Assembly (NCBI GenBank): GCA_902604855.1
Contig: CACLAF010000001.1
Location: 62,001 to 126,000, forward strand
Reading direction: 5' to 3'
DNA from: an uncultured SAR86 cluster bacterium
GTDB taxonomy: Bacteria > Pseudomonadota > Gammaproteobacteria > Magnimaribacterales > Magnimaribacteraceae
Length of the DNA stretch: 64,000 nucleotides
The notes under the pieces are model-generated. The model was given only the letters and a program-made list of their open reading frames with translations. It was not told where the DNA came from and ran no database searches. Position numbers and translations under genes: made by a program. Of this stretch, positions 1 through 64,000 are shown piece by piece (the stretch's first letter is position 1; each line of letters begins with the position of its first letter).

Positions 1-939
1 CCACATTGTAAGGGCAAGGTATCCTTTTATTATTCTCGGATCATTAAAACCTCCAAACTCAGAGAATCTATTGGATAAATTAAGTTGATTTAAGCTTGTT
101 AATATTGATTCGCTTCTTGGATCAAGGAAATACAAAATTAAAGTTAGTATTGAAAAAGTTAACACTAAATTTAGGGTATTGGTCTTAGACCTTTTGGTCT
201 TAGTTTTTTTTGTCTGGATCCTGACTCTTAAAATCTTCCACATTAAGACAAACAACAAAATTATTGCCAATCTAGTAAGGGTTAAGAAAATAGTTACTGC
301 AAGGAAAAAAGCTATCGTCAATAACAAAGTATGATACAAATAAGGAACCGCATTATTCCTCAATATAGACCAAATTAAAAAGAGTCCTAGGATGCAATGA
401 TAAGCTGCATACGATGATCCGAGTAGTCCCATCCTTGTAGACTCCCCATCAAAATTGTAGCCCATGCTTAATGTTGAATCTGTAATTATCTGAACATTAG
501 GAAAAAATATATAACCCATAAATTGAACAGAAGTAATTGTAACGATGGCGGCCAAGATAATTATCTGTATGCTTAAAATAGAAATATGATTTCTGAAGAA
601 GTAAAAAGCACCAAGACATATGACTACATTAAAAAAATACCTATGAGATGAAGGCAATCTTATCTCATGGACTTGAACAAGCAATGCAAACTCAGACATT
701 AAAAAACTAAAGGTTAACAAAAAAGTAAGCAATAAAAGATTTAAACGATGTTGACTGGACTTCAAGGCTGACACTAAGTATGTGAGAAAAAAAACAACTA
801 TAGGAACGACTACGAATAGATTATCACCACCAATTCTTAATCCCGACAACAACCCAAAAAATCCGCTCAAGCCTAAGGTAACAAGTAGAAAGTAAAGAAA
901 TATTTTCTTAAATAAATCTAAATTTACGTTTAGTTTCAC
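1..939 (-). CDS. Partial O-antigen polymerase (Wzy-like) membrane protein
   Basis: The reading frame runs open from a GTG codon at 939 to the window edge, so about 313 residues are present and the C-terminus is missing. AAGGA lies eight bases before the GTG, which supports that start. The product is strongly hydrophobic, with roughly eight membrane-spanning stretches, then a basic segment (KKTKTKRSK, near residue 240), another helix, and a polar loop containing DPRSES and later RFSEFGGFNDPR. A polytopic protein with a late large loop rich in such Arg/Asp motifs is typical of Wzy polymerases and WaaL ligases. It follows glycosyltransferase genes and the cluster also has wzx and wzz, so the polymerase role fits best. 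WaaL-like ligase is the alternative. Family assignment is from architecture and context, not a recognised signature. Confidence 0.6.
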   Translation of the reverse strand, partial: MKLNVNLDLFKKIFLYFLLVTLGLSGFFGLLSGLRIGGDNLFVVVPIVVFFLTYLVSALKSSQHRLNLLLLTFLLTFSFLMSEFALLVQVHEIRLPSSHRYFFNVVICLGAFYFFRNHISILSIQIIILAAIVTITSVQFMGYIFFPNVQIITDSTLSMGYNFDGESTRMGLLGSSYAAYHCILGLFLIWSILRNNAVPYLYHTLLLTIAFFLAVTIFLTLTRLAIILLFVLMWKILRVRIQTKKTKTKRSKTNTLNLVLTFSILTLILYFLDPRSESILTSLNQLNLSNRFSEFGGFNDPRIIKGYLALTMW

Positions 940-986
940 CAGTTAATTCCTTGGTATTTTATAACTTATGAGATAGAAAAATATGA

Positions 987-1940
987 TTAAGAATAATCCT
1001 TTTGAATTTCGCCGTATAAACGATCATAACTTTCATGAACTGATATTATAGTAGAAAAATCTACATATCTTCTTTCATTGAAATTTTTGACCGCTATAGC
1101 GAGTGATTCCATATCGCCGTATTCACATAGAATACAAGCTTCATGTCGTCTGATACAGTTTGTGGCAATAACTGATGTTTTAAAAAATAAAGATTCCATA
1201 ACAGATATAGAATCTCCATCTGTTGATGTGTATCTTATAAAGCAATCACTCTGTTGAATGAGGTAACAAAAATCAATATCTTCTTCAATAATAATTACGT
1301 TATCTGGCAATGATTTGCCAAATTCTTTTGAATAATCTCCAGATGTATCTGAAATAATTAGTATGCTTCCTTCTAAATCCTTAAAAAAGTTAATTAAGTA
1401 TGTAATACCGTATAGCTCTCTATTTTGCTTATCAAAACAAAAGCTATTCGCATTTGTGCAATAAATAATTTTTCCTTCAATAGAGGATAGAATGTCATCG
1501 ACTGTCCGATCTGCGTCAACATTTGGCTCAATAAAGGAGGATAAAGAAATAGAGTTCTGATTAATTCTTAGAGCCTTTTCGATACTTCCCATCCCAACAA
1601 CTGGCTTATGAGAAAATCTTATAGCTAACTGTTCGATTAAATTTAAAAAAGTACCAGAAATACCTACTTCCGCATGGATAGACAGGATCAATTTCTTATC
1701 GAATACATGACACAAAATTGAAATAAAAAACATTGCAAGAGGATTAGAGCCATTAAAATGAACAAATGAAGAATTACAAATAAGAAGCCCTAATCTAAAA
1801 GGATTAAAACTCTTTGTCGAATAAAACTCATACTTGTGAGAATTAAGAAATTTTGAAGCAGCGAGTAACCTAGATACAAAAATAACTACGCCTCCGATAT
1901 TATTGGGTTCAGGTAGCCTTCCAATGATTAACGGATGCAT
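987..1940 (-). CDS. Glycosyltransferase, GT-B fold (GT4-like)
   Basis: A 317-residue protein likely to add one sugar to the lipid-linked polysaccharide unit at the inner face of the inner membrane. It opens with a GT-B style N-terminus (GRLPEPNNIGGV, residues 7-18) and near residue 245 has a C-terminal nucleotide-sugar region (SISVMESLFFKTSVIATNC) that resembles the conserved E-containing loop of GT4 enzymes. It is shorter than usual for GT4 (about 350-400 residues) and the EX7E motif is not clean, so donor specificity cannot be read. It overlaps the preceding GT2 gene by 13 bases, showing translational coupling, and is followed by the polymerase-like gene. Confidence 0.7.
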   Translation of the reverse strand: MHPLIIGRLPEPNNIGGVVIFVSRLLAASKFLNSHKYEFYSTKSFNPFRLGLLICNSSFVHFNGSNPLAMFFISILCHVFDKKLILSIHAEVGISGTFLNLIEQLAIRFSHKPVVGMGSIEKALRINQNSISLSSFIEPNVDADRTVDDILSSIEGKIIYCTNANSFCFDKQNRELYGITYLINFFKDLEGSILIISDTSGDYSKEFGKSLPDNVIIIEEDIDFCYLIQQSDCFIRYTSTDGDSISVMESLFFKTSVIATNCIRRHEACILCEYGDMESLAIAVKNFNERRYVDFSTIISVHESYDRLYGEIQKDYS

Positions 1941-2773
1941 GCTTTGAGCAATAAAAAGAATGATTTTAACCTAAGCTCGAAAGAACAATTTTTTTGAAAG
2001 CATATACTCCTGAGGTACAAAATGCTTCTACGGTTCATATTTTTTCTTAATAAGTATGTTGCTATGTTGTATTTATACCATGCAGGTTTATAGCTTGGAG
2101 AGAAATCCAACCTAAAAGCTCTATTCGACATAAATTGATTTGCTGATGAAGTTAATGCTGAAGAAGAATAAAAATAATAACCAAGCTTTTTATTAACAAA
2201 TTTTAATTTAGCCCCTAATTGAAGAACATTAGCCCAAAGATGAAAGTCTTCAATAGCAATATATCTCTTATCAATGCTGTAACAGCCAGCATTCAAGATT
2301 AATTCTTTTTTTATAATTACGCTCGACTGAAATATAGGATTTCCTTGTAAGATCAACTCATTAAAGTTAGTTGGCTTTGGTCTAAAAAAAATTTTCTTTA
2401 AGAAGGGCTTAAAAAGAGAGCCCTTTAAATGTAGATCATGAGAAATAAATTGTTCACCTCTATTTATATGATGAACACTTTCAGAGAGCTTATTATTTGT
2501 CCAGGTGTCATCGGAGTCACAGAAAGCTATGAATTCATAGTTTGCTAAAGAAACTCCAAAATTTCTTGAAACTGCAGGCATGCCATTATTATTAATTATG
2601 TGAAAAGAAATACGCTTATCTTTGAATGAATCTACGATATCTTTAGTATTGTCTGTGCTTGAATTGTCCACAATTATAAGCTCAAACTCTTGATAGGTCT
2701 GACTGAGTATTGATGAGATTGTTCGCGCAATGGTCTTACCGCTATTATATGAAGGTATGACTACACTAAACAT
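1928..2773 (-). CDS. Family 2 glycosyltransferase
   Basis: A 281-residue GT-A enzyme. The N-terminus FSVVIPSYNSGKTIARTI is the classic family 2 nucleotide-binding strand, SILSQTYQEFELIIVDNSSTD continues it, and CDSDD at residues 85-89 is the metal-binding DXD-type motif. A second acidic element, AIEDFHLWA, lies further along and fits the catalytic ED position. The protein lacks long membrane segments, so it probably acts at the cytoplasmic face on an undecaprenyl-linked acceptor. It sits between a sugar-nucleotide SDR gene and another glycosyltransferase in the polysaccharide operon. Donor sugar is unknown. Confidence 0.85.
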   Translation of the reverse strand: MFSVVIPSYNSGKTIARTISSILSQTYQEFELIIVDNSSTDNTKDIVDSFKDKRISFHIINNNGMPAVSRNFGVSLANYEFIAFCDSDDTWTNNKLSESVHHINRGEQFISHDLHLKGSLFKPFLKKIFFRPKPTNFNELILQGNPIFQSSVIIKKELILNAGCYSIDKRYIAIEDFHLWANVLQLGAKLKFVNKKLGYYFYSSSALTSSANQFMSNRAFRLDFSPSYKPAWYKYNIATYLLRKNMNRRSILYLRSICFQKNCSFELRLKSFFLLLKACIR

Positions 2774-2856
2774 GTTTTTCCATTATAAATTTCATAGATT
2801 ATTTGATATTTTTCGAAAAAAGAATGGATGTTCAAATTATTGATAAGATTTAAATT

Positions 2857-3795
2857 TTAGTTTGTATTTGTATTTCTCTTAAGCCAGTCTATTAATAAAT
2901 CTATTTCATCTAGAAAAGAATCTTGAACATTAATATCGAGTTGCTTTAAAGACAAATTATCTATTCTAAGTTTATAATTTTGCCCTGACGAACTTTCTCT
3001 AAAAATATCGATATTTTTACCTATCTTATGAGAGAGTCTATGCCCCACCTCCATTGCAACTTCTTCAAGTGTTCGAGAAATACCTGTCGATACATTAAAC
3101 AGGGAAGGTGTTTTTATTTTTGATTTCAAGATCTTAATAATTATTTTGTTAAGTTCGGTTATTGGAAGAAAGTCCCTTCTGTTAAGGTAGTTGTCTTTAA
3201 TTTTTATTTGACCTAGTAAGATTGCATCTTGCACAAACTGATTTAAAACTAAACCCTCAAATTCTTTACAAAAATTTACTGGGTAACCAAAACAGTTAGA
3301 AATCCTTAAAACACAGCCTTGCATTTTAGTATTCCCATTGCAACTCAAAACTGCTTTCTCGCCTAAAAGGTGAGAGACAGCATAGGGATGCTTATTCAAA
3401 GTTTCCGAATTCTCATCAAAATTTCCGATCAAAGGGCTGTCGTAAACATGAACTGTAGATAAATAAAGAAAACGTTTACATCCATAAAGAGCGCAATATT
3501 TTGTTAATCTTTCAGTGGTCTTGCCATTAAATTCATTAGCTAAATCAGGATAATCAGCACAATCATTTGCGTTCATTCCTGCAGCATGAATAATCATGTC
3601 ATAGCCTTTTGAGAAAGAAAGATTAACATCATCCCAATCTGTAAGTACTTGACTACAACCTTCAATAATTCCCTTAGAGAAAGGCTTACGTGACCCCAAA
3701 TAAACATCATAATCACAGGAAGATAATGCCTGCCCGATCCTGGAACCTAAATAACCTGTTCCGCCAGTTATAAGTACTTTTTCTTTAGTTGCTAT
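2857..3795 (-). CDS. NAD-dependent epimerase/dehydratase (SDR), non-standard start codon
   Basis: A sugar-nucleotide SDR, probably the last step (C4 reduction or epimerisation) of the CDP-hexose branch encoded just upstream. The NAD-binding motif GGTGYLG lies upstream of the first ATG/GTG/TTG in this frame (TTG at 3699). Between the in-frame TGA at 3805-3807 and that TTG there is no standard start. The least bad candidate is ATA at 3793-3795, with GAG about eight bases before it, giving 312 residues. Starting at 3699 would delete the whole cofactor-binding strand. The usual YxxxK reads YAVSH (Tyr138, His142), so the catalytic lysine position is His. It follows rfbF with an 18-base gap. Function by family; exact substrate inferred. 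Confidence 0.7.
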   Translation of the reverse strand: MATKEKVLITGGTGYLGSRIGQALSSCDYDVYLGSRKPFSKGIIEGCSQVLTDWDDVNLSFSKGYDMIIHAAGMNANDCADYPDLANEFNGKTTERLTKYCALYGCKRFLYLSTVHVYDSPLIGNFDENSETLNKHPYAVSHLLGEKAVLSCNGNTKMQGCVLRISNCFGYPVNFCKEFEGLVLNQFVQDAILLGQIKIKDNYLNRRDFLPITELNKIIIKILKSKIKTPSLFNVSTGISRTLEEVAMEVGHRLSHKIGKNIDIFRESSSGQNYKLRIDNLSLKQLDINVQDSFLDEIDLLIDWLKRNTNTN

Positions 3796-3813
3796 AACAA
3801 ATACTCAATTAAA

Positions 3814-4575
3814 TTATTTCCAAGGAGCCTTTCCAGATTCCCAAATATCATTTAATTTATCATGATCTCTTTTGCTATCCATACATTGCCAGTAGCCCTC
3901 GTGTTGAAATGCAGCAATTTCTTCATCAAGACACAATTTATCCATTGGTTCTCGTTCAAACATCTCATGATCACCAGTTATATAATCTAAAACACCATTT
4001 TCACAAACAAAAAATCCTCCATTTATCCAGCCATCATGTAATTGAGGTTTTTCTTCAAATTTAGTCACTTTTCCATCTTTGATAATTAGCTCACCGAATC
4101 TAGCAGAAGGACGAACGGCTGTCATAGTCAATAATTTTCCTTGCTTGTCGTGATGATCAATGACGGAGTTGATATCAACATCAGATAGACCATCACCGTA
4201 CGATAGTAAGAAGCGATCATCTCCGATATATTCTTTCAGTCTCTTTATTCTTCCACCAGTCATAGTTTCTAAACCGGTATCTATAATAGTTACCTTCCAT
4301 TCTAAAGAGGGAGCTTTGTGAATCTTTATATCTCCTGTTGATAAGTCTATTGAGTAATCAGAATTTACGAGAGAGTAATTAGCAAAAAATTGCTTTAGAT
4401 AATCTGCCTTGTAACCAGCTGCAACGATAAACTCGTTAAAACCATATTTAGCATAAAGATTCATTATATGCATTATTATGGGCTTATCACCTACAGGAAC
4501 CATGGGTTTAGGAATATTCCCAGTTAATTCTGATAATCGTGTGCCGAATCCACCAGCAAGAAGAACTACTTTCAT
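3814..4575 (-). CDS. rfbF: Glucose-1-phosphate cytidylyltransferase
   Basis: Makes CDP-glucose from CTP and glucose 1-phosphate, the entry step to CDP-linked 6-deoxy and 3,6-dideoxy sugars. The 253-residue length is normal. The nucleotidyltransferase signature LAGGFGTRL (6-14), IPKPMVPVGDKPII, the metal-binding segment YGDGLSD (126-132), FEEKP and GWINGGFF are all present and characteristic of RfbF rather than RmlA. The gene lies between an RmlC-like epimerase gene (9 bases away) and an SDR gene, and rfbG is two genes upstream, so the order is rfbG, epimerase, rfbF, SDR. Acts in the cytoplasm. Confidence 0.95.
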   Translation of the reverse strand: MKVVLLAGGFGTRLSELTGNIPKPMVPVGDKPIIMHIMNLYAKYGFNEFIVAAGYKADYLKQFFANYSLVNSDYSIDLSTGDIKIHKAPSLEWKVTIIDTGLETMTGGRIKRLKEYIGDDRFLLSYGDGLSDVDINSVIDHHDKQGKLLTMTAVRPSARFGELIIKDGKVTKFEEKPQLHDGWINGGFFVCENGVLDYITGDHEMFEREPMDKLCLDEEIAAFQHEGYWQCMDSKRDHDKLNDIWESGKAPWK

Positions 4576-4584
4576 ATCTTCACC

Positions 4585-5043
4585 TTAAAAATGCTTTATA
4601 TTCCAATTATAGTCGATATCTTCGGTATCATGCGGCAGCCTTATTATTTCATCAGGCCTATGGACTATAGTTGCGCAATTGGCAACAATCGACATTTCTA
4701 TTCCAATTCCCTTAAAACCATTCCATATTTCTGGAGGGACAGTTAATAAAAAATAATTTTCAGGGGATAATATAAATTCATTAAACATTCCATAGGTTTC
4801 ACTGTCTTCTCTTTGATCATATAAAACTACTTTGACAGAACCTGAAATGCATGCGTAATTTAATTTCATCTCACTATGCTTATGCCAGGCCTTTACAACA
4901 TTAGGGTAGGTGCAAGAAAAATAAATTTCACCGAATTTTTCAAAATTTGAATCATCCTCCCTTAACATCCGCATGACCTTCCCTCTTTCATCAAAGAACT
5001 GAGGCAGTGGTGTAAGAACTACACCTTCAATCATTTTGTTCAT
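4585..5043 (-). CDS. RmlC-like sugar-nucleotide 3,5-epimerase (cupin)
   Basis: A 152-residue cupin related to dTDP-4-dehydrorhamnose 3,5-epimerase. FFDERGKVMRMLRED near the N-terminus and AWHKHSEMKLNYACISGSV in the middle are the RmlC family elements; the His of AWHKH matches the usual catalytic His position. ATG at 5043 is chosen because GGAG lies seven bases before it; a longer upstream reading has no such signal, and an ATG at 5034 overlapping the rfbG stop is the alternative. Since its neighbours are rfbG and rfbF, the substrate is probably CDP-4-keto-6-deoxyglucose rather than the dTDP sugar. That substrate is inferred from context. Confidence 0.8.
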   Translation of the reverse strand: MNKMIEGVVLTPLPQFFDERGKVMRMLREDDSNFEKFGEIYFSCTYPNVVKAWHKHSEMKLNYACISGSVKVVLYDQREDSETYGMFNEFILSPENYFLLTVPPEIWNGFKGIGIEMSIVANCATIVHRPDEIIRLPHDTEDIDYNWNIKHF

Positions 5044-6082
5044 CAAAATACTCCAAGATTTGATTATTTGTAACTTCAATTGGATTCTTTCCAGAATTTA
5101 CATCTTTGTACCAATTAGCTGTATTAATAATTGCATCCATTCCACTCCACTTAGGATGCCAATCCAGCTGAATATTTGCTTTATCACAATTTAATTGGAG
5201 CAAGCCCGCTTCGTGGGGATGATCTAGAGGATCTAACTCAACCTCTCCAGATCCTAAGATTTCTAGAACTAATCTTGCTAATTCACCGGTGGTTATTTCC
5301 TTGTTAATACTTGGTCCAAAGTTCCAATTCGATGGTAACTCTGTGATTTCTTTATAATATAAAGACTGCGCCAGTTTCATATAACCAGATAAAGGCTCTA
5401 ATACATGCTGCCAAGGGCGGGTAGAATTTGGACTTCTCAGAAGTACTTTGCCATCATTTTCTGAAGCCCTAACGCAATCAGGGATAATCCGATCAATGGA
5501 GAAATCTCCACCTCCAATTACGTTACCAGCCCTTGCAGTAGCAGAAAAATTTTCTCTTTGCGACCAAAAACTTCTAACGAAACTACTGTAAATCAACTCA
5601 GCACATGCCTTTGATGAGCTATAAGGATCATGTCCTCCCAGAGGATCGCTTTCCCTATATCCCCATAACCATTCAACATTTTCATAACATTTATCTGAAG
5701 TTACAAACACTAATGACTTAATAGATTGACAAGAATTTACAGAAGTTAAAAGATTTAGAGATCCTATAGCATTTGTTGTGTAAGTATTTATTGGATCATC
5801 ATAAGAAGATCTTACTAGCGCCTGTGCTGCTAAATGGAAAACTATGTCTGGTTGATAGTCTGACATGGAGGCTTCAAGCTGACCTAGATCTCTTATGTCT
5901 CCTACCTCATGTTCAATTTCATCTTGCAAATTCAACTTAGAAAATAAAGAATCCTCTTCAGGCTTCAGAGAATAGCCCTTTATCTGAGATCCCCAATTCA
6001 GGAGAACACGAGTTAACCAAGCTCCCTTAAAGCCTGTATGACCAGTAATAAAAACCTTTTTACCTTTATAAAAGTTCTTCAT
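5027..6082 (-). CDS. rfbG: CDP-glucose 4,6-dehydratase
   Basis: Converts CDP-D-glucose to CDP-4-keto-6-deoxy-D-glucose with tightly bound NAD. The 351-residue SDR has the Rossmann motif GHTGFKG (14-20), the substrate-site segment TSDKCY (128-133) and the catalytic YSSSK (Tyr154, Lys158); HTGFKGAWL and WLWGYRESDPLGGHDPYS are typical of RfbG. It overlaps the upstream glycosyltransferase gene by 17 bases and the downstream epimerase gene by 17 bases, so these are translationally coupled. No RfbH-type dehydrase is present in the window, which argues against a 3,6-dideoxy product. Confidence 0.95.
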   Translation of the reverse strand: MKNFYKGKKVFITGHTGFKGAWLTRVLLNWGSQIKGYSLKPEEDSLFSKLNLQDEIEHEVGDIRDLGQLEASMSDYQPDIVFHLAAQALVRSSYDDPINTYTTNAIGSLNLLTSVNSCQSIKSLVFVTSDKCYENVEWLWGYRESDPLGGHDPYSSSKACAELIYSSFVRSFWSQRENFSATARAGNVIGGGDFSIDRIIPDCVRASENDGKVLLRSPNSTRPWQHVLEPLSGYMKLAQSLYYKEITELPSNWNFGPSINKEITTGELARLVLEILGSGEVELDPLDHPHEAGLLQLNCDKANIQLDWHPKWSGMDAIINTANWYKDVNSGKNPIEVTNNQILEYFDEQND

Positions 6083-7313
6083 TTTTAACTCCGAGCAATT
6101 TTTTTAAATTATGTAGATATATATCACTAGAGAAATGAGATTTATATCTTGATACGCAATTAATCTTATATTGATACAAGACGTCTTTATTATCTAGTAT
6201 CTTTCGAATACTTGAAGTTAAAGATTTTAAATTCCCAACTTCAAAAATAAGCCCATTTGCTTCATTATCAATTTGAGAAGGGATTCCAGCAAGATCAGAG
6301 CCAACCGAAGGTATGCCAAATAACATTGCCTCGGAAATAACATTTGGCAAATCTTCAGAATGCAAGGAAGGGACCAACAGAACATCTATATTCATGTATA
6401 CAGAAGAAATATCTTTGTCATTCACGAATTCTACAACATCCTCTAGTTCATTGAGTCTTACGTAAGAAATAAGATCCTCTGTCAAGTCACCCTTTCCTTC
6501 AATGAGTAGTTTAAAGTCTTGATATCCGTTTTGTTTGATATTCTCAATTGCCTTAAGGAGAAAAGCATGTCCTTTTCTTTCTTCATGCACTCCAATTATT
6601 CCAAAGTTAATTATGGAGTCAGAAAAATATACTTTTTCACGAGAACTTAAAATCTTTTTTTTATCGAATCTTGATTTATCCACTCCATTGGGGATAACTA
6701 TAATTTTTTTTGGACTGAAGTCTCTGTAATGAACTAAATTTTCCTTATTATGATCACTAGCAACTATTACACTAGTTGTAGATAAGTCTATCTTTCTATC
6801 TATAAATTTCTGAATTAGTGATATAGGATAAAATCTTGATCTTCTTTGGGGTACATTATTGCAACTCAAAAAGATAGAATTGAAACCTAATAGTCGTCCC
6901 AATAATACAGCTATCAGAGCATTTCTTGATGCAGGATAGCCTCCGTTATTTACATATAAAATATTTTTTCTTTTTATAAAGAAGAGCTTAAAAAAGATAA
7001 TAATAAAGTTATAAAATATTTGTATAGGGGAAGTTAACATAGAAAAAGCTCTCCAAAGTAACCTAACTATAAATATATGTTGAATATTTTTAGGTAATGA
7101 CGCTCTGTTAAGAACCATCAAGTAAATTCGACTTAAACCTCTAAGGAAGGATAGCCTTGCAAATAGTCCTTGCTCATAATCCTTAGAAAACCTATAAATA
7201 AACCTCAAATCATATGCTTCATTAATTTGCTCACTATTTAAAATAATAGAAATAATATTCTCGCAACCTGCAAAGAAATCACAGTCTGAGAATAAGGTTA
7301 GGTTAGGCTTCAA
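6066..7313 (-). CDS. Family 4 glycosyltransferase
   Basis: A 415-residue GT-B enzyme. The C-terminal half carries the clear GT4 donor-binding region: VIPNGVDKSRFDKK, FGIIGVHEERKGHAFLLKAI, then SLHSEDLPNVISEAMLFG and SVGSDLAGIPSQI, which contain the EX7E-like acidic pair. The N-terminal half has a hydrophobic patch around residues 95-115 that may dock on the membrane. It overlaps the SDR gene on one side (11 bases) and rfbG on the other (17 bases). It probably transfers one residue of the repeat unit; sugar and linkage cannot be deduced. Confidence 0.9.
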   Translation of the reverse strand: MKPNLTLFSDCDFFAGCENIISIILNSEQINEAYDLRFIYRFSKDYEQGLFARLSFLRGLSRIYLMVLNRASLPKNIQHIFIVRLLWRAFSMLTSPIQIFYNFIIIFFKLFFIKRKNILYVNNGGYPASRNALIAVLLGRLLGFNSIFLSCNNVPQRRSRFYPISLIQKFIDRKIDLSTTSVIVASDHNKENLVHYRDFSPKKIIVIPNGVDKSRFDKKKILSSREKVYFSDSIINFGIIGVHEERKGHAFLLKAIENIKQNGYQDFKLLIEGKGDLTEDLISYVRLNELEDVVEFVNDKDISSVYMNIDVLLVPSLHSEDLPNVISEAMLFGIPSVGSDLAGIPSQIDNEANGLIFEVGNLKSLTSSIRKILDNKDVLYQYKINCVSRYKSHFSSDIYLHNLKKLLGVKNEELL

Positions 7314-8184
7314 GGAACATACTCCTTATACCTTTTTCTAAACTAATCTTGGGGATGAATAGATCTTCTTCAATATATTCTTTATCAATTAGCTGAAAAT
7401 CATCTAAATCATCTACAGAGTCTTCAAAAGAAATTACTTCGCTTAAATCTAAGCCTTTTAGATTGCAAATTTTTTTAGAAATGTCTTTCAAGGAAATCAG
7501 TCTTCCAGAATTAATGAATATATGGTCTGATTTAAATACAGAGTAATTAGTAATTATCTCATTTAAAAAATGAGCTACGTCCTTAACATTAATAAAATCA
7601 CGTTTTTTTTGACTGCCGTAAGCAAACATTTTTTTTCTTTCTTTAATATGACGGAATAAAGTTGGCAAGAACATATTCCCTTTCTGATTCTTACCGTAAA
7701 TAGATGAAGGATATATTACCTTAAAATTGAACTCACGATCTGAAGTTACTTTTATAAGTTTTTTTAACATATAAATTTTTTCTTTCCCATAATAGGATTC
7801 AGCACTGAAACTAAAGGGTCCGATTTTTTTATCTGAATTGCCGAAAGCAGACATAGAGCTTATAAAAATCATCTTAGCGTGAGAATGATTAGATAAGATT
7901 ACTTTTATAAGATTGTCATCCCTTACATTACCCTTTTGAAGGGAATCAAAGGAATTATCTCTTAAACATCTTGAATCTAGATGGAGTATTACATCAGGAT
8001 TAGTTTTTGCAAAAAGATTCTTAACTGATTGAAGATTGCCGTAATTCACAAATATCGTGCTGCCTCTCGGCTCTTCTTTTCTTGAACTTGCAACAAATAT
8101 TGAATGTCTAGAAGATGCAGTAGACAAGTCTTCTATCACTGAGGTGCCCAAAAAACCTAAACCTCCCAGAATCAAGATATTCAC
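7303..8184 (-). CDS. NAD(P)-dependent sugar-nucleotide epimerase/reductase (SDR)
   Basis: A 293-residue extended SDR. The dinucleotide motif GGLGFLG is at 7-13, the serine-rich active-site strand IFISSMSAFG at about 106-115, and the catalytic pair YGKEK at Tyr132/Lys136. It begins in an ATGA overlap with the stop of the upstream PglF-like dehydratase gene, so it may use the 4-keto product of that enzyme as a 4-reductase or epimerase (for example toward a QuiNAc- or FucNAc-type sugar). Substrate is inferred only from this coupling. Confidence 0.8.
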   Translation of the reverse strand: MNILILGGLGFLGTSVIEDLSTASSRHSIFVASSRKEEPRGSTIFVNYGNLQSVKNLFAKTNPDVILHLDSRCLRDNSFDSLQKGNVRDDNLIKVILSNHSHAKMIFISSMSAFGNSDKKIGPFSFSAESYYGKEKIYMLKKLIKVTSDREFNFKVIYPSSIYGKNQKGNMFLPTLFRHIKERKKMFAYGSQKKRDFINVKDVAHFLNEIITNYSVFKSDHIFINSGRLISLKDISKKICNLKGLDLSEVISFEDSVDDLDDFQLIDKEYIEEDLFIPKISLEKGIRSMFLEA

Positions 8185-9491
8185 GACGTCAAATCTTTAA
8201 ATTTACTATATAAAAACGAAGTATTACCACTGAAAATCTGCTTTATTTCTTCATTAGATAATAAATCAGTTTTTGTATTTTGGATTTTCAAAATTCCTTT
8301 TTCCTCCGTTAAGCTTGCTCGCTCTTTGGATGTGAACAAAATCTCTGTTAGTTTCTCGCCTTTCTCTAGTCCAGAGATTTCAATTTGATCTGTGACAGAA
8401 CTAAAGGAAGAGTTTTTTAAAATTTCTTCTGCCAGATCTTTTATTTTGTAAGGAGGGCCCATATCTAAAATATAAGTCTCATTTTTAGGATTACTTCCAG
8501 CATACAATATGAGCTCTACGGCATCTGAAATTTTCATCATAAATCTGTTAACCTCTTCATGAGTGATCTTAAGCTTTTGTCTATTTTTTAAATTATCTAT
8601 GAATATTGGAACAACAGATCCAGATGAACCTACAACATTTCCAAAACGGATTATTGAATATTGGAATTTAGTATCTAAAAATTTACTAGCATTTATCAAT
8701 ATCTGTTCACACAATAACTTAGAAAAACCCATAATAGTTGAGGGATCGGCTGCTTTATCTGTGCTGACTTGGATTATTTCCTTAATGTTGTATTCATCTG
8801 CTACTTTAAGCATATTGATAAAGTTTTGAACATTATTGTTCAAAGCGGCATAAGGCATATCTTCCATGATAGAGACATGTTTATAAGCAGCAGCATTTAT
8901 GACCAAATCTATTTGGTTCTTAGAAAAGATAGTATTCAATAATTTAGTATCCCCGTAGCTACCCACAAATATCTTTACTTTGCTTAATTCTTCTTCGCTA
9001 AGCTTCTTTTTTAAGTTGAATATAGAAAATTCAGAAATATCAAGACATACACATAACTTGGTACCACCTTCGAGGAGCTGCTTTACCACCTCTGATCCAA
9101 TAGAACCTCCTGCACCTGTAACTAAGATATTGCTGTTTTGATAATGGGTATTAAAACTTAATTGTTTATTTTCTTTATGAAGTGGAAAAAGATTTGTCAG
9201 AAGGTTTTCAATTTTATTTGAAATAGGCAAAATATCTTTGGGATGGGCATAAGCTATGCATTCAGGCTTGAATTTCTCTAGGTACTTTTCATAATTAAAA
9301 TTATCTTCATCTAATAAATTGATGAATAGATAAGGGTTATAGAGAACAAGATCAAATTCTTGTTTACTTTCAAAATAAATATCTACTTCTGAAAGAAGAT
9401 CAAAAGAATTAATACAATCTATTTCACAGGAAGCTCCAAGTTTTTCAAAGTCAAACGATGCTTTATTGCAGTCAAGGTAAAGTATTTTCAT
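8181..9491 (-). CDS. PglF/WbpM-type UDP-HexNAc 4,6-dehydratase with a soluble N-terminus
   Basis: The C-terminal three quarters is a nucleotide-diphosphosugar 4,6-dehydratase of the CapD/PglF group: GAGGSIG (126-132), the motif STDKA (243-247), and Met254-xxx-Lys258, the MxxxK form seen in the PglF/WbpM branch rather than the YxxxK of PseB. PIFIDNLKNRQKLKIT and EILFTSKE support the family. Full-length PglF/WbpM proteins carry a four-helix membrane domain in front; here residues 1-120 are soluble and not hydrophobic. It should act on UDP-GlcNAc or a similar HexNAc. It follows wzx and is coupled by ATGA to a reductase gene. It is distinct from pseB at 20917. Confidence 0.85.
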   Translation of the reverse strand: MKILYLDCNKASFDFEKLGASCEIDCINSFDLLSEVDIYFESKQEFDLVLYNPYLFINLLDEDNFNYEKYLEKFKPECIAYAHPKDILPISNKIENLLTNLFPLHKENKQLSFNTHYQNSNILVTGAGGSIGSEVVKQLLEGGTKLCVCLDISEFSIFNLKKKLSEEELSKVKIFVGSYGDTKLLNTIFSKNQIDLVINAAAYKHVSIMEDMPYAALNNNVQNFINMLKVADEYNIKEIIQVSTDKAADPSTIMGFSKLLCEQILINASKFLDTKFQYSIIRFGNVVGSSGSVVPIFIDNLKNRQKLKITHEEVNRFMMKISDAVELILYAGSNPKNETYILDMGPPYKIKDLAEEILKNSSFSSVTDQIEISGLEKGEKLTEILFTSKERASLTEEKGILKIQNTKTDLLSNEEIKQIFSGNTSFLYSKFKDLTS

Positions 9492-9517
9492 AATAATTCA
9501 GTATTGGTGCTCAAAAA

Positions 9518-11059
9518 CTAAAATATTTCAATAAGCTCTTTAAATATATTTTTTAGAATTATTCTCGTAGATTTGTATAAGCACAGATATATCATCCAAA
9601 TAATGAAGATCAATAAACCTAACGACAATACATTTACCACTAGCATAAAAAAGCCTTGAGATAATGTTCCTAAAAGAAGTGGTATGAAGTAATTTAATGA
9701 GATAAAAAGCATATAACTCAAACAAGATAAGCCTAAGAGCCTGTACAAAAATTCCTTATTAATAATAGATTCTTTTAACAGGAAGATAACTACAAATAGA
9801 GATGATAAGAGTCCAGAAATCATTTTTGCATAGGCTATAGATAGAATTCCTAATTGAGGATAATTAAACTCAAATAAAAATAAAAAAAGATAAAATGATA
9901 AAAAAGGTATTATTCCGAGGAGATATATTATTTTGGGTAATTCTAATGTTGTTGCTACCAAAGGACCTAAATTAACTAGTCCAAAAAAGAAGATCCCTAC
10001 TAATAGAATTTGAAAAATTTCTGAAGTAAGTAAGGATTCATTGCCCAACCATTGAAATATAAGTCCTTCTGAGCCTGGAACTAAAACCGTAGTAGTAGCC
10101 ATAAATAATGGAACAGTTACTATCACGATATAACTAAATTTTTCTTTGATATTCTCTTTGCCATCTTTACCTAAAAGACGATTCACATAACTCAAGAGAG
10201 GACTATAAATGATGGAGCTGAGTGTCCGAACGAAGTTCATTAGTGAAAATGCAAGTGCATACCATCCAACACTTTCCAAACTGTACAACTGAGAAGCAAC
10301 AATCAAGTCCATCTCATAGTAAAGAATGAATAGAACAGTTGAAAAAAGCGAACTGTATGCCAGCCCCTTCATTTTTCTGTAAGCTTGCTTTGAGAAACGA
10401 ATATACCTGTATAGTTTTTCGACTGGAAAGCTAAGAAAGTACTTTAAAAATGCTAGAGATAAAATAGTAGAGAATATTGAAAGCAAAATACTTGTAAGCA
10501 AATAATAGTCGAGTAAATACCCATTTTCAGTAAGAAATAAAGGTGCTATCAATATTTTTAGAGAATTGGCCACAATATCAAATCTTATTGCGATATATTC
10601 CTTTAGCCTCGACCCAAGAACTAGCATTACAAGTCTCTGTAAGATAACTTGGATTGGCATAAAAATTGCTGTGATAAAAAATAGATTCGAAGCAAGGTAA
10701 AGTTCTTCACCTGTAAGTTCAGTCAATAAAATTTGTGGTTTAAAAGAAACTATAAGCATAAGGAAAGAAAACGAGAAAGATAAAACTCCAAGTATTGCCA
10801 TCACAAAACCAACATATTTGAGTTCATTTCTTAATTCCCCTTTCCCAACTTCCTCAGCACAATATTTCTGCGCTGCTCCTAGAAAACCTAGATCACCGTA
10901 GGTCAAAAAAAAGCAAATGCTTCCCACAAATGCATATATTGCATATGCAGATACATCTTCAGCCAAAAATGGAATAACTATAAATATGGACGCAAAGCTT
11001 ACACAAAGGCCCATGATTCTATAAATATAAATACTCTTTATATTTTTTATATCTGACAT
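9518..11059 (-). CDS. wzx: Wzx-type polysaccharide flippase
   Basis: A 513-residue polytopic inner-membrane protein with about 12-14 hydrophobic helices separated by short basic loops, and of the normal length for Wzx of the MOP superfamily. The N-terminus (IYRIMGLCVSFASIFIVIPF) and the loop YGDLGFLGAAQKY resemble Wzx elements in which an acidic-glycine turn follows helix 2. It would flip undecaprenyl-diphosphate-linked repeat units to the periplasm for polymerisation and Wzz-controlled chain growth. It lies between the LIC12162-family gene and the PglF-like gene. Confidence 0.85.
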   Translation of the reverse strand: MSDIKNIKSIYIYRIMGLCVSFASIFIVIPFLAEDVSAYAIYAFVGSICFFLTYGDLGFLGAAQKYCAEEVGKGELRNELKYVGFVMAILGVLSFSFSFLMLIVSFKPQILLTELTGEELYLASNLFFITAIFMPIQVILQRLVMLVLGSRLKEYIAIRFDIVANSLKILIAPLFLTENGYLLDYYLLTSILLSIFSTILSLAFLKYFLSFPVEKLYRYIRFSKQAYRKMKGLAYSSLFSTVLFILYYEMDLIVASQLYSLESVGWYALAFSLMNFVRTLSSIIYSPLLSYVNRLLGKDGKENIKEKFSYIVIVTVPLFMATTTVLVPGSEGLIFQWLGNESLLTSEIFQILLVGIFFFGLVNLGPLVATTLELPKIIYLLGIIPFLSFYLFLFLFEFNYPQLGILSIAYAKMISGLLSSLFVVIFLLKESIINKEFLYRLLGLSCLSYMLFISLNYFIPLLLGTLSQGFFMLVVNVLSLGLLIFIIWMIYLCLYKSTRIILKNIFKELIEIF

Positions 11060-11090
11060 TTTTTAGAATTGAGTAACTTAAGTAGAAAAA

Positions 11091-12767
11091 TTAAAATTGG
11101 GTAAAGTTATAAATCTCTTCTTCTGGTTGAGGTGATTTTCTACAGAAATTCTCGTTAAAAAATGATACCGCCTGTATCACTTCTTTGGTATTCCACCACT
11201 CCTCTACGTTATTCCATATGTTATTTATATGTAAAGAAGCAGAAATAGGAGAATCATGAAAAATACCGCATTTTTTTAGATCTTCATATACCCTATTGGA
11301 TATTTCATTCATTTCATTATTTTCTCTTCTAAAAAAAACTACAGTTGGCTTACCTGAAGATAAAGCCTTTACTATTGCTGTTTCGTTATAGGATATGACC
11401 AGTATTTTGGCTTTGTCCCAATATGGCTCTAAATTTTGAGCCCTATCTAAAAAATGAATCCGAGGTATCTTTTCTTTGATTTTCTCTTTTGCTATTGAAT
11501 AGCCCGATTCAGCTAACCTTACATTCAATAAAGATGAAGTTATCGGGTCCAGGTTATTTATAAAATCTATTTGATCATTTAAATATTCATCAGCATATTG
11601 TTCGTATGAAGGGATAGAGGCGAAATATTGAATATCGCTATCCACCTCTGTCAATATGAGTAATAAGGATGACTCATCTCCGATAATTCTTGATTTTTTA
11701 ATATGTAATTGGCAAAACCCTAAGAAATGTTTTTGAGAATATCCTTCCCATCCCCAAGTAAAATATCTATCACAAATTTCTAGTTCATGGTCATGGTAGT
11801 CACTATATAAATGATGCTCACCTCCATGACATAAAATACATAACTTAGTTCCCTCTTCTGTCTTTCTAGCAACATAGAATCTAAAGACTTCGTTATTTAC
11901 AGTCCAAGTTGTTAAAATTGTTTTAGGATTTTTGGGGAAGCTGCATTTTGAGGCTAAATCTTTTATTGAAGAGTACCCTTCCAAAATAGATTTGGGTATA
12001 TTCATGGCTATAAGACTAATGAGACACTCTTCTAAAGCATTTGATGAAATACCTCCCTCAGATAATGATTTCTCTAATTCTTTTCTCCTATTAAGATCAT
12101 AATCACATGAGGGGACAGAAAATGAATCATCAATAAAATAAGGAAGCTCCTTAAACCTGATCATCAACTTAAGTTTCAAATACCAATGAGTGTATGTTGA
12201 AATCATGACAACCTCTTTTTTTGATAAAAACCTCATTATTCTGAATACACTTATTACAGTCTTTTTCAAAAATGAAGATTGAACAACTTTCTCTGGACTT
12301 GGAGCGGTGCAGGAATGTTTTATTCTATTAAATTGGAAACCAAATTTTTTGGCCACCTCAGCAATAATAAACTGGTTCCAATGTGGCTTCCTAGAAATGG
12401 ATTCATATTCTGTTTGGTTGAGGGGAACAAAATTTTGGGGTTCTGAATTGGGAACATCCAAAGTAAGTGAATTTCTATTGGATATTTTCTCTATACATGT
12501 CCAGTAGTGAATGACTCTATTCATGAACAGTCTTAGCCAAGAACCGTATATGATTTCCCAATATCGTTTTGAAAAATTTTCGCCATGTTGTTTATTTAGT
12601 TCTGAAGATAGAATTTGTGAAAGTTTACGAAATAATTCATCTTTTTGTTTAAAAGCAATGAGTCTTGCTTTTCTATCGCTCCAAGGATCTTTGTGCATAT
12701 TATCAAGATTCTTAGGCTTGTTTTTTGAGATTAAGGATAAAATACTTTGGGTATCATCTAGTTTCAT
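11091..12767 (-). CDS. LIC12162-family putative transferase
   Basis: A 558-residue cytoplasmic protein that matches my memory of the LIC12162 family found in O-antigen loci. Supporting segments are YWEIIYGSWLRLFMNRVIHYW (written here as motif at about 68-88), CHGGEHHLYSDYHDHEL followed by CDRYFTWGWEG in the middle, and PTVVFFRRENNE plus a Trp-rich end. The family is only annotated as a putative transferase; a glycosyl or nonulosonate transferase role is plausible because these genes accompany sialic-like sugar genes. It stands between wzx and the remnant next to pseI. No signal peptide or membrane helix is visible. Confidence 0.75.
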   Translation of the reverse strand: MKLDDTQSILSLISKNKPKNLDNMHKDPWSDRKARLIAFKQKDELFRKLSQILSSELNKQHGENFSKRYWEIIYGSWLRLFMNRVIHYWTCIEKISNRNSLTLDVPNSEPQNFVPLNQTEYESISRKPHWNQFIIAEVAKKFGFQFNRIKHSCTAPSPEKVVQSSFLKKTVISVFRIMRFLSKKEVVMISTYTHWYLKLKLMIRFKELPYFIDDSFSVPSCDYDLNRRKELEKSLSEGGISSNALEECLISLIAMNIPKSILEGYSSIKDLASKCSFPKNPKTILTTWTVNNEVFRFYVARKTEEGTKLCILCHGGEHHLYSDYHDHELEICDRYFTWGWEGYSQKHFLGFCQLHIKKSRIIGDESSLLLILTEVDSDIQYFASIPSYEQYADEYLNDQIDFINNLDPITSSLLNVRLAESGYSIAKEKIKEKIPRIHFLDRAQNLEPYWDKAKILVISYNETAIVKALSSGKPTVVFFRRENNEMNEISNRVYEDLKKCGIFHDSPISASLHINNIWNNVEEWWNTKEVIQAVSFFNENFCRKSPQPEEEIYNFTQF

Positions 12768-12821
12768 AATGCAATAATCTTTATGAATTTACTGATTTAA
12801 AATTTTTATTGGGCCTGGCGG

Positions 12822-13067
12822 TCAGCTGGCCTTCCACATGTCAGAGTAATATTCAATTCCATGAGTAAAATTATCCGTTTTGAAGCTTCTGACTATGTCA
12901 CCTATAATATTAGTTCCAGTTCCAGTGATGGAACAATTAAGTAAAGGTGCAAGCATTAATTTCTCAATCTTAAAAGAAGACATGGTTTTACCAATCATTT
13001 TCAAGAGTGGTTTTACTGATAACCTACTAGAAGTCATTCTAGCTTCAATTATTGCAACGAAACTCAT
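12822..13067 (-). pseudogene. Decayed N-terminal fragment of an SpsF-type cytidylyltransferase
   Basis: An 81-residue frame from ATG at 13067. Its start, FVAIIEARMTSSRL, matches the CTP-binding N-terminus of SpsF/CMP-sugar synthetase homologues, but the following LPGK reads SVKP and the protein ends after GIEYYSDMWKAS, where family members continue (YYRGSEDDVL) for another 150 or more residues. The rest of the 12768-12821 gap contains no recognisable continuation. An intact relative is the N-terminal half of the fusion gene at 16851-18884. It sits directly downstream of pseI. Read as a truncated, diverged duplicate; a short expressed protein cannot be excluded. Confidence 0.7.
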
Positions 13068-13106
13068 GATTTCTATCAAAATTTTTTTAAAACTATTATT
13101 TAAATC

Positions 13107-14156
13107 TTAGCTTTCTATTAAATCCCAAGAAGTTGCAGTTCCAATTTCAACGCGCTTTCTAACTTTCCTTCCCACTAAATCATCCTCAAATTTTGGAGGC
13201 AGACCGTAACCAGGCCTAATTCTTCTTATACTATCCTGAGTTATTACTTCACCAGCCTCAAGAGTCTTAACAAAGTAAACTGATCGGCGAAACTTAATAT
13301 TATCTTTTTCTACATCCTTACGTTCGTAGCCGGCCTGACCTAAAGACATCCACGCATCTTTTGTTTCCTTACACAAGCTCTCTAATTCATCTGGCATAAT
13401 AGAAAAAGAAGAATCAGGACCTTGATCGTTTCTATCTAAGATAAAGTGTTTTTCTATTACTGTTGCACCCATGGCAGTAGCCACAATAGATGCTGTATTG
13501 CTTGTAGTATGATCAGATAGACCAACTTGGCTCCCAAATCTTTTTTGTAAGTCCATAATAGTTAGAAGATTTGACTGATCTACAGGAGCTGGGTAACTGC
13601 TTATACAATGCAAAATAATTAAGTCTTCACAACCTTCGTCTCTAACAACAGTAACCAACTCTTCTATTTCCTCTAAATTAGCCATCCCAGTTGAAATAAT
13701 CAGGGGTTTTTTAGTCGAAGCAATGTATTTAATCAAAGGTAAATCTGTGGCTTCAAAAGAAGCAACTTTATAAGCAGGAGTATTGATATCTTCCAAGAGG
13801 TTAACTGCTGTTTCATCAAAAGGAGTTGAAAAGCATGTAATTCCAACTTCTTTAGCATGTTTAAACATTTCTTCATGCCAATCAAAAGGAGTTTGAGCTT
13901 CTTGATAGAGTTGATAAAGTTGGTACCCATCCCATAGTCCTCCTTTGATAATAAAATCTTCTTTATCGCAGTCTATTGTCATTGTATCTGCTGAATAAGT
14001 TTGTAACTTAATAGCGTCTGCCCCTCTTTTTTTTGCTTCGCTTATTGTGTCCAGAGCCTTATTTAAAAGACCATTATGATTTGCAGATAATTCAGCGATG
14101 ATATAAGGAGGATAATTTACTCCAATATTTCTTCCATCTATTGATATTTTTTTCAT
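13107..14156 (-). CDS. pseI: Pseudaminic acid synthase (NeuB family)
   Basis: Condenses a 6-deoxy-hexosamine derivative with phosphoenolpyruvate to a nine-carbon nonulosonic acid. The 349-residue protein has the N-terminal NeuB barrel with YIIAELSANHNG (18-29), ADAIKLQTYSADTMT, FIIKGGLWDGYQLY and FDWHEEMF, all PseI-like rather than NeuB-sialate-like, then GLSDHT and VIEKHF of the active site, and a C-terminal SAF (antifreeze-like) domain from about residue 285 (RSVYFVKTLEAGEVIT, RRIRPGYGLPPKF). A decayed second pseI start lies immediately upstream and an spsF fragment immediately downstream. Confidence 0.92.
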   Translation of the reverse strand: MKKISIDGRNIGVNYPPYIIAELSANHNGLLNKALDTISEAKKRGADAIKLQTYSADTMTIDCDKEDFIIKGGLWDGYQLYQLYQEAQTPFDWHEEMFKHAKEVGITCFSTPFDETAVNLLEDINTPAYKVASFEATDLPLIKYIASTKKPLIISTGMANLEEIEELVTVVRDEGCEDLIILHCISSYPAPVDQSNLLTIMDLQKRFGSQVGLSDHTTSNTASIVATAMGATVIEKHFILDRNDQGPDSSFSIMPDELESLCKETKDAWMSLGQAGYERKDVEKDNIKFRRSVYFVKTLEAGEVITQDSIRRIRPGYGLPPKFEDDLVGRKVRKRVEIGTATSWDLIES

Positions 14157-14205
14157 GAATCTCTTATATTTAAATTGATATTCTATTGACTAGTTTAACA
14201 AAAGA

Positions 14206-14392
14206 TCATTCTTGAAAGACTCGAAAGTTATCAGGCGTATAAGTTTGTATCTTAAATGCAATAGTACCTAAACTCTCAATAGTTAAGATTGTCTTCTTGA
14301 CTAGCCGAATGGCCTCCTTGGTTTGCAAATAATGCAGTCACAATAAAGAGCTCTTTGCCTATGCCAATTATTCTATTTGTAACTGCAAACAT
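14206..14392 (-). pseudogene. Decayed N-terminal fragment of a second pseI
   Basis: The 251-base gap between the GNAT gene and pseI holds a broken NeuB/PseI start. From ATG at 14392 the frame reads RIIGIGKELFIVTALFANQGG, aligning with the PseI segment ...FIIAELSANHNG, and stops at 14276. In the next frame, from 14280 to a stop at 14206, it reads TIAFKIQTYTPDNF, aligning with DAIKIQTYTPD of PseI. The two pieces are colinear, separated by a frameshift and a deletion of about 15 residues. Catalytic AEL-SANH is degraded to TAL-FANQ. The match is to the family motif by eye, over about 45 residues. Confidence 0.7.
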
Positions 14393-14407
14393 TTGAAACT
14401 TCCCAAC

Positions 14408-15280
14408 CTATATTTTGTAAGAAACTTGAATTGGTATAGAATCTAATTGAAGCAAGATCTCATTTAACTTTTCATTTCCGCTAGGGACATTGATGAAAAA
14501 ATATGGTGCAACCTTAGATTTAACCTCCTTGTTCGGCTTAAATTCCTCACGGATGTAATTCAAAACCTCTGAAACAATAAATATAGAAGGCTCTAAAATA
14601 TTCAGTCCAATAGAGTTGTCTTCTTGAAGGTAGAAAGTACCAATAGGATAATCGTCCTCAAAAATTATCGCCCAGTGTCTATAAGTATGAGTCTTCACAA
14701 ATACTTTATGATCATCTTTTGTGGGAGTTTTAGAGTGGCTAATTGAATGAACTCGTTGCGAGAGAAGATCAAATAGCAAATCTGTATCATTTTCATCGAC
14801 CTCTTTAAATAGGATTTCCTTATCACACTTAACTAACATAATCACATCAGCTTTTGACAAGATTTCTTGGAATCCCAAAGATTTGAAAATCTTTAAACTT
14901 GCTATGTTTTCTGGTTTGATTTTAGCTAATAAGTCGCATTGCTGGTTATTCTGAAAAAATTTGATACTGGAAGCTAAAAATCTCTTACCAAAACCACTTC
15001 CTCTGCTCTTAGGATTCATATTAATCGATACTTCCACCATCCCATTTTTCTTATTAACGTCAAATCTACAGACACCTATTTTCAATGAACCCACCTCTCC
15101 AATATATAATTTTCGTTCAGAGTTATTAAGCGAAGAGTTAAACCAATCTTTATGTTCTTTGTATGATGGAATGGAGCTACTAAAAAACATAGATAGACTT
15201 ATAGGGTCTCTTAACCAAATATAAATATCTTCGCAATCTCTTCTTGTAGCTGCTCTTATGTTAATTTTTTTATCACACAT
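14408..15280 (-). CDS. Two-domain GNAT acetyltransferase (PseH-like N-terminus)
   Basis: A 290-residue protein. Residues 1-135 are a GNAT domain: RAATRRDCEDIYIWLRDP at the start, EVSINMNPKSRGSGFGKRFL as the acetyl-CoA loop (RGSGFGK fits R/QxxGxG/A), and ENIASLKIFKSLGF as the closing motif. This resembles PseH, which N-acetylates the 4-amino group of the UDP-sugar made by PseC. Residues about 150-290 form a second domain (THTYRHWAIIFEDDYPIGTFYL) that looks like another GNAT fold but lacks the acetyl-CoA loop. The gene overlaps the formyltransferase gene by 25 bases; GAGG lies four bases before its ATG. Confidence 0.8.
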   Translation of the reverse strand: MCDKKINIRAATRRDCEDIYIWLRDPISLSMFFSSSIPSYKEHKDWFNSSLNNSERKLYIGEVGSLKIGVCRFDVNKKNGMVEVSINMNPKSRGSGFGKRFLASSIKFFQNNQQCDLLAKIKPENIASLKIFKSLGFQEILSKADVIMLVKCDKEILFKEVDENDTDLLFDLLSQRVHSISHSKTPTKDDHKVFVKTHTYRHWAIIFEDDYPIGTFYLQEDNSIGLNILEPSIFIVSEVLNYIREEFKPNKEVKSKVAPYFFINVPSGNEKLNEILLQLDSIPIQVSYKI

Positions 15281-15921
15281 GCTACCTCAATCGTGTCACC
15301 TACAAGTTCAGCGTTGCTAAATTCCATTTTAATTTTGTCATAGGTGATGAAGGCGTTAGGATAATCTTCATGATCAACCATCCTGATTCGATCGTAGATT
15401 TCTTCTAGATTCAATCCTGTCTGTATCTCGTTATCTGTAATTTTCAGCCTTTTAAAAATATGGGGTTCACCGCACTGAGGAGAAGCATTTGGATTATCGG
15501 TAGTTATCTCAACTATTAGATCATTTATCGCATCATTAATTCTTAAAAGAATTTCTTCAAGTTTCCCGGCTAAACTGACATTAGTAGATGCATATATTGG
15601 GCCTGCGTCCAGTTCATCTATCATCTTGATCGCGCAAACTGGAGCCTCTTCAAAGCCTTCCAAAATTAGATTTTGAATTGGACTACCGCCGCGCCCATAC
15701 GGCAATGGAGCGGTATGGAATACAACACAATTGAAATTCTCGTGAATTTCTTTTCTTACAATCCAATTCCAATGTGTAAAGAACACATAATCGGGATTAA
15801 ATTCCTCTAATGCTTCAACCGTAAGATCTGATTCATCTTTAAAGTAATTAACAAAATGGCCGTCACTTATTGATGGTTTAAGCTTGAACCAATTTTTAGA
15901 GGAACAAATCGCAATTCGCAT
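15256..15921 (-). CDS. Sugar N-formyltransferase (Fmt-like)
   Basis: A 221-residue formyltransferase-fold protein. FHTAPLPYGRGGSPIQNLI (about 88-106) matches the Fmt/ArnA His-containing loop, and MIDELDAGPIY carries the catalytic Asp; the usual N before the His (NxH) reads C-V-V-F-H. It should transfer a formyl group from N10-formyltetrahydrofolate to a sugar amine. Between a deacetylase gene and a GNAT gene in a nonulosonate cluster it most likely makes an N-formyl variant of the 5,7-diamino sugar. Base composition looks richer in G+C than neighbours. Substrate is inferred. Confidence 0.8.
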   Translation of the reverse strand: MRIAICSSKNWFKLKPSISDGHFVNYFKDESDLTVEALEEFNPDYVFFTHWNWIVRKEIHENFNCVVFHTAPLPYGRGGSPIQNLILEGFEEAPVCAIKMIDELDAGPIYASTNVSLAGKLEEILLRINDAINDLIVEITTDNPNASPQCGEPHIFKRLKITDNEIQTGLNLEEIYDRIRMVDHEDYPNAFITYDKIKMEFSNAELVGDTIEVACVIKKLT

Positions 15922-15922
15922 T

Positions 15923-16600
15923 TTAACGTTCTATCTTTCTTATTACTTCAAATGCTTCAGCCAGGTTACAGCCAATTTGATTACCTCTTAGTTTAGCTAG
16001 ATTCTTAATCCCTTCAATTGATCTGCTATGAGGATAATCGCGCATCTCGGCGCTGTAAGCTTTTAATGCCCGCTCTTTTGAAGTCCATTCACGAGTTATA
16101 TCTACGAACAAATTTGGGGTAAATGTTCCTGTTATAGAGGGATTTCCATAATCAGTAGCCGATGCGACTTCAAACAATCTTAATTCTGTGCATCTTTCAT
16201 TTGGCTGAGGTCTAAAAGCTGTTAATACCGCATTTGCTACGACCTTATGATCAACATTTAAATCAGAGCCGCAATGAGTATAGACGAGTGTAGGTTCATA
16301 TTTAGACTTAGCTTTTTCAACAGCTTTCACGACCTCAATTAGGGGATATGAATCCATCGCATTATCATTAAAGTCGTAGCAATCGCCCCATTTGAATCCC
16401 AACTCTTTACTTACATCTTTCGATGAAATTTTTCTTCGATTTACGTCGTCGATATTTGAGTCATCGCGCGCGCCGACACCATCGGTCATCGAAACGACAA
16501 AAACCTCATCGCCTTTTGCTACATGTTTAATTAGTGTCCCCGCCATTGATATAGTCTCATCATCAGAATGAGCAACAACTACCAATACAATTTCCGTCAT
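15923..16600 (-). CDS. PIG-L family zinc deacetylase
   Basis: A 225-residue PIG-L/LmbE enzyme that would remove an N-acetyl group from an amino sugar. The zinc motif VVAHSDDETISMAGTL (8-23) is intact (AHxDDE), with the third ligand in DLNVDHKVVANAV (about 113-125, His118), and TDGVGARDDSN near 40. It starts in an overlap with the stop of a decayed PIG-L fragment and ends one base before the formyltransferase gene. The stretch 16440-16510 is noticeably G+C-rich (ATCGCGCGCGCC), unlike the rest of the cluster, which hints at acquisition from another genome. Confidence 0.88.
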   Translation of the reverse strand: MTEIVLVVVAHSDDETISMAGTLIKHVAKGDEVFVVSMTDGVGARDDSNIDDVNRRKISSKDVSKELGFKWGDCYDFNDNAMDSYPLIEVVKAVEKAKSKYEPTLVYTHCGSDLNVDHKVVANAVLTAFRPQPNERCTELRLFEVASATDYGNPSITGTFTPNLFVDITREWTSKERALKAYSAEMRDYPHSRSIEGIKNLAKLRGNQIGCNLAEAFEVIRKIER

Positions 16601-16851
16601 TGCTTCTTCCTATGTTCAGCAAAAGATATAGAATTTACACCTAGTATCTTTAAAGCTGATTTTGAAGAGTTCTTATTAAATTCTAGTTTTTTAATGAGGT
16701 ATTGCATTCTATCTCTCGAAGGTAGCCCAACAGTCATAAAAAATAGATCAGTAAAGTTAGTTTTCTTAGAAAATTTAACTAACGTCCCACCGCATCCAAG
16801 CACTTGACCATAAGTGTGGGCAACTAAAAAAACTAAAATATTTTTTTTCAT
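16597..16851 (-). pseudogene. Truncated PIG-L deacetylase remnant without zinc ligands
   Basis: An 84-residue frame from ATG at 16851, which shares one base with the stop of the upstream fusion gene. NILVFLVAHTYGQVLGCGG aligns with the PIG-L start (AAHPDDEVLGCGG), so the metal-binding PDDE has become TYGQ while the flanks are kept. FMTVGLPSRD and SALKILGVNSISFAEHRK also follow the family, but the protein then ends, about 135 residues short. The stop overlaps the start of the intact PIG-L gene. Best read as a dying paralogue that still preserves coupling between its neighbours; a non-catalytic small partner protein is the alternative. Confidence 0.7.
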
Positions 16852-18884
16852 CAATTTAATCTCTTAAAGCCAGTGTGACATACTTCGCCTTCGAGTAGAA
16901 AATTTATATCTTTTCCATTCTCACATTCACTAATCAATCCAAATATCGGGTCTAGGGCATCAAAATAATTTTGAATCAGATCAGGAGAATGACAAATAGA
17001 AGCATAGGTACTATTCGAGGCCAAGAAGCCTTTTTTTAACATCTCTTGTGTAACAAGAGTTTTATATTTTGTAGCAGAGGGGCCACTAAAAGAGTAACCA
17101 GTCAGAGAAGGAATACCCCAACTGCTTATAGCTAATTTATGTTTCTCAGCTAGTTCCTCGATACCTTTTCTTATTTTCTTTCCTATTTCAGTTATTCTTT
17201 CCCATGAACGCTCTCTTTCCATTATTTCTAGCGTTTTTAAAGCGGCAGTAGGACCAATTCTCTCTGTCCAAAAAGTACTACTAATAAAAGTATTTTGGGC
17301 CGCTTCCATAACTTCCTTCCTACCTAATATAGCAGTGATAGCATATCCATTACCCATTGCCTTTCCAAACATTGCGACATCTGGCTCTACTTGATACTTT
17401 ATATGTATTCCTCCAAAGGTCTCTCTAAAACCTGAAGTACACTCGTCAAAAATTAAAACTATTCCATTGTCAGTAGCAAGTTTTCTGACTTTTTTTAAAA
17501 AATTATCTTCAGGGCCCACATTTCTAACTACTTCCATTTTTATGACGCCAATATTTTTATCATTTACGAGCATCTCTAGTTCTTCGAAGTTGTTATATTC
17601 AAAAGGAAAGACAGTATTACGAAGATTAGCAGGGACTCCATTTGGAGTTAAGCCAGGGAGGAGATGTTCGCTTAACCCATCTTTTGTTTCGCTATTTAAA
17701 TTCACAGACAGATACCAGTCATGCCATCCATGATAACCGCACACAGCAACATTATCTTTGCCGGAACAAGCTCTAGCTATTCTAATGGCTATGGCATTTG
17801 CCTCCCCTCCAGAACGTGCAAACTTAACCATATCAAACCAAGGGTGCATATCTACCAACTTCTCGGCCAAATACACCTCCTCCGGACAGTTAAGTGAAGA
17901 CATATTTCCAGAGTTAATTGTGTTTGAAACAGCTTTGTCAACTTCAGAATTTCCATAACCTAAAATGTTTGTTCCTATGCCCATAATCGACATATCAAAA
18001 TATTTGTTACCATCTAGGTCCCACACTTGGCAACCTTTAGATTTCGAAAAATATGAAGGCCATTTACCAGGTAAAAACATTTCTGGCCTTTTAGAGAGAA
18101 GCATATTCCCACCAGGTATGATTTTCTTGGCACGTTTATAAAGATTCTGCCCTGTTCTCGTTATTGATCCTTCATTTCTATTAAATTTTTTATTTACTAA
18201 AAAAACTTGAGGATTTGCTTGTTGATATTCTAAAACTCGCTTCCAATTGAAATGTATATCATTTTTAAAGTGATTGAAGATATTTTCTATTAATTCATAG
18301 TCTTCAGGTTCATCCAGAGTCCAACGTAAATTAGAAAAGTCCTCATCACTTATTATATTCAGTTTACTAAACTGATCTGAATTTCTTATGTAAGGCGTAA
18401 CATGCTCTCTATCAGAATCTTTTACAGCTTCAAGATTAGCAATTTCCAAAGCTTTTCTAGAGAATACTTCTACATCCAGGCCATCAGGATAGGTTGCCGG
18501 CATAACATTGCTGCAATAATCAACTTCAGAATCAAAAAATTTTGCAACAACTTCATCAATTAAATTGGGATCAATTAATGGGCAATCTCCTGTTATTCTT
18601 AAAATAACATCGGCATTATGCTCCTTCGCAGCAAAATGAAAACGACCTAAAACATCATTCTCTTCACCCAAAACCACATTAAATCCAATCTCCCTTAAAT
18701 GATCACTAAGTATTATATTTTCTGAAGTGTCTGGTATAGCCACTATTATGGAGTCAACATAATTTGCTTTTGACAAACGTAAGAGCAATAACTCGATTAT
18801 GGATTTATCAGCTATGGACTTTAAAACCTTTCCTGGCAATCTAGTCGATCCCATCCTAGCCTGGACGATTGCAACTGTCTTCAT
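16851..18884 (-). CDS. Fusion: SpsF-type CMP-sugar synthetase + class III aminotransferase
   Basis: A 677-residue two-enzyme protein. Residues 1-235 are a cytidylyltransferase: VQARMGSTRLPGK (7-19), GEENDVLGRF, RITGDCPLIDP, DREHVTPY, RWTLDEPEDY. Residues about 245-677 are a PLP enzyme of the glutamate-1-semialdehyde aminotransferase type: RSGGEAN (357-363), YHGWHDW (384-390), DECTSGFR (480-487) and the PLP lysine in FGKAMGNGY (Lys508). ATG at 18884 is preferred, with GGAG six bases ahead and an ATGA overlap with the aldo/keto reductase stop; the upstream TTG at 18896 is less likely. The first half can serve as the CMP-nonulosonate synthetase of the block; the role of the aminotransferase is open. 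Confidence 0.85.
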   Translation of the reverse strand: MKTVAIVQARMGSTRLPGKVLKSIADKSIIELLLLRLSKANYVDSIIVAIPDTSENIILSDHLREIGFNVVLGEENDVLGRFHFAAKEHNADVILRITGDCPLIDPNLIDEVVAKFFDSEVDYCSNVMPATYPDGLDVEVFSRKALEIANLEAVKDSDREHVTPYIRNSDQFSKLNIISDEDFSNLRWTLDEPEDYELIENIFNHFKNDIHFNWKRVLEYQQANPQVFLVNKKFNRNEGSITRTGQNLYKRAKKIIPGGNMLLSKRPEMFLPGKWPSYFSKSKGCQVWDLDGNKYFDMSIMGIGTNILGYGNSEVDKAVSNTINSGNMSSLNCPEEVYLAEKLVDMHPWFDMVKFARSGGEANAIAIRIARACSGKDNVAVCGYHGWHDWYLSVNLNSETKDGLSEHLLPGLTPNGVPANLRNTVFPFEYNNFEELEMLVNDKNIGVIKMEVVRNVGPEDNFLKKVRKLATDNGIVLIFDECTSGFRETFGGIHIKYQVEPDVAMFGKAMGNGYAITAILGRKEVMEAAQNTFISSTFWTERIGPTAALKTLEIMERERSWERITEIGKKIRKGIEELAEKHKLAISSWGIPSLTGYSFSGPSATKYKTLVTQEMLKKGFLASNSTYASICHSPDLIQNYFDALDPIFGLISECENGKDINFLLEGEVCHTGFKRLN

Positions 18885-19750
18885 AGCGAACTCCAATTTG
18901 ATGGATTTATTAGATTCATATCACCGCAACCTATTTCTGGAAAATTATGCTGATATTTTTTTACACTCATGACTTCAATTATTTGTTCAAGCTGATTAAG
19001 ACTGTCAACACCCACGACAATTTTATCAATAAGTTTGTAGGATCTTACGAAATTGAGAGAAGCTTCTAGGGCAGACAATGAATTATCTTCCAACCAATCA
19101 TGCCACTCAGTCCAAATTTTACTCCATTTATTGAATTTTTCAGGTAAATTTTCTCTTTGCATTAACAAAAGGCCTTGGAGAAATATTGATCTGGTATGCA
19201 CCTCAATTTTTTCTTTTTTTAATTTATCCAACCAACCAGTCTCAACTAGTCGGCGATCAATTAGATTGAAAGGACTCTGAATAATATCAAAGTTGTAAAT
19301 TGACAATATCTCTTCTAACTCATTTGGGTCGTAGATGGAAATACCAAGCTTCTCAAACTTTGCTAGTTTTTTTTGATTAATTAACGACTCAAATATTTCA
19401 GAACCTATAGGACCTAATAATTGTTCGGGTCTGTGCAGCATTACGGCATATAATTTTTTATAATTTAGACGATTTAAAGATAATTCAACCTGTTCGCTTA
19501 ACCACAAGTTTATATCAGGACAAGACTCAGGAACGGAAGGTATCTTAGTGATAATTTTTAAATTTTTAACACCAATATCCCCTAATAACTTTTCGCTATC
19601 ACCATAATTCATTGCTGTGTCTATCGTGTGAATACCCTTAGCCTTACATAAGTAAAGAATATTCTTTGCTTCTTCAAAAGCAACCTGTCCTGTCTTATTT
19701 GAAATTCCATAATCCTGCCCGAATTGAGCGGTACCAAGAGCTATATTCAT
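18881..19750 (-). CDS. Aldo/keto reductase
   Basis: A 289-residue AKR, presumably NADPH-dependent. The catalytic tetrad residues are visible: Asp and Tyr in IDTAMNYGDSE (43-53), Lys in KIITKIP, and His in VMLHRPEQ. LGTAQFGQDYG at the start and the late VVGVDSLNQLEQI (C-terminal cofactor loop) fit the family. It is coupled on both sides by 4-base ATGA overlaps, to pseC upstream and to the cytidylyltransferase-aminotransferase fusion downstream, so it very likely acts in the same nonulosonate pathway, for example oxidising or reducing a carbonyl before transamination. That role is inferred. Confidence 0.85.
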   Translation of the reverse strand: MNIALGTAQFGQDYGISNKTGQVAFEEAKNILYLCKAKGIHTIDTAMNYGDSEKLLGDIGVKNLKIITKIPSVPESCPDINLWLSEQVELSLNRLNYKKLYAVMLHRPEQLLGPIGSEIFESLINQKKLAKFEKLGISIYDPNELEEILSIYNFDIIQSPFNLIDRRLVETGWLDKLKKEKIEVHTRSIFLQGLLLMQRENLPEKFNKWSKIWTEWHDWLEDNSLSALEASLNFVRSYKLIDKIVVGVDSLNQLEQIIEVMSVKKYQHNFPEIGCGDMNLINPSNWSSL

Positions 19751-20910
19751 ATTGTTTCTAAAGAGGCAACTAAAGCTTCTATTACTTTGTCTTGGTCTGC
19801 TAAGGAGAGATTAGTGTACATAGGTAAGCTTATTGCTTCTGAGTAGTATTTTTCAGATTCGGGAAAGTCTCCGTAATTGAATCCCTTATTTTTATAGAAT
19901 GGATGAATATGTATTGGTATGTAGTGCAAATTCACACCAATCTCAAGTCTTCTTAAATTTTCAAAGACCTCCCTATGAGACATATCTATTTCATTAAGTT
20001 TTAATCTAATTACATAGAGGTGAACAGCTGAATATGAATTTGGCGAGTGATAAGGAACTTTCAAAGGTAAATCTTTTAGAAAATCATCATATCTGCCTGA
20101 TATCTCGTGCCTCTTTTTTACATAGCTTTTTAATCTACTTAATTGTGATAGTCCTAGAGAGGCTTGAATATCGGTCATTCTATAGTTGTACCCTAAAGAG
20201 AGCTGTTGATAATACCAAGGCCCATGAGATGAACCTGACATTTGACTCTCTTCTCTAGTAATGCCGTGACTTCTGTGTAGCGACATGTTTTTTGCTAGGA
20301 CAGGATCATTTGTAAGAGCGGCACCACCTTCACCTGTAGTAATGATTTTAACTGGATGGAAACTGAAAACTGTAATGTCTGAATATTTGCAATTTCCTAT
20401 GGGTTCTCCTTCGTAATACCCTCCCACTGCGTGAGAAGCATCTTCAATTATTCTTACACTATATTTGTCACAAAGCTTCTTGATTTTACTCATTTCACAA
20501 GATTGGCCCGAAAGATGCACTGGTATAAGTACCTTCGGCAGTTTATTATTTAAGTTGGCTTGGATGAGCTTTTCTTCGAGCTTGATGGGGCACATATTAT
20601 TAGTCAGGGGATCTATATCAACTAAATCTACACTCGCTCCACAATATATCCCTACATTGGCAGAAGCTACAAAAGTTATTGGTGAAGTCCATAACCAATC
20701 ACCTTCTTTAAGCCCTAATGCCATGCAAGCAATGTGTAGTGCTGAAGTTGCGCTATTTACTGCCAGAGCGTATTTAGAATTACTTATTTCTGCAAGGGCA
20801 TTTTCAAACTCAGGAACCTTAGGTCCTTGAGTTAGAAAATCTGACTTTAGCACTTCAATCACAGCATCAATATCTTCTTTTGTAATATCCTGCTTACCAT
20901 ATGGAATCAT
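19747..20910 (-). CDS. pseC: UDP-4-keto-6-deoxy-AltNAc aminotransferase
   Basis: PLP enzyme of the DegT/DnrJ/EryC1 group that aminates C4 of the PseB product. The 387-residue protein has GKQDITKEDIDAVIEVLKSD at the start, TQGPKVPEFE, VNSATSALHIA, EDASHAVGG and the PLP lysine Lys188 in SFHPVKIITTGEGG; GYNYRMTDIQASLG and LHYIPIHIHPFY are typical of PseC. It lies six bases after pseB and overlaps the aldo/keto reductase gene by ATGA. This is the committed second step of pseudaminic acid synthesis. Confidence 0.93.
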   Translation of the reverse strand: MIPYGKQDITKEDIDAVIEVLKSDFLTQGPKVPEFENALAEISNSKYALAVNSATSALHIACMALGLKEGDWLWTSPITFVASANVGIYCGASVDLVDIDPLTNNMCPIKLEEKLIQANLNNKLPKVLIPVHLSGQSCEMSKIKKLCDKYSVRIIEDASHAVGGYYEGEPIGNCKYSDITVFSFHPVKIITTGEGGAALTNDPVLAKNMSLHRSHGITREESQMSGSSHGPWYYQQLSLGYNYRMTDIQASLGLSQLSRLKSYVKKRHEISGRYDDFLKDLPLKVPYHSPNSYSAVHLYVIRLKLNEIDMSHREVFENLRRLEIGVNLHYIPIHIHPFYKNKGFNYGDFPESEKYYSEAISLPMYTNLSLADQDKVIEALVASLETI

Positions 20911-20916
20911 AATCTT

Positions 20917-21930
20917 TTAAACCTCAAAATTTGAATCTATATGCATTTTTATTAGTTTTCGCAGACTTTCAACTGTTTCCCACGAGTCATTGGTTGAAGA
21001 GTTATATTTGAAGCCAAACGGTACTTTGGATCCATTGTGATGTGTCAAAAAATCTTTCTCGGTATGAACAAATGAAACGGAGGGTAGAATGGCAAAATAA
21101 GATCCTAAATCAATAGTATTGAGTGAGTCGGTTTCAGTTATCATTTCTTCATGCACCTTCTCGCCAGGCCTGATACCGATAATATCTGTTTTACATCCAG
21201 GTGCGATCGCTTTGGCCACATCTAGAATTCTGTAAGATGGGATTTTTGGCACAAAAATTTCTCCACCTATATGTCTTTTCAAGGCATACAAGACCATGTC
21301 AACCCCGTCCTGAAGTGAAATATTAAATCTAGTCATCTCAGGGTGAGTAATTGGTAAGACGCCACTACTCTTATTTTTCAAAAAAAATGGAATTACTGAC
21401 CCTCTCGATCCCATGACATTACCATAACGAACGACACTGAATTTTATATCTTTGGAGCCCTTTATATTATTTGCAGCAATAAAAAGTTTATCGGACACAA
21501 GTTTAGTTGCACCATATAGATTAATTGGTGCACACGCCTTATCTGTAGACAAAGCAACCACATCTTTCACTCCACTCTCTAATGCACTCCTGATAACATT
21601 TTCTGCACCATTTACATTTGTTTTAATACATTCAGAAGGATTGTATTCAGCAGTATCCACTTGTTTTATAGCTGCAGCATGGATAATTATATCAACGCCC
21701 TCACTTGCCATCTTTAGACGATTAAAATCTCTTACATCTCCTATAAAGAAACGTAATTGAGGGAATTTTTCTTCAGGATATTTTTGCTTCATATCCGACT
21801 GTTTAAGCTCATCTCTTGAAAAGATAATCAATTTTTTTATTAACGGATAATTCTCTAGTATTGTATCAATAAATTTCTTTCCAAAAGATCCTGTGCCTCC
21901 GGTAATAAGCACTACCTTGTCATTAAACAT
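20917..21930 (-). CDS. pseB: UDP-GlcNAc 4,6-dehydratase (inverting)
   Basis: Dehydrates UDP-GlcNAc and inverts C5, giving UDP-2-acetamido-2,6-dideoxy-L-arabino-hex-4-ulose. The 337-residue soluble SDR has GGTGSFG (11-17), HAAAIKQVDTAEYNP (a PseB/FlaA1 hallmark), STDK (128-131) and the catalytic YGATK (Tyr139, Lys143), plus RYGNVMGSRGSVIPFF and GEKVHEEM. Unlike the PglF-like enzyme at 8181 it has Tyr in the active site. First gene of the nonulosonate block, 38 bases after wecC. Confidence 0.95.
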   Translation of the reverse strand: MFNDKVVLITGGTGSFGKKFIDTILENYPLIKKLIIFSRDELKQSDMKQKYPEEKFPQLRFFIGDVRDFNRLKMASEGVDIIIHAAAIKQVDTAEYNPSECIKTNVNGAENVIRSALESGVKDVVALSTDKACAPINLYGATKLVSDKLFIAANNIKGSKDIKFSVVRYGNVMGSRGSVIPFFLKNKSSGVLPITHPEMTRFNISLQDGVDMVLYALKRHIGGEIFVPKIPSYRILDVAKAIAPGCKTDIIGIRPGEKVHEEMITETDSLNTIDLGSYFAILPSVSFVHTEKDFLTHHNGSKVPFGFKYNSSTNDSWETVESLRKLIKMHIDSNFEV

Positions 21931-21968
21931 AATATCTTTCCCCTTTTATACTTATTTTCCAAAACCTA

Positions 21969-23243
21969 TTAACGATCATTCCAAATTCCTCTAGTGTCTA
22001 TTATTTCTCCCCTCAAGGGTTGATTACCTTGAAATTCTCTGTGATCTACAAGTAAGATGTGAATATCTGCCTTCTTAGCTGCATTATTAAAATCCGTAAG
22101 TTCCGCTTTCTTTAAATGATTAGGAAGCTTTTCTATATTTGGTTCTACTACTAGAACCTTTCCCTGATGCATTTCAAGAATGTAGCTCACAATTGAGATT
22201 GCAGGGCTTTCTCGTAAATCTTCAATATTTGCTTTGAAAGAGAGTCCATAACAAGCTATTGAAATATCTTTTATGGAATTTATTTTCTTTTCATGAATTG
22301 TACTTTTAATTACAGACTTAACCTTTTCTATAACCCAATGAGGCTTGTTATCATTGATACGTCTAGCTTCCCTTATTAAATTGGCACTATTTGGAGATTT
22401 TGAAACAATAAACCATGGATCAACGGCTATACAATGCCCACCCACTCCAGGCCCGGGTTGAAGAATATTAACTCTTGGATGATTGTTTGCTAAGCGAATC
22501 ATTTCCCAAACATCTATGCCAAGCTCATCACAAATAATTGACAGCTCATTTGCGAGAGCAATGTTTACATCTCGGCTTGCATTCTCAGTTAATTTAATCA
22601 TTTCTGCAGTTCGAGAGTCAGTTGACATGCAATTGCCTTTTACAAATATTTTGTAAACTTCGGCAGCAGCTTCAGAACAACTTTTTGTCATGCCGCCTAT
22701 TACTCTGTCATTATCAATCAACTCACTAATTACATTGCCTGGAAGTATTCTTTCAGGACAATAAGCAATTCTTATATCAGAATCCTCTCCATGAGTATGA
22801 GGAAATGACAAGTCATCTCTCTCTTCAGCTAGCAATTTAGCCATCAGTTCGGTTGTTCCCACTGGACAGGTTGATTCCAAAATAACTAGATTGCCTTTGT
22901 TTAACACGGGTGCAATAGATCTAGCTGCTGCCTCAACATAGGAAAGATCTGGTTTAGGGTAAGTATCATCTTGTTGTGGGAAAAAAGGAGTAGGCACTGC
23001 TATTAGAAAAGCATCTGCTGGTTCGGGTTCAATAACCGCCTTGAAGTAACCTTTGTTTACAGCTTCATTAACTGTTAATTCAAGACCTGGCTCAGTTATA
23101 TGTATTTTTCCATCATTAATTGTATTTACAGTATCTTCATTTATATCTACTCCTATTACTTTCTTTTTTTTAGAGGCGAAAGCAGCGGCGGTAGGAAGAC
23201 CGATGTAGCCAAGTCCTATAATAGAAATAATACTAACTGACAT
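21969..23243 (-). CDS. wecC: UDP-N-acetyl-D-mannosamine dehydrogenase
   Basis: Oxidises UDP-ManNAc twice to UDP-ManNAcA with NAD. The 424-residue protein has GLGYIGLPTA (10-19), VPTPF, STCPVGTTE, YCPERILPGN and the catalytic cysteine Cys271 in GGHCIAVDPWF; the late SFKANIEDLRESPA segment is the UDP-binding domain. GAGGGA lies six bases before the ATG. It works with wecB, 128 bases upstream. UDP-GlcNAc dehydrogenase activity (WbpA type) is possible, but the pairing with a 2-epimerase favours ManNAcA. Confidence 0.93.
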   Translation of the reverse strand: MSVSIISIIGLGYIGLPTAAAFASKKKKVIGVDINEDTVNTINDGKIHITEPGLELTVNEAVNKGYFKAVIEPEPADAFLIAVPTPFFPQQDDTYPKPDLSYVEAAARSIAPVLNKGNLVILESTCPVGTTELMAKLLAEERDDLSFPHTHGEDSDIRIAYCPERILPGNVISELIDNDRVIGGMTKSCSEAAAEVYKIFVKGNCMSTDSRTAEMIKLTENASRDVNIALANELSIICDELGIDVWEMIRLANNHPRVNILQPGPGVGGHCIAVDPWFIVSKSPNSANLIREARRINDNKPHWVIEKVKSVIKSTIHEKKINSIKDISIACYGLSFKANIEDLRESPAISIVSYILEMHQGKVLVVEPNIEKLPNHLKKAELTDFNNAAKKADIHILLVDHREFQGNQPLRGEIIDTRGIWNDR

Positions 23244-23371
23244 TGAATTCCCTCAAGAATATGAAAAGCAGGTGCTCGAAGTTGAATAGATTGTAGATTG
23301 CAATTTTATTCATTTAAAACTTTCCCAGTTAATATTAAAACTCTAGATTCAGAAATTAATTATAATTTTTG

Positions 23372-24511
23372 TTAAATGAGCCCTTCATATTCTTGGGCAA
23401 CAAGAAAATCTAATATTCTTATTGCTGCTTTGCCATCACCATACGGGTTGTGGGCTTTGCTCATTTTTTGATACTGTTTAGAATTTTTTAAAAGACTGTT
23501 TATCTCATTGACTATATTGTCTATATTTGTGCCAACTAGTTTTACAGTACCTGCTTGTATGGCCTCAGGTCTTTCCGTAGTTTCCCTCATAACCAAAACA
23601 GGTTTACCTAATGAAGGAGCCTCTTCTTGTATTCCTCCGGAATCAGTTAGAATGATTTTTGACCTCCCCATTAAGTAAGTAAACTGTAAATAACTCTGAG
23701 GCTCTATTAAAAATATATTATCCAATCCTTTAAGTAGGCGATTGACAGGTTCCTGAACTTTAGGATTAAGATGAACAGGGTATAAGATTTGAACATCACT
23801 GTTCATGATTGCAATTTTTTGAAGAGCTTTACAAATTCTTTCGAACCCTCCTCCAAAACTTTCTCTCCTGTGGCCCGTAACCAATACTATATTTTTTTTT
23901 GAATCTAAATATTGAAATTCTTCAGCGAGATCAACTTTTAGTTTTTGATTATTTTCTAATTTTTTTTCTATCCAATATAAGGAATCAATTACAGAATTTC
24001 CTGTAACTAGAATACTTTCTTTATTCACTCCCTCGTTCATTAGGTTCTCTTTGGCTTGTAAAGTGGGTGCAAAATGATAGCTTGCTATGACGCTTGTTAA
24101 ATGCCTATTAACTTCCTCAGGCCAAGGCGAATATATATCGCCTGTCCTTAACCCAGCTTCTATATGCCCTACTTTGATCTGTTGGTAATAAGCAGCCAAA
24201 GAAGCTGCAAAAGTTGTTGAAGTATCTCCATGCACCAGAACAAGATCGGGACAGAATTTTTTCAAAATTATTTCTAATCCCTTCAGGATGGAACTAGTTA
24301 AATCACCAAGTGATTGAGATGCTTTCATGACATCTAAGTCAAAATCAGGCTCAATCTCAAATAAATCAAGCACTTGATCAAGCATCTGCTTATGCTGACC
24401 CGTGATACACACTTTAAAGTCAAAAAATTTGCTAGAGGACAATGCATGTACTATTGGTGCCATCTTAATTGCCTCCGGTCTAGTACCAAAAACTAAAAGG
24501 ATTTTTTTCAT
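23372..24511 (-). CDS. wecB: UDP-N-acetylglucosamine 2-epimerase (non-hydrolysing)
   Basis: Interconverts UDP-GlcNAc and UDP-ManNAc. The 379-residue length is standard. [13 protein letters not shown] (8-20), [58 protein letters not shown] and [19 protein letters not shown] are family signatures, with the active-site Asp, Glu and His all in place. It follows wzz; the leader between them contains a purine-rich octamer repeat (24529-24547). A further rarely spaced gap of 128 bases separates it from wecC. Confidence 0.95.
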
Positions 24512-24528
24512 TTAAGTAATTACCTATT

Positions 24529-24547
24529 ACCCTAATACCCTAATACC
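24529..24547. repeat. Short tandem octamer repeat in the wecB leader
   Basis: Two and a third copies of ACCCTAAT on the plus strand (GGGT-rich on the transcribed strand), ending 18 bases before the wecB start codon. The copies are identical. On the mRNA strand the repeat supplies two AGGG tracts upstream of a third weaker AATAGG close to the start codon. Too short to be called a functional element with confidence. Confidence 0.5.
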
Positions 24548-24592
24548 ATTATCTTTTGAATTTCAGCAGTGAAACTTAATCGTTTTTCAATA

Positions 24593-25540
24593 TTAAGAGG
24601 GATCGTGTAATGTATTGATAGTTTTGTAGTGCCTATAGAGAACGTATAAAGAAATTATAATTCCACCAAGTAAAGTTGCAAGAATAACGATAAGGGATCG
24701 ACTAGGTTTTGATTTTTTTTCAGGGACAAATGGCGGCTCTAACAAAATCAGACTATATTCCTCGTGAATACTCGCCATCATACGTGTTTCAAGTTGAGCT
24801 TCTATTAATTGGTTAATAGATTTCTTTATTTCAACTAAAGAGGTTTGGGAAAGTTCCTTCTTTAAATAAGATATAGCTTTACTAGAACTAATGATATCGA
24901 TTTCACGATTTAAGTTATTTGCCTCTCTAATGATTAGTGATAAAAACTCTTTTGCAAAAACAGGAGAGATATGCTCAACTGAAAGGAAAATTAATCCCGT
25001 TTTTTCATCACGTGAGATGGTTAACATTTCACCAATATAAACTTCATGGGCTTCGAGGTAGGAAGGTTTTTGAGTTTTTCCAGTACCGGGTTCAATAGTC
25101 CATTTTTGACTTGATTCGTCATAAACTTCAGGATCATAAGCAATTTTTTTTGAATTTTTGTCATATCTTTCCGCAGCCATAATTGATGGCAAAATATTCT
25201 CAAATGTAATCAAGTGTTTTACAAATTCTCTAGATTGAATTATCTCCATTACTTCGTATACACCAGAATTCCCGGAATCAGAGAGGTTTATGCCCATCAT
25301 AGAAGTCAATCCAGAGTATTGAGAGAGTAATCCAGAATCTTGAGAATCTCGGGAAATCAAAACAGACTCCGAGCTGTAAAAATTGGAAAGGGATAATGCA
25401 TATATGATTGAACAAATCGCGACTATAATTGAGAATATAGAAATTAAAATTTTTTCTTTCCAGAGGACTTTGATTAATTCTTGCAAGTCAACCTCATCGT
25501 CATAAAGAGAGGTATTTAATTTATCTTTATTTAAACTCAT
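24593..25540 (-). CDS. wzz: Wzz-type polysaccharide chain-length regulator
   Basis: An inner-membrane co-polymerase of 315 residues. A short cytoplasmic N-terminus (DDEVDLQELIKVLWKEK) leads to a first membrane helix at about 31-51, then a large periplasmic part with coiled-coil character (220-260), then the proline-rich stretch PPFVPEKKSKPSR and a second helix at about 282-303 with a short basic tail. This is the PCP1 layout. It governs modal length of the polymer made by Wzy. It starts in an ATGA overlap with the EPS-associated regulator gene, so both are made from one transcript. Confidence 0.88.
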   Translation of the reverse strand: MSLNKDKLNTSLYDDEVDLQELIKVLWKEKILISIFSIIVAICSIIYALSLSNFYSSESVLISRDSQDSGLLSQYSGLTSMMGINLSDSGNSGVYEVMEIIQSREFVKHLITFENILPSIMAAERYDKNSKKIAYDPEVYDESSQKWTIEPGTGKTQKPSYLEAHEVYIGEMLTISRDEKTGLIFLSVEHISPVFAKEFLSLIIREANNLNREIDIISSSKAISYLKKELSQTSLVEIKKSINQLIEAQLETRMMASIHEEYSLILLEPPFVPEKKSKPSRSLIVILATLLGGIIISLYVLYRHYKTINTLHDPS

Positions 25541-25863
25541 TGCGAATTATTTATGCGATTCATTTCTTCTTTAAGTTTATCAAATTCTTCTGCTTTACGC
25601 TGAAGAAATAATAGTGTCAATTTTCTTTTCGTCTCTACTCCTTCTGGAGTAAGAATATATAAATAACCCAACTTATTATCAGATCTCCTGAAATTATTTA
25701 CCTTAAGAAAACCTTTGCCCAGAAGGGCTTTGATTAAGTAATTTATCTTACCCAAACTTAGGCCTAAGTGCTTTGCTATTTCACGTTGCGTCAGTTTAGG
25801 ATTTTCTTCGATTTTCCTTAGAATTTCTAATTCTTCTTCAGAACGATTTGATGTCTTTTTCAA
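25537..25863 (-). CDS. MarR-family EPS-associated transcriptional regulator
   Basis: A 108-residue winged-helix protein: EILRKIEENPKLTQREIAKHLGLSLGKINYLIKALLGKGFLKV is a clean helix-turn-helix plus wing (about 14-56), followed by YLYILTPEGVETKRKL and a coiled C-terminal helix (LLFLQRKAEEFDKLKEEMNRI) for dimerisation. It belongs to the group annotated as EPS-associated MarR regulators, found next to polysaccharide genes. The start is TTG at 25863; an in-frame TAG lies two codons upstream, inside the ops-like element. First gene of the cluster. Likely binds the two palindromes upstream; that is inference. Confidence 0.85.
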   Translation of the reverse strand: MKKTSNRSEEELEILRKIEENPKLTQREIAKHLGLSLGKINYLIKALLGKGFLKVNNFRRSDNKLGYLYILTPEGVETKRKLTLLFLQRKAEEFDKLKEEMNRINNSQ

Positions 25864-25876
25864 TAGCTACCGCAAT
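25861..25876 (-). promoter_or_regulatory. ops-like element (RfaH recruitment site)
   Basis: The minus strand reads TTGCGGTAGCTATTG here; the core GCGGTAGC (25866-25873) matches the ops element GGCGGTAGCnT through which RfaH loads onto paused RNA polymerase. It lies at the start of a 25-kb polysaccharide operon and 114 bases downstream of an rfaH-like gene, exactly where such a site is expected, and it abuts the TTG start codon of the first gene. Match is to a short motif, so context carries much of the weight. Confidence 0.65.
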
Positions 25877-25916
25877 GAACACCTTTTAAGTATTCATTTT
25901 TTGAGATTTATTTAAA

Positions 25917-25933
25917 TGTTCACAATTTGAACA
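25917..25933. promoter_or_regulatory. Palindromic operator candidate, copy 1
   Basis: A perfect inverted repeat: TGTTCA, five-base spacer CAATT, TGAACA. The same arms and spacer length recur at 25950-25966, with 33 bases between centres (about three helical turns), so both would face the same side of the helix. Located between the rfaH-like gene and the MarR-type regulator gene. A further half-site TGAACA is at 25876-25881. Confidence 0.65.
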
Positions 25934-25949
25934 ATTAGATACTACTATA

Positions 25950-25966
25950 TGTTCAATAAATGAACA
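25950..25966. promoter_or_regulatory. Palindromic operator candidate, copy 2, with possible -35
   Basis: TGTTCA, five-base spacer ATAAA, TGAACA. On the minus strand the left part of this copy supplies TTGTTC, which with a 17-base spacer precedes TAGTAT (a 4 of 6 match to -10), so a dimer bound here would cover the -35 of the putative cluster promoter. The promoter is weak by sequence and is only a suggestion; the palindrome itself is exact. Confidence 0.6.
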
Positions 25967-25989
25967 AATAAAATCGATGCAGGAGTTTT

Positions 25990-26538
25990 TTAAAATTTTA
26001 AAGTTTTTGTAACCTTTTTTGAACCTATATATGAACTATCAATTTCTGTAACGACACTAGTACTAAGTAATTGCAATAATAGTCTAACTCGATCTTTAGA
26101 CTTTCTAGATAAGAATATTGCATCTATACCTGCAAATTTCCCTCCTTGGATTGTAACCTCATCTCCTTCTATATATTCAACCTCTGAAATAGATTCCTGG
26201 TAGACATGAAATTCATCCAACCTACTTTTCATAAAATCAATGATGTGTGTGGGTATCGGAGTCAATTTGTCCGAAAACATGACAATTTGACTAACACCGT
26301 AACTAGATTTGATTAAAGTCCAATTTTCTAGAAGTAAATTTATTTTCACAAAAATATATCTTGGGAAAAGTGGGGTAGGAGGCTTTGAATCACTATTTAC
26401 ACTGGCAGAAATAATTTGGGGTAAAAAGGTCTCAAATCCTTGTTTGTTTAGATTATCATTAGCTTTCTGTTCTTCTTTAGGCTTAGTATAGACAAGTAGC
26501 CAGGCAGATTCTTCAGGAACATTATTTTTAAAAGTCAT
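25990..26538 (-). CDS. rfaH: RfaH-like transcription antiterminator (NusG paralogue)
   Basis: A 182-residue NusG-family protein. The NGN domain covers about 10-110 (AWLLVYTKPKEEQKANDNLNKQGFETFLP, then LFPRYIFVKI and GVSQIVMFSDKLTPIP), and the KOW domain about 125-180 (YIEGDEVTIQGGKFAGIDAIFLSR). The QGFETFLP and FPRYIFV segments are RfaH-like. It would be recruited at an ops site and prevent termination through the long polysaccharide operon immediately downstream, where an ops-like core is visible. It is transcribed in the same direction, so autoregulation through one transcript is possible. Confidence 0.88.
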   Translation of the reverse strand: MTFKNNVPEESAWLLVYTKPKEEQKANDNLNKQGFETFLPQIISASVNSDSKPPTPLFPRYIFVKINLLLENWTLIKSSYGVSQIVMFSDKLTPIPTHIIDFMKSRLDEFHVYQESISEVEYIEGDEVTIQGGKFAGIDAIFLSRKSKDRVRLLLQLLSTSVVTEIDSSYIGSKKVTKTLKF

Positions 26539-26548
26539 AATAAAATCT

Positions 26549-26635
26549 TGGTGCCCGGGGCCGGACTCGAACCGGCACGAAGTTTCCTTCGAGGGATTTT
26601 AAGTCCCTTGTGTCTACCAATTCCACCACCCGGGC
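26549..26635 (-). tRNA. tRNA-Leu (anticodon TAA)
   Basis: Read on the minus strand: acceptor GCCCGGG pairs with CCCGGGC, D-arm TGGTGGAATTGGTAGACAC, anticodon stem GGGA with loop CTTAAAA and TCCC, a long class II variable arm, and T-arm GCCGGTTCGAGTCCGGC. The anticodon is TAA. The 3' CCA is encoded (26549-26551). It corresponds to leuZ in the conserved pgsA-tRNA order. Confidence 0.97.
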
Positions 26636-26678
26636 ATCTTAAGCATTCTACTTTGTTTGACTAAATATATAAATATTG

Positions 26679-26749
26679 AGGCTGAGGTCGGAATCGAACC
26701 GGCGTAGACGGATTTGCAATCCGCTGCATAACCACTTTGCTACTCAGCC
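26679..26749 (-). tRNA. tRNA-Cys (anticodon GCA)
   Basis: Acceptor GGCTGAG pairs with CTCAGCC; anticodon loop TTGCAAA between GCGGA and TCCGT gives GCA; T-loop GGTTCGATTCC is present. Discriminator base is U, the identity element of tRNA-Cys. CCA is not encoded (the next bases read CAA), so it must be added after transcription. Corresponds to cysT in pgsA-glyW-cysT-leuZ; no tRNA-Gly is found between it and pgsA. Confidence 0.97.
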
Positions 26750-26786
26750 TTGTGAGTATTCTATGTATCTACAAGCAATAGACCAG

Positions 26787-27323
26787 CTATTTAATCAAAT
26801 TTCTATAAGCTTTTAGGTATCCATATAGACTATACATAGAGATGTAAGCAGCCAACCAAAATAAACAAATAGTTAAGAGAAAGAAATACTGTCCAAAATT
26901 AGGTGATATTATTAAGAAAGATAAAGCAATGATTTGTAATGTTGTCTTGCTTTTAGCGATATAAGTTACCTTTATGGGGTTTTTACCTCCCTTTTCAGCT
27001 AAAAATTGTCTTAAAGATGAAATAGCTATCTCTCTAAAAATGATTATTATAGAAGGTACTATCAATAAAAGATTGCTCTCATAGGAAATAAAGTAAAAAA
27101 GTGTAACGATAATTAAAAGCTTGTCCGCTATCAAGTCTAACAAAGCACCCAGTTCACTCGTTGAACCAGTCTTTCTTGCTATGTAACCATCTAAATGATC
27201 AGTAATGCCAGCAATCACAAACAGAATTAAAGCTATCCAATTATTCGAGCTAGGCTCAGCTGTTGCCAATATAAGAACGGGGAATATTAAAACCATTCTT
27301 GAGATTGTTATGTAATTTGCCAT
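26787..27323 (-). CDS. pgsA: CDP-diacylglycerol-glycerol-3-phosphate 3-phosphatidyltransferase
   Basis: Makes phosphatidylglycerol phosphate in the inner membrane. The 178-residue protein has about five or six hydrophobic helices and the CDP-alcohol phosphotransferase motif with its four aspartates: TDHLDGYIARKTG then ELGALLDLIADK (about 41-70). N-terminus NYITISRMVLIFPV is typical of PgsA. Two bases separate it from uvrC, as in the conserved uvrC-pgsA pair, and the two tRNA genes follow. Confidence 0.95.
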   Translation of the reverse strand: MANYITISRMVLIFPVLILATAEPSSNNWIALILFVIAGITDHLDGYIARKTGSTSELGALLDLIADKLLIIVTLFYFISYESNLLLIVPSIIIIFREIAISSLRQFLAEKGGKNPIKVTYIAKSKTTLQIIALSFLIISPNFGQYFFLLTICLFWLAAYISMYSLYGYLKAYRNLIK

Positions 27324-27325
27324 TA

Positions 27326-29167
27326 TTATTGAGTGTGTATTTCTTTATAAATTGATTTTGCTGTACTTTTGCCTATTCCGGAAACCTCGCATAAGTCACT
27401 TATACTTGCTCTTTTTATTTGTTCTAAAGATCCAAAGTATCTTAATAATAGTTTTTTTCTGACAGCACCAATACCAGTTAACTCATCAAGAGATGATTTG
27501 ATGGAAGTCTTTCTCATTTTTTTCTTTTGAATAGTAATTGCGTATCTGTGTGTTTCATCCCTTATCTCTTGAACAAACTGATGAAAAGTAGAGCCTTGAT
27601 CAATAGCTATACTCTCGCCATTGGGAAGATGAATGGTATCGAACGTAGCTTTTCGTCTCATACCTTTTGAGATAGAAATAACATTGATATCAGAAATATT
27701 ATGATCTTTAAATGTACTTAAGACCTGTTTCAAATGAGTCTTACCTCCGTCAATTATAACGAGACTAGGTAATTTTTTTTCATCTGCTTCAGAAAATCTT
27801 CTTTTTATCAATTCGGTCATAGATCCAATATCATTCCCCCAGTTAACCTCACTAATATTATAAGATCTGTATAAATCAGGAGTCTTTCCCTTGGGCGTAT
27901 AAACAACGCACCCAGCTACGGCATTTTTGGAAGCATGGTGGCTGATATCATAAGACTCAATTAAATTAAGATCATTATTAAACTTCAGTCCTTCTTTAAG
28001 AGATTGGAATTTAATCTTAATATCTTTATCAAGATTATTTCTTCTAAGCACATATTCAGTATTTGCTTTACATGCATCTAAAAGACCTTTATCTTTTTTC
28101 CCAGGCCTAGTGATAATGGAAATCTTACGTGAAAAATTCGCAGATAATGCCTTCTCTAAAAGATCCTTGTTCTCCAATTTTTGGTTAGTAACTAGAAAAC
28201 TTGGACATTCTTTATTAGTTAAATATGTTTGAGTGATAAAATTTCCTAAAATATTCTTCTCTTCGAAACCTTCACTCTGTAAAAAGTTTTTATGACCAGT
28301 AACCCAGCCTTCATTAACTGACGTTACACCAACTTTTACCTTGTTTGATTTAACTGAGACGTAAATAGCATCCCTACTTCCATTAAAGCCAGCAATGCTC
28401 TGAGATCTCTGTATATCTCTAAGAGCTGAGATTCTATCTCTATATATTGCAGCCTTTTCATAATCCTTATTTTGAGAAAATTCGTCCATGACAGTGTAAA
28501 AACTATTTATTAGGTCTTCAGATTTTCCATCCAATAAAAGCTCTGCACTTTGCACTTCCTTTAAATATTCTTTTTTACTGATTAGTCCAATACAAGGTGC
28601 AGAGCAGCGTCCAATTTCATATTGCAGACAAGGCCTACTTCTGTTTTTAAAATACGCATCGGAGCAATTCCTCAATTTAAAAGTTTTTTGTACAAGTTTT
28701 AAAGCATCTCGAACAGCATATGAATTTGGAAAAGGACCGAAAAACTTTCCATTTTCTAATTTTTTACCTAAGAATGATTTGGCTGCAGGAAAGTTTTTTT
28801 TTGTTTCAATTTTAATCCAAGGATAACCTTTGTCATCCTTAAACTGAACATTAAATTTAGGTTTTAATTCCTTAATTAGAAATTGCTCGTGAAGAAGAGA
28901 TTCAAGTTCAGTATTTGTTAGAACAAACTCAATAAATACAGCTTGCTCAATTAATTTTTCTATTTTTCTAGATCTAGAAGATTTTCTAAAATATGAAGCA
29001 ACTCTTTTATTGAGTAGTTTAGCTTTGCCTATATATAGAGGTGTATAAAATTTATCTAAAAATTTATAAACACCAGGAGATTTTGGTATTCGTTTAATAA
29101 AATCTTTTATATCCTTATCTAAGACAGGAATAGAATAAGGAGATTCAGTGGAAATCTTTTCTTCCAT
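27326..29167 (-). CDS. uvrC: Excinuclease ABC subunit C
   Basis: Makes both incisions in nucleotide excision repair with UvrB. About 613 residues. N-terminal GIY-YIG nuclease (SPGVYKFLDKFYTPLYIGKA), UVR domain near 195-230 for UvrB contact (DYEKAAIYRDRISALRDIQ), RNase H-like C-terminal nuclease (SYDISHHASKNAVAGCVVY, VIIDGGKTHLKQV) and a terminal helix-hairpin-helix pair (LDELTGIGAVRKKLLLRYFG, VSGIGKSTAKSIY). ATG at 29167 gives MEEKIST; an upstream ATG at 29200 exists but lies deeper in manC. Overlaps manC by 23 bases. Confidence 0.95.
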   Translation of the reverse strand: MEEKISTESPYSIPVLDKDIKDFIKRIPKSPGVYKFLDKFYTPLYIGKAKLLNKRVASYFRKSSRSRKIEKLIEQAVFIEFVLTNTELESLLHEQFLIKELKPKFNVQFKDDKGYPWIKIETKKNFPAAKSFLGKKLENGKFFGPFPNSYAVRDALKLVQKTFKLRNCSDAYFKNRSRPCLQYEIGRCSAPCIGLISKKEYLKEVQSAELLLDGKSEDLINSFYTVMDEFSQNKDYEKAAIYRDRISALRDIQRSQSIAGFNGSRDAIYVSVKSNKVKVGVTSVNEGWVTGHKNFLQSEGFEEKNILGNFITQTYLTNKECPSFLVTNQKLENKDLLEKALSANFSRKISIITRPGKKDKGLLDACKANTEYVLRRNNLDKDIKIKFQSLKEGLKFNNDLNLIESYDISHHASKNAVAGCVVYTPKGKTPDLYRSYNISEVNWGNDIGSMTELIKRRFSEADEKKLPSLVIIDGGKTHLKQVLSTFKDHNISDINVISISKGMRRKATFDTIHLPNGESIAIDQGSTFHQFVQEIRDETHRYAITIQKKKMRKTSIKSSLDELTGIGAVRKKLLLRYFGSLEQIKRASISDLCEVSGIGKSTAKSIYKEIHTQ

Positions 29168-30389
29168 ACATGTCTTCAAATCTAACGATATCATCTTCAC
29201 CGAAATATGTTCCAGTTTGGATTTCTATTATTTCTAGGACTTCGCTACCGAAGTTTTGAACTCTGTGTCTTTCTCTCTGTTCAATTACAATATTTTCACC
29301 AGGATAGAGCTCGATTTTTTTATCCTCTTTTGTAACTGTTGCTATACCCTGAGTTACATACCATGTTTCAGATCTATGTTCGTGCATTTGCATAGAAAGC
29401 ATTTGACCCGGATCAACAGAAAGAATTTTAACTTTAGAGAATTCTGTTTCAAATAATATCTCAAAATAACCCCAAGGTTTTTCTATTCTAGGGCAATCTC
29501 CATCAGTATAGAGAGTAAGGCCATGTTCAGGCTGTTTTTGAAGGTTACTTAAGGAGTGCCATGAACCTAGATCAGTCCATCCAGCATCTAAGATTGCTAC
29601 ATAATTATGAGTATTAGACTCAACGAGCGCTTTATCAAATGATATGTCTATAAGTTTTGAGAACTTATCTTTATCAGGATAAAAATATATTTGGTCATCT
29701 TCAGGGGAAGGTAAGAGATCTAGCAAAAGAGAATACATCTCTGGTTTATGTGTTTTGATAGACTCTCCTAGCCATTTACCCTGAAAGCAAAATATCCCTG
29801 AATTCCAAAATGTATTTGGCTGTTTTAATAATTGTTTTGCTTTATCAAGTTTGGGTTTTTCTATAAAAGATTTAACAAGTTTAAGTTCATCATTAGAAGG
29901 CTTAATAGAAATGTAGCCATACTCTGTGGATGGATTATCTGGTAAAACTCCTAACAATGTTAAAGCCTCTTTCTTGAATAGGTTTTTTATATTCGTACAG
30001 GTTTTGTAAAAAGGCTTATTGAAGGGAATATAATGATCAGAGGGCAAAACCATATATCTTTCTTCTGCCTTTTGTTTCATTGAAGCTAGGACAGGTAAAG
30101 CTAAGGCAGGAAAAGTATTCTTTGATTCAGGCTCTAGAATAACTTTTTCAACTTCTAAACCTGTTTTTGATAAAGACTCTTCTACCAAAGATAGATACTT
30201 TTCAGAGGTTACAACTATTGGCTTCTTAAATAAGTCCCTGTTATTAATTCTTTGGAGAGTTAAATCAAAAAGAGATAAGTCTCCAAATAATGAAATAAAT
30301 TGCTTTGGCCTCTTTTTAGTTGAAAGTGGCCACAACCTTTTTCCAGAACCTCCTGCCAAGATAATAGGTCTAAATTTAAAAGAATCCAT
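29145..30389 (-). CDS. manC: Mannose-1-phosphate guanylyltransferase / type II mannose-6-phosphate isomerase
   Basis: Supplies GDP-mannose for surface polysaccharide. The nucleotidyltransferase domain begins with ILAGGSGKRLWPLS (10-23) and contains KRPKQFISLFG, VLPSDHYI, EYGYI, FIEKP and FWNSGIF; the cupin isomerase domain (about 305-400) has RPWGYFEI-like KPWGYFEIL, MQMHEHRSETWYV and QRERHRVQN. At 414 residues it is shorter than the usual 460-480, mainly through trimmed linkers; all key motifs remain. It is placed between pgi and uvrC rather than inside the polysaccharide cluster. XanB/AlgA-type enzymes have the same layout. Confidence 0.92.
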   Translation of the reverse strand: MDSFKFRPIILAGGSGKRLWPLSTKKRPKQFISLFGDLSLFDLTLQRINNRDLFKKPIVVTSEKYLSLVEESLSKTGLEVEKVILEPESKNTFPALALPVLASMKQKAEERYMVLPSDHYIPFNKPFYKTCTNIKNLFKKEALTLLGVLPDNPSTEYGYISIKPSNDELKLVKSFIEKPKLDKAKQLLKQPNTFWNSGIFCFQGKWLGESIKTHKPEMYSLLLDLLPSPEDDQIYFYPDKDKFSKLIDISFDKALVESNTHNYVAILDAGWTDLGSWHSLSNLQKQPEHGLTLYTDGDCPRIEKPWGYFEILFETEFSKVKILSVDPGQMLSMQMHEHRSETWYVTQGIATVTKEDKKIELYPGENIVIEQRERHRVQNFGSEVLEIIEIQTGTYFGEDDIVRFEDMYGRKDFH

Positions 30390-30403
30390 ACAAAGATTAT
30401 AAA

Positions 30404-31888
30404 CTAGGATTTAGGGAGAAGACTTGAAGAAAAATTATCTTCCAAAACTTTTTTATTAGTTTTCGCTTCCAAAGCTAGTTTTTTGCCTAGTTCAACACCC
30501 CATTGGTCAAAAGGATCTATGCCCAATATAGAAGCTTCGATAAAGACTTTATGTTCATATAAGGCTATTAAAAATCCTAAACTTCTGAGATCAATAGATT
30601 TAATTTTTAATATTGAACATGGATTATTTCCTTTGACTGACTTATGGAGACTTTCTTTATATTCTTTTCCTTGAGTCATCGCTAAGACTTGAGATAGAAG
30701 CATCTCATAGGAATCAACTGTTTCAGTTTCTCCATTATTTAACCCAATAAAATCACAAGAAGTTTTTGTTTTACCTTGCATAAGCCACTGAAAGGTAGAA
30801 TGTTGAGATTCAATACCATAACCCCCCCAAATTAAAGGAGAAGTCAAAAAATACGATTCTTTTGATTCAAAATTTATAGATTTTCCGTTGCTCTCCATCG
30901 AAAGTTGAGAAATATATTTCGTCAACGAACGTAACCGAAAATTATAAGTGAATATGCCGTGGTTATTTATATTAAGAGAATTCGTATTCCATACACCCAA
31001 TAATGCCATCATTACAGGAATATTAGATTCCCATGACGCGTCTTTAGTATGTTCGTCAGCTAAACGCGCACCTTCAAGTAATTCAAGGTAGGAGTCAAAG
31101 TTAGAATTTATAAAGGCTGGTAAGCTTATTGAAGACCATACTGAAAATCTTCCACCCAAAGAATCTAAAACTTGGAACTGATTACTCTTCTTGATGCCAT
31201 AAGCGTTCATAGATGAAACGCTTGCTGAGATGGCATAAAGATGTTCATAAAAATCAATATCAGGTTTTTCTCTGTACCAAGATTTTACACAATCAAGATT
31301 TTTGAGAATTTCAGATGTTTCAAAGGACTTAGAGGATACGAATATTACAGTTTCGCTCTGAGTACAATTTCTTAGAACATCTTTTAGCTCTAAAAGATCA
31401 TAACTAGAGCAGAAATAAATATTTACTGGGCCATCTAAAGCTTGAAATTCATTTAACAACTCAGGTCCTAATCTAGACCCACCGATACTCAAGCAAATTA
31501 AATTTTTGAAATTTAAGCTTTTAGCACTCTGTTTTAAAAAAGACTTTATTCTTTCTCTTTCCGTAAATATAAGTTCAAAATTTTCGTTTGAAGTTTTGTC
31601 TCTGTATAGAGTGTGAGAAACTTTCCTATCTTCAGATAGATTATTTACATCACCTCTAAATAATCTATCGAGTGAGTCTTTTAAATTTATTAAATTAGGA
31701 ATCTCTAAGAGGTAATCAATAGCCTTATCATCAATCCGTTGCTTAGAATAATCGAAATCTAATAAGTCAGTTCTAATAACCCTCTTTTCAAGGTCTTTAC
31801 TATTCTGTAATTCTAAAATATGAGTATTTGTAATATCTTTTCCAAGTAAGGAAAGTTTATTATGAATTTGCTTTCTAATCTCACTCAT
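30404..31888 (-). CDS. pgi: Glucose-6-phosphate isomerase
   Basis: Interconverts glucose 6-phosphate and fructose 6-phosphate. The 494-residue protein carries LSIGGSRLGPELL, VSSKSFETSEIL, the signature GGRFSVWSSISLPA, the catalytic region WGGYGIESQHSTFQWL with the His, and DQWGVELGKKLA with the catalytic Lys. It is somewhat shorter than E. coli Pgi (549). Directs carbon to the mannose and heptose precursors encoded nearby. Overlaps lapA by eight bases. Confidence 0.95.
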   Translation of the reverse strand: MSEIRKQIHNKLSLLGKDITNTHILELQNSKDLEKRVIRTDLLDFDYSKQRIDDKAIDYLLEIPNLINLKDSLDRLFRGDVNNLSEDRKVSHTLYRDKTSNENFELIFTERERIKSFLKQSAKSLNFKNLICLSIGGSRLGPELLNEFQALDGPVNIYFCSSYDLLELKDVLRNCTQSETVIFVSSKSFETSEILKNLDCVKSWYREKPDIDFYEHLYAISASVSSMNAYGIKKSNQFQVLDSLGGRFSVWSSISLPAFINSNFDSYLELLEGARLADEHTKDASWESNIPVMMALLGVWNTNSLNINNHGIFTYNFRLRSLTKYISQLSMESNGKSINFESKESYFLTSPLIWGGYGIESQHSTFQWLMQGKTKTSCDFIGLNNGETETVDSYEMLLSQVLAMTQGKEYKESLHKSVKGNNPCSILKIKSIDLRSLGFLIALYEHKVFIEASILGIDPFDQWGVELGKKLALEAKTNKKVLEDNFSSSLLPKS

Positions 31889-32108
31889 CCTTATTTTTCC
31901 TTTTTTTAGACAAGAAAATCATCTCAAGAGTGATTGCAATTAATATTCCTAATAATGTAGCTGATAAGATTATGTAGCCAAGCTGAAAATCTAATTCTAG
32001 AAATAATAAGTCTAGATGTACTATCGATTTATTTAGTGCCAATATCGAGAACGAAAAGATTCCCAAGAGTATGATCAAGATCAATAGGAGAATAGCAGAA
32101 AAGCCCAT
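31881..32108 (-). CDS. lapA: LapA-domain inner-membrane protein
   Basis: A 75-residue protein with two hydrophobic helices (about 5-27 and 43-67) and a short basic C-terminal tail (SKKRKNKDE). This layout and the position shortly after ihfB match the lipopolysaccharide assembly protein A (DUF1049) family of gammaproteobacteria, where lapA works with lapB. The usual lapB partner is not next to it here. The characteristic N-terminal Asn-Pro pair of the family is not obvious, so the call relies on topology and synteny. Confidence 0.6.
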   Translation of the reverse strand: MGFSAILLLILIILLGIFSFSILALNKSIVHLDLLFLELDFQLGYIILSATLLGILIAITLEMIFLSKKRKNKDE

Positions 32109-32110
32109 TT

Positions 32111-32722
32111 TTAGTTTTTAATTAACCAACCACTCTCCAGCAAAAGGTCTTCGATATACTGTAATAAAGCATGACCAGCAGTAATATGACTTTCTTGAAT
32201 TCTTGCAGTTACTTTTCCCGGTACAACAAAAGCTGAATCACAATACTGTAAAGACTCTCCCCCTCCATTACCTAAGAAACCTATGGAATAGATGCCTCTT
32301 TCTTTCGCTAACTTTAAAGTTTCGATAATATTCCTTGAGTTTCCAGATGTGGTGATTGCCAAAAGAGTATCTCCTTTAGTAGATAATCCTGAAAATACTC
32401 TCTTGAAAATGTCATCCGAACCATAATCATTAATACATGCTGTAAGAGTCGATGTATCTTGTGCTAAAGAAAGAGCAGGGATACTTTCTCTATTCACATC
32501 TGAAGTTAATCTTATCAAGAATTCTGCAGCTAAATGTTGCGCATCGGCTGCCGAACCTCCATTACCGCAAAGAAGTAACTTGCCTCCATTAGAAATACAA
32601 TTAGCAATAATATCTCCGGCTTCTATGAGCACTTTATAAGATTCTTCATCAATAATTTCCTGTTTAACAGATATGGAATCTACAAAGGTTTGTTTTACTT
32701 TATTTTTTATATCCTCTGACAT
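32111..32722 (-). CDS. gmhA: SIS-domain phosphoheptose isomerase
   Basis: A 203-residue sugar isomerase. GGKLLLCGNGGSAADAQHLAAEFLIR (core CGNGGSAADAQH) and AITTSGNSRNIIETLKLAKERG are the SIS substrate-binding motifs, and QESHITAGHALLQYIED carries the C-terminal catalytic Glu/His of GmhA. It would convert sedoheptulose 7-phosphate to heptose 7-phosphate for the LPS core. DiaA, a DnaA-binding paralogue, is the alternative; placement between ihfB and sugar-phosphate genes favours GmhA. Confidence 0.85.
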   Translation of the reverse strand: MSEDIKNKVKQTFVDSISVKQEIIDEESYKVLIEAGDIIANCISNGGKLLLCGNGGSAADAQHLAAEFLIRLTSDVNRESIPALSLAQDTSTLTACINDYGSDDIFKRVFSGLSTKGDTLLAITTSGNSRNIIETLKLAKERGIYSIGFLGNGGGESLQYCDSAFVVPGKVTARIQESHITAGHALLQYIEDLLLESGWLIKN

Positions 32723-32761
32723 ATAAACCTCATTACTTAAGGATACTATAAAACTTCTTTT

Positions 32762-33040
32762 TTATTTGTTTATAGATTCCTTTAGATGCTTAGAAGCCCT
32801 GAAGTAAGGATGACGTTTCGGGTTAACTAAAACTGAAGTTCCAGTTTTAGGATTTCTTGATACTCTCTGCTCTCTTGACCTGACCGAAAAAGTACCAAAA
32901 TTTCTTATTTCCACCCTGTCACCATTAGAAAGAGATTTAGCGACCAAACTTAGTATTATATTTACAGTTTGGTCATAGTCGTCTTCATTGAGATGATCTT
33001 TTCTGTCTGATATTTTTTTTATTAGATCAGATTTATTCAT
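32762..33040 (-). CDS. ihfB: Integration host factor beta subunit
   Basis: A 92-residue histone-like DNA-bending protein. NKSDLIKKISDRKDHL at the start, GDRVEIRNFGTFSVRSREQRVSRNPKTG in the arm with the intercalating Pro, and VNPKRHPYFRASKHLKE at the end match IHF-beta. It begins in an eight-base overlap with the rpsA stop; rpsA-ihfB is a conserved gammaproteobacterial pair. Confidence 0.95.
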   Translation of the reverse strand: MNKSDLIKKISDRKDHLNEDDYDQTVNIILSLVAKSLSNGDRVEIRNFGTFSVRSREQRVSRNPKTGTSVLVNPKRHPYFRASKHLKESINK

Positions 33041-34718
33041 CTTCTTTATCAGAATCTAGCATTTCTGCCTTAATAAGATCTCCGATATTAGACTTCGTGG
33101 CTTCTTCTATCTCTTTATTCTTAAGAGCATTATCTTTTAGCGCGCTCTTTTCTTCTTGTTTTTCCAATGCCCTTAGGGAAAGTATTATTTCTCTTTCTTT
33201 TCTATTGATATTAGCTATGACAACTTCAATTTCAGCACCCTCTTCTAATGGTGTTTCTGACATAGAATTTACATAGTCTTTCATTGGCAAGTAACCTCTA
33301 ACACCTTCAGTTAGCTCGAGATCAACTCTATCTTCGGTAGATCCGACAATCTTGGCGTTTACTCTTGAACCTTTTTTATTAGCGTCTGCATAATCTCCAA
33401 AACTATCAGATATTAATTGTTTCATTCCTAGAGATATTCTTTCTCTGTCTGCTTCTATAGAAAGAACTAATGCTTCAACTAGATCTCCCTTATTTAAGGA
33501 CCTAACTGATTCTTCACTTTCATCCCAGGAGATATCAGAAAGATGAACTAAACCATCTATTCCGCCATCAAGTTCAATAAAGACTCCAAAATCTGTAATA
33601 GATTTTATTGAACCAGAAATTTTATCGCCTTCTTTGTGTGTATGTTCAAACACTTGCCAAGGGTTTTCGCTTAACTGCTTTAATCCCAGAGATATTCTTC
33701 TCTTTTCTTCGTCAACCTCTAGAATCATTACCTCCAACTGGTCTTTCAATTGAACAACTTTAGAAGGGTGTATGTTTTTGTTAGTCCAATCTATTTCTGA
33801 AACGTGAACCAATCCCTCAACTCCTTTCTCAATCTCTGCGAAGAATCCATAGTCAGTTAGGTTTGTTACGGTTGCCATCACTGAAGTATTTATCGGGAAC
33901 TTAGATTCTATACTAACCCAAGGATCGTCTACCAATTGTTTAATACCGAGAGAAACCTTCTTCTGTTCAGGATCATATTTGATAATTTTTACATCCAGCT
34001 TTTCTCCAATTTTAATCGCCTCAGATGGATGATTGATTCTACTCCAAGAAATATCTGTAATGTGTAGAAGTCCGTCTATTCCACCCAAGTCAACAAAGGC
34101 TCCGTAATCGGTTAAGTTTTTAACAACCCCTTGAATCACTTGGCCTTCAGCTAAAGTTGCTAGCAGTTTCTCTCTTTCTTCAGAGTTTGCTTCTTGCAGA
34201 ACTGCCTTTCTAGAAAGAACGACATTATTTTTATCTTTGTCTAATTTGATAACCTTAAATTCTTCATAATTACCGACTAGGTGCTCTAAATCTTTTGTAG
34301 GGATAACTTCAGCTAAGGATCCTGGTAAAAAAGCCTTAATACCCTGAACATCTACAGTCATACCTCCTTTTACAGAACCAGTTATGAGGCCCTTGAGGAC
34401 GGATTCTTTAGCCAAGCAGTCTTCTATTCTCTTCCATACTTCTTGCTTGATAGCTTTTTCTCTTGAAACACGAGTATTTCCATGACCATCTTCAATAGCC
34501 TCAAGGGTTAGCTGAACTTCATCTCCTATTTTTAGTTCCAGCTCGCCAGATTCATTATAAAATTCAGATACTTGAACCACTGCTTCAGATTTTAATCCCA
34601 CATGAACCACTACATGGTTGTCTAATATATCTATAACAATGCCAGTCACTAGACTGCCTTGTTTCATAATTACCGTATTTAAATTCTCATCTAATAGTTG
34701 TTCAAAGCTTGCTGCCAT
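33033..34718 (-). CDS. rpsA: 30S ribosomal protein S1
   Basis: A 561-residue protein with six S1 RNA-binding repeats, visible as recurring G-x-V-x-x-I/L...G-A/F-F-V-x-L...G-L-H-I/V-S-x-I/L units (for example YGAFVDLGGIDGLLHITDISW and FGVFIELDGGIDGLVHLSDISW). The first two bind the ribosome and the others mRNA. An acidic tail ends the protein. S1 is important here because many genes in this window have weak Shine-Dalgarno sequences. Eight bases separate it from cmk. Confidence 0.97.
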   Translation of the reverse strand: MAASFEQLLDENLNTVIMKQGSLVTGIVIDILDNHVVVHVGLKSEAVVQVSEFYNESGELELKIGDEVQLTLEAIEDGHGNTRVSREKAIKQEVWKRIEDCLAKESVLKGLITGSVKGGMTVDVQGIKAFLPGSLAEVIPTKDLEHLVGNYEEFKVIKLDKDKNNVVLSRKAVLQEANSEEREKLLATLAEGQVIQGVVKNLTDYGAFVDLGGIDGLLHITDISWSRINHPSEAIKIGEKLDVKIIKYDPEQKKVSLGIKQLVDDPWVSIESKFPINTSVMATVTNLTDYGFFAEIEKGVEGLVHVSEIDWTNKNIHPSKVVQLKDQLEVMILEVDEEKRRISLGLKQLSENPWQVFEHTHKEGDKISGSIKSITDFGVFIELDGGIDGLVHLSDISWDESEESVRSLNKGDLVEALVLSIEADRERISLGMKQLISDSFGDYADANKKGSRVNAKIVGSTEDRVDLELTEGVRGYLPMKDYVNSMSETPLEEGAEIEVVIANINRKEREIILSLRALEKQEEKSALKDNALKNKEIEEATKSNIGDLIKAEMLDSDKEDE

Positions 34719-34726
34719 ATTGTCAT

Positions 34727-35389
34727 TTAAAGGTAAGTTTTTATTTCCTTTACCACTCCTTCAGGTTTTAAATTACTTGTATCAATTAACACAGAGTCTT
34801 CAGCAGGAACTAACGGAGAATGTTCTCTTTCCGTATCTTTACGATCCCTCTCCTCTAACTCATGTAAAAGGGTTCGCATGTTAACCTTCAAACCCTGTCT
34901 TTTCAACTGTGTTTGTCTTCTTTTAGCTCTTTCTTCTAATGAAGCAGTCAGAAAGATCTTATGTTTTGCATCAGAAAAAATGACAGTACCCATGTCTCTT
35001 CCGTCGGCAATTAAGCCAGGTAGCTGCATAAAATCTCTTTGACAGGGCTTAATAAACTCTCTTATCACAGGCTCTGCAGCTAAAGTAGAAGTTAATTTAG
35101 CCATCTCTTCTGTTCTTACTATCGATGTAATGTCCTCATTTTCAAACAAAACCTTCACGGGCTCACCTGGTGTTCCTGGATCAAATGAAACTTTAAATCT
35201 CTCTTTTAATAAATTTTGATTTTCTTCGAAGTTATCTAAATTGATATTATTTTCCTTCATAAAATAAGCCAATGTTCGGTACAAAGCTCCGCTATCTAAA
35301 ATATTCCAATCCAGTTCAAGTGCTAGCATCTGGGCAATTGTTCCTTTACCTGCACCACTTGGACCATCAATTGTTATAACGGTTATCAT
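34727..35389 (-). CDS. cmk: Cytidylate kinase
   Basis: Phosphorylates CMP and dCMP. The 220-residue protein has the P-loop TIDGPSGAGKGTIAQMLA (6-23), DSGALYRTLAY, ADGRDMGTVIFSDA and the lid region EERAKRRQTQLK. It overlaps the aroA stop by ATGA and is followed by rpsA; aroA-cmk-rpsA-ihfB is a conserved order. Confidence 0.96.
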   Translation of the reverse strand: MITVITIDGPSGAGKGTIAQMLALELDWNILDSGALYRTLAYFMKENNINLDNFEENQNLLKERFKVSFDPGTPGEPVKVLFENEDITSIVRTEEMAKLTSTLAAEPVIREFIKPCQRDFMQLPGLIADGRDMGTVIFSDAKHKIFLTASLEERAKRRQTQLKRQGLKVNMRTLLHELEERDRKDTEREHSPLVPAEDSVLIDTSNLKPEGVVKEIKTYL

Positions 35390-36720
35390 GAATGTTCCTC
35401 TAAACTAATATTCAAGCCTACTTGATCAGCAATCTTTAAAAATGTTGGAAATGAAGTATTTACATTATCAGTATTTAAAATAAGTGACTCCTGATCAAAA
35501 AGACTGCACGCAATTGCTGAAGACATTGCTATTCTGTGGTCACCGAAAGATTCTATTATCCCTCCTGTATAAGAACTGAGAGTATTATTTTCATCAAGAC
35601 CATTTATATCCATTCCATCTTGATACATATTAAAATCAACACCAAGTGATTTAAGAACATCTCCCATAGCCTCTAGTCTATCAGACTCTTTATACCGTAA
35701 TTCTTCCGCATCCCTCACAGCAGTTGAGCCAGATGACATTGCCGCGGCGACAAAGAAGGAAGGTAACTCATCTATCAAATTAGGTACTAACTTAGTATCA
35801 AGATTTATACCTTTTAGTTTTGAGAATTTAACTTTTAAATCAGCACGAGGTTCAAATTCTCCAGTTTTGTTAATAATGTCTATCTCAGCCCCCATTTCCT
35901 GAAAGGCTTTTAATAATGCTATTCGAGTTTCATTCATACCTACATTTTTAATTATTAGATTTGAATTAGGGATTATCAATGCTGCCAAAATAAAGAAAGC
36001 TGCAGAAGAAAAGTCTCCTGGAATATCAATTTCTGTGCTTTTTAAGTTTGTAGGAGAATACATTTCTATATCTCTTCCATCGTCAGTATCTCGAATACTC
36101 AAAGGCACTCCAAATTGCTTGAACATTATTTCTGTATGGTTACGAGTTGTTTGTCTCTCTCTAACAATTGTCTTTCCTTCAGAGTAAAGACTTGCAAATA
36201 AAATGCACGATTTCACTTGAGCGCTCGCAATAGGAAGATCATAGTTTATTGAATTAAGCTTATCTGACATACCAATTTCTAAAGGAGGTCTTCCTGAGTT
36301 TTGAGACTTGATATTTGCACCCATCAAAGACAGAGGTTCTATGATTCTATTCATAGGTCTAGAGGATAAAGACTCATCTCCTATAAGAGTAGAAGAAAAC
36401 TTCTGGGCAGATAATATTCCACTTAACAACCTAATAGATGTTCCAGAATTACCCAAGTTAATCTCTTTTTTTGGTTCCATCAATCCGTATAAACCTGAAC
36501 CATGAACTACTATTTCATCGTTATTTGTCTCAAAATTAATACCCATGTCTTGGAAGGCAAGTTTGGTGGCTAAACAATCTTCTCCTTCTAAGAATCCATA
36601 GATTTTTGATTCTCCTTCTGCTAAAGATGAACACATTATCGACCTATGAGATATAGACTTGTCCCCAGGAATTGTTATTTCGCCCCTCACACCCTTTCCT
36701 TTCTTAACTTTAAAGTTCAT
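35386..36720 (-). CDS. aroA: 3-phosphoshikimate 1-carboxyvinyltransferase (EPSP synthase)
   Basis: Sixth step of the shikimate pathway. 444 residues with PGDKSISHRSIMCSSLA (18-34), LGNSGTSIRLLSGIL, IASAQVKSCILFA, the PEP-binding RPMNRIIEPL, and the C-terminal SFGDHRIAMSSAIA. N-terminal KGVRGEITIPGDKS is standard. It overlaps tyrA by 11 bases and cmk by four. In Pseudomonas relatives the tyrA and aroA genes are fused; here they are separate overlapping genes. Confidence 0.96.
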   Translation of the reverse strand: MNFKVKKGKGVRGEITIPGDKSISHRSIMCSSLAEGESKIYGFLEGEDCLATKLAFQDMGINFETNNDEIVVHGSGLYGLMEPKKEINLGNSGTSIRLLSGILSAQKFSSTLIGDESLSSRPMNRIIEPLSLMGANIKSQNSGRPPLEIGMSDKLNSINYDLPIASAQVKSCILFASLYSEGKTIVRERQTTRNHTEIMFKQFGVPLSIRDTDDGRDIEMYSPTNLKSTEIDIPGDFSSAAFFILAALIIPNSNLIIKNVGMNETRIALLKAFQEMGAEIDIINKTGEFEPRADLKVKFSKLKGINLDTKLVPNLIDELPSFFVAAAMSSGSTAVRDAEELRYKESDRLEAMGDVLKSLGVDFNMYQDGMDINGLDENNTLSSYTGGIIESFGDHRIAMSSAIACSLFDQESLILNTDNVNTSFPTFLKIADQVGLNISLEEHS

Positions 36721-37591
36721 CAGATTTGACTGAATTATCTCTCAATATCTTTACTCTATTAAAGTAATCAACAAGAGCTTTCTCATCTTTTTTCTTAATT
36801 AGACCCTTTAAATTTGTAAGACTTTCTTCAAAATCCTCTATTGATTCCAAAATATTTTGATGATTAGAAATCATAATGTCTTTCCACATAAGTGGATCGC
36901 TAGAAGCAATACGAGTGTAATCCTCCAGACTTCCACCAGAGAAATCAAAAGTTTTATCACCTAAATTTTTAAATAAGCTTTCGGTTAGAGAGTAAGATAT
37001 TACATGCGGTAAATGACTGGTTTTAGAAAACAAAAAGTCATGATCTTTGTAGGAAAGAATCCTTGAAGATGATCCAAGCAATCTCCAAAAATTAATGACT
37101 TTATCGATATCATTCTGATTATTTTTTTCATGAGGTGAAATTACGACCACTTTCTTTTCAAATAGAGCTTTCTTAGAATTGTGTAAACTGCTTTTTTCAG
37201 AACCTGCGATTGGATGGGATAAAACAAAGTTGCCTAAAATGTCACTAAACTCATCTGACAGGGTATTAAAAATTTCTGTTTTTGTACTGAGAGTGTCAGT
37301 AAATATTGTATTTTGTGAAGGTAAGTGTTTTTTGACAGAGTTCAAAGCCTTTTTGAAGGACAAAACTGGAACGCAAAATATTACTAATAGGTTTTTAGAG
37401 TTTTTAAGATCAATTTCCTTGTCATTGGTCACAAGACCTTTTTTATTTGCTTCTTTGAGTATTTCTAGATTTTTTTCAAACCCATATACATTAGCTGAAT
37501 AATCAATCTCTTTGATTTTCTTCGCAATCGATCCGCCGATTAGTCCTAAACCAACAATTACGATATTATCAAATTCTTTTATGTTGCTCAT
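36710..37591 (-). CDS. tyrA: Prephenate/arogenate dehydrogenase
   Basis: Oxidative decarboxylation in tyrosine synthesis. 293 residues; NAD-binding IVGLGLIGGSIAKKI (12-26), TDTLSTKTEIFN, SHPIAGSEKSS with the substrate-binding His, LFEKKVVVISPHE, and FSKTSHLPHVISYSL. It is the monofunctional form without a chorismate mutase domain; that activity comes from pheA next door. Six bases after hisC. Confidence 0.93.
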   Translation of the reverse strand: MSNIKEFDNIVIVGLGLIGGSIAKKIKEIDYSANVYGFEKNLEILKEANKKGLVTNDKEIDLKNSKNLLVIFCVPVLSFKKALNSVKKHLPSQNTIFTDTLSTKTEIFNTLSDEFSDILGNFVLSHPIAGSEKSSLHNSKKALFEKKVVVISPHEKNNQNDIDKVINFWRLLGSSSRILSYKDHDFLFSKTSHLPHVISYSLTESLFKNLGDKTFDFSGGSLEDYTRIASSDPLMWKDIMISNHQNILESIEDFEESLTNLKGLIKKKDEKALVDYFNRVKILRDNSVKSDEL

Positions 37592-37597
37592 CTAACT

Positions 37598-38686
37598 CTA
37601 AGTTAGTTTTAATTTCTCTAGAAAAAGAAGATTTTCTTCTGGCAAGCCTATAGAGACTCTTAAGAAATTAGGCATCTTATATACGCCCAAGGATCTAACT
37701 ATTACTCCTTCATGAAGTAATTTATTAAAGGCATCGTTTGAATCTTTCTTGCAGTCAAAGGATATAAAATTTGCTCTACTGGGGAGATATTCGTATCCTT
37801 GAGAATTAAGACCCTCATAAAGTACTTTCTTTTGCTCAGAGTTTAGTTGAAGGCATTTATTCATGTATTCGTCATCTTCCAAAGCTTTTTCTGCAGCATA
37901 TAGAGCAAGGGAATTAGCATTAAATGGTTGTCTTACTCTATTAAGGTAATTAGCTATATCTTCTGATGAAACAGAAAAGCCAACTCTAAATCCGGCAAGG
38001 CCGTAAGCTTTTGAAAAACTTCTACTCATTATAAGATTTGGAAATCTTTTTAAGATATCAAAATTAGCATCTCTAGTTTCGAACGAAGAGTAGTCAAAAT
38101 AAGCTTGATCTAATAATACTATTATGTCCTCAGGTACTTTTTCTAAAAAATCCAGCAACTCTTCAAGCTCAACGAAAGAACCAGTTGGATTATTAGGATT
38201 AGCTATAAAGATTAATTTTGTATTTTCTTCTATTGCCTTGAGCATCGCTTCCAAATCATGAGAAAAGTCCTTAGCCGGGACTTCTATGCCTTTTGCTCCA
38301 ACAGCTTTTACAACTAATGGATAAACAGCGAATGCATGTTTAGAGTAAATAGCACTATCATCAGGTCCTAAAAAACTACGAGCAATAAACTCGATTATGT
38401 CATTAGATCCATTACCGATTGTTACTTGATTTGGTGAAGTATTAAATTTTTTAGCAATACTGTCTTTCAGCCTAGTTGCATTCCCATCTGGATATCTATG
38501 AGTTTCTTTCAAAATTGTATCTATTGACTGCAAAACCAATGGACTGGGGCCTATGGGATTCTCATTACTGGCTAGTTTAATTGCATTCTTGATTCCAATT
38601 TCCCTTTCTAGATCTTCAATTGGCTTGCCAGGTTCATAAGGACTGAGACTATGTACTCCTTTGTTAACTAATTTTTTTAAATCCAT
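37598..38686 (-). CDS. hisC: Histidinol-phosphate / aromatic aminotransferase
   Basis: A 362-residue class I/II PLP aminotransferase of the HisC group: LASNENPIGPSPLV (35-48), YPDGNATRLKDSIA, IGNGSNDIIEFIAR, FIANPNNPTGSF, LDQAYFDYS and the PLP lysine in SRSFSKAYGLAGFRVG. It sits between pheA and tyrA, the place of hisC2 in Pseudomonas, where it is thought to transaminate aromatic precursors as well as histidinol phosphate. No other his gene is nearby, which supports the aromatic role. Confidence 0.9.
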   Translation of the reverse strand: MDLKKLVNKGVHSLSPYEPGKPIEDLEREIGIKNAIKLASNENPIGPSPLVLQSIDTILKETHRYPDGNATRLKDSIAKKFNTSPNQVTIGNGSNDIIEFIARSFLGPDDSAIYSKHAFAVYPLVVKAVGAKGIEVPAKDFSHDLEAMLKAIEENTKLIFIANPNNPTGSFVELEELLDFLEKVPEDIIVLLDQAYFDYSSFETRDANFDILKRFPNLIMSRSFSKAYGLAGFRVGFSVSSEDIANYLNRVRQPFNANSLALYAAEKALEDDEYMNKCLQLNSEQKKVLYEGLNSQGYEYLPSRANFISFDCKKDSNDAFNKLLHEGVIVRSLGVYKMPNFLRVSIGLPEENLLFLEKLKLT

Positions 38687-38689
38687 AAA

Positions 38690-39766
38690 TTAACCTAATG
38701 ATTTGGGGTAAGAACCAAGAATCTTTAACTCGATTTCCTTATTGGCTAGGCTTGATAATAATTCTTTTAAGAGGTCCTCATCTTTGTGTCCATCAAAATC
38801 TATAAAGAATGAATACTGCCACTTGTTTACTTTTGAAGGTCTATATGTCAAGTGAGACAAGTTAACATTTAATTTATTAAAGGGCTCCAGTAAAGAATAG
38901 AGAGCACCCTCTTCATTCTTAGTGGTAGCCATAATAGACGTTTTATCAGAATCAGTTTGTCCCGATTCTATATTACCTATAGTTAAAAAACGGGTTGTAT
39001 TGCTCGAATAGTCTTCAATATCCTTACTAAGAATATCTAAACCATATTTCTTTGCGGCGAGTTCTCCTGCAATAGCAATGACTGTATTATCCTCTGTGAC
39101 ATTTGACGCTGCTTGAGCATTACTACTTACACTGACTAATTTCACTCCTGGACAATAAGACTCTAACCATACTCTGCATTGTCCTAGAGTTTGTTCATGA
39201 GCATGAATCTCAAATCCATTTTTAGGCAATGGTTTATTATGTCCCAATAGATTGTGATGGATTTCCATTTCTATCTCGCCACAAATTTTAAGATTGAACT
39301 CACTTAGACAATCCAAAGTGGAATTAACAGATCCTTCAGTAGAATTTTCTATTGGCACAATACCAAAATCAGATTCTCCACGATCAACAGATTCAAAAAT
39401 TGAGCGAATGGTCTCTTCAGGAATCTTGTCCACTGATTTACCAAATTGGCCTTGAAGCGCTGATTCTGAAAATGTCCCTTCTGGACCTAAATAAGAAATT
39501 GTGAAAGTTGATTCAGTTGATCTGCAACTTGAAATTATCTCATTAAAAACGTTTATGACTTGTTCTGACTCCAAAGGTCCTTCATTTAAATCCATTACCC
39601 TCTTTAAAATTGAAGATTCTCTAGCGGGTTTATATTTAATAGAATCTTCTTTAGCCTGCCCGGCTTGAATAGCTAGTTCTGCACGATCATTTAGTAAAGA
39701 TAGTATTTGGATATCAAGAGAATCAATTTTGTCTCTGATTTTAGATAGATCGCTGTTTTTAGGCAT
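38690..39766 (-). CDS. pheA: Chorismate mutase / prephenate dehydratase (P-protein)
   Basis: A 358-residue bifunctional enzyme of phenylalanine synthesis. Residues about 5-90 are an AroQ mutase (IRDKIDSLDIQILSLLNDRAELA, then KPARESSILKRV); about 95-270 the dehydratase (SYLGPEGTFSESALQGQFG, GIVPIENSTEGSVNSTLD, SSNAQAA, NTTRFLTIG with the key Thr-Arg-Phe); about 275-358 an ACT domain (GALYSLLEPFNKLNVNLSHLTYRPSK) for feedback by phenylalanine. Six bases after serC. Confidence 0.96.
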   Translation of the reverse strand: MPKNSDLSKIRDKIDSLDIQILSLLNDRAELAIQAGQAKEDSIKYKPARESSILKRVMDLNEGPLESEQVINVFNEIISSCRSTESTFTISYLGPEGTFSESALQGQFGKSVDKIPEETIRSIFESVDRGESDFGIVPIENSTEGSVNSTLDCLSEFNLKICGEIEMEIHHNLLGHNKPLPKNGFEIHAHEQTLGQCRVWLESYCPGVKLVSVSSNAQAASNVTEDNTVIAIAGELAAKKYGLDILSKDIEDYSSNTTRFLTIGNIESGQTDSDKTSIMATTKNEEGALYSLLEPFNKLNVNLSHLTYRPSKVNKWQYSFFIDFDGHKDEDLLKELLSSLANKEIELKILGSYPKSLG

Positions 39767-39772
39767 CCCAAA

Positions 39773-40852
39773 TTAACTATATTCTTTTTGAAAGACATCC
39801 ATAAATTCAATTAAGGCATCTACTGCTTCTTCAGGAAGACCGTTGTATATACTAGCTCTCATACCTCCAACAGATCTGTGACCCTTCAAAGCCAACAAAC
39901 CAGCTTCTTTAGATAACTCAAGGAACTTGTCATTTAAATCTTCATTTCCTAGTAAAAATGGAACATTCATAATCGATCTATTTTCTATATTTATATTATT
40001 TGAATAGAAATCTGAAGAATCAATATAGTCATATAACTTATTGGCTTTTCTATTATTTACTATAGAAATGGCTTTGACTCCTCCCATGGATTTAAGCCAT
40101 TTAAATACTTTACCAGCTACATACCAAGCAAAAGTTGGAGGAGTATTAGACATAGACTCACCTTCATTAATTAGAGTGTAATTTAGAAGATTGGGAGTAA
40201 TGGATTGCGCCTTTCCCAATAAATCTTTCTTTACAATCACAAAACCGAGACCAGAAGGACCAATATTTTTTTGAGCTCCTCCATAAATTAAGGAGAATTT
40301 ACTTACATCAATCGGTTCAGAAAGAATACCTGAAGAATAATCAGCTACAACAGGTATCTCACAGTTATATAGTGTTCTTAAACACAAACCACCAATGGTT
40401 TCATTAGGGGTGTAATGCACATAAGATGAATTATCAGAAAACTTCCAAGAATCTTGAGCAGGAAAGTATTTAAAATCTTCTTCTTCAGAGGTGGCAGCGA
40501 TATTAACATTTGTATATCTTTCAGCCTCTTTGATGGAACGTTTGGCCCAGTGTCCGCTATTTACATAATCAACATTACCCTCCGGAGATGCTAAATTTAA
40601 AGGTACCATAGCATTTTGCATAGTTGCTCCTCCATGTGTGAATAACACAGCATATTCGTCAGAAATAGATAATAAATCTCGAAAGTCGCTTTCGGCTTGT
40701 TTAGCTATTTCTATGAACTCTGGACTTCTGTGACTTATTTCCATTACAGACAATCCAAGACCATTCCAATCTAATAGCTCTTCTTGGACCTCTGTTAAAA
40801 CAGATTCCGGCATTGTTGCCGGACCGGCACCAAAATTAAATTTTCTTGGCAT
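39773..40852 (-). CDS. serC: Phosphoserine aminotransferase
   Basis: Second step of serine synthesis, also used in pyridoxal phosphate synthesis. 359 residues; FNFGAGPATMPESVL (5-19), MEISHRSPEF, THGGATMQNAMVPLNL, HYTPNETIGGL, the PLP lysine in YGGAQKNIGPSGLGFVIV, and GGMRASIYNGLPEEAV near the end. It shares one base with the gyrA stop and leads into pheA. Confidence 0.97.
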   Translation of the reverse strand: MPRKFNFGAGPATMPESVLTEVQEELLDWNGLGLSVMEISHRSPEFIEIAKQAESDFRDLLSISDEYAVLFTHGGATMQNAMVPLNLASPEGNVDYVNSGHWAKRSIKEAERYTNVNIAATSEEEDFKYFPAQDSWKFSDNSSYVHYTPNETIGGLCLRTLYNCEIPVVADYSSGILSEPIDVSKFSLIYGGAQKNIGPSGLGFVIVKKDLLGKAQSITPNLLNYTLINEGESMSNTPPTFAWYVAGKVFKWLKSMGGVKAISIVNNRKANKLYDYIDSSDFYSNNINIENRSIMNVPFLLGNEDLNDKFLELSKEAGLLALKGHRSVGGMRASIYNGLPEEAVDALIEFMDVFQKEYS

Positions 40853-43395
40853 TATTCATCTCCTATGAACTCTTCACTTATAGGAGCAATGCTAATTAAC
40901 TTTTCTGAATCTTTTAATCTAATCACGGTAACGCCTTGGGTATTTCTTCCAATAATATTCACCTCCGATACTCTGGTTCTAACCAACATACCTTTATCGG
41001 ATATGAGCATTAATTCATCATCTTCAGTAACTTGAGCAGCTCCAATTAACTGACCATTTCTTTCAGAAATTTGCATTGCAATAACTCCCTTGGCTCCTCG
41101 TCTAGTTTTTCTGAAATCAATAGATTTTGAACGTTTTCCATATCCGTTTTCGCTTACTGTAAAGATACTAGCCTCTTCCTCTGGAATTATTAAGGAAATT
41201 ACATACTGTTCTTTTTCCAGCTTGATCCCTCTAACTCCTTTAGCAGTTCTTCCCATAGATCTTACTTCTGTTTCAGAAAAATGGGCTGCCTTCCCGGCAT
41301 TAGTAACCAACATAACAAATTTGCTACCATCAGTAACAGTGGTCCCAACAAGCTCATCATCACCTTCTAGAGTTATTGCTCTTTTACCGCCTTTTCTTTG
41401 ATTTTGAAATTCTGTTAATACAGTCTTTTTGACTGTCCCAGCTCGGGTGGCCATTAAAATGAAATGCTGGTCATCATATTCCTCCACGGGCACCATGCTT
41501 GTTATTCTCTCACCCTCACTGAGTTGTATTAGATTTACTAGAGGTCGACCTTTCGCAGCACGTCCAGCAGAAGGAATCTCATATACTTTCAACCAGTAAA
41601 CTTGTCCTAAGTTAGAAAAGCATAGAAGTGTTGTATGTGTATTTGCCACTAATAGCTGTTCAACAAAATCTTCATCTTTAACTGATGCGGCAGTCTTTCC
41701 GGTTCCTCCTCTTCTCTGTGCCCTATATTCTTCTAGTGGTTGAGTCTTGGCATAACCTTCATGAGAAATAGTTACCACTCTATCTTCGGGAGTGATCAGA
41801 TCAGCTTCAGTTAGATCTGCTGCTGAATCTTGTATTTCAGTTCGTCTATCATCCTTATATTTCTCTTGAACTTCCAAAAGTTCTTCTTTAACAACCTCAA
41901 TTAATCTTTCGGAGTCTCCAAGTATTTCTAGCAAATATGCTATGTGATCTATTATGTCTTCGTATTCTTTAATTAACTTATCTTGCTCAAGGCCAGTAAG
42001 CCTCTGCAATCTCATATCCAATATTGCTTGAGCTTGCTGTTCAGATAATTGATAAGTCTTTCCGATTAGACCAACAGAATTATCAGTTACATCAATTTTA
42101 CAAGCATCTGGTCCAGCCTTTTCAAGCATTGCAGTTATTTTTCCTGGTTTCCATTTTTTTGAGAGTAATTTCTTCTTTGCTTCCGATCCCTCTTTTGATT
42201 TCTTGATAAGGTCTATCATCTCATCAATATTAGCCAATGCTATGGTAAGACCTTCTAAGATGTGCCCTCTTTCTTTTGCTTTTCTTAAATCGAAAAATGT
42301 TCTTCGAGAAACAACTTCTTTTCTATGGTTGAAGAAAACTGAAAGTATTGATTTAAGATTTAGTAACTTTGGCTCTCCATCAATTAATGCAACATTATTA
42401 ATGCCAAAAACAGTTTGCATCTGAGTTTGAGAATATAGATTGTTGAGAACTACATCTGGAATTTGACCTGATTTCAGTTCAATGACCACCCTAATTCCAT
42501 CCTTATCAGATTCATCTCTTATATCTCTTATGCCTTCTAACTTTTTATCCCTAGAAAGCTCAGCTATTTTTTCAATCAATCTGGCTTTTACTACTTGATA
42601 GGGCATCTCGGTAATAATAATTTTCGCCTTATCTTTTTCTTCATCTTCAAATTCAGTTTTAGCTCTTATTTTTACTCGCCCTCTACCTGTTTCGTAAGCA
42701 CTTACGATTCCAGCCTTACCATTAATGATTGCTCCTGTAGGAAAATCTGGTCCAGGTATAAATTCCATTAGCTCTTGTACTGAAATTTCTGGGTTGTCTA
42801 TATATGCTAAACAAGCAGACAGAGACTCATTCAAGTTATGAGGTGCCATATTTGTAGCCATCCCGACAGCGATTCCTGCAGAACCATTCACGAGCATATT
42901 TGGAATCTTAGTGGGTAAAACTTCTGGCATCATTTCAGTGCCATCATAATTCTCTACATAATTAACTGTTTCCTTTTCAAGATCTGCCAATAACTCCTGA
43001 GATATTCGGGCCATTCTGACTTCTGTGTATCTTTGTGCAGCCGGTCCATCTCCATCCATAGATCCAAAATTCCCTTGTCCATCTACTAAGGGATATCGAA
43101 GAGACCACCATTGAGCCATTCTTACAATAGTTTCATAAGCAGCGCTGTCTCCATGAGGATGATATTTACCAATAACATCTCCAACTATTCTGGCTGACTT
43201 CTTGTGCGGTCGACCAAAATCATTATTTAAGACATGCATTGCGTAGAGAACCCGGCGATGGACAGGCTTCAATCCATCTCTTGCGTCAGGCAAGGCCCTG
43301 CCTACAATTACGCTCATGGCATAATCAAGATAAGATTGTTTCAGCTCTTGTCCTATATCTACAGGAACTATTTCCTTAGCAGCAATTTCACCCAT
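40852..43395 (-). CDS. gyrA: DNA gyrase subunit A
   Basis: Breakage-rejoining subunit of gyrase, 847 residues (E. coli 875). Catalytic Tyr123 lies in [13 protein letters not shown]; the quinolone-resistance region reads [15 protein letters not shown], with Ser84 kept and Glu at the usual Asp87 position. The C-terminal six-bladed domain begins with the GyrA box, here QRRGGTG (about residue 558), where the sixth position is usually Lys or Arg. [18 protein letters not shown] and [13 protein letters not shown] are standard. No clear Shine-Dalgarno sequence precedes the ATG. Confidence 0.97.
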
Positions 43396-43493
43396 AATTT
43401 AGACCCAAAAATTTAATAATTTGTTGAAATAATAGGAAAATCCTTCAAAAGAAAGAGAAATATTTTGGCATGGTTTTCGCAGTATCAACTTAA

Positions 43494-43514
43494 GTCAATT
43501 TTAGCATAATTGAC
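43494..43514 (-). promoter_or_regulatory. Candidate gyrA promoter overlapping a palindrome
   Basis: On the minus strand TGCTAAAAT (43498-43506) is an extended -10 (TGnTAAAAT), about 100 bases before the gyrA start. It is embedded in a perfect inverted repeat, GTCAATT, seven-base loop, AATTGAC. A good -35 is not visible, as is common for extended -10 promoters. The palindrome could serve a regulator or supercoiling response; that is speculation. Confidence 0.4.
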
Positions 43515-43524
43515 CGCAAAAATC

Positions 43525-43538
43525 GCTTAAAAATAAGC
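43525..43538 (-). terminator. Weak hairpin after pntB
   Basis: Just past the pntB stop the minus strand has GCTTA, four-base loop, TAAGC, followed by GATTTTTGC. The stem is short and A+T-rich, so termination would be inefficient. It may partly separate the pnt operon from gyrA. Confidence 0.3.
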
Positions 43539-43552
43539 TAAAAAGAGAGTGA

Positions 43553-44938
43553 TTAGCCCTTAAATTCCGAGACTAAAGTGGATACAGTTTCCTTAGCATC
43601 TCCAAACAACATTCTTGTATTAGATTTAAAGAATAAAGGGTTTTGAATACCTGCAAATCCTGATGCCATTGATCTTTTAGAAACAAAGACTGTTTTAGCA
43701 TTATCCACTTCAATAATAGGCATGCCATAGATAGGGCTACCCTCATTATCTTTGGCATCAGGATTAACCACATCATTCGCCCCAATTACAATACAAACAT
43801 CAACAGTTTCCATTACAGGATTAACATCATCAGGTTCAACAAGAACATCGTAAGAAACATTTGCCTCAGCAAGCAATACATTCATGTGTCCAGGCATTCT
43901 TCCTGCTACTGGATGAATTGCATACTTAACTTCTGCCCCATTATCCTCTAACAACTCTCCCAATTCCCTCACGGCATGTTGTGCTTGAGCAACTGCCATT
44001 CCGTAACCAGGTACTATTAAAACAGATGAAGCAGCTTCTAGTATTAGATAAGCATCCTCTGCAGAAATAGGTTTGACTTCACCTTGTTCTTGAGTTGACT
44101 CAGCAGCAGCATCGGGAGCAGCTCCAAAACCGCTAAATAGAACATTTGCTAATGATCTATTCATTGCCTTACACATTATATTTGTAAGTATCAGTCCGCT
44201 TGCTCCAACCAGAGCACCTGCCACAATCAGTACATTATTAAGAATGACAAAACCTGCAGCACAAGCTGCTAAACCTGAAAAGCTATTGAGCAAGGCAATT
44301 ACAACCGGCATATCAGCTCCGCCAATTGGTATTACGAACAATATACCAAGTATGAAGGCAAGAACTATTAGCAAGATCAGTGTTCCTTCGGACGAAATGA
44401 AACCTTGAATGAAAAGCATATTTATTCCAACAAGCAAAATGGCTAACAATAAAATTCCATTTACAAATTGTTGTCCTTTATAAAGATATGGCTTCCCTGA
44501 AATTACTTCAGATAACTTTCCATATGCAATAATGCTGCCACTAAAAGTTAGACCGCCTATTAAAACTGTCAAAAATATAGCTCCTAAAAAAGCAGGATTA
44601 TCGAAAGTCCCAGAAACATATTCAGCAGAACCAACTAGAAGACTAGCAACGCCGCCAAATCCATTAAAAATTGCAACCATTTCGGGCATTGAGGTCATTT
44701 TTACCTTGGTAGCTGCGAAATACCCAACTATGCTTCCAGCAATTAGTGCTCCAGCTATGTATCTATAATCGATAATATTCTGATCGAGTAGGGTTATAAG
44801 TACTGCCAAAAGCATACCTGAAGAAGATAGTAAATTTCCTCTTCTTGCAGTATCGGGAGATCCCAACATCTTGAGTCCAACAATGAACAAAATTGAAGAA
44901 GCTATGTAAAATAAATTAACTAGTATTGCAGTATCCAT
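43553..44938 (-). CDS. pntB: NAD(P) transhydrogenase subunit beta
   Basis: Membrane and NADP-binding subunit of the proton-translocating transhydrogenase, 461 residues. About eight or nine hydrophobic helices fill residues 5-265; the NADP domain then follows with SVLIVPGYGMAVAQAQHAV, HPVAGRMPGHMNVLLAEA, CIVIGANDVVNP and VFVSKRSMASGFAG. It couples hydride transfer from NADH to NADP+ with proton entry, supplying NADPH. One base separates it from the small subunit gene. Confidence 0.96.
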   Translation of the reverse strand: MDTAILVNLFYIASSILFIVGLKMLGSPDTARRGNLLSSSGMLLAVLITLLDQNIIDYRYIAGALIAGSIVGYFAATKVKMTSMPEMVAIFNGFGGVASLLVGSAEYVSGTFDNPAFLGAIFLTVLIGGLTFSGSIIAYGKLSEVISGKPYLYKGQQFVNGILLLAILLVGINMLFIQGFISSEGTLILLIVLAFILGILFVIPIGGADMPVVIALLNSFSGLAACAAGFVILNNVLIVAGALVGASGLILTNIMCKAMNRSLANVLFSGFGAAPDAAAESTQEQGEVKPISAEDAYLILEAASSVLIVPGYGMAVAQAQHAVRELGELLEDNGAEVKYAIHPVAGRMPGHMNVLLAEANVSYDVLVEPDDVNPVMETVDVCIVIGANDVVNPDAKDNEGSPIYGMPIIEVDNAKTVFVSKRSMASGFAGIQNPLFFKSNTRMLFGDAKETVSTLVSEFKG

Positions 44939-44939
44939 T

Positions 44940-45218
44940 TTATTTCTTTTTAAACATTCCGAGCATTCTGTTTGTTACAAGATAACCACCTACAACGTTG
45001 ATTGATGCAAAAAAAACTGCAGCAGTTCCAAGGATAATAGTAACAATCTCCGAAGATCCTGAAGACAAGATTGCACCCACCAAAGTTATCCCAGAAATAG
45101 CATTAGCACCTGACATCAAAGGTGTGTGCAAAGTAGAGGGTACTTTTGTAATCAGTTCAACGCCTAAAAAGATTGATAGAACTAATACAAATATCAAAAG
45201 TATGATTTGTGTTTCCAT
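44940..45218 (-). CDS. pntAB: NAD(P) transhydrogenase subunit alpha, membrane part
   Basis: A 92-residue protein with three or four hydrophobic helices (ILLIFVLVLSIFLGVELI at the start, VFFASINVVGGYLVTNRML near the end) corresponding to the C-terminal membrane domain of one-piece PntA. VPSTLHTPLMSGANAISGI is the conserved loop. The split alpha subunit (two genes) is common outside enterobacteria. Confidence 0.95.
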   Translation of the reverse strand: METQIILLIFVLVLSIFLGVELITKVPSTLHTPLMSGANAISGITLVGAILSSGSSEIVTIILGTAAVFFASINVVGGYLVTNRMLGMFKKK

Positions 45219-45227
45219 ATTTAACTA

Positions 45228-46346
45228 TTATTTTACTGATTCGTTAACAATACTACCTTGATGAGTAATTACACATCCTTTGAGTATTTCGTCTTCTAAA
45301 TCAAAATTTATATTTTTATTTTCTTTATCCCAAAATTCATCAATCATATTGAATAAATTAGAACCAAACACTTGTGAGGCATCCCTCGCAACTTCTCCTG
45401 GTAAGTTGGACATTCCAATAATTGTCACTCCATTATGGAAAACGTATTCATCATTCTTGGACCCTTCAACATTACCACCTGTAGATACGGCCATATCCAC
45501 AATTACACTACCAGGCTGCATTGCTTCAACCATATCTTGAGTTATTATCCTAGGAGCTTGTCGACCGAATACTTGCGCTGTAGTTATTATTACATCGGAT
45601 TGAGAACAGATTTTTTTCATACCATCTTGCTGCATCTTAATTTGTTCAGGAGTTAATTCTTTAGCATAGCCTTGATCTGTTTCCCCTGTATCACCAATAT
45701 CAATTTTTACAAATTTTCCTCCCAAAGATTTAACCTGCTCTTCCACAACAGGCCTGGTATCAAATGCCTCTACTCTCGCCCCAAGCCTCTTAGCTGTAGC
45801 TATAGCTTGTAATCCAGCAACTCCTACACCGACTACAAATACTCTGGCAGGAGCGATTGTTCCCGCTGCAGTCATCATCATTGGGAAAGACTTAGAAAGT
45901 GTTCTTGAGGCTTCTATTACAGCTGCATATCCTGCCAAATTTGCTTGGGAACTCAGTGCATCCATCTTTTGTGCTCTTGTTATTCTTGGAACAAGCTCCA
46001 TGCTTATGGAGCTAACATTAGCTGAAGCCAAATCAGATACAATTTGTCTTTCATTAAATGGGTCCAAAAAACTAATGTATATGGAATCTTTTTTTAGAAA
46101 TTTAATCTCGTCATGATTAGGTTTATTTATTTTACAAACCACATCGGCTGATCCAAAACCTTCTGTTTTTTCATTACAGATAGTTGCACCTGCTTCAACA
46201 TAAAGTTCATCGGAAACAAATACTTTTTCTCCTAGACCAGATTCAATCAAAACCTCAATGCCCAAATCAGTAAACTTCTTGGCCACTTCAGGTAAAATAG
46301 TGGCACGTATCTCGTGATCCTCTTCTTTAGGAAAAAATATTTGCAT
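45228..46346 (-). CDS. pntAA: NAD(P) transhydrogenase subunit alpha, NAD-binding part
   Basis: A 372-residue cytoplasmic subunit related to alanine dehydrogenase. VFVVGVGVAGLQAIATAKRLGARVEAFDTRP (glycine-rich core GVGVAGLQA) is the NAD-binding fold; SSQANLAGYAAVIEA, TTAQVFGRQAPRIIT and SVIVDMAVSTGGNVEGS are family elements, including the mobile-loop region. It is the first gene of the three-gene operon and is divergent from ubiG across a 53-base gap that must hold both promoters. Confidence 0.96.
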   Translation of the reverse strand: MQIFFPKEEDHEIRATILPEVAKKFTDLGIEVLIESGLGEKVFVSDELYVEAGATICNEKTEGFGSADVVCKINKPNHDEIKFLKKDSIYISFLDPFNERQIVSDLASANVSSISMELVPRITRAQKMDALSSQANLAGYAAVIEASRTLSKSFPMMMTAAGTIAPARVFVVGVGVAGLQAIATAKRLGARVEAFDTRPVVEEQVKSLGGKFVKIDIGDTGETDQGYAKELTPEQIKMQQDGMKKICSQSDVIITTAQVFGRQAPRIITQDMVEAMQPGSVIVDMAVSTGGNVEGSKNDEYVFHNGVTIIGMSNLPGEVARDASQVFGSNLFNMIDEFWDKENKNINFDLEDEILKGCVITHQGSIVNESVK

Positions 46347-46399
46347 AATTATTTTTGAATTGGAATTTTCGGAGAACAGTTTAATGAAAAAAGTTAACT

Positions 46400-47110
46400 A
46401 TGAACATAAAAAATTTAGATCATGATGAAGTAAATAAATTTGATGAACTCGCTACAAAATGGTGGGACAAGGATGGTGAATTTAGGCCACTTCATCAAAT
46501 TAATCCTTTAAGAGTTGATTTTATTGAAGAGAGATCTTCTGTGGAAGGAAAGAAGGTGCTGGACGTAGGTTGTGGTGGTGGAATTCTTGCTGAAGCTCTC
46601 AACGAATTGGGCGCTAAAGTTACTGGTATAGATGCTTCAGAAAGTACTATTGGTGTTGCAAAATCTCACTCTAGATCTATAGGAAGCGATGTTATTTATA
46701 TACAAAATACAATTGAGGAATTTATATCCTCATATCCAGACGAAAAATTTGATGTAATTACTTGTTTAGAGATGCTTGAACATGTCCCTTCACCTAATGA
46801 AATTATCAAGAGCTGCTCTAATCTCTTGAAAGATGATGGAAACATATTTTTTTCTACAATAAATAGAAACCCTAGATCCTACCTTTTTGCTGTCATAGGA
46901 GCGGAATATATATTAAACCTTCTTCCGAAAGGCACACATGATTACGAAAAATTTATAAAACCTTCCGAGTTAGCAAAATGGATTAGAGATGCAGGCTTAA
47001 ATTCCAAAGAAACAATAGGATTAAGTTATAACCCCATAACTGGTAACTATTGGCTTGGTAAAGATATCCAAGTTAACTATATGGTCCATGCAAAAAAGGA
47101 AAACATTTGA
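46400..47110 (+). CDS. ubiG: Ubiquinone biosynthesis O-methyltransferase
   Basis: Performs both O-methylations in ubiquinone synthesis using SAM. 236 residues; the SAM motif LDVGCGGGILAEALNELGA (54-72), VTGIDASE, DVITCLEMLEHV and FFSTINRNPRSYLFAV are UbiG hallmarks. DELATKWWDKDGEFRPLHQINPLR is the conserved N-terminus. It overlaps the next gene by four bases (TTGA), and ubiG-phosphatase-yciK is a conserved Pseudomonas-like trio. Confidence 0.96.
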   Translation: MNIKNLDHDEVNKFDELATKWWDKDGEFRPLHQINPLRVDFIEERSSVEGKKVLDVGCGGGILAEALNELGAKVTGIDASESTIGVAKSHSRSIGSDVIYIQNTIEEFISSYPDEKFDVITCLEMLEHVPSPNEIIKSCSNLLKDDGNIFFSTINRNPRSYLFAVIGAEYILNLLPKGTHDYEKFIKPSELAKWIRDAGLNSKETIGLSYNPITGNYWLGKDIQVNYMVHAKKENI

Positions 47111-47763
47111 AAATTGAACTCTTCGCATTCGACTTAGATGGCACTCTTCTTGATACCGCACCTGATTTTCTTTATGCAGTAAATTTACTCAGAAAAAAGT
47201 ATAAATTTGGTGAAGCAAATTATGAGCAAGTACGCTCAAGGGTTTCGCAAGGAGCGGCAAGTCTTGCTGCATATGCACTCAACCTAGAAGGCGAGTCGAA
47301 TCAAATAATTGAACCTTATAGGCAAGAGTTACTGGATATATACGAAGAATGCTGCCTTACAAATACCAAAATGTTTGATGGGGTGGAAGAAGTACTAAAT
47401 GAACTAAATGAAAAAAAAATTAAGTGGGGAATTATTACTAATAAACCAAGAAGATTTGCAGAAGGTATTGTTCAAAACAAATTAGGTAAGTTAAAACCTC
47501 CTTTTTTGATATGCCCAGATGATGTAGGTACCCGAAAGCCTGAACCAGATGGACTTCTTCATGCTTTGACATTATCAGTCTCAAAACCAGAAAATAGTAT
47601 TTACATTGGTGACCATCAAATAGACATAAAAGCAGGTGAAAGAGCTAATATGCTTACCGGTGCAGCAGCTTATGGATATATTCCTCTCAATGAAAGTGTT
47701 AAAAAATGGAAAGCAGATTATGTATTCGATGAAGCGAATGAAATAATTGCATTAGTCGAATAA
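47107..47763 (+). CDS. mupP: HAD phosphatase: probable N-acetylmuramic acid 6-phosphate phosphatase (MupP) or phosphoglycolate phosphatase
   Basis: A 218-residue HAD-IA enzyme: FAFDLDGTLLDTAPDF (6-21) has the nucleophile and acid-base Asp pair, ITNKPRRFAEG the Thr, DVGTRKPEPDGLLHAL the Lys and IYIGDHQIDIKAG the distal acids. General annotation would be Gph. In Pseudomonas the gene in this position, between ubiG and a yciK-like SDR gene, is mupP, which dephosphorylates MurNAc-6-P in peptidoglycan recycling toward UDP-MurNAc. Synteny favours MupP; sequence alone does not decide. Start is TTG, overlapping the ubiG stop. Confidence 0.75.
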   Translation: MKIELFAFDLDGTLLDTAPDFLYAVNLLRKKYKFGEANYEQVRSRVSQGAASLAAYALNLEGESNQIIEPYRQELLDIYEECCLTNTKMFDGVEEVLNELNEKKIKWGIITNKPRRFAEGIVQNKLGKLKPPFLICPDDVGTRKPEPDGLLHALTLSVSKPENSIYIGDHQIDIKAGERANMLTGAAAYGYIPLNESVKKWKADYVFDEANEIIALVE

Positions 47764-47768
47764 TAAAA

Positions 47769-48521
47769 ATGGAATTCGAAAAAATAAAGTATCCTTCAAA
47801 TCTTTTAAAGGATAAGACAATCGTTATCTCTGGAGCAGGTTCAGGTATAGGCAGACAAATAGCTAGGAGTTATGCAGAGTTTGGTGCAGATTTAATTCTT
47901 CTAAGTAAAAGTATTGAAAAGCTAGAATCCATTTATGAAGAAATAAATCAAATAACTTCTAGTAGTGTGATCATCCAGCCTATAGATTTTAAAACTGCTG
48001 ATGAAAAAAACTATCATGAAATTGTTGGAGCAATAAAAGAGGAATATTCTCAAATCGATGGACTGGTTAATAATGCAGGGATACTCGGTGAAAAAAAACC
48101 TCTTGAGCAATATAGTTACTCGGTCTGGAAAGATGTATTAAAAGTAAACCTCGATGCAAGTTTTTTGTTAACAAAAAATTTGATTCCTCTTTTGAAAGAA
48201 TCTGTCAGTAGCTCGATAATTTTCACGTCATCTGGAGTTGGAAGAATAGGAAGAGCTTACTGGGGAGCTTACTCGATAAGTAAATTTGCAACTGAGGCAA
48301 TGATGCAAATCTTATTTGATGAACTCCAGAATACCTCATCAATCAGAGTTAACTGTATAAATCCTGGAGCAGTCAAAACTAAAATGAGAGAGTCGGCATT
48401 CCCAGCAGAGAATCCGGAGTCTAATCCATCGGCTTCTGAGATTATGAATCCTTATTTATATTTGATGAGTGATTTGAGTAAAGATATTAATGGTCAATCA
48501 ATTGACGCTCAAGGGCACTAA
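47769..48521 (+). CDS. yciK: YciK-family short-chain oxidoreductase
   Basis: A 250-residue classical SDR. VISGAGSGIGRQIARSYAEFGADLILL (20-46, motif GAGSGIG), LVNNAGILGEKKPL, SSGVGRIGRAYWGAYSISKFATEAM with the catalytic Tyr and Lys (YSISK), and CINPGAVKTKMR. YciK substrates are not established; the gene travels with ubiG and the HAD phosphatase in many gammaproteobacteria. Its last 35 bases overlap the 3' end of convergent rluB. QSIDAQGH at the end is slightly shorter than in E. coli YciK. Confidence 0.88.
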   Translation: MEFEKIKYPSNLLKDKTIVISGAGSGIGRQIARSYAEFGADLILLSKSIEKLESIYEEINQITSSSVIIQPIDFKTADEKNYHEIVGAIKEEYSQIDGLVNNAGILGEKKPLEQYSYSVWKDVLKVNLDASFLLTKNLIPLLKESVSSSIIFTSSGVGRIGRAYWGAYSISKFATEAMMQILFDELQNTSSIRVNCINPGAVKTKMRESAFPAENPESNPSASEIMNPYLYLMSDLSKDINGQSIDAQGH

Positions 48522-49224
48522 TCTCACTTTTTGTAAGTTCCTTAAAAGCGCCTTGTTTTAGTGTCGCAGGTAAAAATAGGTTGCCATAGCGAACTCTTTT
48601 GAGGCGCGAAATTTCTAAACCTTGACTCTCCCATAGCCTTCTTACTTCTCTAGAACGACCCTCCATGATAACCATTGCAAACCACTGATTTGTATTTCCT
48701 TTCCTTCCTCCCTGAACATCTGAAAATTTTGCGAAACCGTCTTCTAATTTGACTCCATTAATAAGATTATTCACTATTTTTTCACTCACATGACCATGTA
48801 CTCTAGCAACATATTCTCTCTCGATGTTAGAGGAAGGATGCATTAAATTGTTTGCAAAAGACCCATCATTACTGAATAAAATTAATCCAGAAGTATTAAT
48901 ATCCAACCTACCGACAGAAACCCATCTGCCTGATTGCAATTTAGGAAGAGAATCGAAAATAGTTTTCTTGTGGTCAGGATCATTACGAGAGGATATTTCT
49001 CCTACCTTCTTGTTATACATTAGAACCCTTCTCTTAGTAGGATCTTTCTTAAGAAGCTTTATCGATCTTCCTTCGATCTCAAATGTATCTTTTTCGGATA
49101 CTAGCTGACCAATAACGGCCAGCCGACCATTAACCGAAACCTTTTTTTGCCTTATTAGTGATTCTATCCCTCTCCTAGATCCAATACCATGATCTGCGAG
49201 GATCTTATGGATCCTGGTCTTCAA
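48487..49224 (-). CDS. rluB: 23S rRNA pseudouridine(2605) synthase
   Basis: A 245-residue RsuA/RluB-family enzyme. An S4 domain begins the protein (RIHKILADHGIGSRRGIESLIRQKKVSVNG), and the catalytic Asp lies in VGRLDINTSGLILFSNDG; REYVARVHG and RSREVRRLWESQGLEISRLKRVRYG follow. It completes the conserved scpA-scpB-rluB order. No long C-terminal extension is present, unlike E. coli RluB. Convergent 35-base overlap with yciK. Confidence 0.93.
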   Translation of the reverse strand: MKTRIHKILADHGIGSRRGIESLIRQKKVSVNGRLAVIGQLVSEKDTFEIEGRSIKLLKKDPTKRRVLMYNKKVGEISSRNDPDHKKTIFDSLPKLQSGRWVSVGRLDINTSGLILFSNDGSFANNLMHPSSNIEREYVARVHGHVSEKIVNNLINGVKLEDGFAKFSDVQGGRKGNTNQWFAMVIMEGRSREVRRLWESQGLEISRLKRVRYGNLFLPATLKQGAFKELTKSEISALERQLIDH

Positions 49225-49227
49225 TGT

Positions 49228-49818
49228 TTAATTTAAAGATTGAGGGCTGTCAATAGACACATCAGGTTCATCTATTGGCAGTTCGTGTTCGATTGATGTT
49301 AGGTCAGGCAAAGAAGGGAGTTCGGGAAGCTCTCTAAGATGTTGTAATCCAAAATAATCTAGAAATTCTTTGGTAGTAGAATATAAAGAAGGTCTGCCAG
49401 GCACATCTCTTTGGCCAACGATCTTTACCCAGCCTCTTTCCATCAGCCCTCTTATTAATTGAGTCCCAACAGATACTCCTCTTATTTCCTCTATTTCTCC
49501 CCTTGTTATAGGCTGCTTATATGCAATAAGGGATAGAGTCTCCAAGGTAGCCTTAGAAAATTTCTGTGGTTTTTCTTCCCAAAGTCTTGCAATATATTGA
49601 GATAAAGACTGTTTTACCTGCAAACGATATCCGCTAGCTATCTTCTTCAATTCAATACCTCGAGTTATGCAGTCCTGGTCAATTTGATTCAAGGCATTTC
49701 TAATCTCGTCTTTAGAAGGCTTAGGATCCTCAAAAACTTTAATGATATCGTCAATACTTATTGGTCTTGAAGCTGATAAAAGCAATGCTTCAAGTATTTC
49801 ACTTAGTTTCCTCTCCAT
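49228..49818 (-). CDS. scpB: Chromosome segregation and condensation protein ScpB
   Basis: A 196-residue kite protein with two winged-helix domains: LSEILEALLLSASRPISIDDIIKVF at the start, and ATLETLSLIAYKQPITRGEIEEIRGVSVGTQLIRGLMERGWVKIVGQRDVPGRPSLY in the second domain (motif KQPITRGEIEEIRG). It binds ScpA within the SMC complex. It shares one base with scpA upstream and is three bases from rluB. Confidence 0.95.
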   Translation of the reverse strand: MERKLSEILEALLLSASRPISIDDIIKVFEDPKPSKDEIRNALNQIDQDCITRGIELKKIASGYRLQVKQSLSQYIARLWEEKPQKFSKATLETLSLIAYKQPITRGEIEEIRGVSVGTQLIRGLMERGWVKIVGQRDVPGRPSLYSTTKEFLDYFGLQHLRELPELPSLPDLTSIEHELPIDEPDVSIDSPQSLN

Positions 49819-50657
49819 TAATGTACCTCTTCAATTCCTTTAATGTATATAGGACCAAACTCCTCTGATTGCACAATCTCAATTAATGAGTCTTTTAGAA
49901 GTTCTAAAATTGCTAAGAATGTTACCACAACGCCTATCTTGCCCTCTTTAGAATTGAACAAGGAAGTGAATTCTATGAAAGATTCAGTTCTCATTCTTTC
50001 TAATATTTGGGTCATTCTTTCTCTAGTTGAGAGTTCCTCGAAATTTATTAAATGAGCTTGAGATTGTTCGACTCTTCTCAAAACTTCAACAAGTGCAATC
50101 GTTAAATCTTCGAGAGGTACATCTATGAGAGGTGCTTTAGTAGTAAATTCTGGTAGTTTTGCATTAGCTGCGAAAATTTCTCTGTCTATTCTAGGAATTT
50201 TATCTATTCGTTCTGCAGCCTCTTTGTACCTTTGATATTCTTGAAGTCGTTTAATTAATTCAACTCTTGGATCCTCTTCTTCGGTTTGCTCTATAGGCCT
50301 TGGCAGCAACATTCTAGATTTTAATTCAGCCAAATAAGCAGCCATTACTAGGTAATCTCCTGCCAATTCAACCTGCATTGCATCCATCAATTCTATGTAA
50401 GATGTATATTGTTCAGTTATCTTAGCTACGTTTATATCTAAAATATCCAGGTTCTGTTTCTTTATGAGATATAAGAGAAAATCAAGAGGGCCTGCAAAGC
50501 TGTCTAAAAGAATCTCTAGGGCATTGGGGGGGACATATAAATCTTCAGGGAGGCTAGTTTCTTTGCCTTTTACAGTCGCTAAGAAGAGTTCCTCTTGACG
50601 AGGATGAGCTTGTTTTTCCTCTTTTTTTTGAGGATTTAAGGCCTTTGTATCAACCAT
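49818..50657 (-). CDS. scpA: Chromosome segregation and condensation protein ScpA
   Basis: Kleisin of the SMC-ScpAB complex, about 279 residues. LDSFAGPLDFLLYLIKKQNLDILDI is the N-terminal SMC-binding part and LVMAAYLAELKSRMLLP the family signature; TFLAILELLKDSLIEIVQSEEFGPIYI is the C-terminal winged helix. A 45-residue charged N-terminal extension precedes the domain. ATG at 50657 is preferred to an upstream TTG at 50666, which lies inside the palindrome at 50663-50680. Confidence 0.94.
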   Translation of the reverse strand: MVDTKALNPQKKEEKQAHPRQEELFLATVKGKETSLPEDLYVPPNALEILLDSFAGPLDFLLYLIKKQNLDILDINVAKITEQYTSYIELMDAMQVELAGDYLVMAAYLAELKSRMLLPRPIEQTEEEDPRVELIKRLQEYQRYKEAAERIDKIPRIDREIFAANAKLPEFTTKAPLIDVPLEDLTIALVEVLRRVEQSQAHLINFEELSTRERMTQILERMRTESFIEFTSLFNSKEGKIGVVVTFLAILELLKDSLIEIVQSEEFGPIYIKGIEEVH

Positions 50658-50662
50658 TTTTT

Positions 50663-50692
50663 CCAATACTTGTGTATTGGTCCTATATTATA
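50663..50692 (-). promoter_or_regulatory. scpA promoter with palindrome at the start site
   Basis: The minus strand has a perfect -10, TATAAT (50687-50692), with a weak TTCCTC 17 bases ahead. Six bases after it comes a perfect inverted repeat, CCAATAC, four-base loop, GTATTGG (50663-50680), which would form the 5' end of the mRNA, seven bases before the ATG of scpA. It could be an operator or a stem that holds the ribosome site apart. Confidence 0.5.
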
Positions 50693-50722
50693 GCCACTTA
50701 TCTGCATTTGAGGAAATAAGCC

Positions 50723-52354
50723 TTATTTTAGAAACTTATTAGTAATAGGATACCTTCTGTCTTTTCCAAAACCTCTTGAAGTTATCTTTACTCCTAGTGG
50801 TGCCTGTCGTCTTTTGTATTCACTAAAATCAATTAATCTTATTACTCTATTCAAAATACTACTTTCAATTCCTGACTCTTCTATTTCTTTTTTACTTTTA
50901 TCTTGTTCAACATAAAGCTCTATTATTTTATCTAGAGTGTCATAATCCGGAAGACTATCGCTATCTTGTTGATCTGGTGCAAGTTCGGCACTAGGAGGCC
51001 TCTCAATAATTCTTTCAGGTATAACATTAGAAATTGTATTTCTATATCTAGCGAGTTCATAAACTAAAGTTTTGGGCACATCTTTTAAAACCCCAAAGCC
51101 TCCTGCAGTATCCCCATAGAGAGTAGAATATCCAACAGCTGTTTCACTTTTGTTGCCTGTAGTTAAGACTATTTCCCCGGATTTGTTTGATAAGGCCATC
51201 AAGATGACCCCCCTACACCTTGATTGAAGATTTTCTTCAGTAATATCAGGGTCAAGTCCTTTGAATTCGCATTCAAGGCTGCTTTGAAAAGAATCGTATA
51301 TTTCTCCTATAGGAATAATAGAATGTTTTATGCCTAAGTTTTCTGCTAGCTTATTAGCATCTTCTACACTCATGTCGGAAGTAAACTTGAAAGGCATCAT
51401 AAAGCTTCTTACATTTTCAGATCCAATTGCATCTGCTGCTATGACAGCAGTTAAAGCGGAATCTATGCCTCCAGAAGAACCTATCAATACTCCAGGAAAT
51501 TTATTTTTATTTATATAATCCTTCGCACCTAAAACCAAAGCTCTATAAACCTCTTCAAGCTCTGAATCCTCAGGTATAACTTCGTTTTTATCACTCAATA
51601 TATTCCCATCATGTTGAGATAAAAAACATACTGCTGCTTGATCTTCTTCAAATTTGGCAAGTTGCAACACTTGCTTGCCTTTACCATCCATTGCCATCGA
51701 AGTGCCATCAAATACCAATTCATCCTGTCCTCCTACTTGGTTAGCATAAACAATAGGCATTGAGAATTTGGATGCATGACCTGAAATTAAATTCTTTCTT
51801 TCTTGTATTTTATTTAGATGAAATGGAGAAGCATTGATATTTAAGACTAAGTCAGCTCCTTTCTCATGTAATTGCGTTATTACCTTTTGATGCCATATAT
51901 CTTCACATACAGAAAGGCCTACTCTGAAACCGTTCACTTCAAAGATTCCTGGACTGTCACCTGGTTGAAAATATCTTTTTTCATCAAATACCTCATAATT
52001 TGGTAATTCTTGTTTTTTATATTCGGTGATAATCGAATTACTTCTGAGCACACCGGCACAATTAAAAATTGAATCTCCCTCTTTCTTTGGATAGCCAATT
52101 ACAACGAAACTTTCAGGTCTAAAATTACTAAGCTCATTAATTGCTTCATAAGCTTGATCTAGTAAATCCTCTCTCAAAATAAGATCTTCAGGCGGATAAC
52201 CAGTTATAAACATCTCCGTTAGCAAGAATATATCCGGAGAGGATTCTTTAGAGAGCTTAGAAATAGAGTTTTTTGCCAGTTCTAAGTTTCCAGCTATATC
52301 CCCTACTATGGGATTTTCTTGAATAATGCCTACGCAAATTTTCTTGGATGCCAT
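50723..52354 (-). CDS. nadE: Glutamine-dependent NAD+ synthetase
   Basis: A 543-residue two-domain enzyme. The N-terminal nitrilase-fold amidase (1-250) supplies ammonia from glutamine with its Glu (LLTEMFITGYPPEDL), Lys (KQELPNYEVFDEKRYF) and Cys (VGLSVCEDIW). The C-terminal synthetase has the ATP-pyrophosphatase loop IGSSGGIDSALTAVIA, TTGNKSETAVGYSTLYGDTAGGF and the late KRRQAPLGVKIT. It is divergent from the DAHP synthase gene across 134 bases. Confidence 0.95.
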   Translation of the reverse strand: MASKKICVGIIQENPIVGDIAGNLELAKNSISKLSKESSPDIFLLTEMFITGYPPEDLILREDLLDQAYEAINELSNFRPESFVVIGYPKKEGDSIFNCAGVLRSNSIITEYKKQELPNYEVFDEKRYFQPGDSPGIFEVNGFRVGLSVCEDIWHQKVITQLHEKGADLVLNINASPFHLNKIQERKNLISGHASKFSMPIVYANQVGGQDELVFDGTSMAMDGKGKQVLQLAKFEEDQAAVCFLSQHDGNILSDKNEVIPEDSELEEVYRALVLGAKDYINKNKFPGVLIGSSGGIDSALTAVIAADAIGSENVRSFMMPFKFTSDMSVEDANKLAENLGIKHSIIPIGEIYDSFQSSLECEFKGLDPDITEENLQSRCRGVILMALSNKSGEIVLTTGNKSETAVGYSTLYGDTAGGFGVLKDVPKTLVYELARYRNTISNVIPERIIERPPSAELAPDQQDSDSLPDYDTLDKIIELYVEQDKSKKEIEESGIESSILNRVIRLIDFSEYKRRQAPLGVKITSRGFGKDRRYPITNKFLK

Positions 52355-52447
52355 TTTTTATAAATTTTTAGGTAAATTTTAAATTAATTTAAAGAAGATA
52401 AAGTATTTAATTAGTCTATATCTTAACACTTTCGTGCTTTATTCTGA

Positions 52448-52462
52448 CTACAATATATGTAG
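52448..52462. promoter_or_regulatory. Palindrome upstream of the DAHP synthase gene
   Basis: CTACA, five-base spacer ATATA, TGTAG, 26 bases before the ATG at 52489. It is flanked by ATTCT and AGAAT, extending the symmetry imperfectly. Position suits an operator or promoter for the aromatic pathway gene. It does not resemble the TyrR box (TGTAAA-N6-TTTACA) or the TrpR operator. Confidence 0.35.
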
Positions 52463-52488
52463 AATGCACCTCCGGTTAAATTTTAAAC

Positions 52489-53538
52489 ATGCACAAGACA
52501 AGTGATTTAAGAATCTCAGGAAGGCAGGAAGTAATTTCTGCAAACTCCCTACTGGATGAGCAACCAATATCAGATATCTCCTCCCAAACAGTTTTTAATT
52601 CAAGAAAAGAATTTTCTGAAATACTTAGTAAAAAAGATAAAAGATTAGCTGTCGTTGTAGGACCATGTTCTATCCATGATACTGAGTCGGCTTTAGAATA
52701 TGCAAACCTTTTGCTCGAGGAAAAGAAAGCTTTGGAAAAAGAACTTCTGATCGTTATGAGAGTTTATTTTGAAAAACCTAGAACAACAGTTGGCTGGAAA
52801 GGGCTTATAAATGATCCAGATTTGAATAATTCTTTCAATATTGATAAAGGTTTATCAATATCAAGGCAACTCCTAAGAGATATTAATGATTTAGGTATGC
52901 CTGCTGGAACAGAATTTTTAGATGTTATAACTCCCCAATACATAGCGGATTTAATCTCCTGGGGAGCCATAGGAGCTAGAACTACAGAGAGTCAAATCCA
53001 TAGAGAGCTTGCCTCCGGTTCTTCCTGTCCTATTGGCTTTAAAAACGCAACAAACGGAGGTATTCAAGTAGCTGCTGATGCCATAGGATCTGCCCTACAT
53101 CCTCACAAATTTCTATCCGTCACAAAAGAAGGTAAAACAGCGATATTTTCTTCTTCTGGCAACAAAGACTGTCACGTTATTTTAAGAGGTGGAAAAGACC
53201 CGAATTATGAAAAAGAGTTTATAGATCAAACTTCTGAGATTCTAAAATCAAACTCTCTTGAAGATTCAATCATGGTTGATATGAGTCATGGAAACAGCAG
53301 TAAACAGCACAAAAAACAGATAGATGTATGCGATAACATTGCTTCGCAGATCAAGTCAGGTGAGACAAGAATTACTGGAGTCATGATAGAGAGCAATATA
53401 GAGGAAGGAAATCAAAAGGCCGATGATTTAAACAACTTGACATATGGAAAAAGTATCACTGATGCCTGTATCAACTGGCAAGATACTAAAGATTGTCTTC
53501 ACAAATTAGCTGATTCTATAAGAATTAGAAATAAGTAA
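52489..53538 (+). CDS. 3-deoxy-7-phosphoheptulonate (DAHP) synthase, class I
   Basis: First step of the shikimate pathway. 349 residues of the AroF/G/H type: VVVGPCSIHD (55-64), MRVYFEKPRTTVGWKGLINDPDL, AGTEFLDVITPQYIADLISWGAIGARTTESQ, SVTKEGKTAIFSSSGN, HVILRGGKDPNY, DMSHGNSSKQH and IESNIEEGNQ, containing the metal-binding Cys, His, Glu and Asp. The effector (Tyr, Phe or Trp) cannot be told safely from sequence, so no paralogue letter is given. A palindrome lies in its promoter region. Confidence 0.95.
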   Translation: MHKTSDLRISGRQEVISANSLLDEQPISDISSQTVFNSRKEFSEILSKKDKRLAVVVGPCSIHDTESALEYANLLLEEKKALEKELLIVMRVYFEKPRTTVGWKGLINDPDLNNSFNIDKGLSISRQLLRDINDLGMPAGTEFLDVITPQYIADLISWGAIGARTTESQIHRELASGSSCPIGFKNATNGGIQVAADAIGSALHPHKFLSVTKEGKTAIFSSSGNKDCHVILRGGKDPNYEKEFIDQTSEILKSNSLEDSIMVDMSHGNSSKQHKKQIDVCDNIASQIKSGETRITGVMIESNIEEGNQKADDLNNLTYGKSITDACINWQDTKDCLHKLADSIRIRNK

Positions 53539-53592
53539 CCTATTGTCCTTGTTAAGATCTAGATGATAAATTAATCTAGTCATTAATAATTC

Positions 53593-54636
53593 ATGACTTC
53601 AAAGATTACTTTCTCTAAAGAAATTGCCAACACAATAGGCCTGGAAGAAGCCGTCTTACTCGAGCATTTAAAACAAGAAGAGAGCCTTCATGGTCAAGTT
53701 TCTATGCAGCAAATTTGTTCAGATGTTACATTTTGGTCAAATGAAAAAATCATGGAAATTCTTACTCAACTAATAAAAACAGGACTTATCAACGAGATAA
53801 TTGATGATGGAATACCTTATTTTTCGTCCAAAAAACTTAATAAAAATCCTACTGGTGATGGAAATAAATGGGTTCCCGATAAAGATGTCATAGATCAAAT
53901 TAATGAGTATGGCATTCCAGAGGATTTTGCGAATCTCCAGATTGATGATTTCAAGAAACTTAATCAGGAACGAAATGGGAAGGAAACAAACTGGGGAGTC
54001 AAATTTCTCAGATTTGTAATCAAAAAGTGGCGTTATAAGGAAGTTGAAGATAACAAAAAAATGAAAACCAAACCCATCGATAAAAATTGGGTTCCTGATA
54101 CCGATGCCAAAGAAATACTTATAAATTCGGGGATAAAAGAAGATTTCATCGATAAGGAGGTGCCTGAATTTGTGTTGTATTGGACAGAACGTAAAGAAGA
54201 ATCTGACATTTGGAATAGCAAATTTATTGCGCATATACGAAGACAATGGGGAAGATTTAAAGATATTAAAGAAAATGACAATTCACCATCAGTGATGACC
54301 TCAGATTGGAACCCAAATTCAGACTTCTTTGACATTCTTGAACTGACAGATATTCCAAAAGAATTTGCAGAAAACGCAAAGCTAGAATTCGTAATGTATT
54401 GGAAGGAATCAGGACAATCCCTCAATTCTTGGAATAGTAAATTTCTTCAACACGTGAAGTATCATTGGGAGAAAACCAATAAAGGCCAAATACCACAATT
54501 ATCTCAACAAATAGATAAGAGAATCGAATCTAGTTGGGAAATACAAAATAGAAGTTCTACAAAACCTTCAAAAAAGCAAAATACAAAAACGCTTCAGGAA
54601 AACTTTAAAAAACTTAGAGAAAAACACCAAATCTAG
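53593..54636 (+). CDS. DnaT-like protein with three tandem DnaT-type domains
   Basis: A 347-residue protein, probably DNA-binding. The N-terminus (1-80) looks like a winged-helix module (EEAVLLEHLKQEES, FWSNEKIMEILTQLIKTGLI). Three copies of a repeat follow at about 93-146, 166-219 and 239-292, each starting Trp-x-Pro, with a central Phe/Tyr-Trp stretch (PEFVLYWTER) and ending WNSKF-x-x-x-hydrophobic-x-x-x-W. The repeats match the C-terminal ssDNA-binding domain of primosomal protein DnaT, which has one copy in E. coli (179 residues). The first copy is most diverged. A basic tail (KPSKKQNTKTLQENFKKLREK) closes it. Role in primosome loading is inferred. Confidence 0.7.
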   Translation: MTSKITFSKEIANTIGLEEAVLLEHLKQEESLHGQVSMQQICSDVTFWSNEKIMEILTQLIKTGLINEIIDDGIPYFSSKKLNKNPTGDGNKWVPDKDVIDQINEYGIPEDFANLQIDDFKKLNQERNGKETNWGVKFLRFVIKKWRYKEVEDNKKMKTKPIDKNWVPDTDAKEILINSGIKEDFIDKEVPEFVLYWTERKEESDIWNSKFIAHIRRQWGRFKDIKENDNSPSVMTSDWNPNSDFFDILELTDIPKEFAENAKLEFVMYWKESGQSLNSWNSKFLQHVKYHWEKTNKGQIPQLSQQIDKRIESSWEIQNRSSTKPSKKQNTKTLQENFKKLREKHQI

Positions 54637-54655
54637 TTTTACATAAGGTATTTTA

Positions 54656-54677
54656 GTGTTATAGTCATGTATAACAC
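54656..54677. promoter_or_regulatory. Palindromic operator candidate before the RND efflux genes
   Basis: A perfect eight-base inverted repeat, GTGTTATA, six-base spacer, TATAACAC, ending 11 bases before the ATG of the membrane-fusion gene. Length and symmetry are typical of TetR-family operators, the usual repressors of RND pumps, and TATAGT within it could be a -10. No TetR gene is present in the window, so the regulator would be encoded elsewhere. An mRNA hairpin is the alternative. Confidence 0.5.
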
Positions 54678-54688
54678 CTAAATTTGAC

Positions 54689-55594
54689 ATGAAAATTAAA
54701 CAAACACATAAAACGGCTGCTATATGCGGAGCCTTCATAGCTATCTGGATGATCTCTGGAACTCTTGTTGAAGAGGAAAATTTTGAAAAGAATTCTTCAT
54801 CGTTAGATACCCTATCCTCAGTGACTATAATTAATAGCAAAGCAACAGACCAATCTCAAATTCTTAAATCAAGCGGATTTACGGAAGCTGATAAATTTGT
54901 TCAAGTAAGAGCTGAGATCAGCGGCAGAGTTATCTCCACTCCAGCCAAACAAGGTGATTTCGTTGAAGAAGGGGACTTAATTTGTCAATTATACATAGCT
55001 GGAAGAGAGGCTTATCCAAAGATAGTTGCCCCTTTTTCTGGCTATTTAGAAAGTTTAAGAGTTGATGAAGGAGATTTTCTTAATACAGGAGCTGTTTGTG
55101 CATCATTAATCGATCCTGATCCAATGTTGCTAATAGCAGATATTGCAGAAAAAGATATTGCGCAAATCAAACTAGGTTCTGAAGCTTCAGCAAAGTTAAT
55201 TTCTGGTAGATACATTACAGGTAAAGTCACTTTCATAGCTTCTTCAGCTGACAAAAATACTAGAACATTTAGAGTTGAAATAAGTGTTGATAATGTTGAT
55301 AGGACAATTCGAGATGGTGTCTCAGCCGAAATTTATATAAAAGGAAAAGAAGAACCTGCACATAAAATTTCACCAGCCATACTTTCTCTAAATGACCAAG
55401 GAAAATTAGGTATCAGGACAGTAACTTCTGAAAATAAAGTTGAGTTCAAAGAGATCAAAATATTAGAAGATACAAGCAATGGTATGTGGGTCTCAGGTTT
55501 AGGTAAAGAAGCACGAATAATAACTCTCGGCCAAGAATATGTTTTTCAAGGGCAGACTGTAAATGTTAAGGAGTCCCCTGCCCCAGAAGCATGA
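54689..55594 (+). CDS. RND efflux periplasmic adaptor (membrane fusion protein)
   Basis: A 301-residue HlyD/AcrA-type protein. An N-terminal hydrophobic helix (about 10-26) acts as anchor or signal. The biotinyl-lipoyl-like domain is split in the usual way: VRAEISGRVISTPAKQGDFVEEGDLICQL and IVAPFSGYLESLRVDEGDFL, but almost no alpha-hairpin lies between them, so this is a short-hairpin adaptor. The beta-barrel segment includes GKVTFIASSADKNTRTFRVEI. It overlaps the pump gene by ATGA. No outer-membrane channel gene accompanies the pair. Confidence 0.9.
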   Translation: MKIKQTHKTAAICGAFIAIWMISGTLVEEENFEKNSSSLDTLSSVTIINSKATDQSQILKSSGFTEADKFVQVRAEISGRVISTPAKQGDFVEEGDLICQLYIAGREAYPKIVAPFSGYLESLRVDEGDFLNTGAVCASLIDPDPMLLIADIAEKDIAQIKLGSEASAKLISGRYITGKVTFIASSADKNTRTFRVEISVDNVDRTIRDGVSAEIYIKGKEEPAHKISPAILSLNDQGKLGIRTVTSENKVEFKEIKILEDTSNGMWVSGLGKEARIITLGQEYVFQGQTVNVKESPAPEA

Positions 55595-58500
55595 GAAGCT
55601 TTATCAGAGGGGCCATTTACAAAAGCAGAACTTCACTTAGCATTCTTCTGCTAATATTACTTTCAGGAGTTTTTGCACTCAACTATTTGCCTAAAGCTAC
55701 TGAGCCAGATATAAATTTTCCTGGTGCATATGTTGGGGTTGGTTATGAAGGAGTATCACCTGAAGATTCAGAAAGATTATTGGCGAAGCCACTTGAGAAT
55801 GCCTTAAGAACTATTTCGGGAGTCACAGATATAAGGTCTATATCTCAAACAGGTTATTCAGCTGTTGTTGTAGAATTTGACCAAGACGCAGATATAGATG
55901 AAGCTCTATATGATGTAAGAGTTAAGGTAGAAGAAGCTAGAGCAGAACTACCTTTGGATGCTAGAGAACCAACCATAAGAGAATTTACTACATCTGATAA
56001 CCCGATACTCACAATTAGCGTTGCAAGCGATATTCTTCCTCAGAGGGTTCTTGTAAACCTGACACAAGATCTTCAAGATCTTATTGAAACTCATCCAAGT
56101 GTGCTCCAGGCAGAACTCAATGGTGTCCCTGAAGACCTAATAGAAGCAATTGTTGATAAAAGTAAGCTTGAGTCTTATGGCATTTCAATGAATCAACTCT
56201 ATCAAGCAGTTTCAAATAACAACAGAGTCATACCTGCAGGATTTCAAGACACTGGAAGCGGAAGATTTGCAGTTAGTGTCCCAAGTGTTTTTTCTACCTT
56301 AGAAGATATCGAAACATTACCTATAAAGGTTTCAGGTAACTCAGTTGTCACTTTAAAAGACGTTGCGGATGTAAGCCTAACTTTTAAGGATAGAGGCGGT
56401 TATTCAAGGATAAATGGTCGGCAATCACTTTCGATTGATGTTCAAAAACGTCTCGGTACAAATATCATAGATACAGTTACTGATATTCGAAATATGGTTG
56501 AAGAGGAGGTTAAAAACTTCCCTGAGGGTGTCAGTGTTAACTTCGTTCGTGATGATTCACAGTTTGCTCTTCAAATGATTTCAGAATTACAAGGGAATGT
56601 ACTCACATCAATTGCACTTGTGATGATAGTTGTACTGGCTGCTTTAGGCTTTAGGACATCAATGTTAGTAGGCATGGCTATTCCTTTTTCATACTTATTT
56701 GCCTTACTAGTTTTATTTATCTTAGATAAAGAATTTAATTTCATGGTGATGTTCGGAATGCTCATCTCAATGGGCATGACAATAGATGGCTCTATAGTTG
56801 TGACTGAGTATGCAGATAGAAAACTAGCTGAAGGTATGAATAGAGTTGAGGCTTATACAGCAGCTGCAACAAGAATGTTCTGGCCAGTTTTGTCATCTAC
56901 TACAACAACATTGATAGCTTTCACACCTTTAATGTTCATGCCTGGATTTGGTGCTTTCATAAGAGATATGCCTATTACTGTATTCTGTGTGTTAGTAGGA
57001 TCATTGCTTTACTCGCTTATTTTTGCACCGATATTAGGTGCGATGTTTGGTGGTTTGGCTAAGCAGTCTGATGAAGAAGTAAACAAGACAAGACAACTAG
57101 AGTCTTCGGATCCATTGAGTTTGACAGGTTATTCAGGTATTTACGCAAGGAAAATTAATCAATATCTAGATACGCCTGGGCAAACAATAACTATTATATT
57201 AGCGGCGATAGTCTTATGCATTGGACTTTGGTCACATCATGGTAAGGGTATAGTTTACTTTCCAACAGTAGCTCCTCAATTTGCAGAAGTAGATATTCTT
57301 GCTCGTGGAAATTTAGCTGTTGACGAAATAAGAGATATTGCAATTGATGCAGAACAAAAAATATTAGATGTAGAAGAAATAGAGATGCTTTCAGTTTGGT
57401 CGAATTCAGGTGGGAGCCGTGGTCTAGGACGACGTTCCGGTTCAGCAGACAGGGTCGGAGGTATGTTCGTAGACTTCTGGGCAGAAGACGAAGCTGTGTC
57501 TGATTTAGATGGTTTTGAAATTTTAGATCTTATTCGATCAAAATTTGATGATACCTCAGGGTATATTGTTCAAGTAGAAGCAGAGGAAGGTGGTCCTCCG
57601 ATAGGTAAACCACTTCAATTAAATGTAAGTGGAGATAACGAACAAGCTTTAATCTTGGCAGTAAAAAAGATAAGAACATTCATAGAAGGACTTGGTAGTT
57701 TTATAGATATTGAAGACACGACAGTAACCAGAGGTATAGAGTGGGAGCTTGAAATAAACAGGACAAAAGCAGCTCAATATGGAGCCGGTCTGTCTGATGT
57801 AGGTGCCTCAGTGCAAATGGTTACAAATGGTATTAAGGTTGGAGAATATCGTCCTTTAAATCTGGATAGAGAAGTCGATATCAGAATTAGATTTCCAAAA
57901 TCAGAAAGAAATATTGATCAACTGGGAAATTTGAATGTACAAACTGCTAAAGGCTTAGTGCCTGTTAGTAGTTTTGTCGATACAACTATCAAACCTGCTA
58001 CAAAAAGTATAAGTAGAAAAGATGGAAAAAGAGTTCACAGCCTTTCAGCTAGAACTGTCGAAGGTGCAATACCATCAGTTCAGATAAAAAAGGTTAAAGA
58101 TTGGTTAGAGACTGCTGACTTAGGAAGAGGAGTTACTGTCTCGGATGATGGCTTCGATAAATATAATCAAGAAGCAGCTGATTTCCTTGTTCTAGGATTC
58201 ATAGCCATGCTCTTCGTAATGCTAATAGTTTTAGTAGCTCAATTTAATAGTTTTTATCAAGCAAGTATTGTTTTGTCAGCAATCCTTTTATCATTTGGTG
58301 GAGTTTTTATATCCCTTTTAGTGCTTGATAGATCATTCAGCACACTTCAGACAGGTATAAGTTGTGTTGCATTGGCAGGAATTGTAGTCAATAACAATAT
58401 CGTTTTAATTGATACCTTCAATCTTTTAAAACGAAATAATCAAGGTTCCTCGACTAAATCTTTAGCACTGAGGAGTGCGATCACAAGATTAAGACCAGTA

Positions 58501-58779
58501 TTCCTGACCTCATTTACAACTATTGCTGGTCTCTTGCCGATTGCTTTAGGTTACAGCATTGATTTAATTGATAGGACTATAAAGACTGGTTCTTACATAA
58601 CGAGTTTTTGGGAACAAATGGCAGGCTCACTTGTAGTTGGATTAACAGTCGCAACTGTCTTAACTTTAGTTGTCACACCATGTGCTCTTGCTTTCTCAGA
58701 TAGTATTAGATCCATCCCTGAAAAAATTACTAATTTTTTCAAGAGATCATTCACTACACTATTCGTTTCAAAGGGTTAG
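55591..58779 (+). CDS. RND superfamily efflux permease (HAE-1 type)
   Basis: A 1062-residue inner-membrane pump with 12 helices and two large periplasmic loops in the AcrB layout. EPDINFPGAYVGVGYEGVSPED is the usual first-loop start, and the loop containing IGKPLQLNVSGDN opens the second half. In helix 4 the acidic pair (Asp407-Asp408 in AcrB) reads Asp399-Gly400 (MTIDGSIVVTEY), and helix 10 has GIVVNNNIVLID (Asn934-936) in place of the AcrB lysine. Thus only one of the proton-relay acids is kept, as in several less studied branches. Substrate is unknown. A TonB receptor gene follows. Confidence 0.9.
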   Translation: MRSFIRGAIYKSRTSLSILLLILLSGVFALNYLPKATEPDINFPGAYVGVGYEGVSPEDSERLLAKPLENALRTISGVTDIRSISQTGYSAVVVEFDQDADIDEALYDVRVKVEEARAELPLDAREPTIREFTTSDNPILTISVASDILPQRVLVNLTQDLQDLIETHPSVLQAELNGVPEDLIEAIVDKSKLESYGISMNQLYQAVSNNNRVIPAGFQDTGSGRFAVSVPSVFSTLEDIETLPIKVSGNSVVTLKDVADVSLTFKDRGGYSRINGRQSLSIDVQKRLGTNIIDTVTDIRNMVEEEVKNFPEGVSVNFVRDDSQFALQMISELQGNVLTSIALVMIVVLAALGFRTSMLVGMAIPFSYLFALLVLFILDKEFNFMVMFGMLISMGMTIDGSIVVTEYADRKLAEGMNRVEAYTAAATRMFWPVLSSTTTTLIAFTPLMFMPGFGAFIRDMPITVFCVLVGSLLYSLIFAPILGAMFGGLAKQSDEEVNKTRQLESSDPLSLTGYSGIYARKINQYLDTPGQTITIILAAIVLCIGLWSHHGKGIVYFPTVAPQFAEVDILARGNLAVDEIRDIAIDAEQKILDVEEIEMLSVWSNSGGSRGLGRRSGSADRVGGMFVDFWAEDEAVSDLDGFEILDLIRSKFDDTSGYIVQVEAEEGGPPIGKPLQLNVSGDNEQALILAVKKIRTFIEGLGSFIDIEDTTVTRGIEWELEINRTKAAQYGAGLSDVGASVQMVTNGIKVGEYRPLNLDREVDIRIRFPKSERNIDQLGNLNVQTAKGLVPVSSFVDTTIKPATKSISRKDGKRVHSLSARTVEGAIPSVQIKKVKDWLETADLGRGVTVSDDGFDKYNQEAADFLVLGFIAMLFVMLIVLVAQFNSFYQASIVLSAILLSFGGVFISLLVLDRSFSTLQTGISCVALAGIVVNNNIVLIDTFNLLKRNNQGSSTKSLALRSAITRLRPVFLTSFTTIAGLLPIALGYSIDLIDRTIKTGSYITSFWEQMAGSLVVGLTVATVLTLVVTPCALAFSDSIRSIPEKITNFFKRSFTTLFVSKG

Positions 58780-58873
58780 TAAATTTTTTATCTTTTTTAC
58801 TGGTTCCAAATTAAGTTATCATACGCAAGCTAAAATGGACTTGGACATAGCCTCTATCTAATAAGGATTCTAG

Positions 58874-60925
58874 ATGAAAATTAAAATCAAAAATTTAACG
58901 ATACTTTTATTGTTTATTGTAAACACACTTTTTTCAGCAGAGCTGGAAGAAATCATTGTTATTGAGAAAAAATTATCGAGCTTAAACGGTTGGTCGAATA
59001 ATCAATCCATTTCTTCAATTGATGAACAGGAATTAAATGAACTTGGCGCGCAGCATCCTAAACAGATTTTCAGACGATCTCCTGGACTTTGGATTAGTAG
59101 AGGGTCGGGTCAAGAACATTTAACTGCTATACGATCTCCTGTCCTATCAGGGCCAGGGGCTTGTGGCTCTTTTCTTATATTAGAGGATGGTCTTCCAGTA
59201 AGGCCAACTGGATTTTGCAATGTTAATGGATTATTTGAAACATTTTTTGAAATGGCTTCAGGCGTAGAGACTATCACTGGACCAGCAAGCGCAAGATATG
59301 GTGCAAATGCAATGCATGGTGTTATAAATATACTCTCCAAACCTGTAAATTCAGAAAATAAGTTCTATACAAACATCGGTCCGAACAATTACAAAAACTT
59401 TGAGATCAGAACAGGCAATCAAGAAGATTGGAGCTTTGATGGACACTTTGCCAATAATGATGGCTTTAGGGATGAGTCAGGGTACGATCAACAAAAAATT
59501 AAAATCCAATCTATTTTTTCAGTCTCCACATGGGATGCTACTTTAAAAGCAACACTAACTAATCTAAATCAAGAAACTGCTGGATATGTAAATGGTCTGG
59601 ATTCTTATAAAAATGAAGAATTCAGTAAGAGAAATTTTAATCCTGATGCATATCGAGATGCCAATTCACAAAGAGTATTTTTAAGATTAACAAAAGAAGA
59701 TAAAAATACCATTAATTCAATTACCTCATATATAAGAAGTAATGATATGAAGTTTTTTCAACACTTCCTTCCCGGAACTCCCCTTGAGGAGAACAGCCAT
59801 AAAAGTTTCGGAATAAATCTACAAAGAATTTCAGAGTATAACTCTTTTACTTTTGTACAAGGTTTACAGCTAGATTTTGCTAAGGCCGAGCTGACAGAAA
59901 CTCAGAAAGATGCTTTAACTACAAGTTCTGCTTTTAACAATGCTACTAGACCGCAAGGTAAGCATTATGATTATGAAGTTGATTCAACTGTTATTGCACT
60001 ATTTGCTGGAATAGAAGACTACATTCTAAATAAAAATCTAAACCTATTTGCTGATTCTAGAGCTGAATTTATTAAGTATGACTACTCTAATAATATGATC
60101 AGCGGCAATACAAGAGAAGATGGCACTAAATGTGGATTTGGAGGTTGTTATTATAATAGGCCTTCAGACAGAAAAGACGACTTCAATGAGATAAGTGCTA
60201 GGATTGGGATCATAACAAACTACGAATCGGTCAATTATTTCGCCCAAATGAGCTTAGGATTCAGACCTCCACAAATTAATGAAGCATACAGGCTACAAAA
60301 AAAGCAGAATGTCACTGATCTCGACTCGGAAACTTTAACTATGTTTGAAGTAGGCACTAGGTATGATTGGCAATCATTGAGTGGATCTCTAAGTCTCTAT
60401 CAAAGTAAAAAGAAAAACTCTATCTTCAGAGATTCGGAGAATTTTATAGTAGATAATGGAAAAACTGATCATAAAGGTATTGAATTAAGTCTAGATTGGC
60501 TTATCAGTTCAAATAGTATTATCAGTACAAATATTACCTATGGAGATCATAAATATGACTTTGAAACCGATACTTCAATGAGAGAGAAAATAAGAGTAGG
60601 TAATGAGATTGATACAGCTCCTAAAATGATGGCTAACTTAATCTTAAATTCTAGTTTAAACGAAGATACTTCGCTTGAATTTGAAATTGAGCATATGAGT
60701 TCTTACTATACTGATGCAGCAAATCTTCATGAATATGATGGGCACACCTTGTATCATGCTAGATTTACGAAAAAAATGAGTGATACTTTCAAAACTTACA
60801 TTAGAGTCGATAACATATTTGATAAAACTTATGCTGAGAGAGCTGACTTTAATGCTTTTGGAGGAGATAGATACTTTCCAGGTTTACCAAGAGAATTCTA
60901 TATTGGTTTAGAATATACATTTTAA
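58874..60925 (+). CDS. TonB-dependent outer-membrane receptor
   Basis: A 683-residue receptor. Signal peptide at about 1-21 (LLLFIVNTLFSA), TonB box EEIIVIEKK (25-33), plug domain with SSIDEQELNELGAQHPKQIF, LEDGLPVRPTGFCNVNG and ETITGPASARYGANAMHGVINIL, then a 22-strand barrel ending in the aromatic FYIGLEYTF. AAGGAT lies six bases before the ATG. Two cysteine pairs (GACG/GFCN in the plug, CGFGGC in a barrel loop) may form disulfides. Ligand is not evident; close linkage to an RND pump is noted. Ends nine bases before xseB. Confidence 0.92.
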   Translation: MKIKIKNLTILLLFIVNTLFSAELEEIIVIEKKLSSLNGWSNNQSISSIDEQELNELGAQHPKQIFRRSPGLWISRGSGQEHLTAIRSPVLSGPGACGSFLILEDGLPVRPTGFCNVNGLFETFFEMASGVETITGPASARYGANAMHGVINILSKPVNSENKFYTNIGPNNYKNFEIRTGNQEDWSFDGHFANNDGFRDESGYDQQKIKIQSIFSVSTWDATLKATLTNLNQETAGYVNGLDSYKNEEFSKRNFNPDAYRDANSQRVFLRLTKEDKNTINSITSYIRSNDMKFFQHFLPGTPLEENSHKSFGINLQRISEYNSFTFVQGLQLDFAKAELTETQKDALTTSSAFNNATRPQGKHYDYEVDSTVIALFAGIEDYILNKNLNLFADSRAEFIKYDYSNNMISGNTREDGTKCGFGGCYYNRPSDRKDDFNEISARIGIITNYESVNYFAQMSLGFRPPQINEAYRLQKKQNVTDLDSETLTMFEVGTRYDWQSLSGSLSLYQSKKKNSIFRDSENFIVDNGKTDHKGIELSLDWLISSNSIISTNITYGDHKYDFETDTSMREKIRVGNEIDTAPKMMANLILNSSLNEDTSLEFEIEHMSSYYTDAANLHEYDGHTLYHARFTKKMSDTFKTYIRVDNIFDKTYAERADFNAFGGDRYFPGLPREFYIGLEYTF

Positions 60926-60934
60926 AGAACCGCA

Positions 60935-61165
60935 ATGAATAAGAAAGTAGATATAAATTTTGAAAAAGCCCTCGTAGAGCTTGAATCTATAGTCGAAGAT
61001 CTAGAGTCTGGAGACTTAAGTTTAGAGAATTCACTCAAGTCATTTGAAAAAGGAATAAAACTGGCTAGGCAATGTCAGGAGAAGCTATCGCAAGCTGAGT
61101 TACAAGTGCAAAAATTGATTGAAGAAGATGGAGATCTGAAAACTACTCCATTAAGAGATGCGTGA
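60935..61165 (+). CDS. xseB: Exodeoxyribonuclease VII small subunit
   Basis: A 76-residue helical protein: NFEKALVELESIVEDLESGDLSLENSLKSFEKGIKL is the family signature, followed by a coiled C-terminal helix (CQEKLSQAELQVQKLIEEDG). It assembles with XseA. It overlaps ispA by eight bases, the conserved xseB-ispA-dxs arrangement. Confidence 0.95.
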   Translation: MNKKVDINFEKALVELESIVEDLESGDLSLENSLKSFEKGIKLARQCQEKLSQAELQVQKLIEEDGDLKTTPLRDA

Positions 61166-62027
61166 ATTTGAGAAGCTCCTAACTTCTTATCAAAATAGAA
61201 TCAATTCCAAGTTAGAGGGTCTATTACCATCTGATGGCTCAATTCTATCAGAAGCTATACGTTATTCTGTTTTAGACGGTGGAAAAAGACTTAGACCAAT
61301 ATTAGTGTACTTGATCGGTGAGTTGGGAAATGCGAAAAATGATTCTCTAGATATATTAGCTGGATCGATTGAAATCATACATTGTTACTCACTAATTCAT
61401 GATGATTTGCCATCTATGGATAATGATGATCTAAGAAGAGGAAAGCCAACTACCCATAAAAAATATGACGAAGCGACTGCAATACTTGCAGGAGATGCTT
61501 TACAGCCTTTCGCTTTCGAATTAATGACAACAATAAATATTTCGGATAGAGATAAATTAAGCATTATTAAAACTTTGGCAGAAGCTTGTGGCTATCTAGG
61601 CATGGTAGGTGGTCAGATAAAAGATATTCATTCTAATAATATAAAAGATGTTAAATCTTTAGACATAATGCATTCCCAAAAGACGGGACGGTTAATTCAA
61701 TCCTCAATTGAAACTGCTGGAATATTATCTAACTTGAGGAAGCAAGATATAGAGTGTCTCATTGATTATGGAGATAAAATTGGTCTAGCATTTCAGATTC
61801 AAGATGACATTATTGATATTGAATCTCCTTCTACTATTAGTGGAAAGGACCAAGGCTCTGATGTTAAAAAAGATAAACTAACTTATCCATCTATTGTCGG
61901 TATCGAAGGCTCGAAGGTCAGAGCTTTTGACTTGGCTAAAGAAGCAAAAGAAAAACTTCAACCATTGAGAAAAAATACTGATAATCTGTGCAAATTAGCT
62001 GACTATATCGTTACAAGAAAAACTTAA
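61158..62027 (+). CDS. ispA: Farnesyl/geranyl diphosphate synthase
   Basis: A 289-residue prenyl transferase that makes farnesyl diphosphate for undecaprenyl phosphate and quinones. First aspartate-rich motif HDDLPSMDNDDLRRG (about 86-100), second QIQDDIIDIESP, with LDGGKRLRPILVY and GGQIKDI. It begins in an overlap with xseB, and dxs follows after three bases, so isoprenoid precursor genes are co-transcribed. Confidence 0.95.
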   Translation: MREFEKLLTSYQNRINSKLEGLLPSDGSILSEAIRYSVLDGGKRLRPILVYLIGELGNAKNDSLDILAGSIEIIHCYSLIHDDLPSMDNDDLRRGKPTTHKKYDEATAILAGDALQPFAFELMTTINISDRDKLSIIKTLAEACGYLGMVGGQIKDIHSNNIKDVKSLDIMHSQKTGRLIQSSIETAGILSNLRKQDIECLIDYGDKIGLAFQIQDDIIDIESPSTISGKDQGSDVKKDKLTYPSIVGIEGSKVRAFDLAKEAKEKLQPLRKNTDNLCKLADYIVTRKT

Positions 62028-62030
62028 ATT

Positions 62031-63926
62031 GTGAAAATTTTCGATTCCATACCAACTGATGAACCTATTTCAGAGCTGCTAAAAAATATTAATTCGCCTA
62101 AAGATCTTAGAGAGCTTAATCAATCTCAGATACCTCAAATAGCTGATGAATTAAGGGAATTCCTGCTTTACACAGTGGGGAAGACAGGCGGGCATTTTGG
62201 CGCAGGACTTGGAGTTATTGAATTAACATTAGCCCTACATTACAAATTTGAAACGCCTGATGATAGGATTGTCTGGGACGTTGGACATCAAACATATCCT
62301 CATAAAATATTAACCGGAAGAAAAGATGCGATGGAAAGCATGCGTCAGAATAATGGACTAGCACCCTTCCCTGTAAGATCCGAAAGTGAATATGACACTT
62401 TTGGAGTTGGCCACTCCAGTACTTCAATTAGCGCGGCGCTAGGCATGATCACAGGAGCGGAAAAGAGAAATAAAAAAAGGCATGTCACGGCGGTGATTGG
62501 AGATGGAGCAATGACTGCCGGTATGGCTTATGAAGCTTTAGCTCATGCTGGCTCTATAGATAAAAATCTTCTAGTCATTCTAAATGATAATCAAATGTCT
62601 ATTTCAGAAAACATAGGTGGATTAAGAAATTACCTCGCTCGTATATGGGCAAGTAAAACTTACAATAGAATCAGAGAAAGTGGAAAAAATGTTTTAACTT
62701 ACGTGCCTCGCGCAAAAGAATTTGCAAGGAAGGCAGAAATACATGCCAAAGGAATGGTCGCTCCTGGTTCATTATTTGAAGAATTAGGTTTCGAATACTT
62801 TGGACCAGTAGACGGACATGATACCAATGGATTAATTAATATATTAGATGATTTGAAACATATAAATGGACCAAAATTCCTTCATGTCATTACAACCAAA
62901 GGTAAAGGTTTTGCTCCTGCTGAAGATGATCCCATAGGATTTCATGCAATTAATAAAATAAAGCAGGAAGACCTTGTAAATGATAAAAGTGCACTACCGA
63001 AAAAGCCCTCTTTCTCAAAAATATTTGGAGAATGGTTATCTTTTAAAGCAAACAAAGATGAAAGACTTGTTGCAATCACACCTGCTATGGGCGAAGGATC
63101 AGGAATGATTGAATTCTCAACAGAGTTTCCTGATAGATATTATGATGTAGCCATAGCTGAGCAACATAGTGTCAGTTTTGCTGCAGGGCTAGCTTGCGAA
63201 GGAATGAAACCTATTGTTGCAATATATAGCACTTTCTTACAAAGAGCTTATGATCAACTCATACATGATGTAGCGTTACAAAATTTAGATGTTCTATTCG
63301 CTATAGATAGAGCAGGCTTAGTTGGATTAGACGGAGCCACTCATCATGGCGCTTTTGATTTATCTTACATGAGATGTATTCCAAATATGGTGATAATGGC
63401 TCCTTCCGATGAGTCATTAGCATGGAAAATGTTTAACACCGGTTATGACCATTCAGGGCCTGTCGCCATAAGATATCCGAGAGGAACTGGCAGAGGAATA
63501 GATTATTCTAAGAACGAAGAAACTATAGAAATAGGAAAAAGTTCTACAGTTATAAATTCTGATGAGAAAGAAGTTATTATTCTATCTTTTGGCAGTCTGC
63601 TTGAATCTGCCATGGAGGCTGGTAAAAAGATTAACGCAAGAGTAGTTGATATGCGATTTATTAAACCTTTAGATGAGAGCCTTTTAGAAGAAATAAGTAA
63701 CAATTATAAACTTATAGTTACCATCGAAGACAATGTAATGGCTGGGGGAGCTGGTTCGGCAGTCAACGAGCATCTCATAAAATTAAATTCCAGCGCAAAA
63801 ATACTTAATATAGGTCTTCCAGACGAATTTATAGAGCATGGAGATCAAGAACAACAAAAGATTCTTAATGGATTAGATGCAAATGGAATAGAAAAGTCTA
63901 TAAAAGAAAAATTGAAACTAATCTGA
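62031..63926 (+). CDS. dxs: 1-deoxy-D-xylulose-5-phosphate synthase
   Basis: First enzyme of the MEP isoprenoid pathway, thiamine-diphosphate dependent, 631 residues. TGGHFGAGLGVIELTLALHY, DVGHQTYPHKILTGR, VIGDGAMTAGMAYEALAHAG (the metal/ThDP motif GDG...N with NDNQMSISENIGG), VTTKGKGF-like ITTKGKGFAPAE, and DVAIAEQHSVSFAAGLA with the catalytic Glu. The start is GTG at 62031. Its last nine bases overlap the 3' end of ribA on the other strand. Confidence 0.97.
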   Translation: MKIFDSIPTDEPISELLKNINSPKDLRELNQSQIPQIADELREFLLYTVGKTGGHFGAGLGVIELTLALHYKFETPDDRIVWDVGHQTYPHKILTGRKDAMESMRQNNGLAPFPVRSESEYDTFGVGHSSTSISAALGMITGAEKRNKKRHVTAVIGDGAMTAGMAYEALAHAGSIDKNLLVILNDNQMSISENIGGLRNYLARIWASKTYNRIRESGKNVLTYVPRAKEFARKAEIHAKGMVAPGSLFEELGFEYFGPVDGHDTNGLINILDDLKHINGPKFLHVITTKGKGFAPAEDDPIGFHAINKIKQEDLVNDKSALPKKPSFSKIFGEWLSFKANKDERLVAITPAMGEGSGMIEFSTEFPDRYYDVAIAEQHSVSFAAGLACEGMKPIVAIYSTFLQRAYDQLIHDVALQNLDVLFAIDRAGLVGLDGATHHGAFDLSYMRCIPNMVIMAPSDESLAWKMFNTGYDHSGPVAIRYPRGTGRGIDYSKNEETIEIGKSSTVINSDEKEVIILSFGSLLESAMEAGKKINARVVDMRFIKPLDESLLEEISNNYKLIVTIEDNVMAGGAGSAVNEHLIKLNSSAKILNIGLPDEFIEHGDQEQQKILNGLDANGIEKSIKEKLKLI

Positions 63927-64000
63927 ATCAGTTAGCATATGACCCATATATTTTGCTTTAATCTTTAGATAATCTTCATTGTGTTCATTAGGTTCAATTT
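63918..64000 (-). CDS. ribA: GTP cyclohydrolase II, C-terminal end (partial)
   Basis: The minus strand from the window edge reads IEPNEHNEDYLKIKAKYMGH and four to five more residues (MLTDSD) before TAG at 63918-63920. This matches the RibA/RibBA C-terminus (NPxNExYLxTKxxxxGHLL). Only 26 codons are inside the window. ribA near ispA-dxs agrees with the Pseudomonas order. RibBA fusion cannot be excluded. Confidence 0.8.
   Translation of the reverse strand, partial: IEPNEHNEDYLKIKAKYMGHMLTDSD

Follow-up and report, generated by a model that had tools for sequence, protein, structure and literature searches.

A SAR86 operon with a conserved reductase–cytidylyltransferase–aminotransferase module suggests C8 amination of a pseudaminic acid-type sugar

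A minus-strand operon at positions 13107–21930 of the window (the whole 64,000-nucleotide stretch of SAR86 DNA analysed) encodes, in order, PseB, PseC, an aldo/keto reductase (AKR), a fusion of an SpsF-type cytidylyltransferase with a class III aminotransferase (AT3), a PIG-L-type deacetylase, an Fmt-like transferase, a GNAT protein and PseI (Table 1). The pseC and AKR genes overlap by 4 bases, AKR and the fusion by 16 (or by 4, if the fusion begins at ATG 18884 and not at TTG 18896) and the Fmt-like and GNAT genes by 25, while PIG-L lies 1 base from the Fmt-like gene. Within the fusion polypeptide, CTP_transf_3 covers residues 8–217 and Aminotran_3 residues 283–589. PseB, PseC and PseI all score above their NCBIfam equivalog cut-offs, and beside them AKR, SpsF and AT3 are intact—a set that we define here as a module. 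The initial annotation of this DNA had named pseB, pseC and pseI, and these scores bear it out, as do Pfam domains for the AKR, fusion, PIG-L and Fmt-like genes that it placed alongside them. Yet the range that it assigned to the cluster, 12822–18884, omits pseB, pseC and nearly all of the AKR gene, and its inventory, though real in every gene named, passed over the GNAT gene and three decayed fragments (of PIG-L, SpsF and, weakly, NeuB type).

Table 1. Genes and decayed fragments of the operon, with positions in the window and the matches on which each assignment rests.
Feature	Position	Strand	Match
pseB, UDP-GlcNAc 4,6-dehydratase (5-inverting)	20917..21930	-	TIGR03589, 522 bits vs cut-off 408
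pseC, C4 aminotransferase (N becomes N7)	19747..20910	-	TIGR03588, 552 bits vs cut-off 424
AKR, proposed C8 alcohol/ketone oxidoreductase	18881..19750	-	PF00248
SpsF-type cytidylyltransferase + class III aminotransferase (AT3) fusion; proposed CMP activation and C8 amination	16851..18896	-	PF02348, PF00202
Decayed N-terminal fragment, PIG-L type, second such gene	about 16597..16863	-	43.8 bits, E 2e-12, model positions 3-85 of 233
PIG-L-type N-deacetylase	15923..16600	-	PF02585
Fmt-like transferase, 1ZGH type; proposed N-formyl/other one-carbon transferase	15256..15921	-	PF00551 + PF21553; 1zgh_A 175.6 bits
GNAT N-acetyltransferase, GNAT-like C-terminal second half	14408..15280	-	PF13302; Foldseek GNAT matches
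Decayed N-terminal fragment, NeuB/PseI type (weak)	about 14206..14392	-	13.1 bits, E 0.003
pseI, nonulosonate synthase	13107..14156	-	TIGR03586, 494 bits vs cut-off 340
Decayed N-terminal fragment, SpsF type	about 12822..13106	-	26.8 bits, E 1.9e-7

The operon shares PseB, PseC and PseI with the canonical PseB-C-H-G-I-F pathway, and it differs in having activation by an SpsF-type enzyme and AKR, AT3, PIG-L and Fmt-like genes in addition. The best PseG match in the source genome (83% complete) scores 22.8 bits against a cut-off of 153.6 and none passes, so that in this incomplete genome one textbook step stands without an enzyme; PseG was likewise absent above cut-off from 20 other genomes with PseG-less clusters (hand-picked, 20 of the 37 PseI loci without PseG). 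The GNAT protein resembles PseH weakly (35.5 bits, below the cut-off of 93.1), and in its predicted model (pLDDT 82) our reading of the strand and helix order suggests that the C-terminal half may form a second GNAT-like unit. Across the same genome, PF02348 matches are limited to the fusion (98.8 bits), the SpsF remnant (26.8 bits) and one partial match elsewhere (29.9 bits).

The AKR-SpsF-AT3 set is a conserved module. Among the best 80 of 132 relatives (a choice that favours close relatives, and with counts from HMMs built, as for fragment detection, from those same loci and leaving out domains below 60 bits), 76 loci had AKR no more than 9 kb from AT3, and in 68 it lay close upstream; SpsF occurred in 73, and PseI, PseC and PseB in 69, 64 and 59, respectively. 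In the 65 loci whose flanking sequence reached 4 kb or more upstream and 3 kb or more downstream, the corresponding counts were 64 for AKR, 62 for SpsF, 59 for PseI, 58 for PseC and 54 for PseB. SpsF was fused to AT3 in 33 of the 80 best loci, encoded by a separate gene of the same locus in 40 and not found in 7. In all, 12 phylum-level groups are represented in the AT3 tree, and loci of SAR11, SAR86 and Prochlorococcus are present among the same 80. The neighbourhood comparison that the initial annotation had proposed thus finds the same genes recurring jointly in unrelated organisms, more than chance would give. Other parts of the clusters are more fluid: the acyl-modifying neighbours vary (GNATs, Fmt, ATP-grasp, carbamoyltransferase) while AKR-AT3 stays constant, and an archaeal plasmid carries a Gfo/Idh/MocA oxidoreductase gene upstream of its SpsF-like and AT3 genes. 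Four loci (L027, L033, L051 and L065) keep PseB and the module with no PseC, L033 having an RmlD-type reductase after PseB, and the module therefore does not require a C7 amine from PseC.

Candidate catalytic residues are retained in both module enzymes. In the AKR (75 rows above 200 bits, window included), Asp44, Tyr49 and Lys69 occur in 75/75 rows and His106 in 73/75. A comparison of the window AKR with a collection of phage records gave no match. The AT3 part has its candidate PLP lysine, Lys272, and Asp244 in all 81 rows. Its closest solved structures are glutamate-1-semialdehyde (GSA) aminomutases (2hoy, 5e-41), and it also resembles the aminopentol aminotransferase 6hbs (6e-37), an enzyme for substrates with a CH3-CH(NH2)-CH(OH)- terminus. 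Against TIGR00713 (HemL, GSA aminomutase) it scores 192 bits, below the cut-off of 527, and against PRK06209, also a GSA aminomutase model and the nearest among the NCBIfam matches listed (best 25 of 75), 248 bits vs 486.

The PIG-L and Fmt-like genes form a second pair. PIG-L keeps His11, Asp13 and Asp14 in 19/19 rows and His118 in 20/20. Fmt occurs in 14 of the 18 loci with PIG-L vs 3 of the 51 others (Fisher p 1e-8), or 5 of 51 when a second formyltransferase family is included (p 2e-7), related loci being counted as independent in both tests. Because the two genes co-occur, N-formylation of the product is plausible. The active site of methionyl-tRNA formyltransferase is an N-H-D triad; the Fmt-like family has His69 and Asp105 in 20/20 rows but no Asn at the N-x-H position in any of the 20, which leaves formyl transfer as such uncertain, and the protein scores 40.6 bits against TIGR00460 (methionyl-tRNA formyltransferase; cut-off 201.5).

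We propose, with a probability of roughly 0.6, that the operon directs synthesis of a 5,7,8-triamino nonulosonic acid in CMP-activated form (an 8-amino-8-deoxy pseudaminic acid), destined for a surface polysaccharide of the Wzx/Wzz type, a reading in which the substrates, the C8 site, the order of steps and the formyl group are inferred. Calculated residue masses are 316.1271 for Pse5Ac7Ac, 315.1430 for its 8-amino and 357.1536 for its 8-acetamido counterpart, and 343.1379 for a triamino sugar bearing one formyl and two acetyl groups. PseB and PseC would yield UDP-4-amino-4,6-dideoxy-AltNAc, which the GNAT domain (or the Fmt-like enzyme) would acylate at N4; some further enzyme would release the sugar from UDP, and PseI would condense it with PEP. 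AKR may then oxidise the C8 hydroxyl of the Pse-type nonulosonate, and since C9 is a methyl group the product of this oxidation would be a methyl ketone. Methyl ketones are typical substrates of class III (omega) transaminases, and AT3 would aminate the C8 ketone, with CMP activation carried out by the SpsF domain of the fusion. AKRs usually act as reductases, which counts against the proposed route, where this one is predicted to run in the oxidative direction. PIG-L would strip one N-acetyl group, perhaps at the N5 that derives from GlcNAc, and a one-carbon acyl group, probably formyl, would be put in its place by the Fmt-like enzyme. The initial annotation had foreseen an N-formylated, possibly additionally aminated nonulosonate: its amination part is well supported, though indirectly, by the conserved module and by a natural 8-amino nonulosonate and an AKR-SpsF precedent at C8 (both discussed below), and its formyl part stays plausible but unproved.

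The proposed oxidation and amination at C8, with CMP activation, have a chemical parallel in Kdo8N synthesis in Shewanella, where, with KdnA/KdnB, the C8 hydroxyl is oxidised and transaminated before CMP activation. The likeness is by analogy: the substrate there is Kdo, which has eight carbons and a primary alcohol at C8, and the enzymes belong to families other than AKR and AT3. Closer in product is the O-polysaccharide of Flexibacter (Tenacibaculum) maritimus, for which the available text describes 8-amino-3,5,7,8,9-pentadeoxy-manno-nonulosonic acid acylated at N5 and N7, with the C8 configuration left open and the L series tentative (PMC3210612). Its carbon skeleton and amination pattern are those predicted here, whereas it differs in bearing a 3-hydroxybutyryl group, which that text assigns to N5 in one sentence and to N7 in another (PMC3210612). 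No gene content for this 8-amino sugar emerged from the available portions of work on marine LPS or on T. maritimum, among them the genome paper of that species.

Closer in genes are the flagellin glycosylation islands of Aeromonas, in which the order pseB-pseC-keto reductase-pseF-class III aminotransferase-pseG-pseI was catalogued in 2021, with reductase and aminotransferase gained or lost jointly, pseG missing from subgroups ID and IE and a deacetylase in some islands (PMC7874193, from the text available). By that text description, the Group I polar flagellin islands share the present gene order, and the lack of pseG matches ID and IE; they differ in having pseF and the aminotransferase as separate genes, no Fmt listed and a flagellar location, whereas here we find a fusion, an Fmt-like gene and a polysaccharide locus. 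The arrangement is thus already on record, whereas the initial annotation knew of no described pathway with this enzyme set. Section 16 and the Discussion of that paper give the pair no function, our literature search for AKR, class III aminotransferase and the Pse pathway met the pair only there (as far as the sources were available), and it found no paper assigning this gene set to 8-amino nonulosonate synthesis. In A. hydrophila AH-1, the available text reports a flagellin sugar with a nominal mass of 403 Da; an odd value of this kind would fit the presence of a third nitrogen, although the authors' top formula, C19H32O9, is nitrogen-free and speaks otherwise.

A direct precedent for SpsF and AKR at C8 comes from Acinetobacter baumannii prophages, where, in the text available, EpaA (CTP_transf_3 + Aldo_ket_red) with the dehydrogenase EpaB converts Pse5Ac7Ac to its 8-epimer, by NMR (PMC12053666); a similar SpsF-AKR protein and dehydrogenase accompany a PseAc2 isomer in Vibrio B9-25K2 (PMC7371886, likewise). 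These systems make it conceivable that the present module merely alters C8 stereochemistry, with AT3 in a side role. However, in EpaA SpsF is fused to AKR, the partner is an SDR and the 8-epimer gains no nitrogen (PMC12053666), whereas here SpsF is fused to an aminotransferase with conserved catalytic residues, AKR is separate and no EpaB-type SDR occurs among the operon's genes, and we regard epimerisation as very improbable. The same low standing falls to a reading of AT3 as an aminomutase: AKR would first make the 8-ketone and AT3 would then move the amine from C7 to C8, giving a 7-hydroxy-8-amino sugar. Its nearest solved and modelled relatives fit such a role, but AT3 scores far under both aminomutase cut-offs, the F. 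maritimus sugar, as described in the text available, bears N7 and N8 together, and in the four PseB loci without PseC that enzyme supplies no C7 amine to shift.

More probable than either, though still unlikely, is that AKR and AT3 act elsewhere—at C4 of the nonulosonate, on an open-chain hexose before PseI or on an amino-acyl donor used afterwards to modify N5 or N7. The wide variation of acyl-modifying neighbours would suit this, but AKR-AT3 stays constant as those genes change, the presence of SpsF in 73 of the 80 best AT3 loci and its fusion in 33 point to the nonulosonate stage, and the known 8-amino sugar and the action of EpaA, from the sources available, indicate C8. Least probable of all, by a little, is synthesis of ordinary Pse5Ac7Ac with the extra genes as passengers or in decay; three decayed fragments in the operon and the lack of a PseG above cut-off are in its favour, and against it the extra genes are intact, their catalytic residues are conserved (the Fmt Asn excepted) and the gene set recurs across phyla.

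More tentatively, and at somewhat less than even odds, the C8-amination reading may extend beyond this operon, with AKR-SpsF-AT3 serving as a widespread cassette, so far without an assigned function, that acts on nonulosonic acids with more than one kind of backbone (the Pse type and, where PseC is replaced by a reductase, 7-hydroxy types). It would do so in both bacteria and archaea, SAR11 and Prochlorococcus among them, in many cases independently of PseG, and the product here would also be N-formylated after de-N-acetylation.

Family names alone would have given pseudaminic acid synthesis, a glutamate-1-semialdehyde aminomutase and a methionyl-tRNA formyltransferase, and if the proposal is true nonulosonate structure would be predicted more accurately from genes. 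Genes would also be assigned to the orphan sugar of a fish-pathogen O-antigen, and the question of what replaces PseG is raised. A third amine would then be predicted on nonulosonates in many Bacteroidota and in certain marine cells of high abundance (SAR11, SAR86 and Prochlorococcus). Adding a basic amine to an acidic sugar would alter the charge of the cell surface and may affect how phages and lectins recognise it.

The minus-strand operon runs in the order pseB, pseC, AKR (an aldo/keto reductase gene), a fusion of an SpsF-type cytidylyltransferase with a class III aminotransferase (AT3), a PIG-L fragment, an intact PIG-L gene, an Fmt-like gene, a GNAT gene, a NeuB fragment, pseI and an SpsF fragment, with PseB, PseC and PseI exceeding their equivalog cut-offs. 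The genome that contains it comprises 1.36 Mb in 24 contigs and is 83% complete. The setting looks like a surface-polysaccharide locus, in which glycosyltransferases and epimerases accompany a Wzz gene and a likely flippase. Since relatives of the LIC12162-family transferase occur in six module loci among the best 80 of 132 (L025, L027, L028, L032, L037, L099), this transferase may handle the operon's nonulosonate.

Features of the operon and its surroundings in the window
Feature	Position	Strand	Remarks
Operon, pseB to pseI	21930 to 13107	minus	
Wzz gene	24593-25540		
Likely flippase	9518-11059		membrane protein by reading; no Pfam match
LIC12162-family transferase	11091-12767		just downstream of pseI
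Fmt-like gene	15256-15921		
PIG-L-type N-terminal remnant	16600-16863	minus	43.8 bits
NeuB/PseI-type N-terminal remnant, weak	14209-14337	minus	13.1 bits, E 0.003
SpsF-type N-terminal remnant	12825-13106	minus	26.8 bits

With the fusion as query, 132 relatives were found and the best 80 taken further; neighbouring genes were called, grouped, annotated via representatives and scored against models derived from these very loci. Among these 80 (and among the 65 well-covered loci, i.e., those with at least 4 kb upstream and at least 3 kb downstream of AT3), AKR lay no more than 9 kb from AT3 in 76 (64), and SpsF was present in 73 (62), PseI in 69 (59), PseC in 64 (58) and PseB in 59 (54). AKR ended within 1.2 kb upstream of AT3 in 68 of the 80, and L094 was the sole well-covered locus without it. 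SpsF and AT3 formed a single protein in 33 loci and SpsF was a separate gene in 40; it was not found in the other 7 of the 80. The gene observation of the initial annotation is correct and holds more broadly than stated. The AT3 tree (81 rows) covers 12 phylum-level groups and requires five changes for Bacteroidota and six for Pseudomonadota, counts that alone are no proof of transfer. Searched against 60 related genomes, the fusion scored >180 bits only in one from another family of the order (G060), where matches covered both halves at 44% and 43% identity. A Roseobacteraceae plasmid has the order pseB-pseC-AKR-GNAT-hypothetical-fusion-pseG-pseI, its AKR and fusion bearing generic annotation only.

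Extra amination of the nonulosonate is likely (probability about 0.6), and we infer C8 as its site; the reading first proposed, an N-formylated, possibly additionally aminated product, points the right way, with formylation possible. Because PseB-derived sugars carry a methyl group as C9, oxidizing C8 would yield a methyl ketone of the kind that class III transaminases typically accept, and AT3 would then transaminate it. C8 is favored because a natural 8-amino nonulosonate has been described: 8-amino-3,5,7,8,9-pentadeoxy-manno-nonulosonic acid is a constituent of the O-polysaccharide of Flexibacter maritimus, where N5 and N7 bear an acetyl and a 3-hydroxybutyryl group (the review gives conflicting placements), the C8 configuration is left undefined and the L series is tentative (PMC3210612). 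It is also favored because EpaA (SpsF plus AKR) works there, inverting C8 of Pse together with EpaB, by NMR (PMC12053666); an EpaA-like protein accompanies a PseAc2 isomer in Vibrio B9-25K2 (PMC7371886).

The module (AKR-SpsF-AT3) persists in four loci with PseB and without PseC, versus 54 with both, which argues that it is independent of the PseC-derived C7 amine. These four (L027, L033, L051, L065), from Pelagibacteraceae and other Alphaproteobacteria, have the module alongside PseB and a NeuB/PseI-family synthase; in L033 an RmlD-type reductase follows PseB, and L051 carries a carbamoyltransferase and an ATP-grasp protein. On a Halorussus archaeal plasmid (L106, 7877-11127), a Gfo/Idh/MocA oxidoreductase immediately precedes an SpsF-like gene (annotated as a glycosyltransferase family protein) and AT3, an arrangement that suits an alcohol-to-ketone step by another enzyme family. 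A NeuB-family gene lies ~8 kb from these module-like genes.

Catalytic residues of the individual enzymes are conserved, apart from an Asn in the Fmt-like protein. In AKR, Asp44, Tyr49 and Lys69 were kept in 75/75 rows and His106 in 73/75, the usual AKR tetrad, and AT3 retained Lys272 and Asp244 in 81/81. Solved relatives of AT3 include GSA aminomutases, an aminopentol aminotransferase (6hbs) and further class III enzymes; the substrate end of aminopentol aminotransferase is CH3-CH(NH2)-CH(OH)-, which C9-C8-C7 of the proposed product would resemble. PIG-L has conserved residues of metal-site type, and its closest solved structures are diacetylchitobiose deacetylases and LmbE/BshB proteins. The Fmt-like protein matched 1zgh, named a methionyl-tRNA formyltransferase, at 175.6 bits, far above other Fmt, ArnA and VioF entries. 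Its His69 and Asp105 are invariant (n = 20 rows), but the canonical Asn preceding the His is substituted in all 20, so formyl transfer is not to be assumed; putative N-formylation is possible, and 1zgh, the nearest solved member of this Asn-less formyltransferase-like family, may be misnamed. The GNAT protein (290 residues) had full-length matches, among fetched loci, only in four Prochlorococcus proteins (39–43% identity, or 39–41% in a separate alignment); its structure model (pLDDT 82) matched GNAT enzymes, and by our reading of the strand/helix order its C-terminal half resembles a further GNAT fold.

The acyl genes between AT3 and PseI are interchangeable from locus to locus and include PseG (on its own or as a GNAT fusion), GNAT pairs, formyltransferases of the Fmt-like and other types, PIG-L, and an SDR-phosphoesterase-ATP-grasp set. 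Across the 69 PseI loci (among the best 80 of 132), Fmt occurred in 14 of 18 loci with PIG-L versus 3 of 51 without (p 1e-8), or 5 of 51 when a second formyltransferase family was counted (p 2e-7), and PseG never accompanied one GNAT family (0/32 PseG loci versus 19/37 others, p 8e-7), all p-values being guides only because the loci are related. The PseG-excluding GNAT family is of Acetyltransf_4 type (e.g., L062:12069-12629), and it and PseG frequently fill the same slot ahead of a second GNAT. A trio of SDR, YfcE-like phosphoesterase and ATP-grasp recurs in Bacteroidota clusters (L036, 13131-15475; similar in L068, L071, L081, L083, L087) and perhaps attaches an amino-acyl group. Within the window, a six-frame search with family models built from module loci recovered three remnants. 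The PIG-L remnant shares 4 bases with each of two intact genes, the fusion and PIG-L. As traces, the three remnants suggest the replacement of an earlier or second set of nonulosonate genes.

The initial annotation knew of no described pathway with this enzyme set. The gene pair is in fact already in print for Aeromonas, as a keto reductase and class III aminotransferase, with no function assigned in that paper's section 16 or Discussion; its printed counts sum to 90 and 6 of 96 (PMC7874193). The functional assignment, the 8-amino-sugar link, the cross-phylum breadth and the PseG-less character were not found stated together in searches of an open-access library. In A. hydrophila AH-1, pseB and pseI are required for polar flagella, and the flagellin sugar is of 403 Da, with some fragments one unit off those of Pse5Ac7Ac9Ac (PMC4691044). 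This odd mass is compatible with three nitrogens (e.g., C16H25N3O9, calculated 403.159), though only as a hint, because the authors' top formula is C19H32O9. The Group II strain AH-3 carries a sugar of even mass (376.14 Da).

No PseG exceeded its cut-off in the window's genome (83% complete), nor in any of 20 genomes chosen from the 37 PseI loci without PseG (L039, L043, L044, L045, L053, L058, L062, L066, L068, L071-L073, L079, L081-L083, L086, L087, L089, L092), several being single-cell or metagenome assemblies that may be incomplete; both chosen positive controls passed. Aeromonas subgroups ID and IE likewise have no PseG ortholog (PMC7874193). With 0/20 above the cut-off, such module genomes should hydrolyze the UDP-sugar in some other way.
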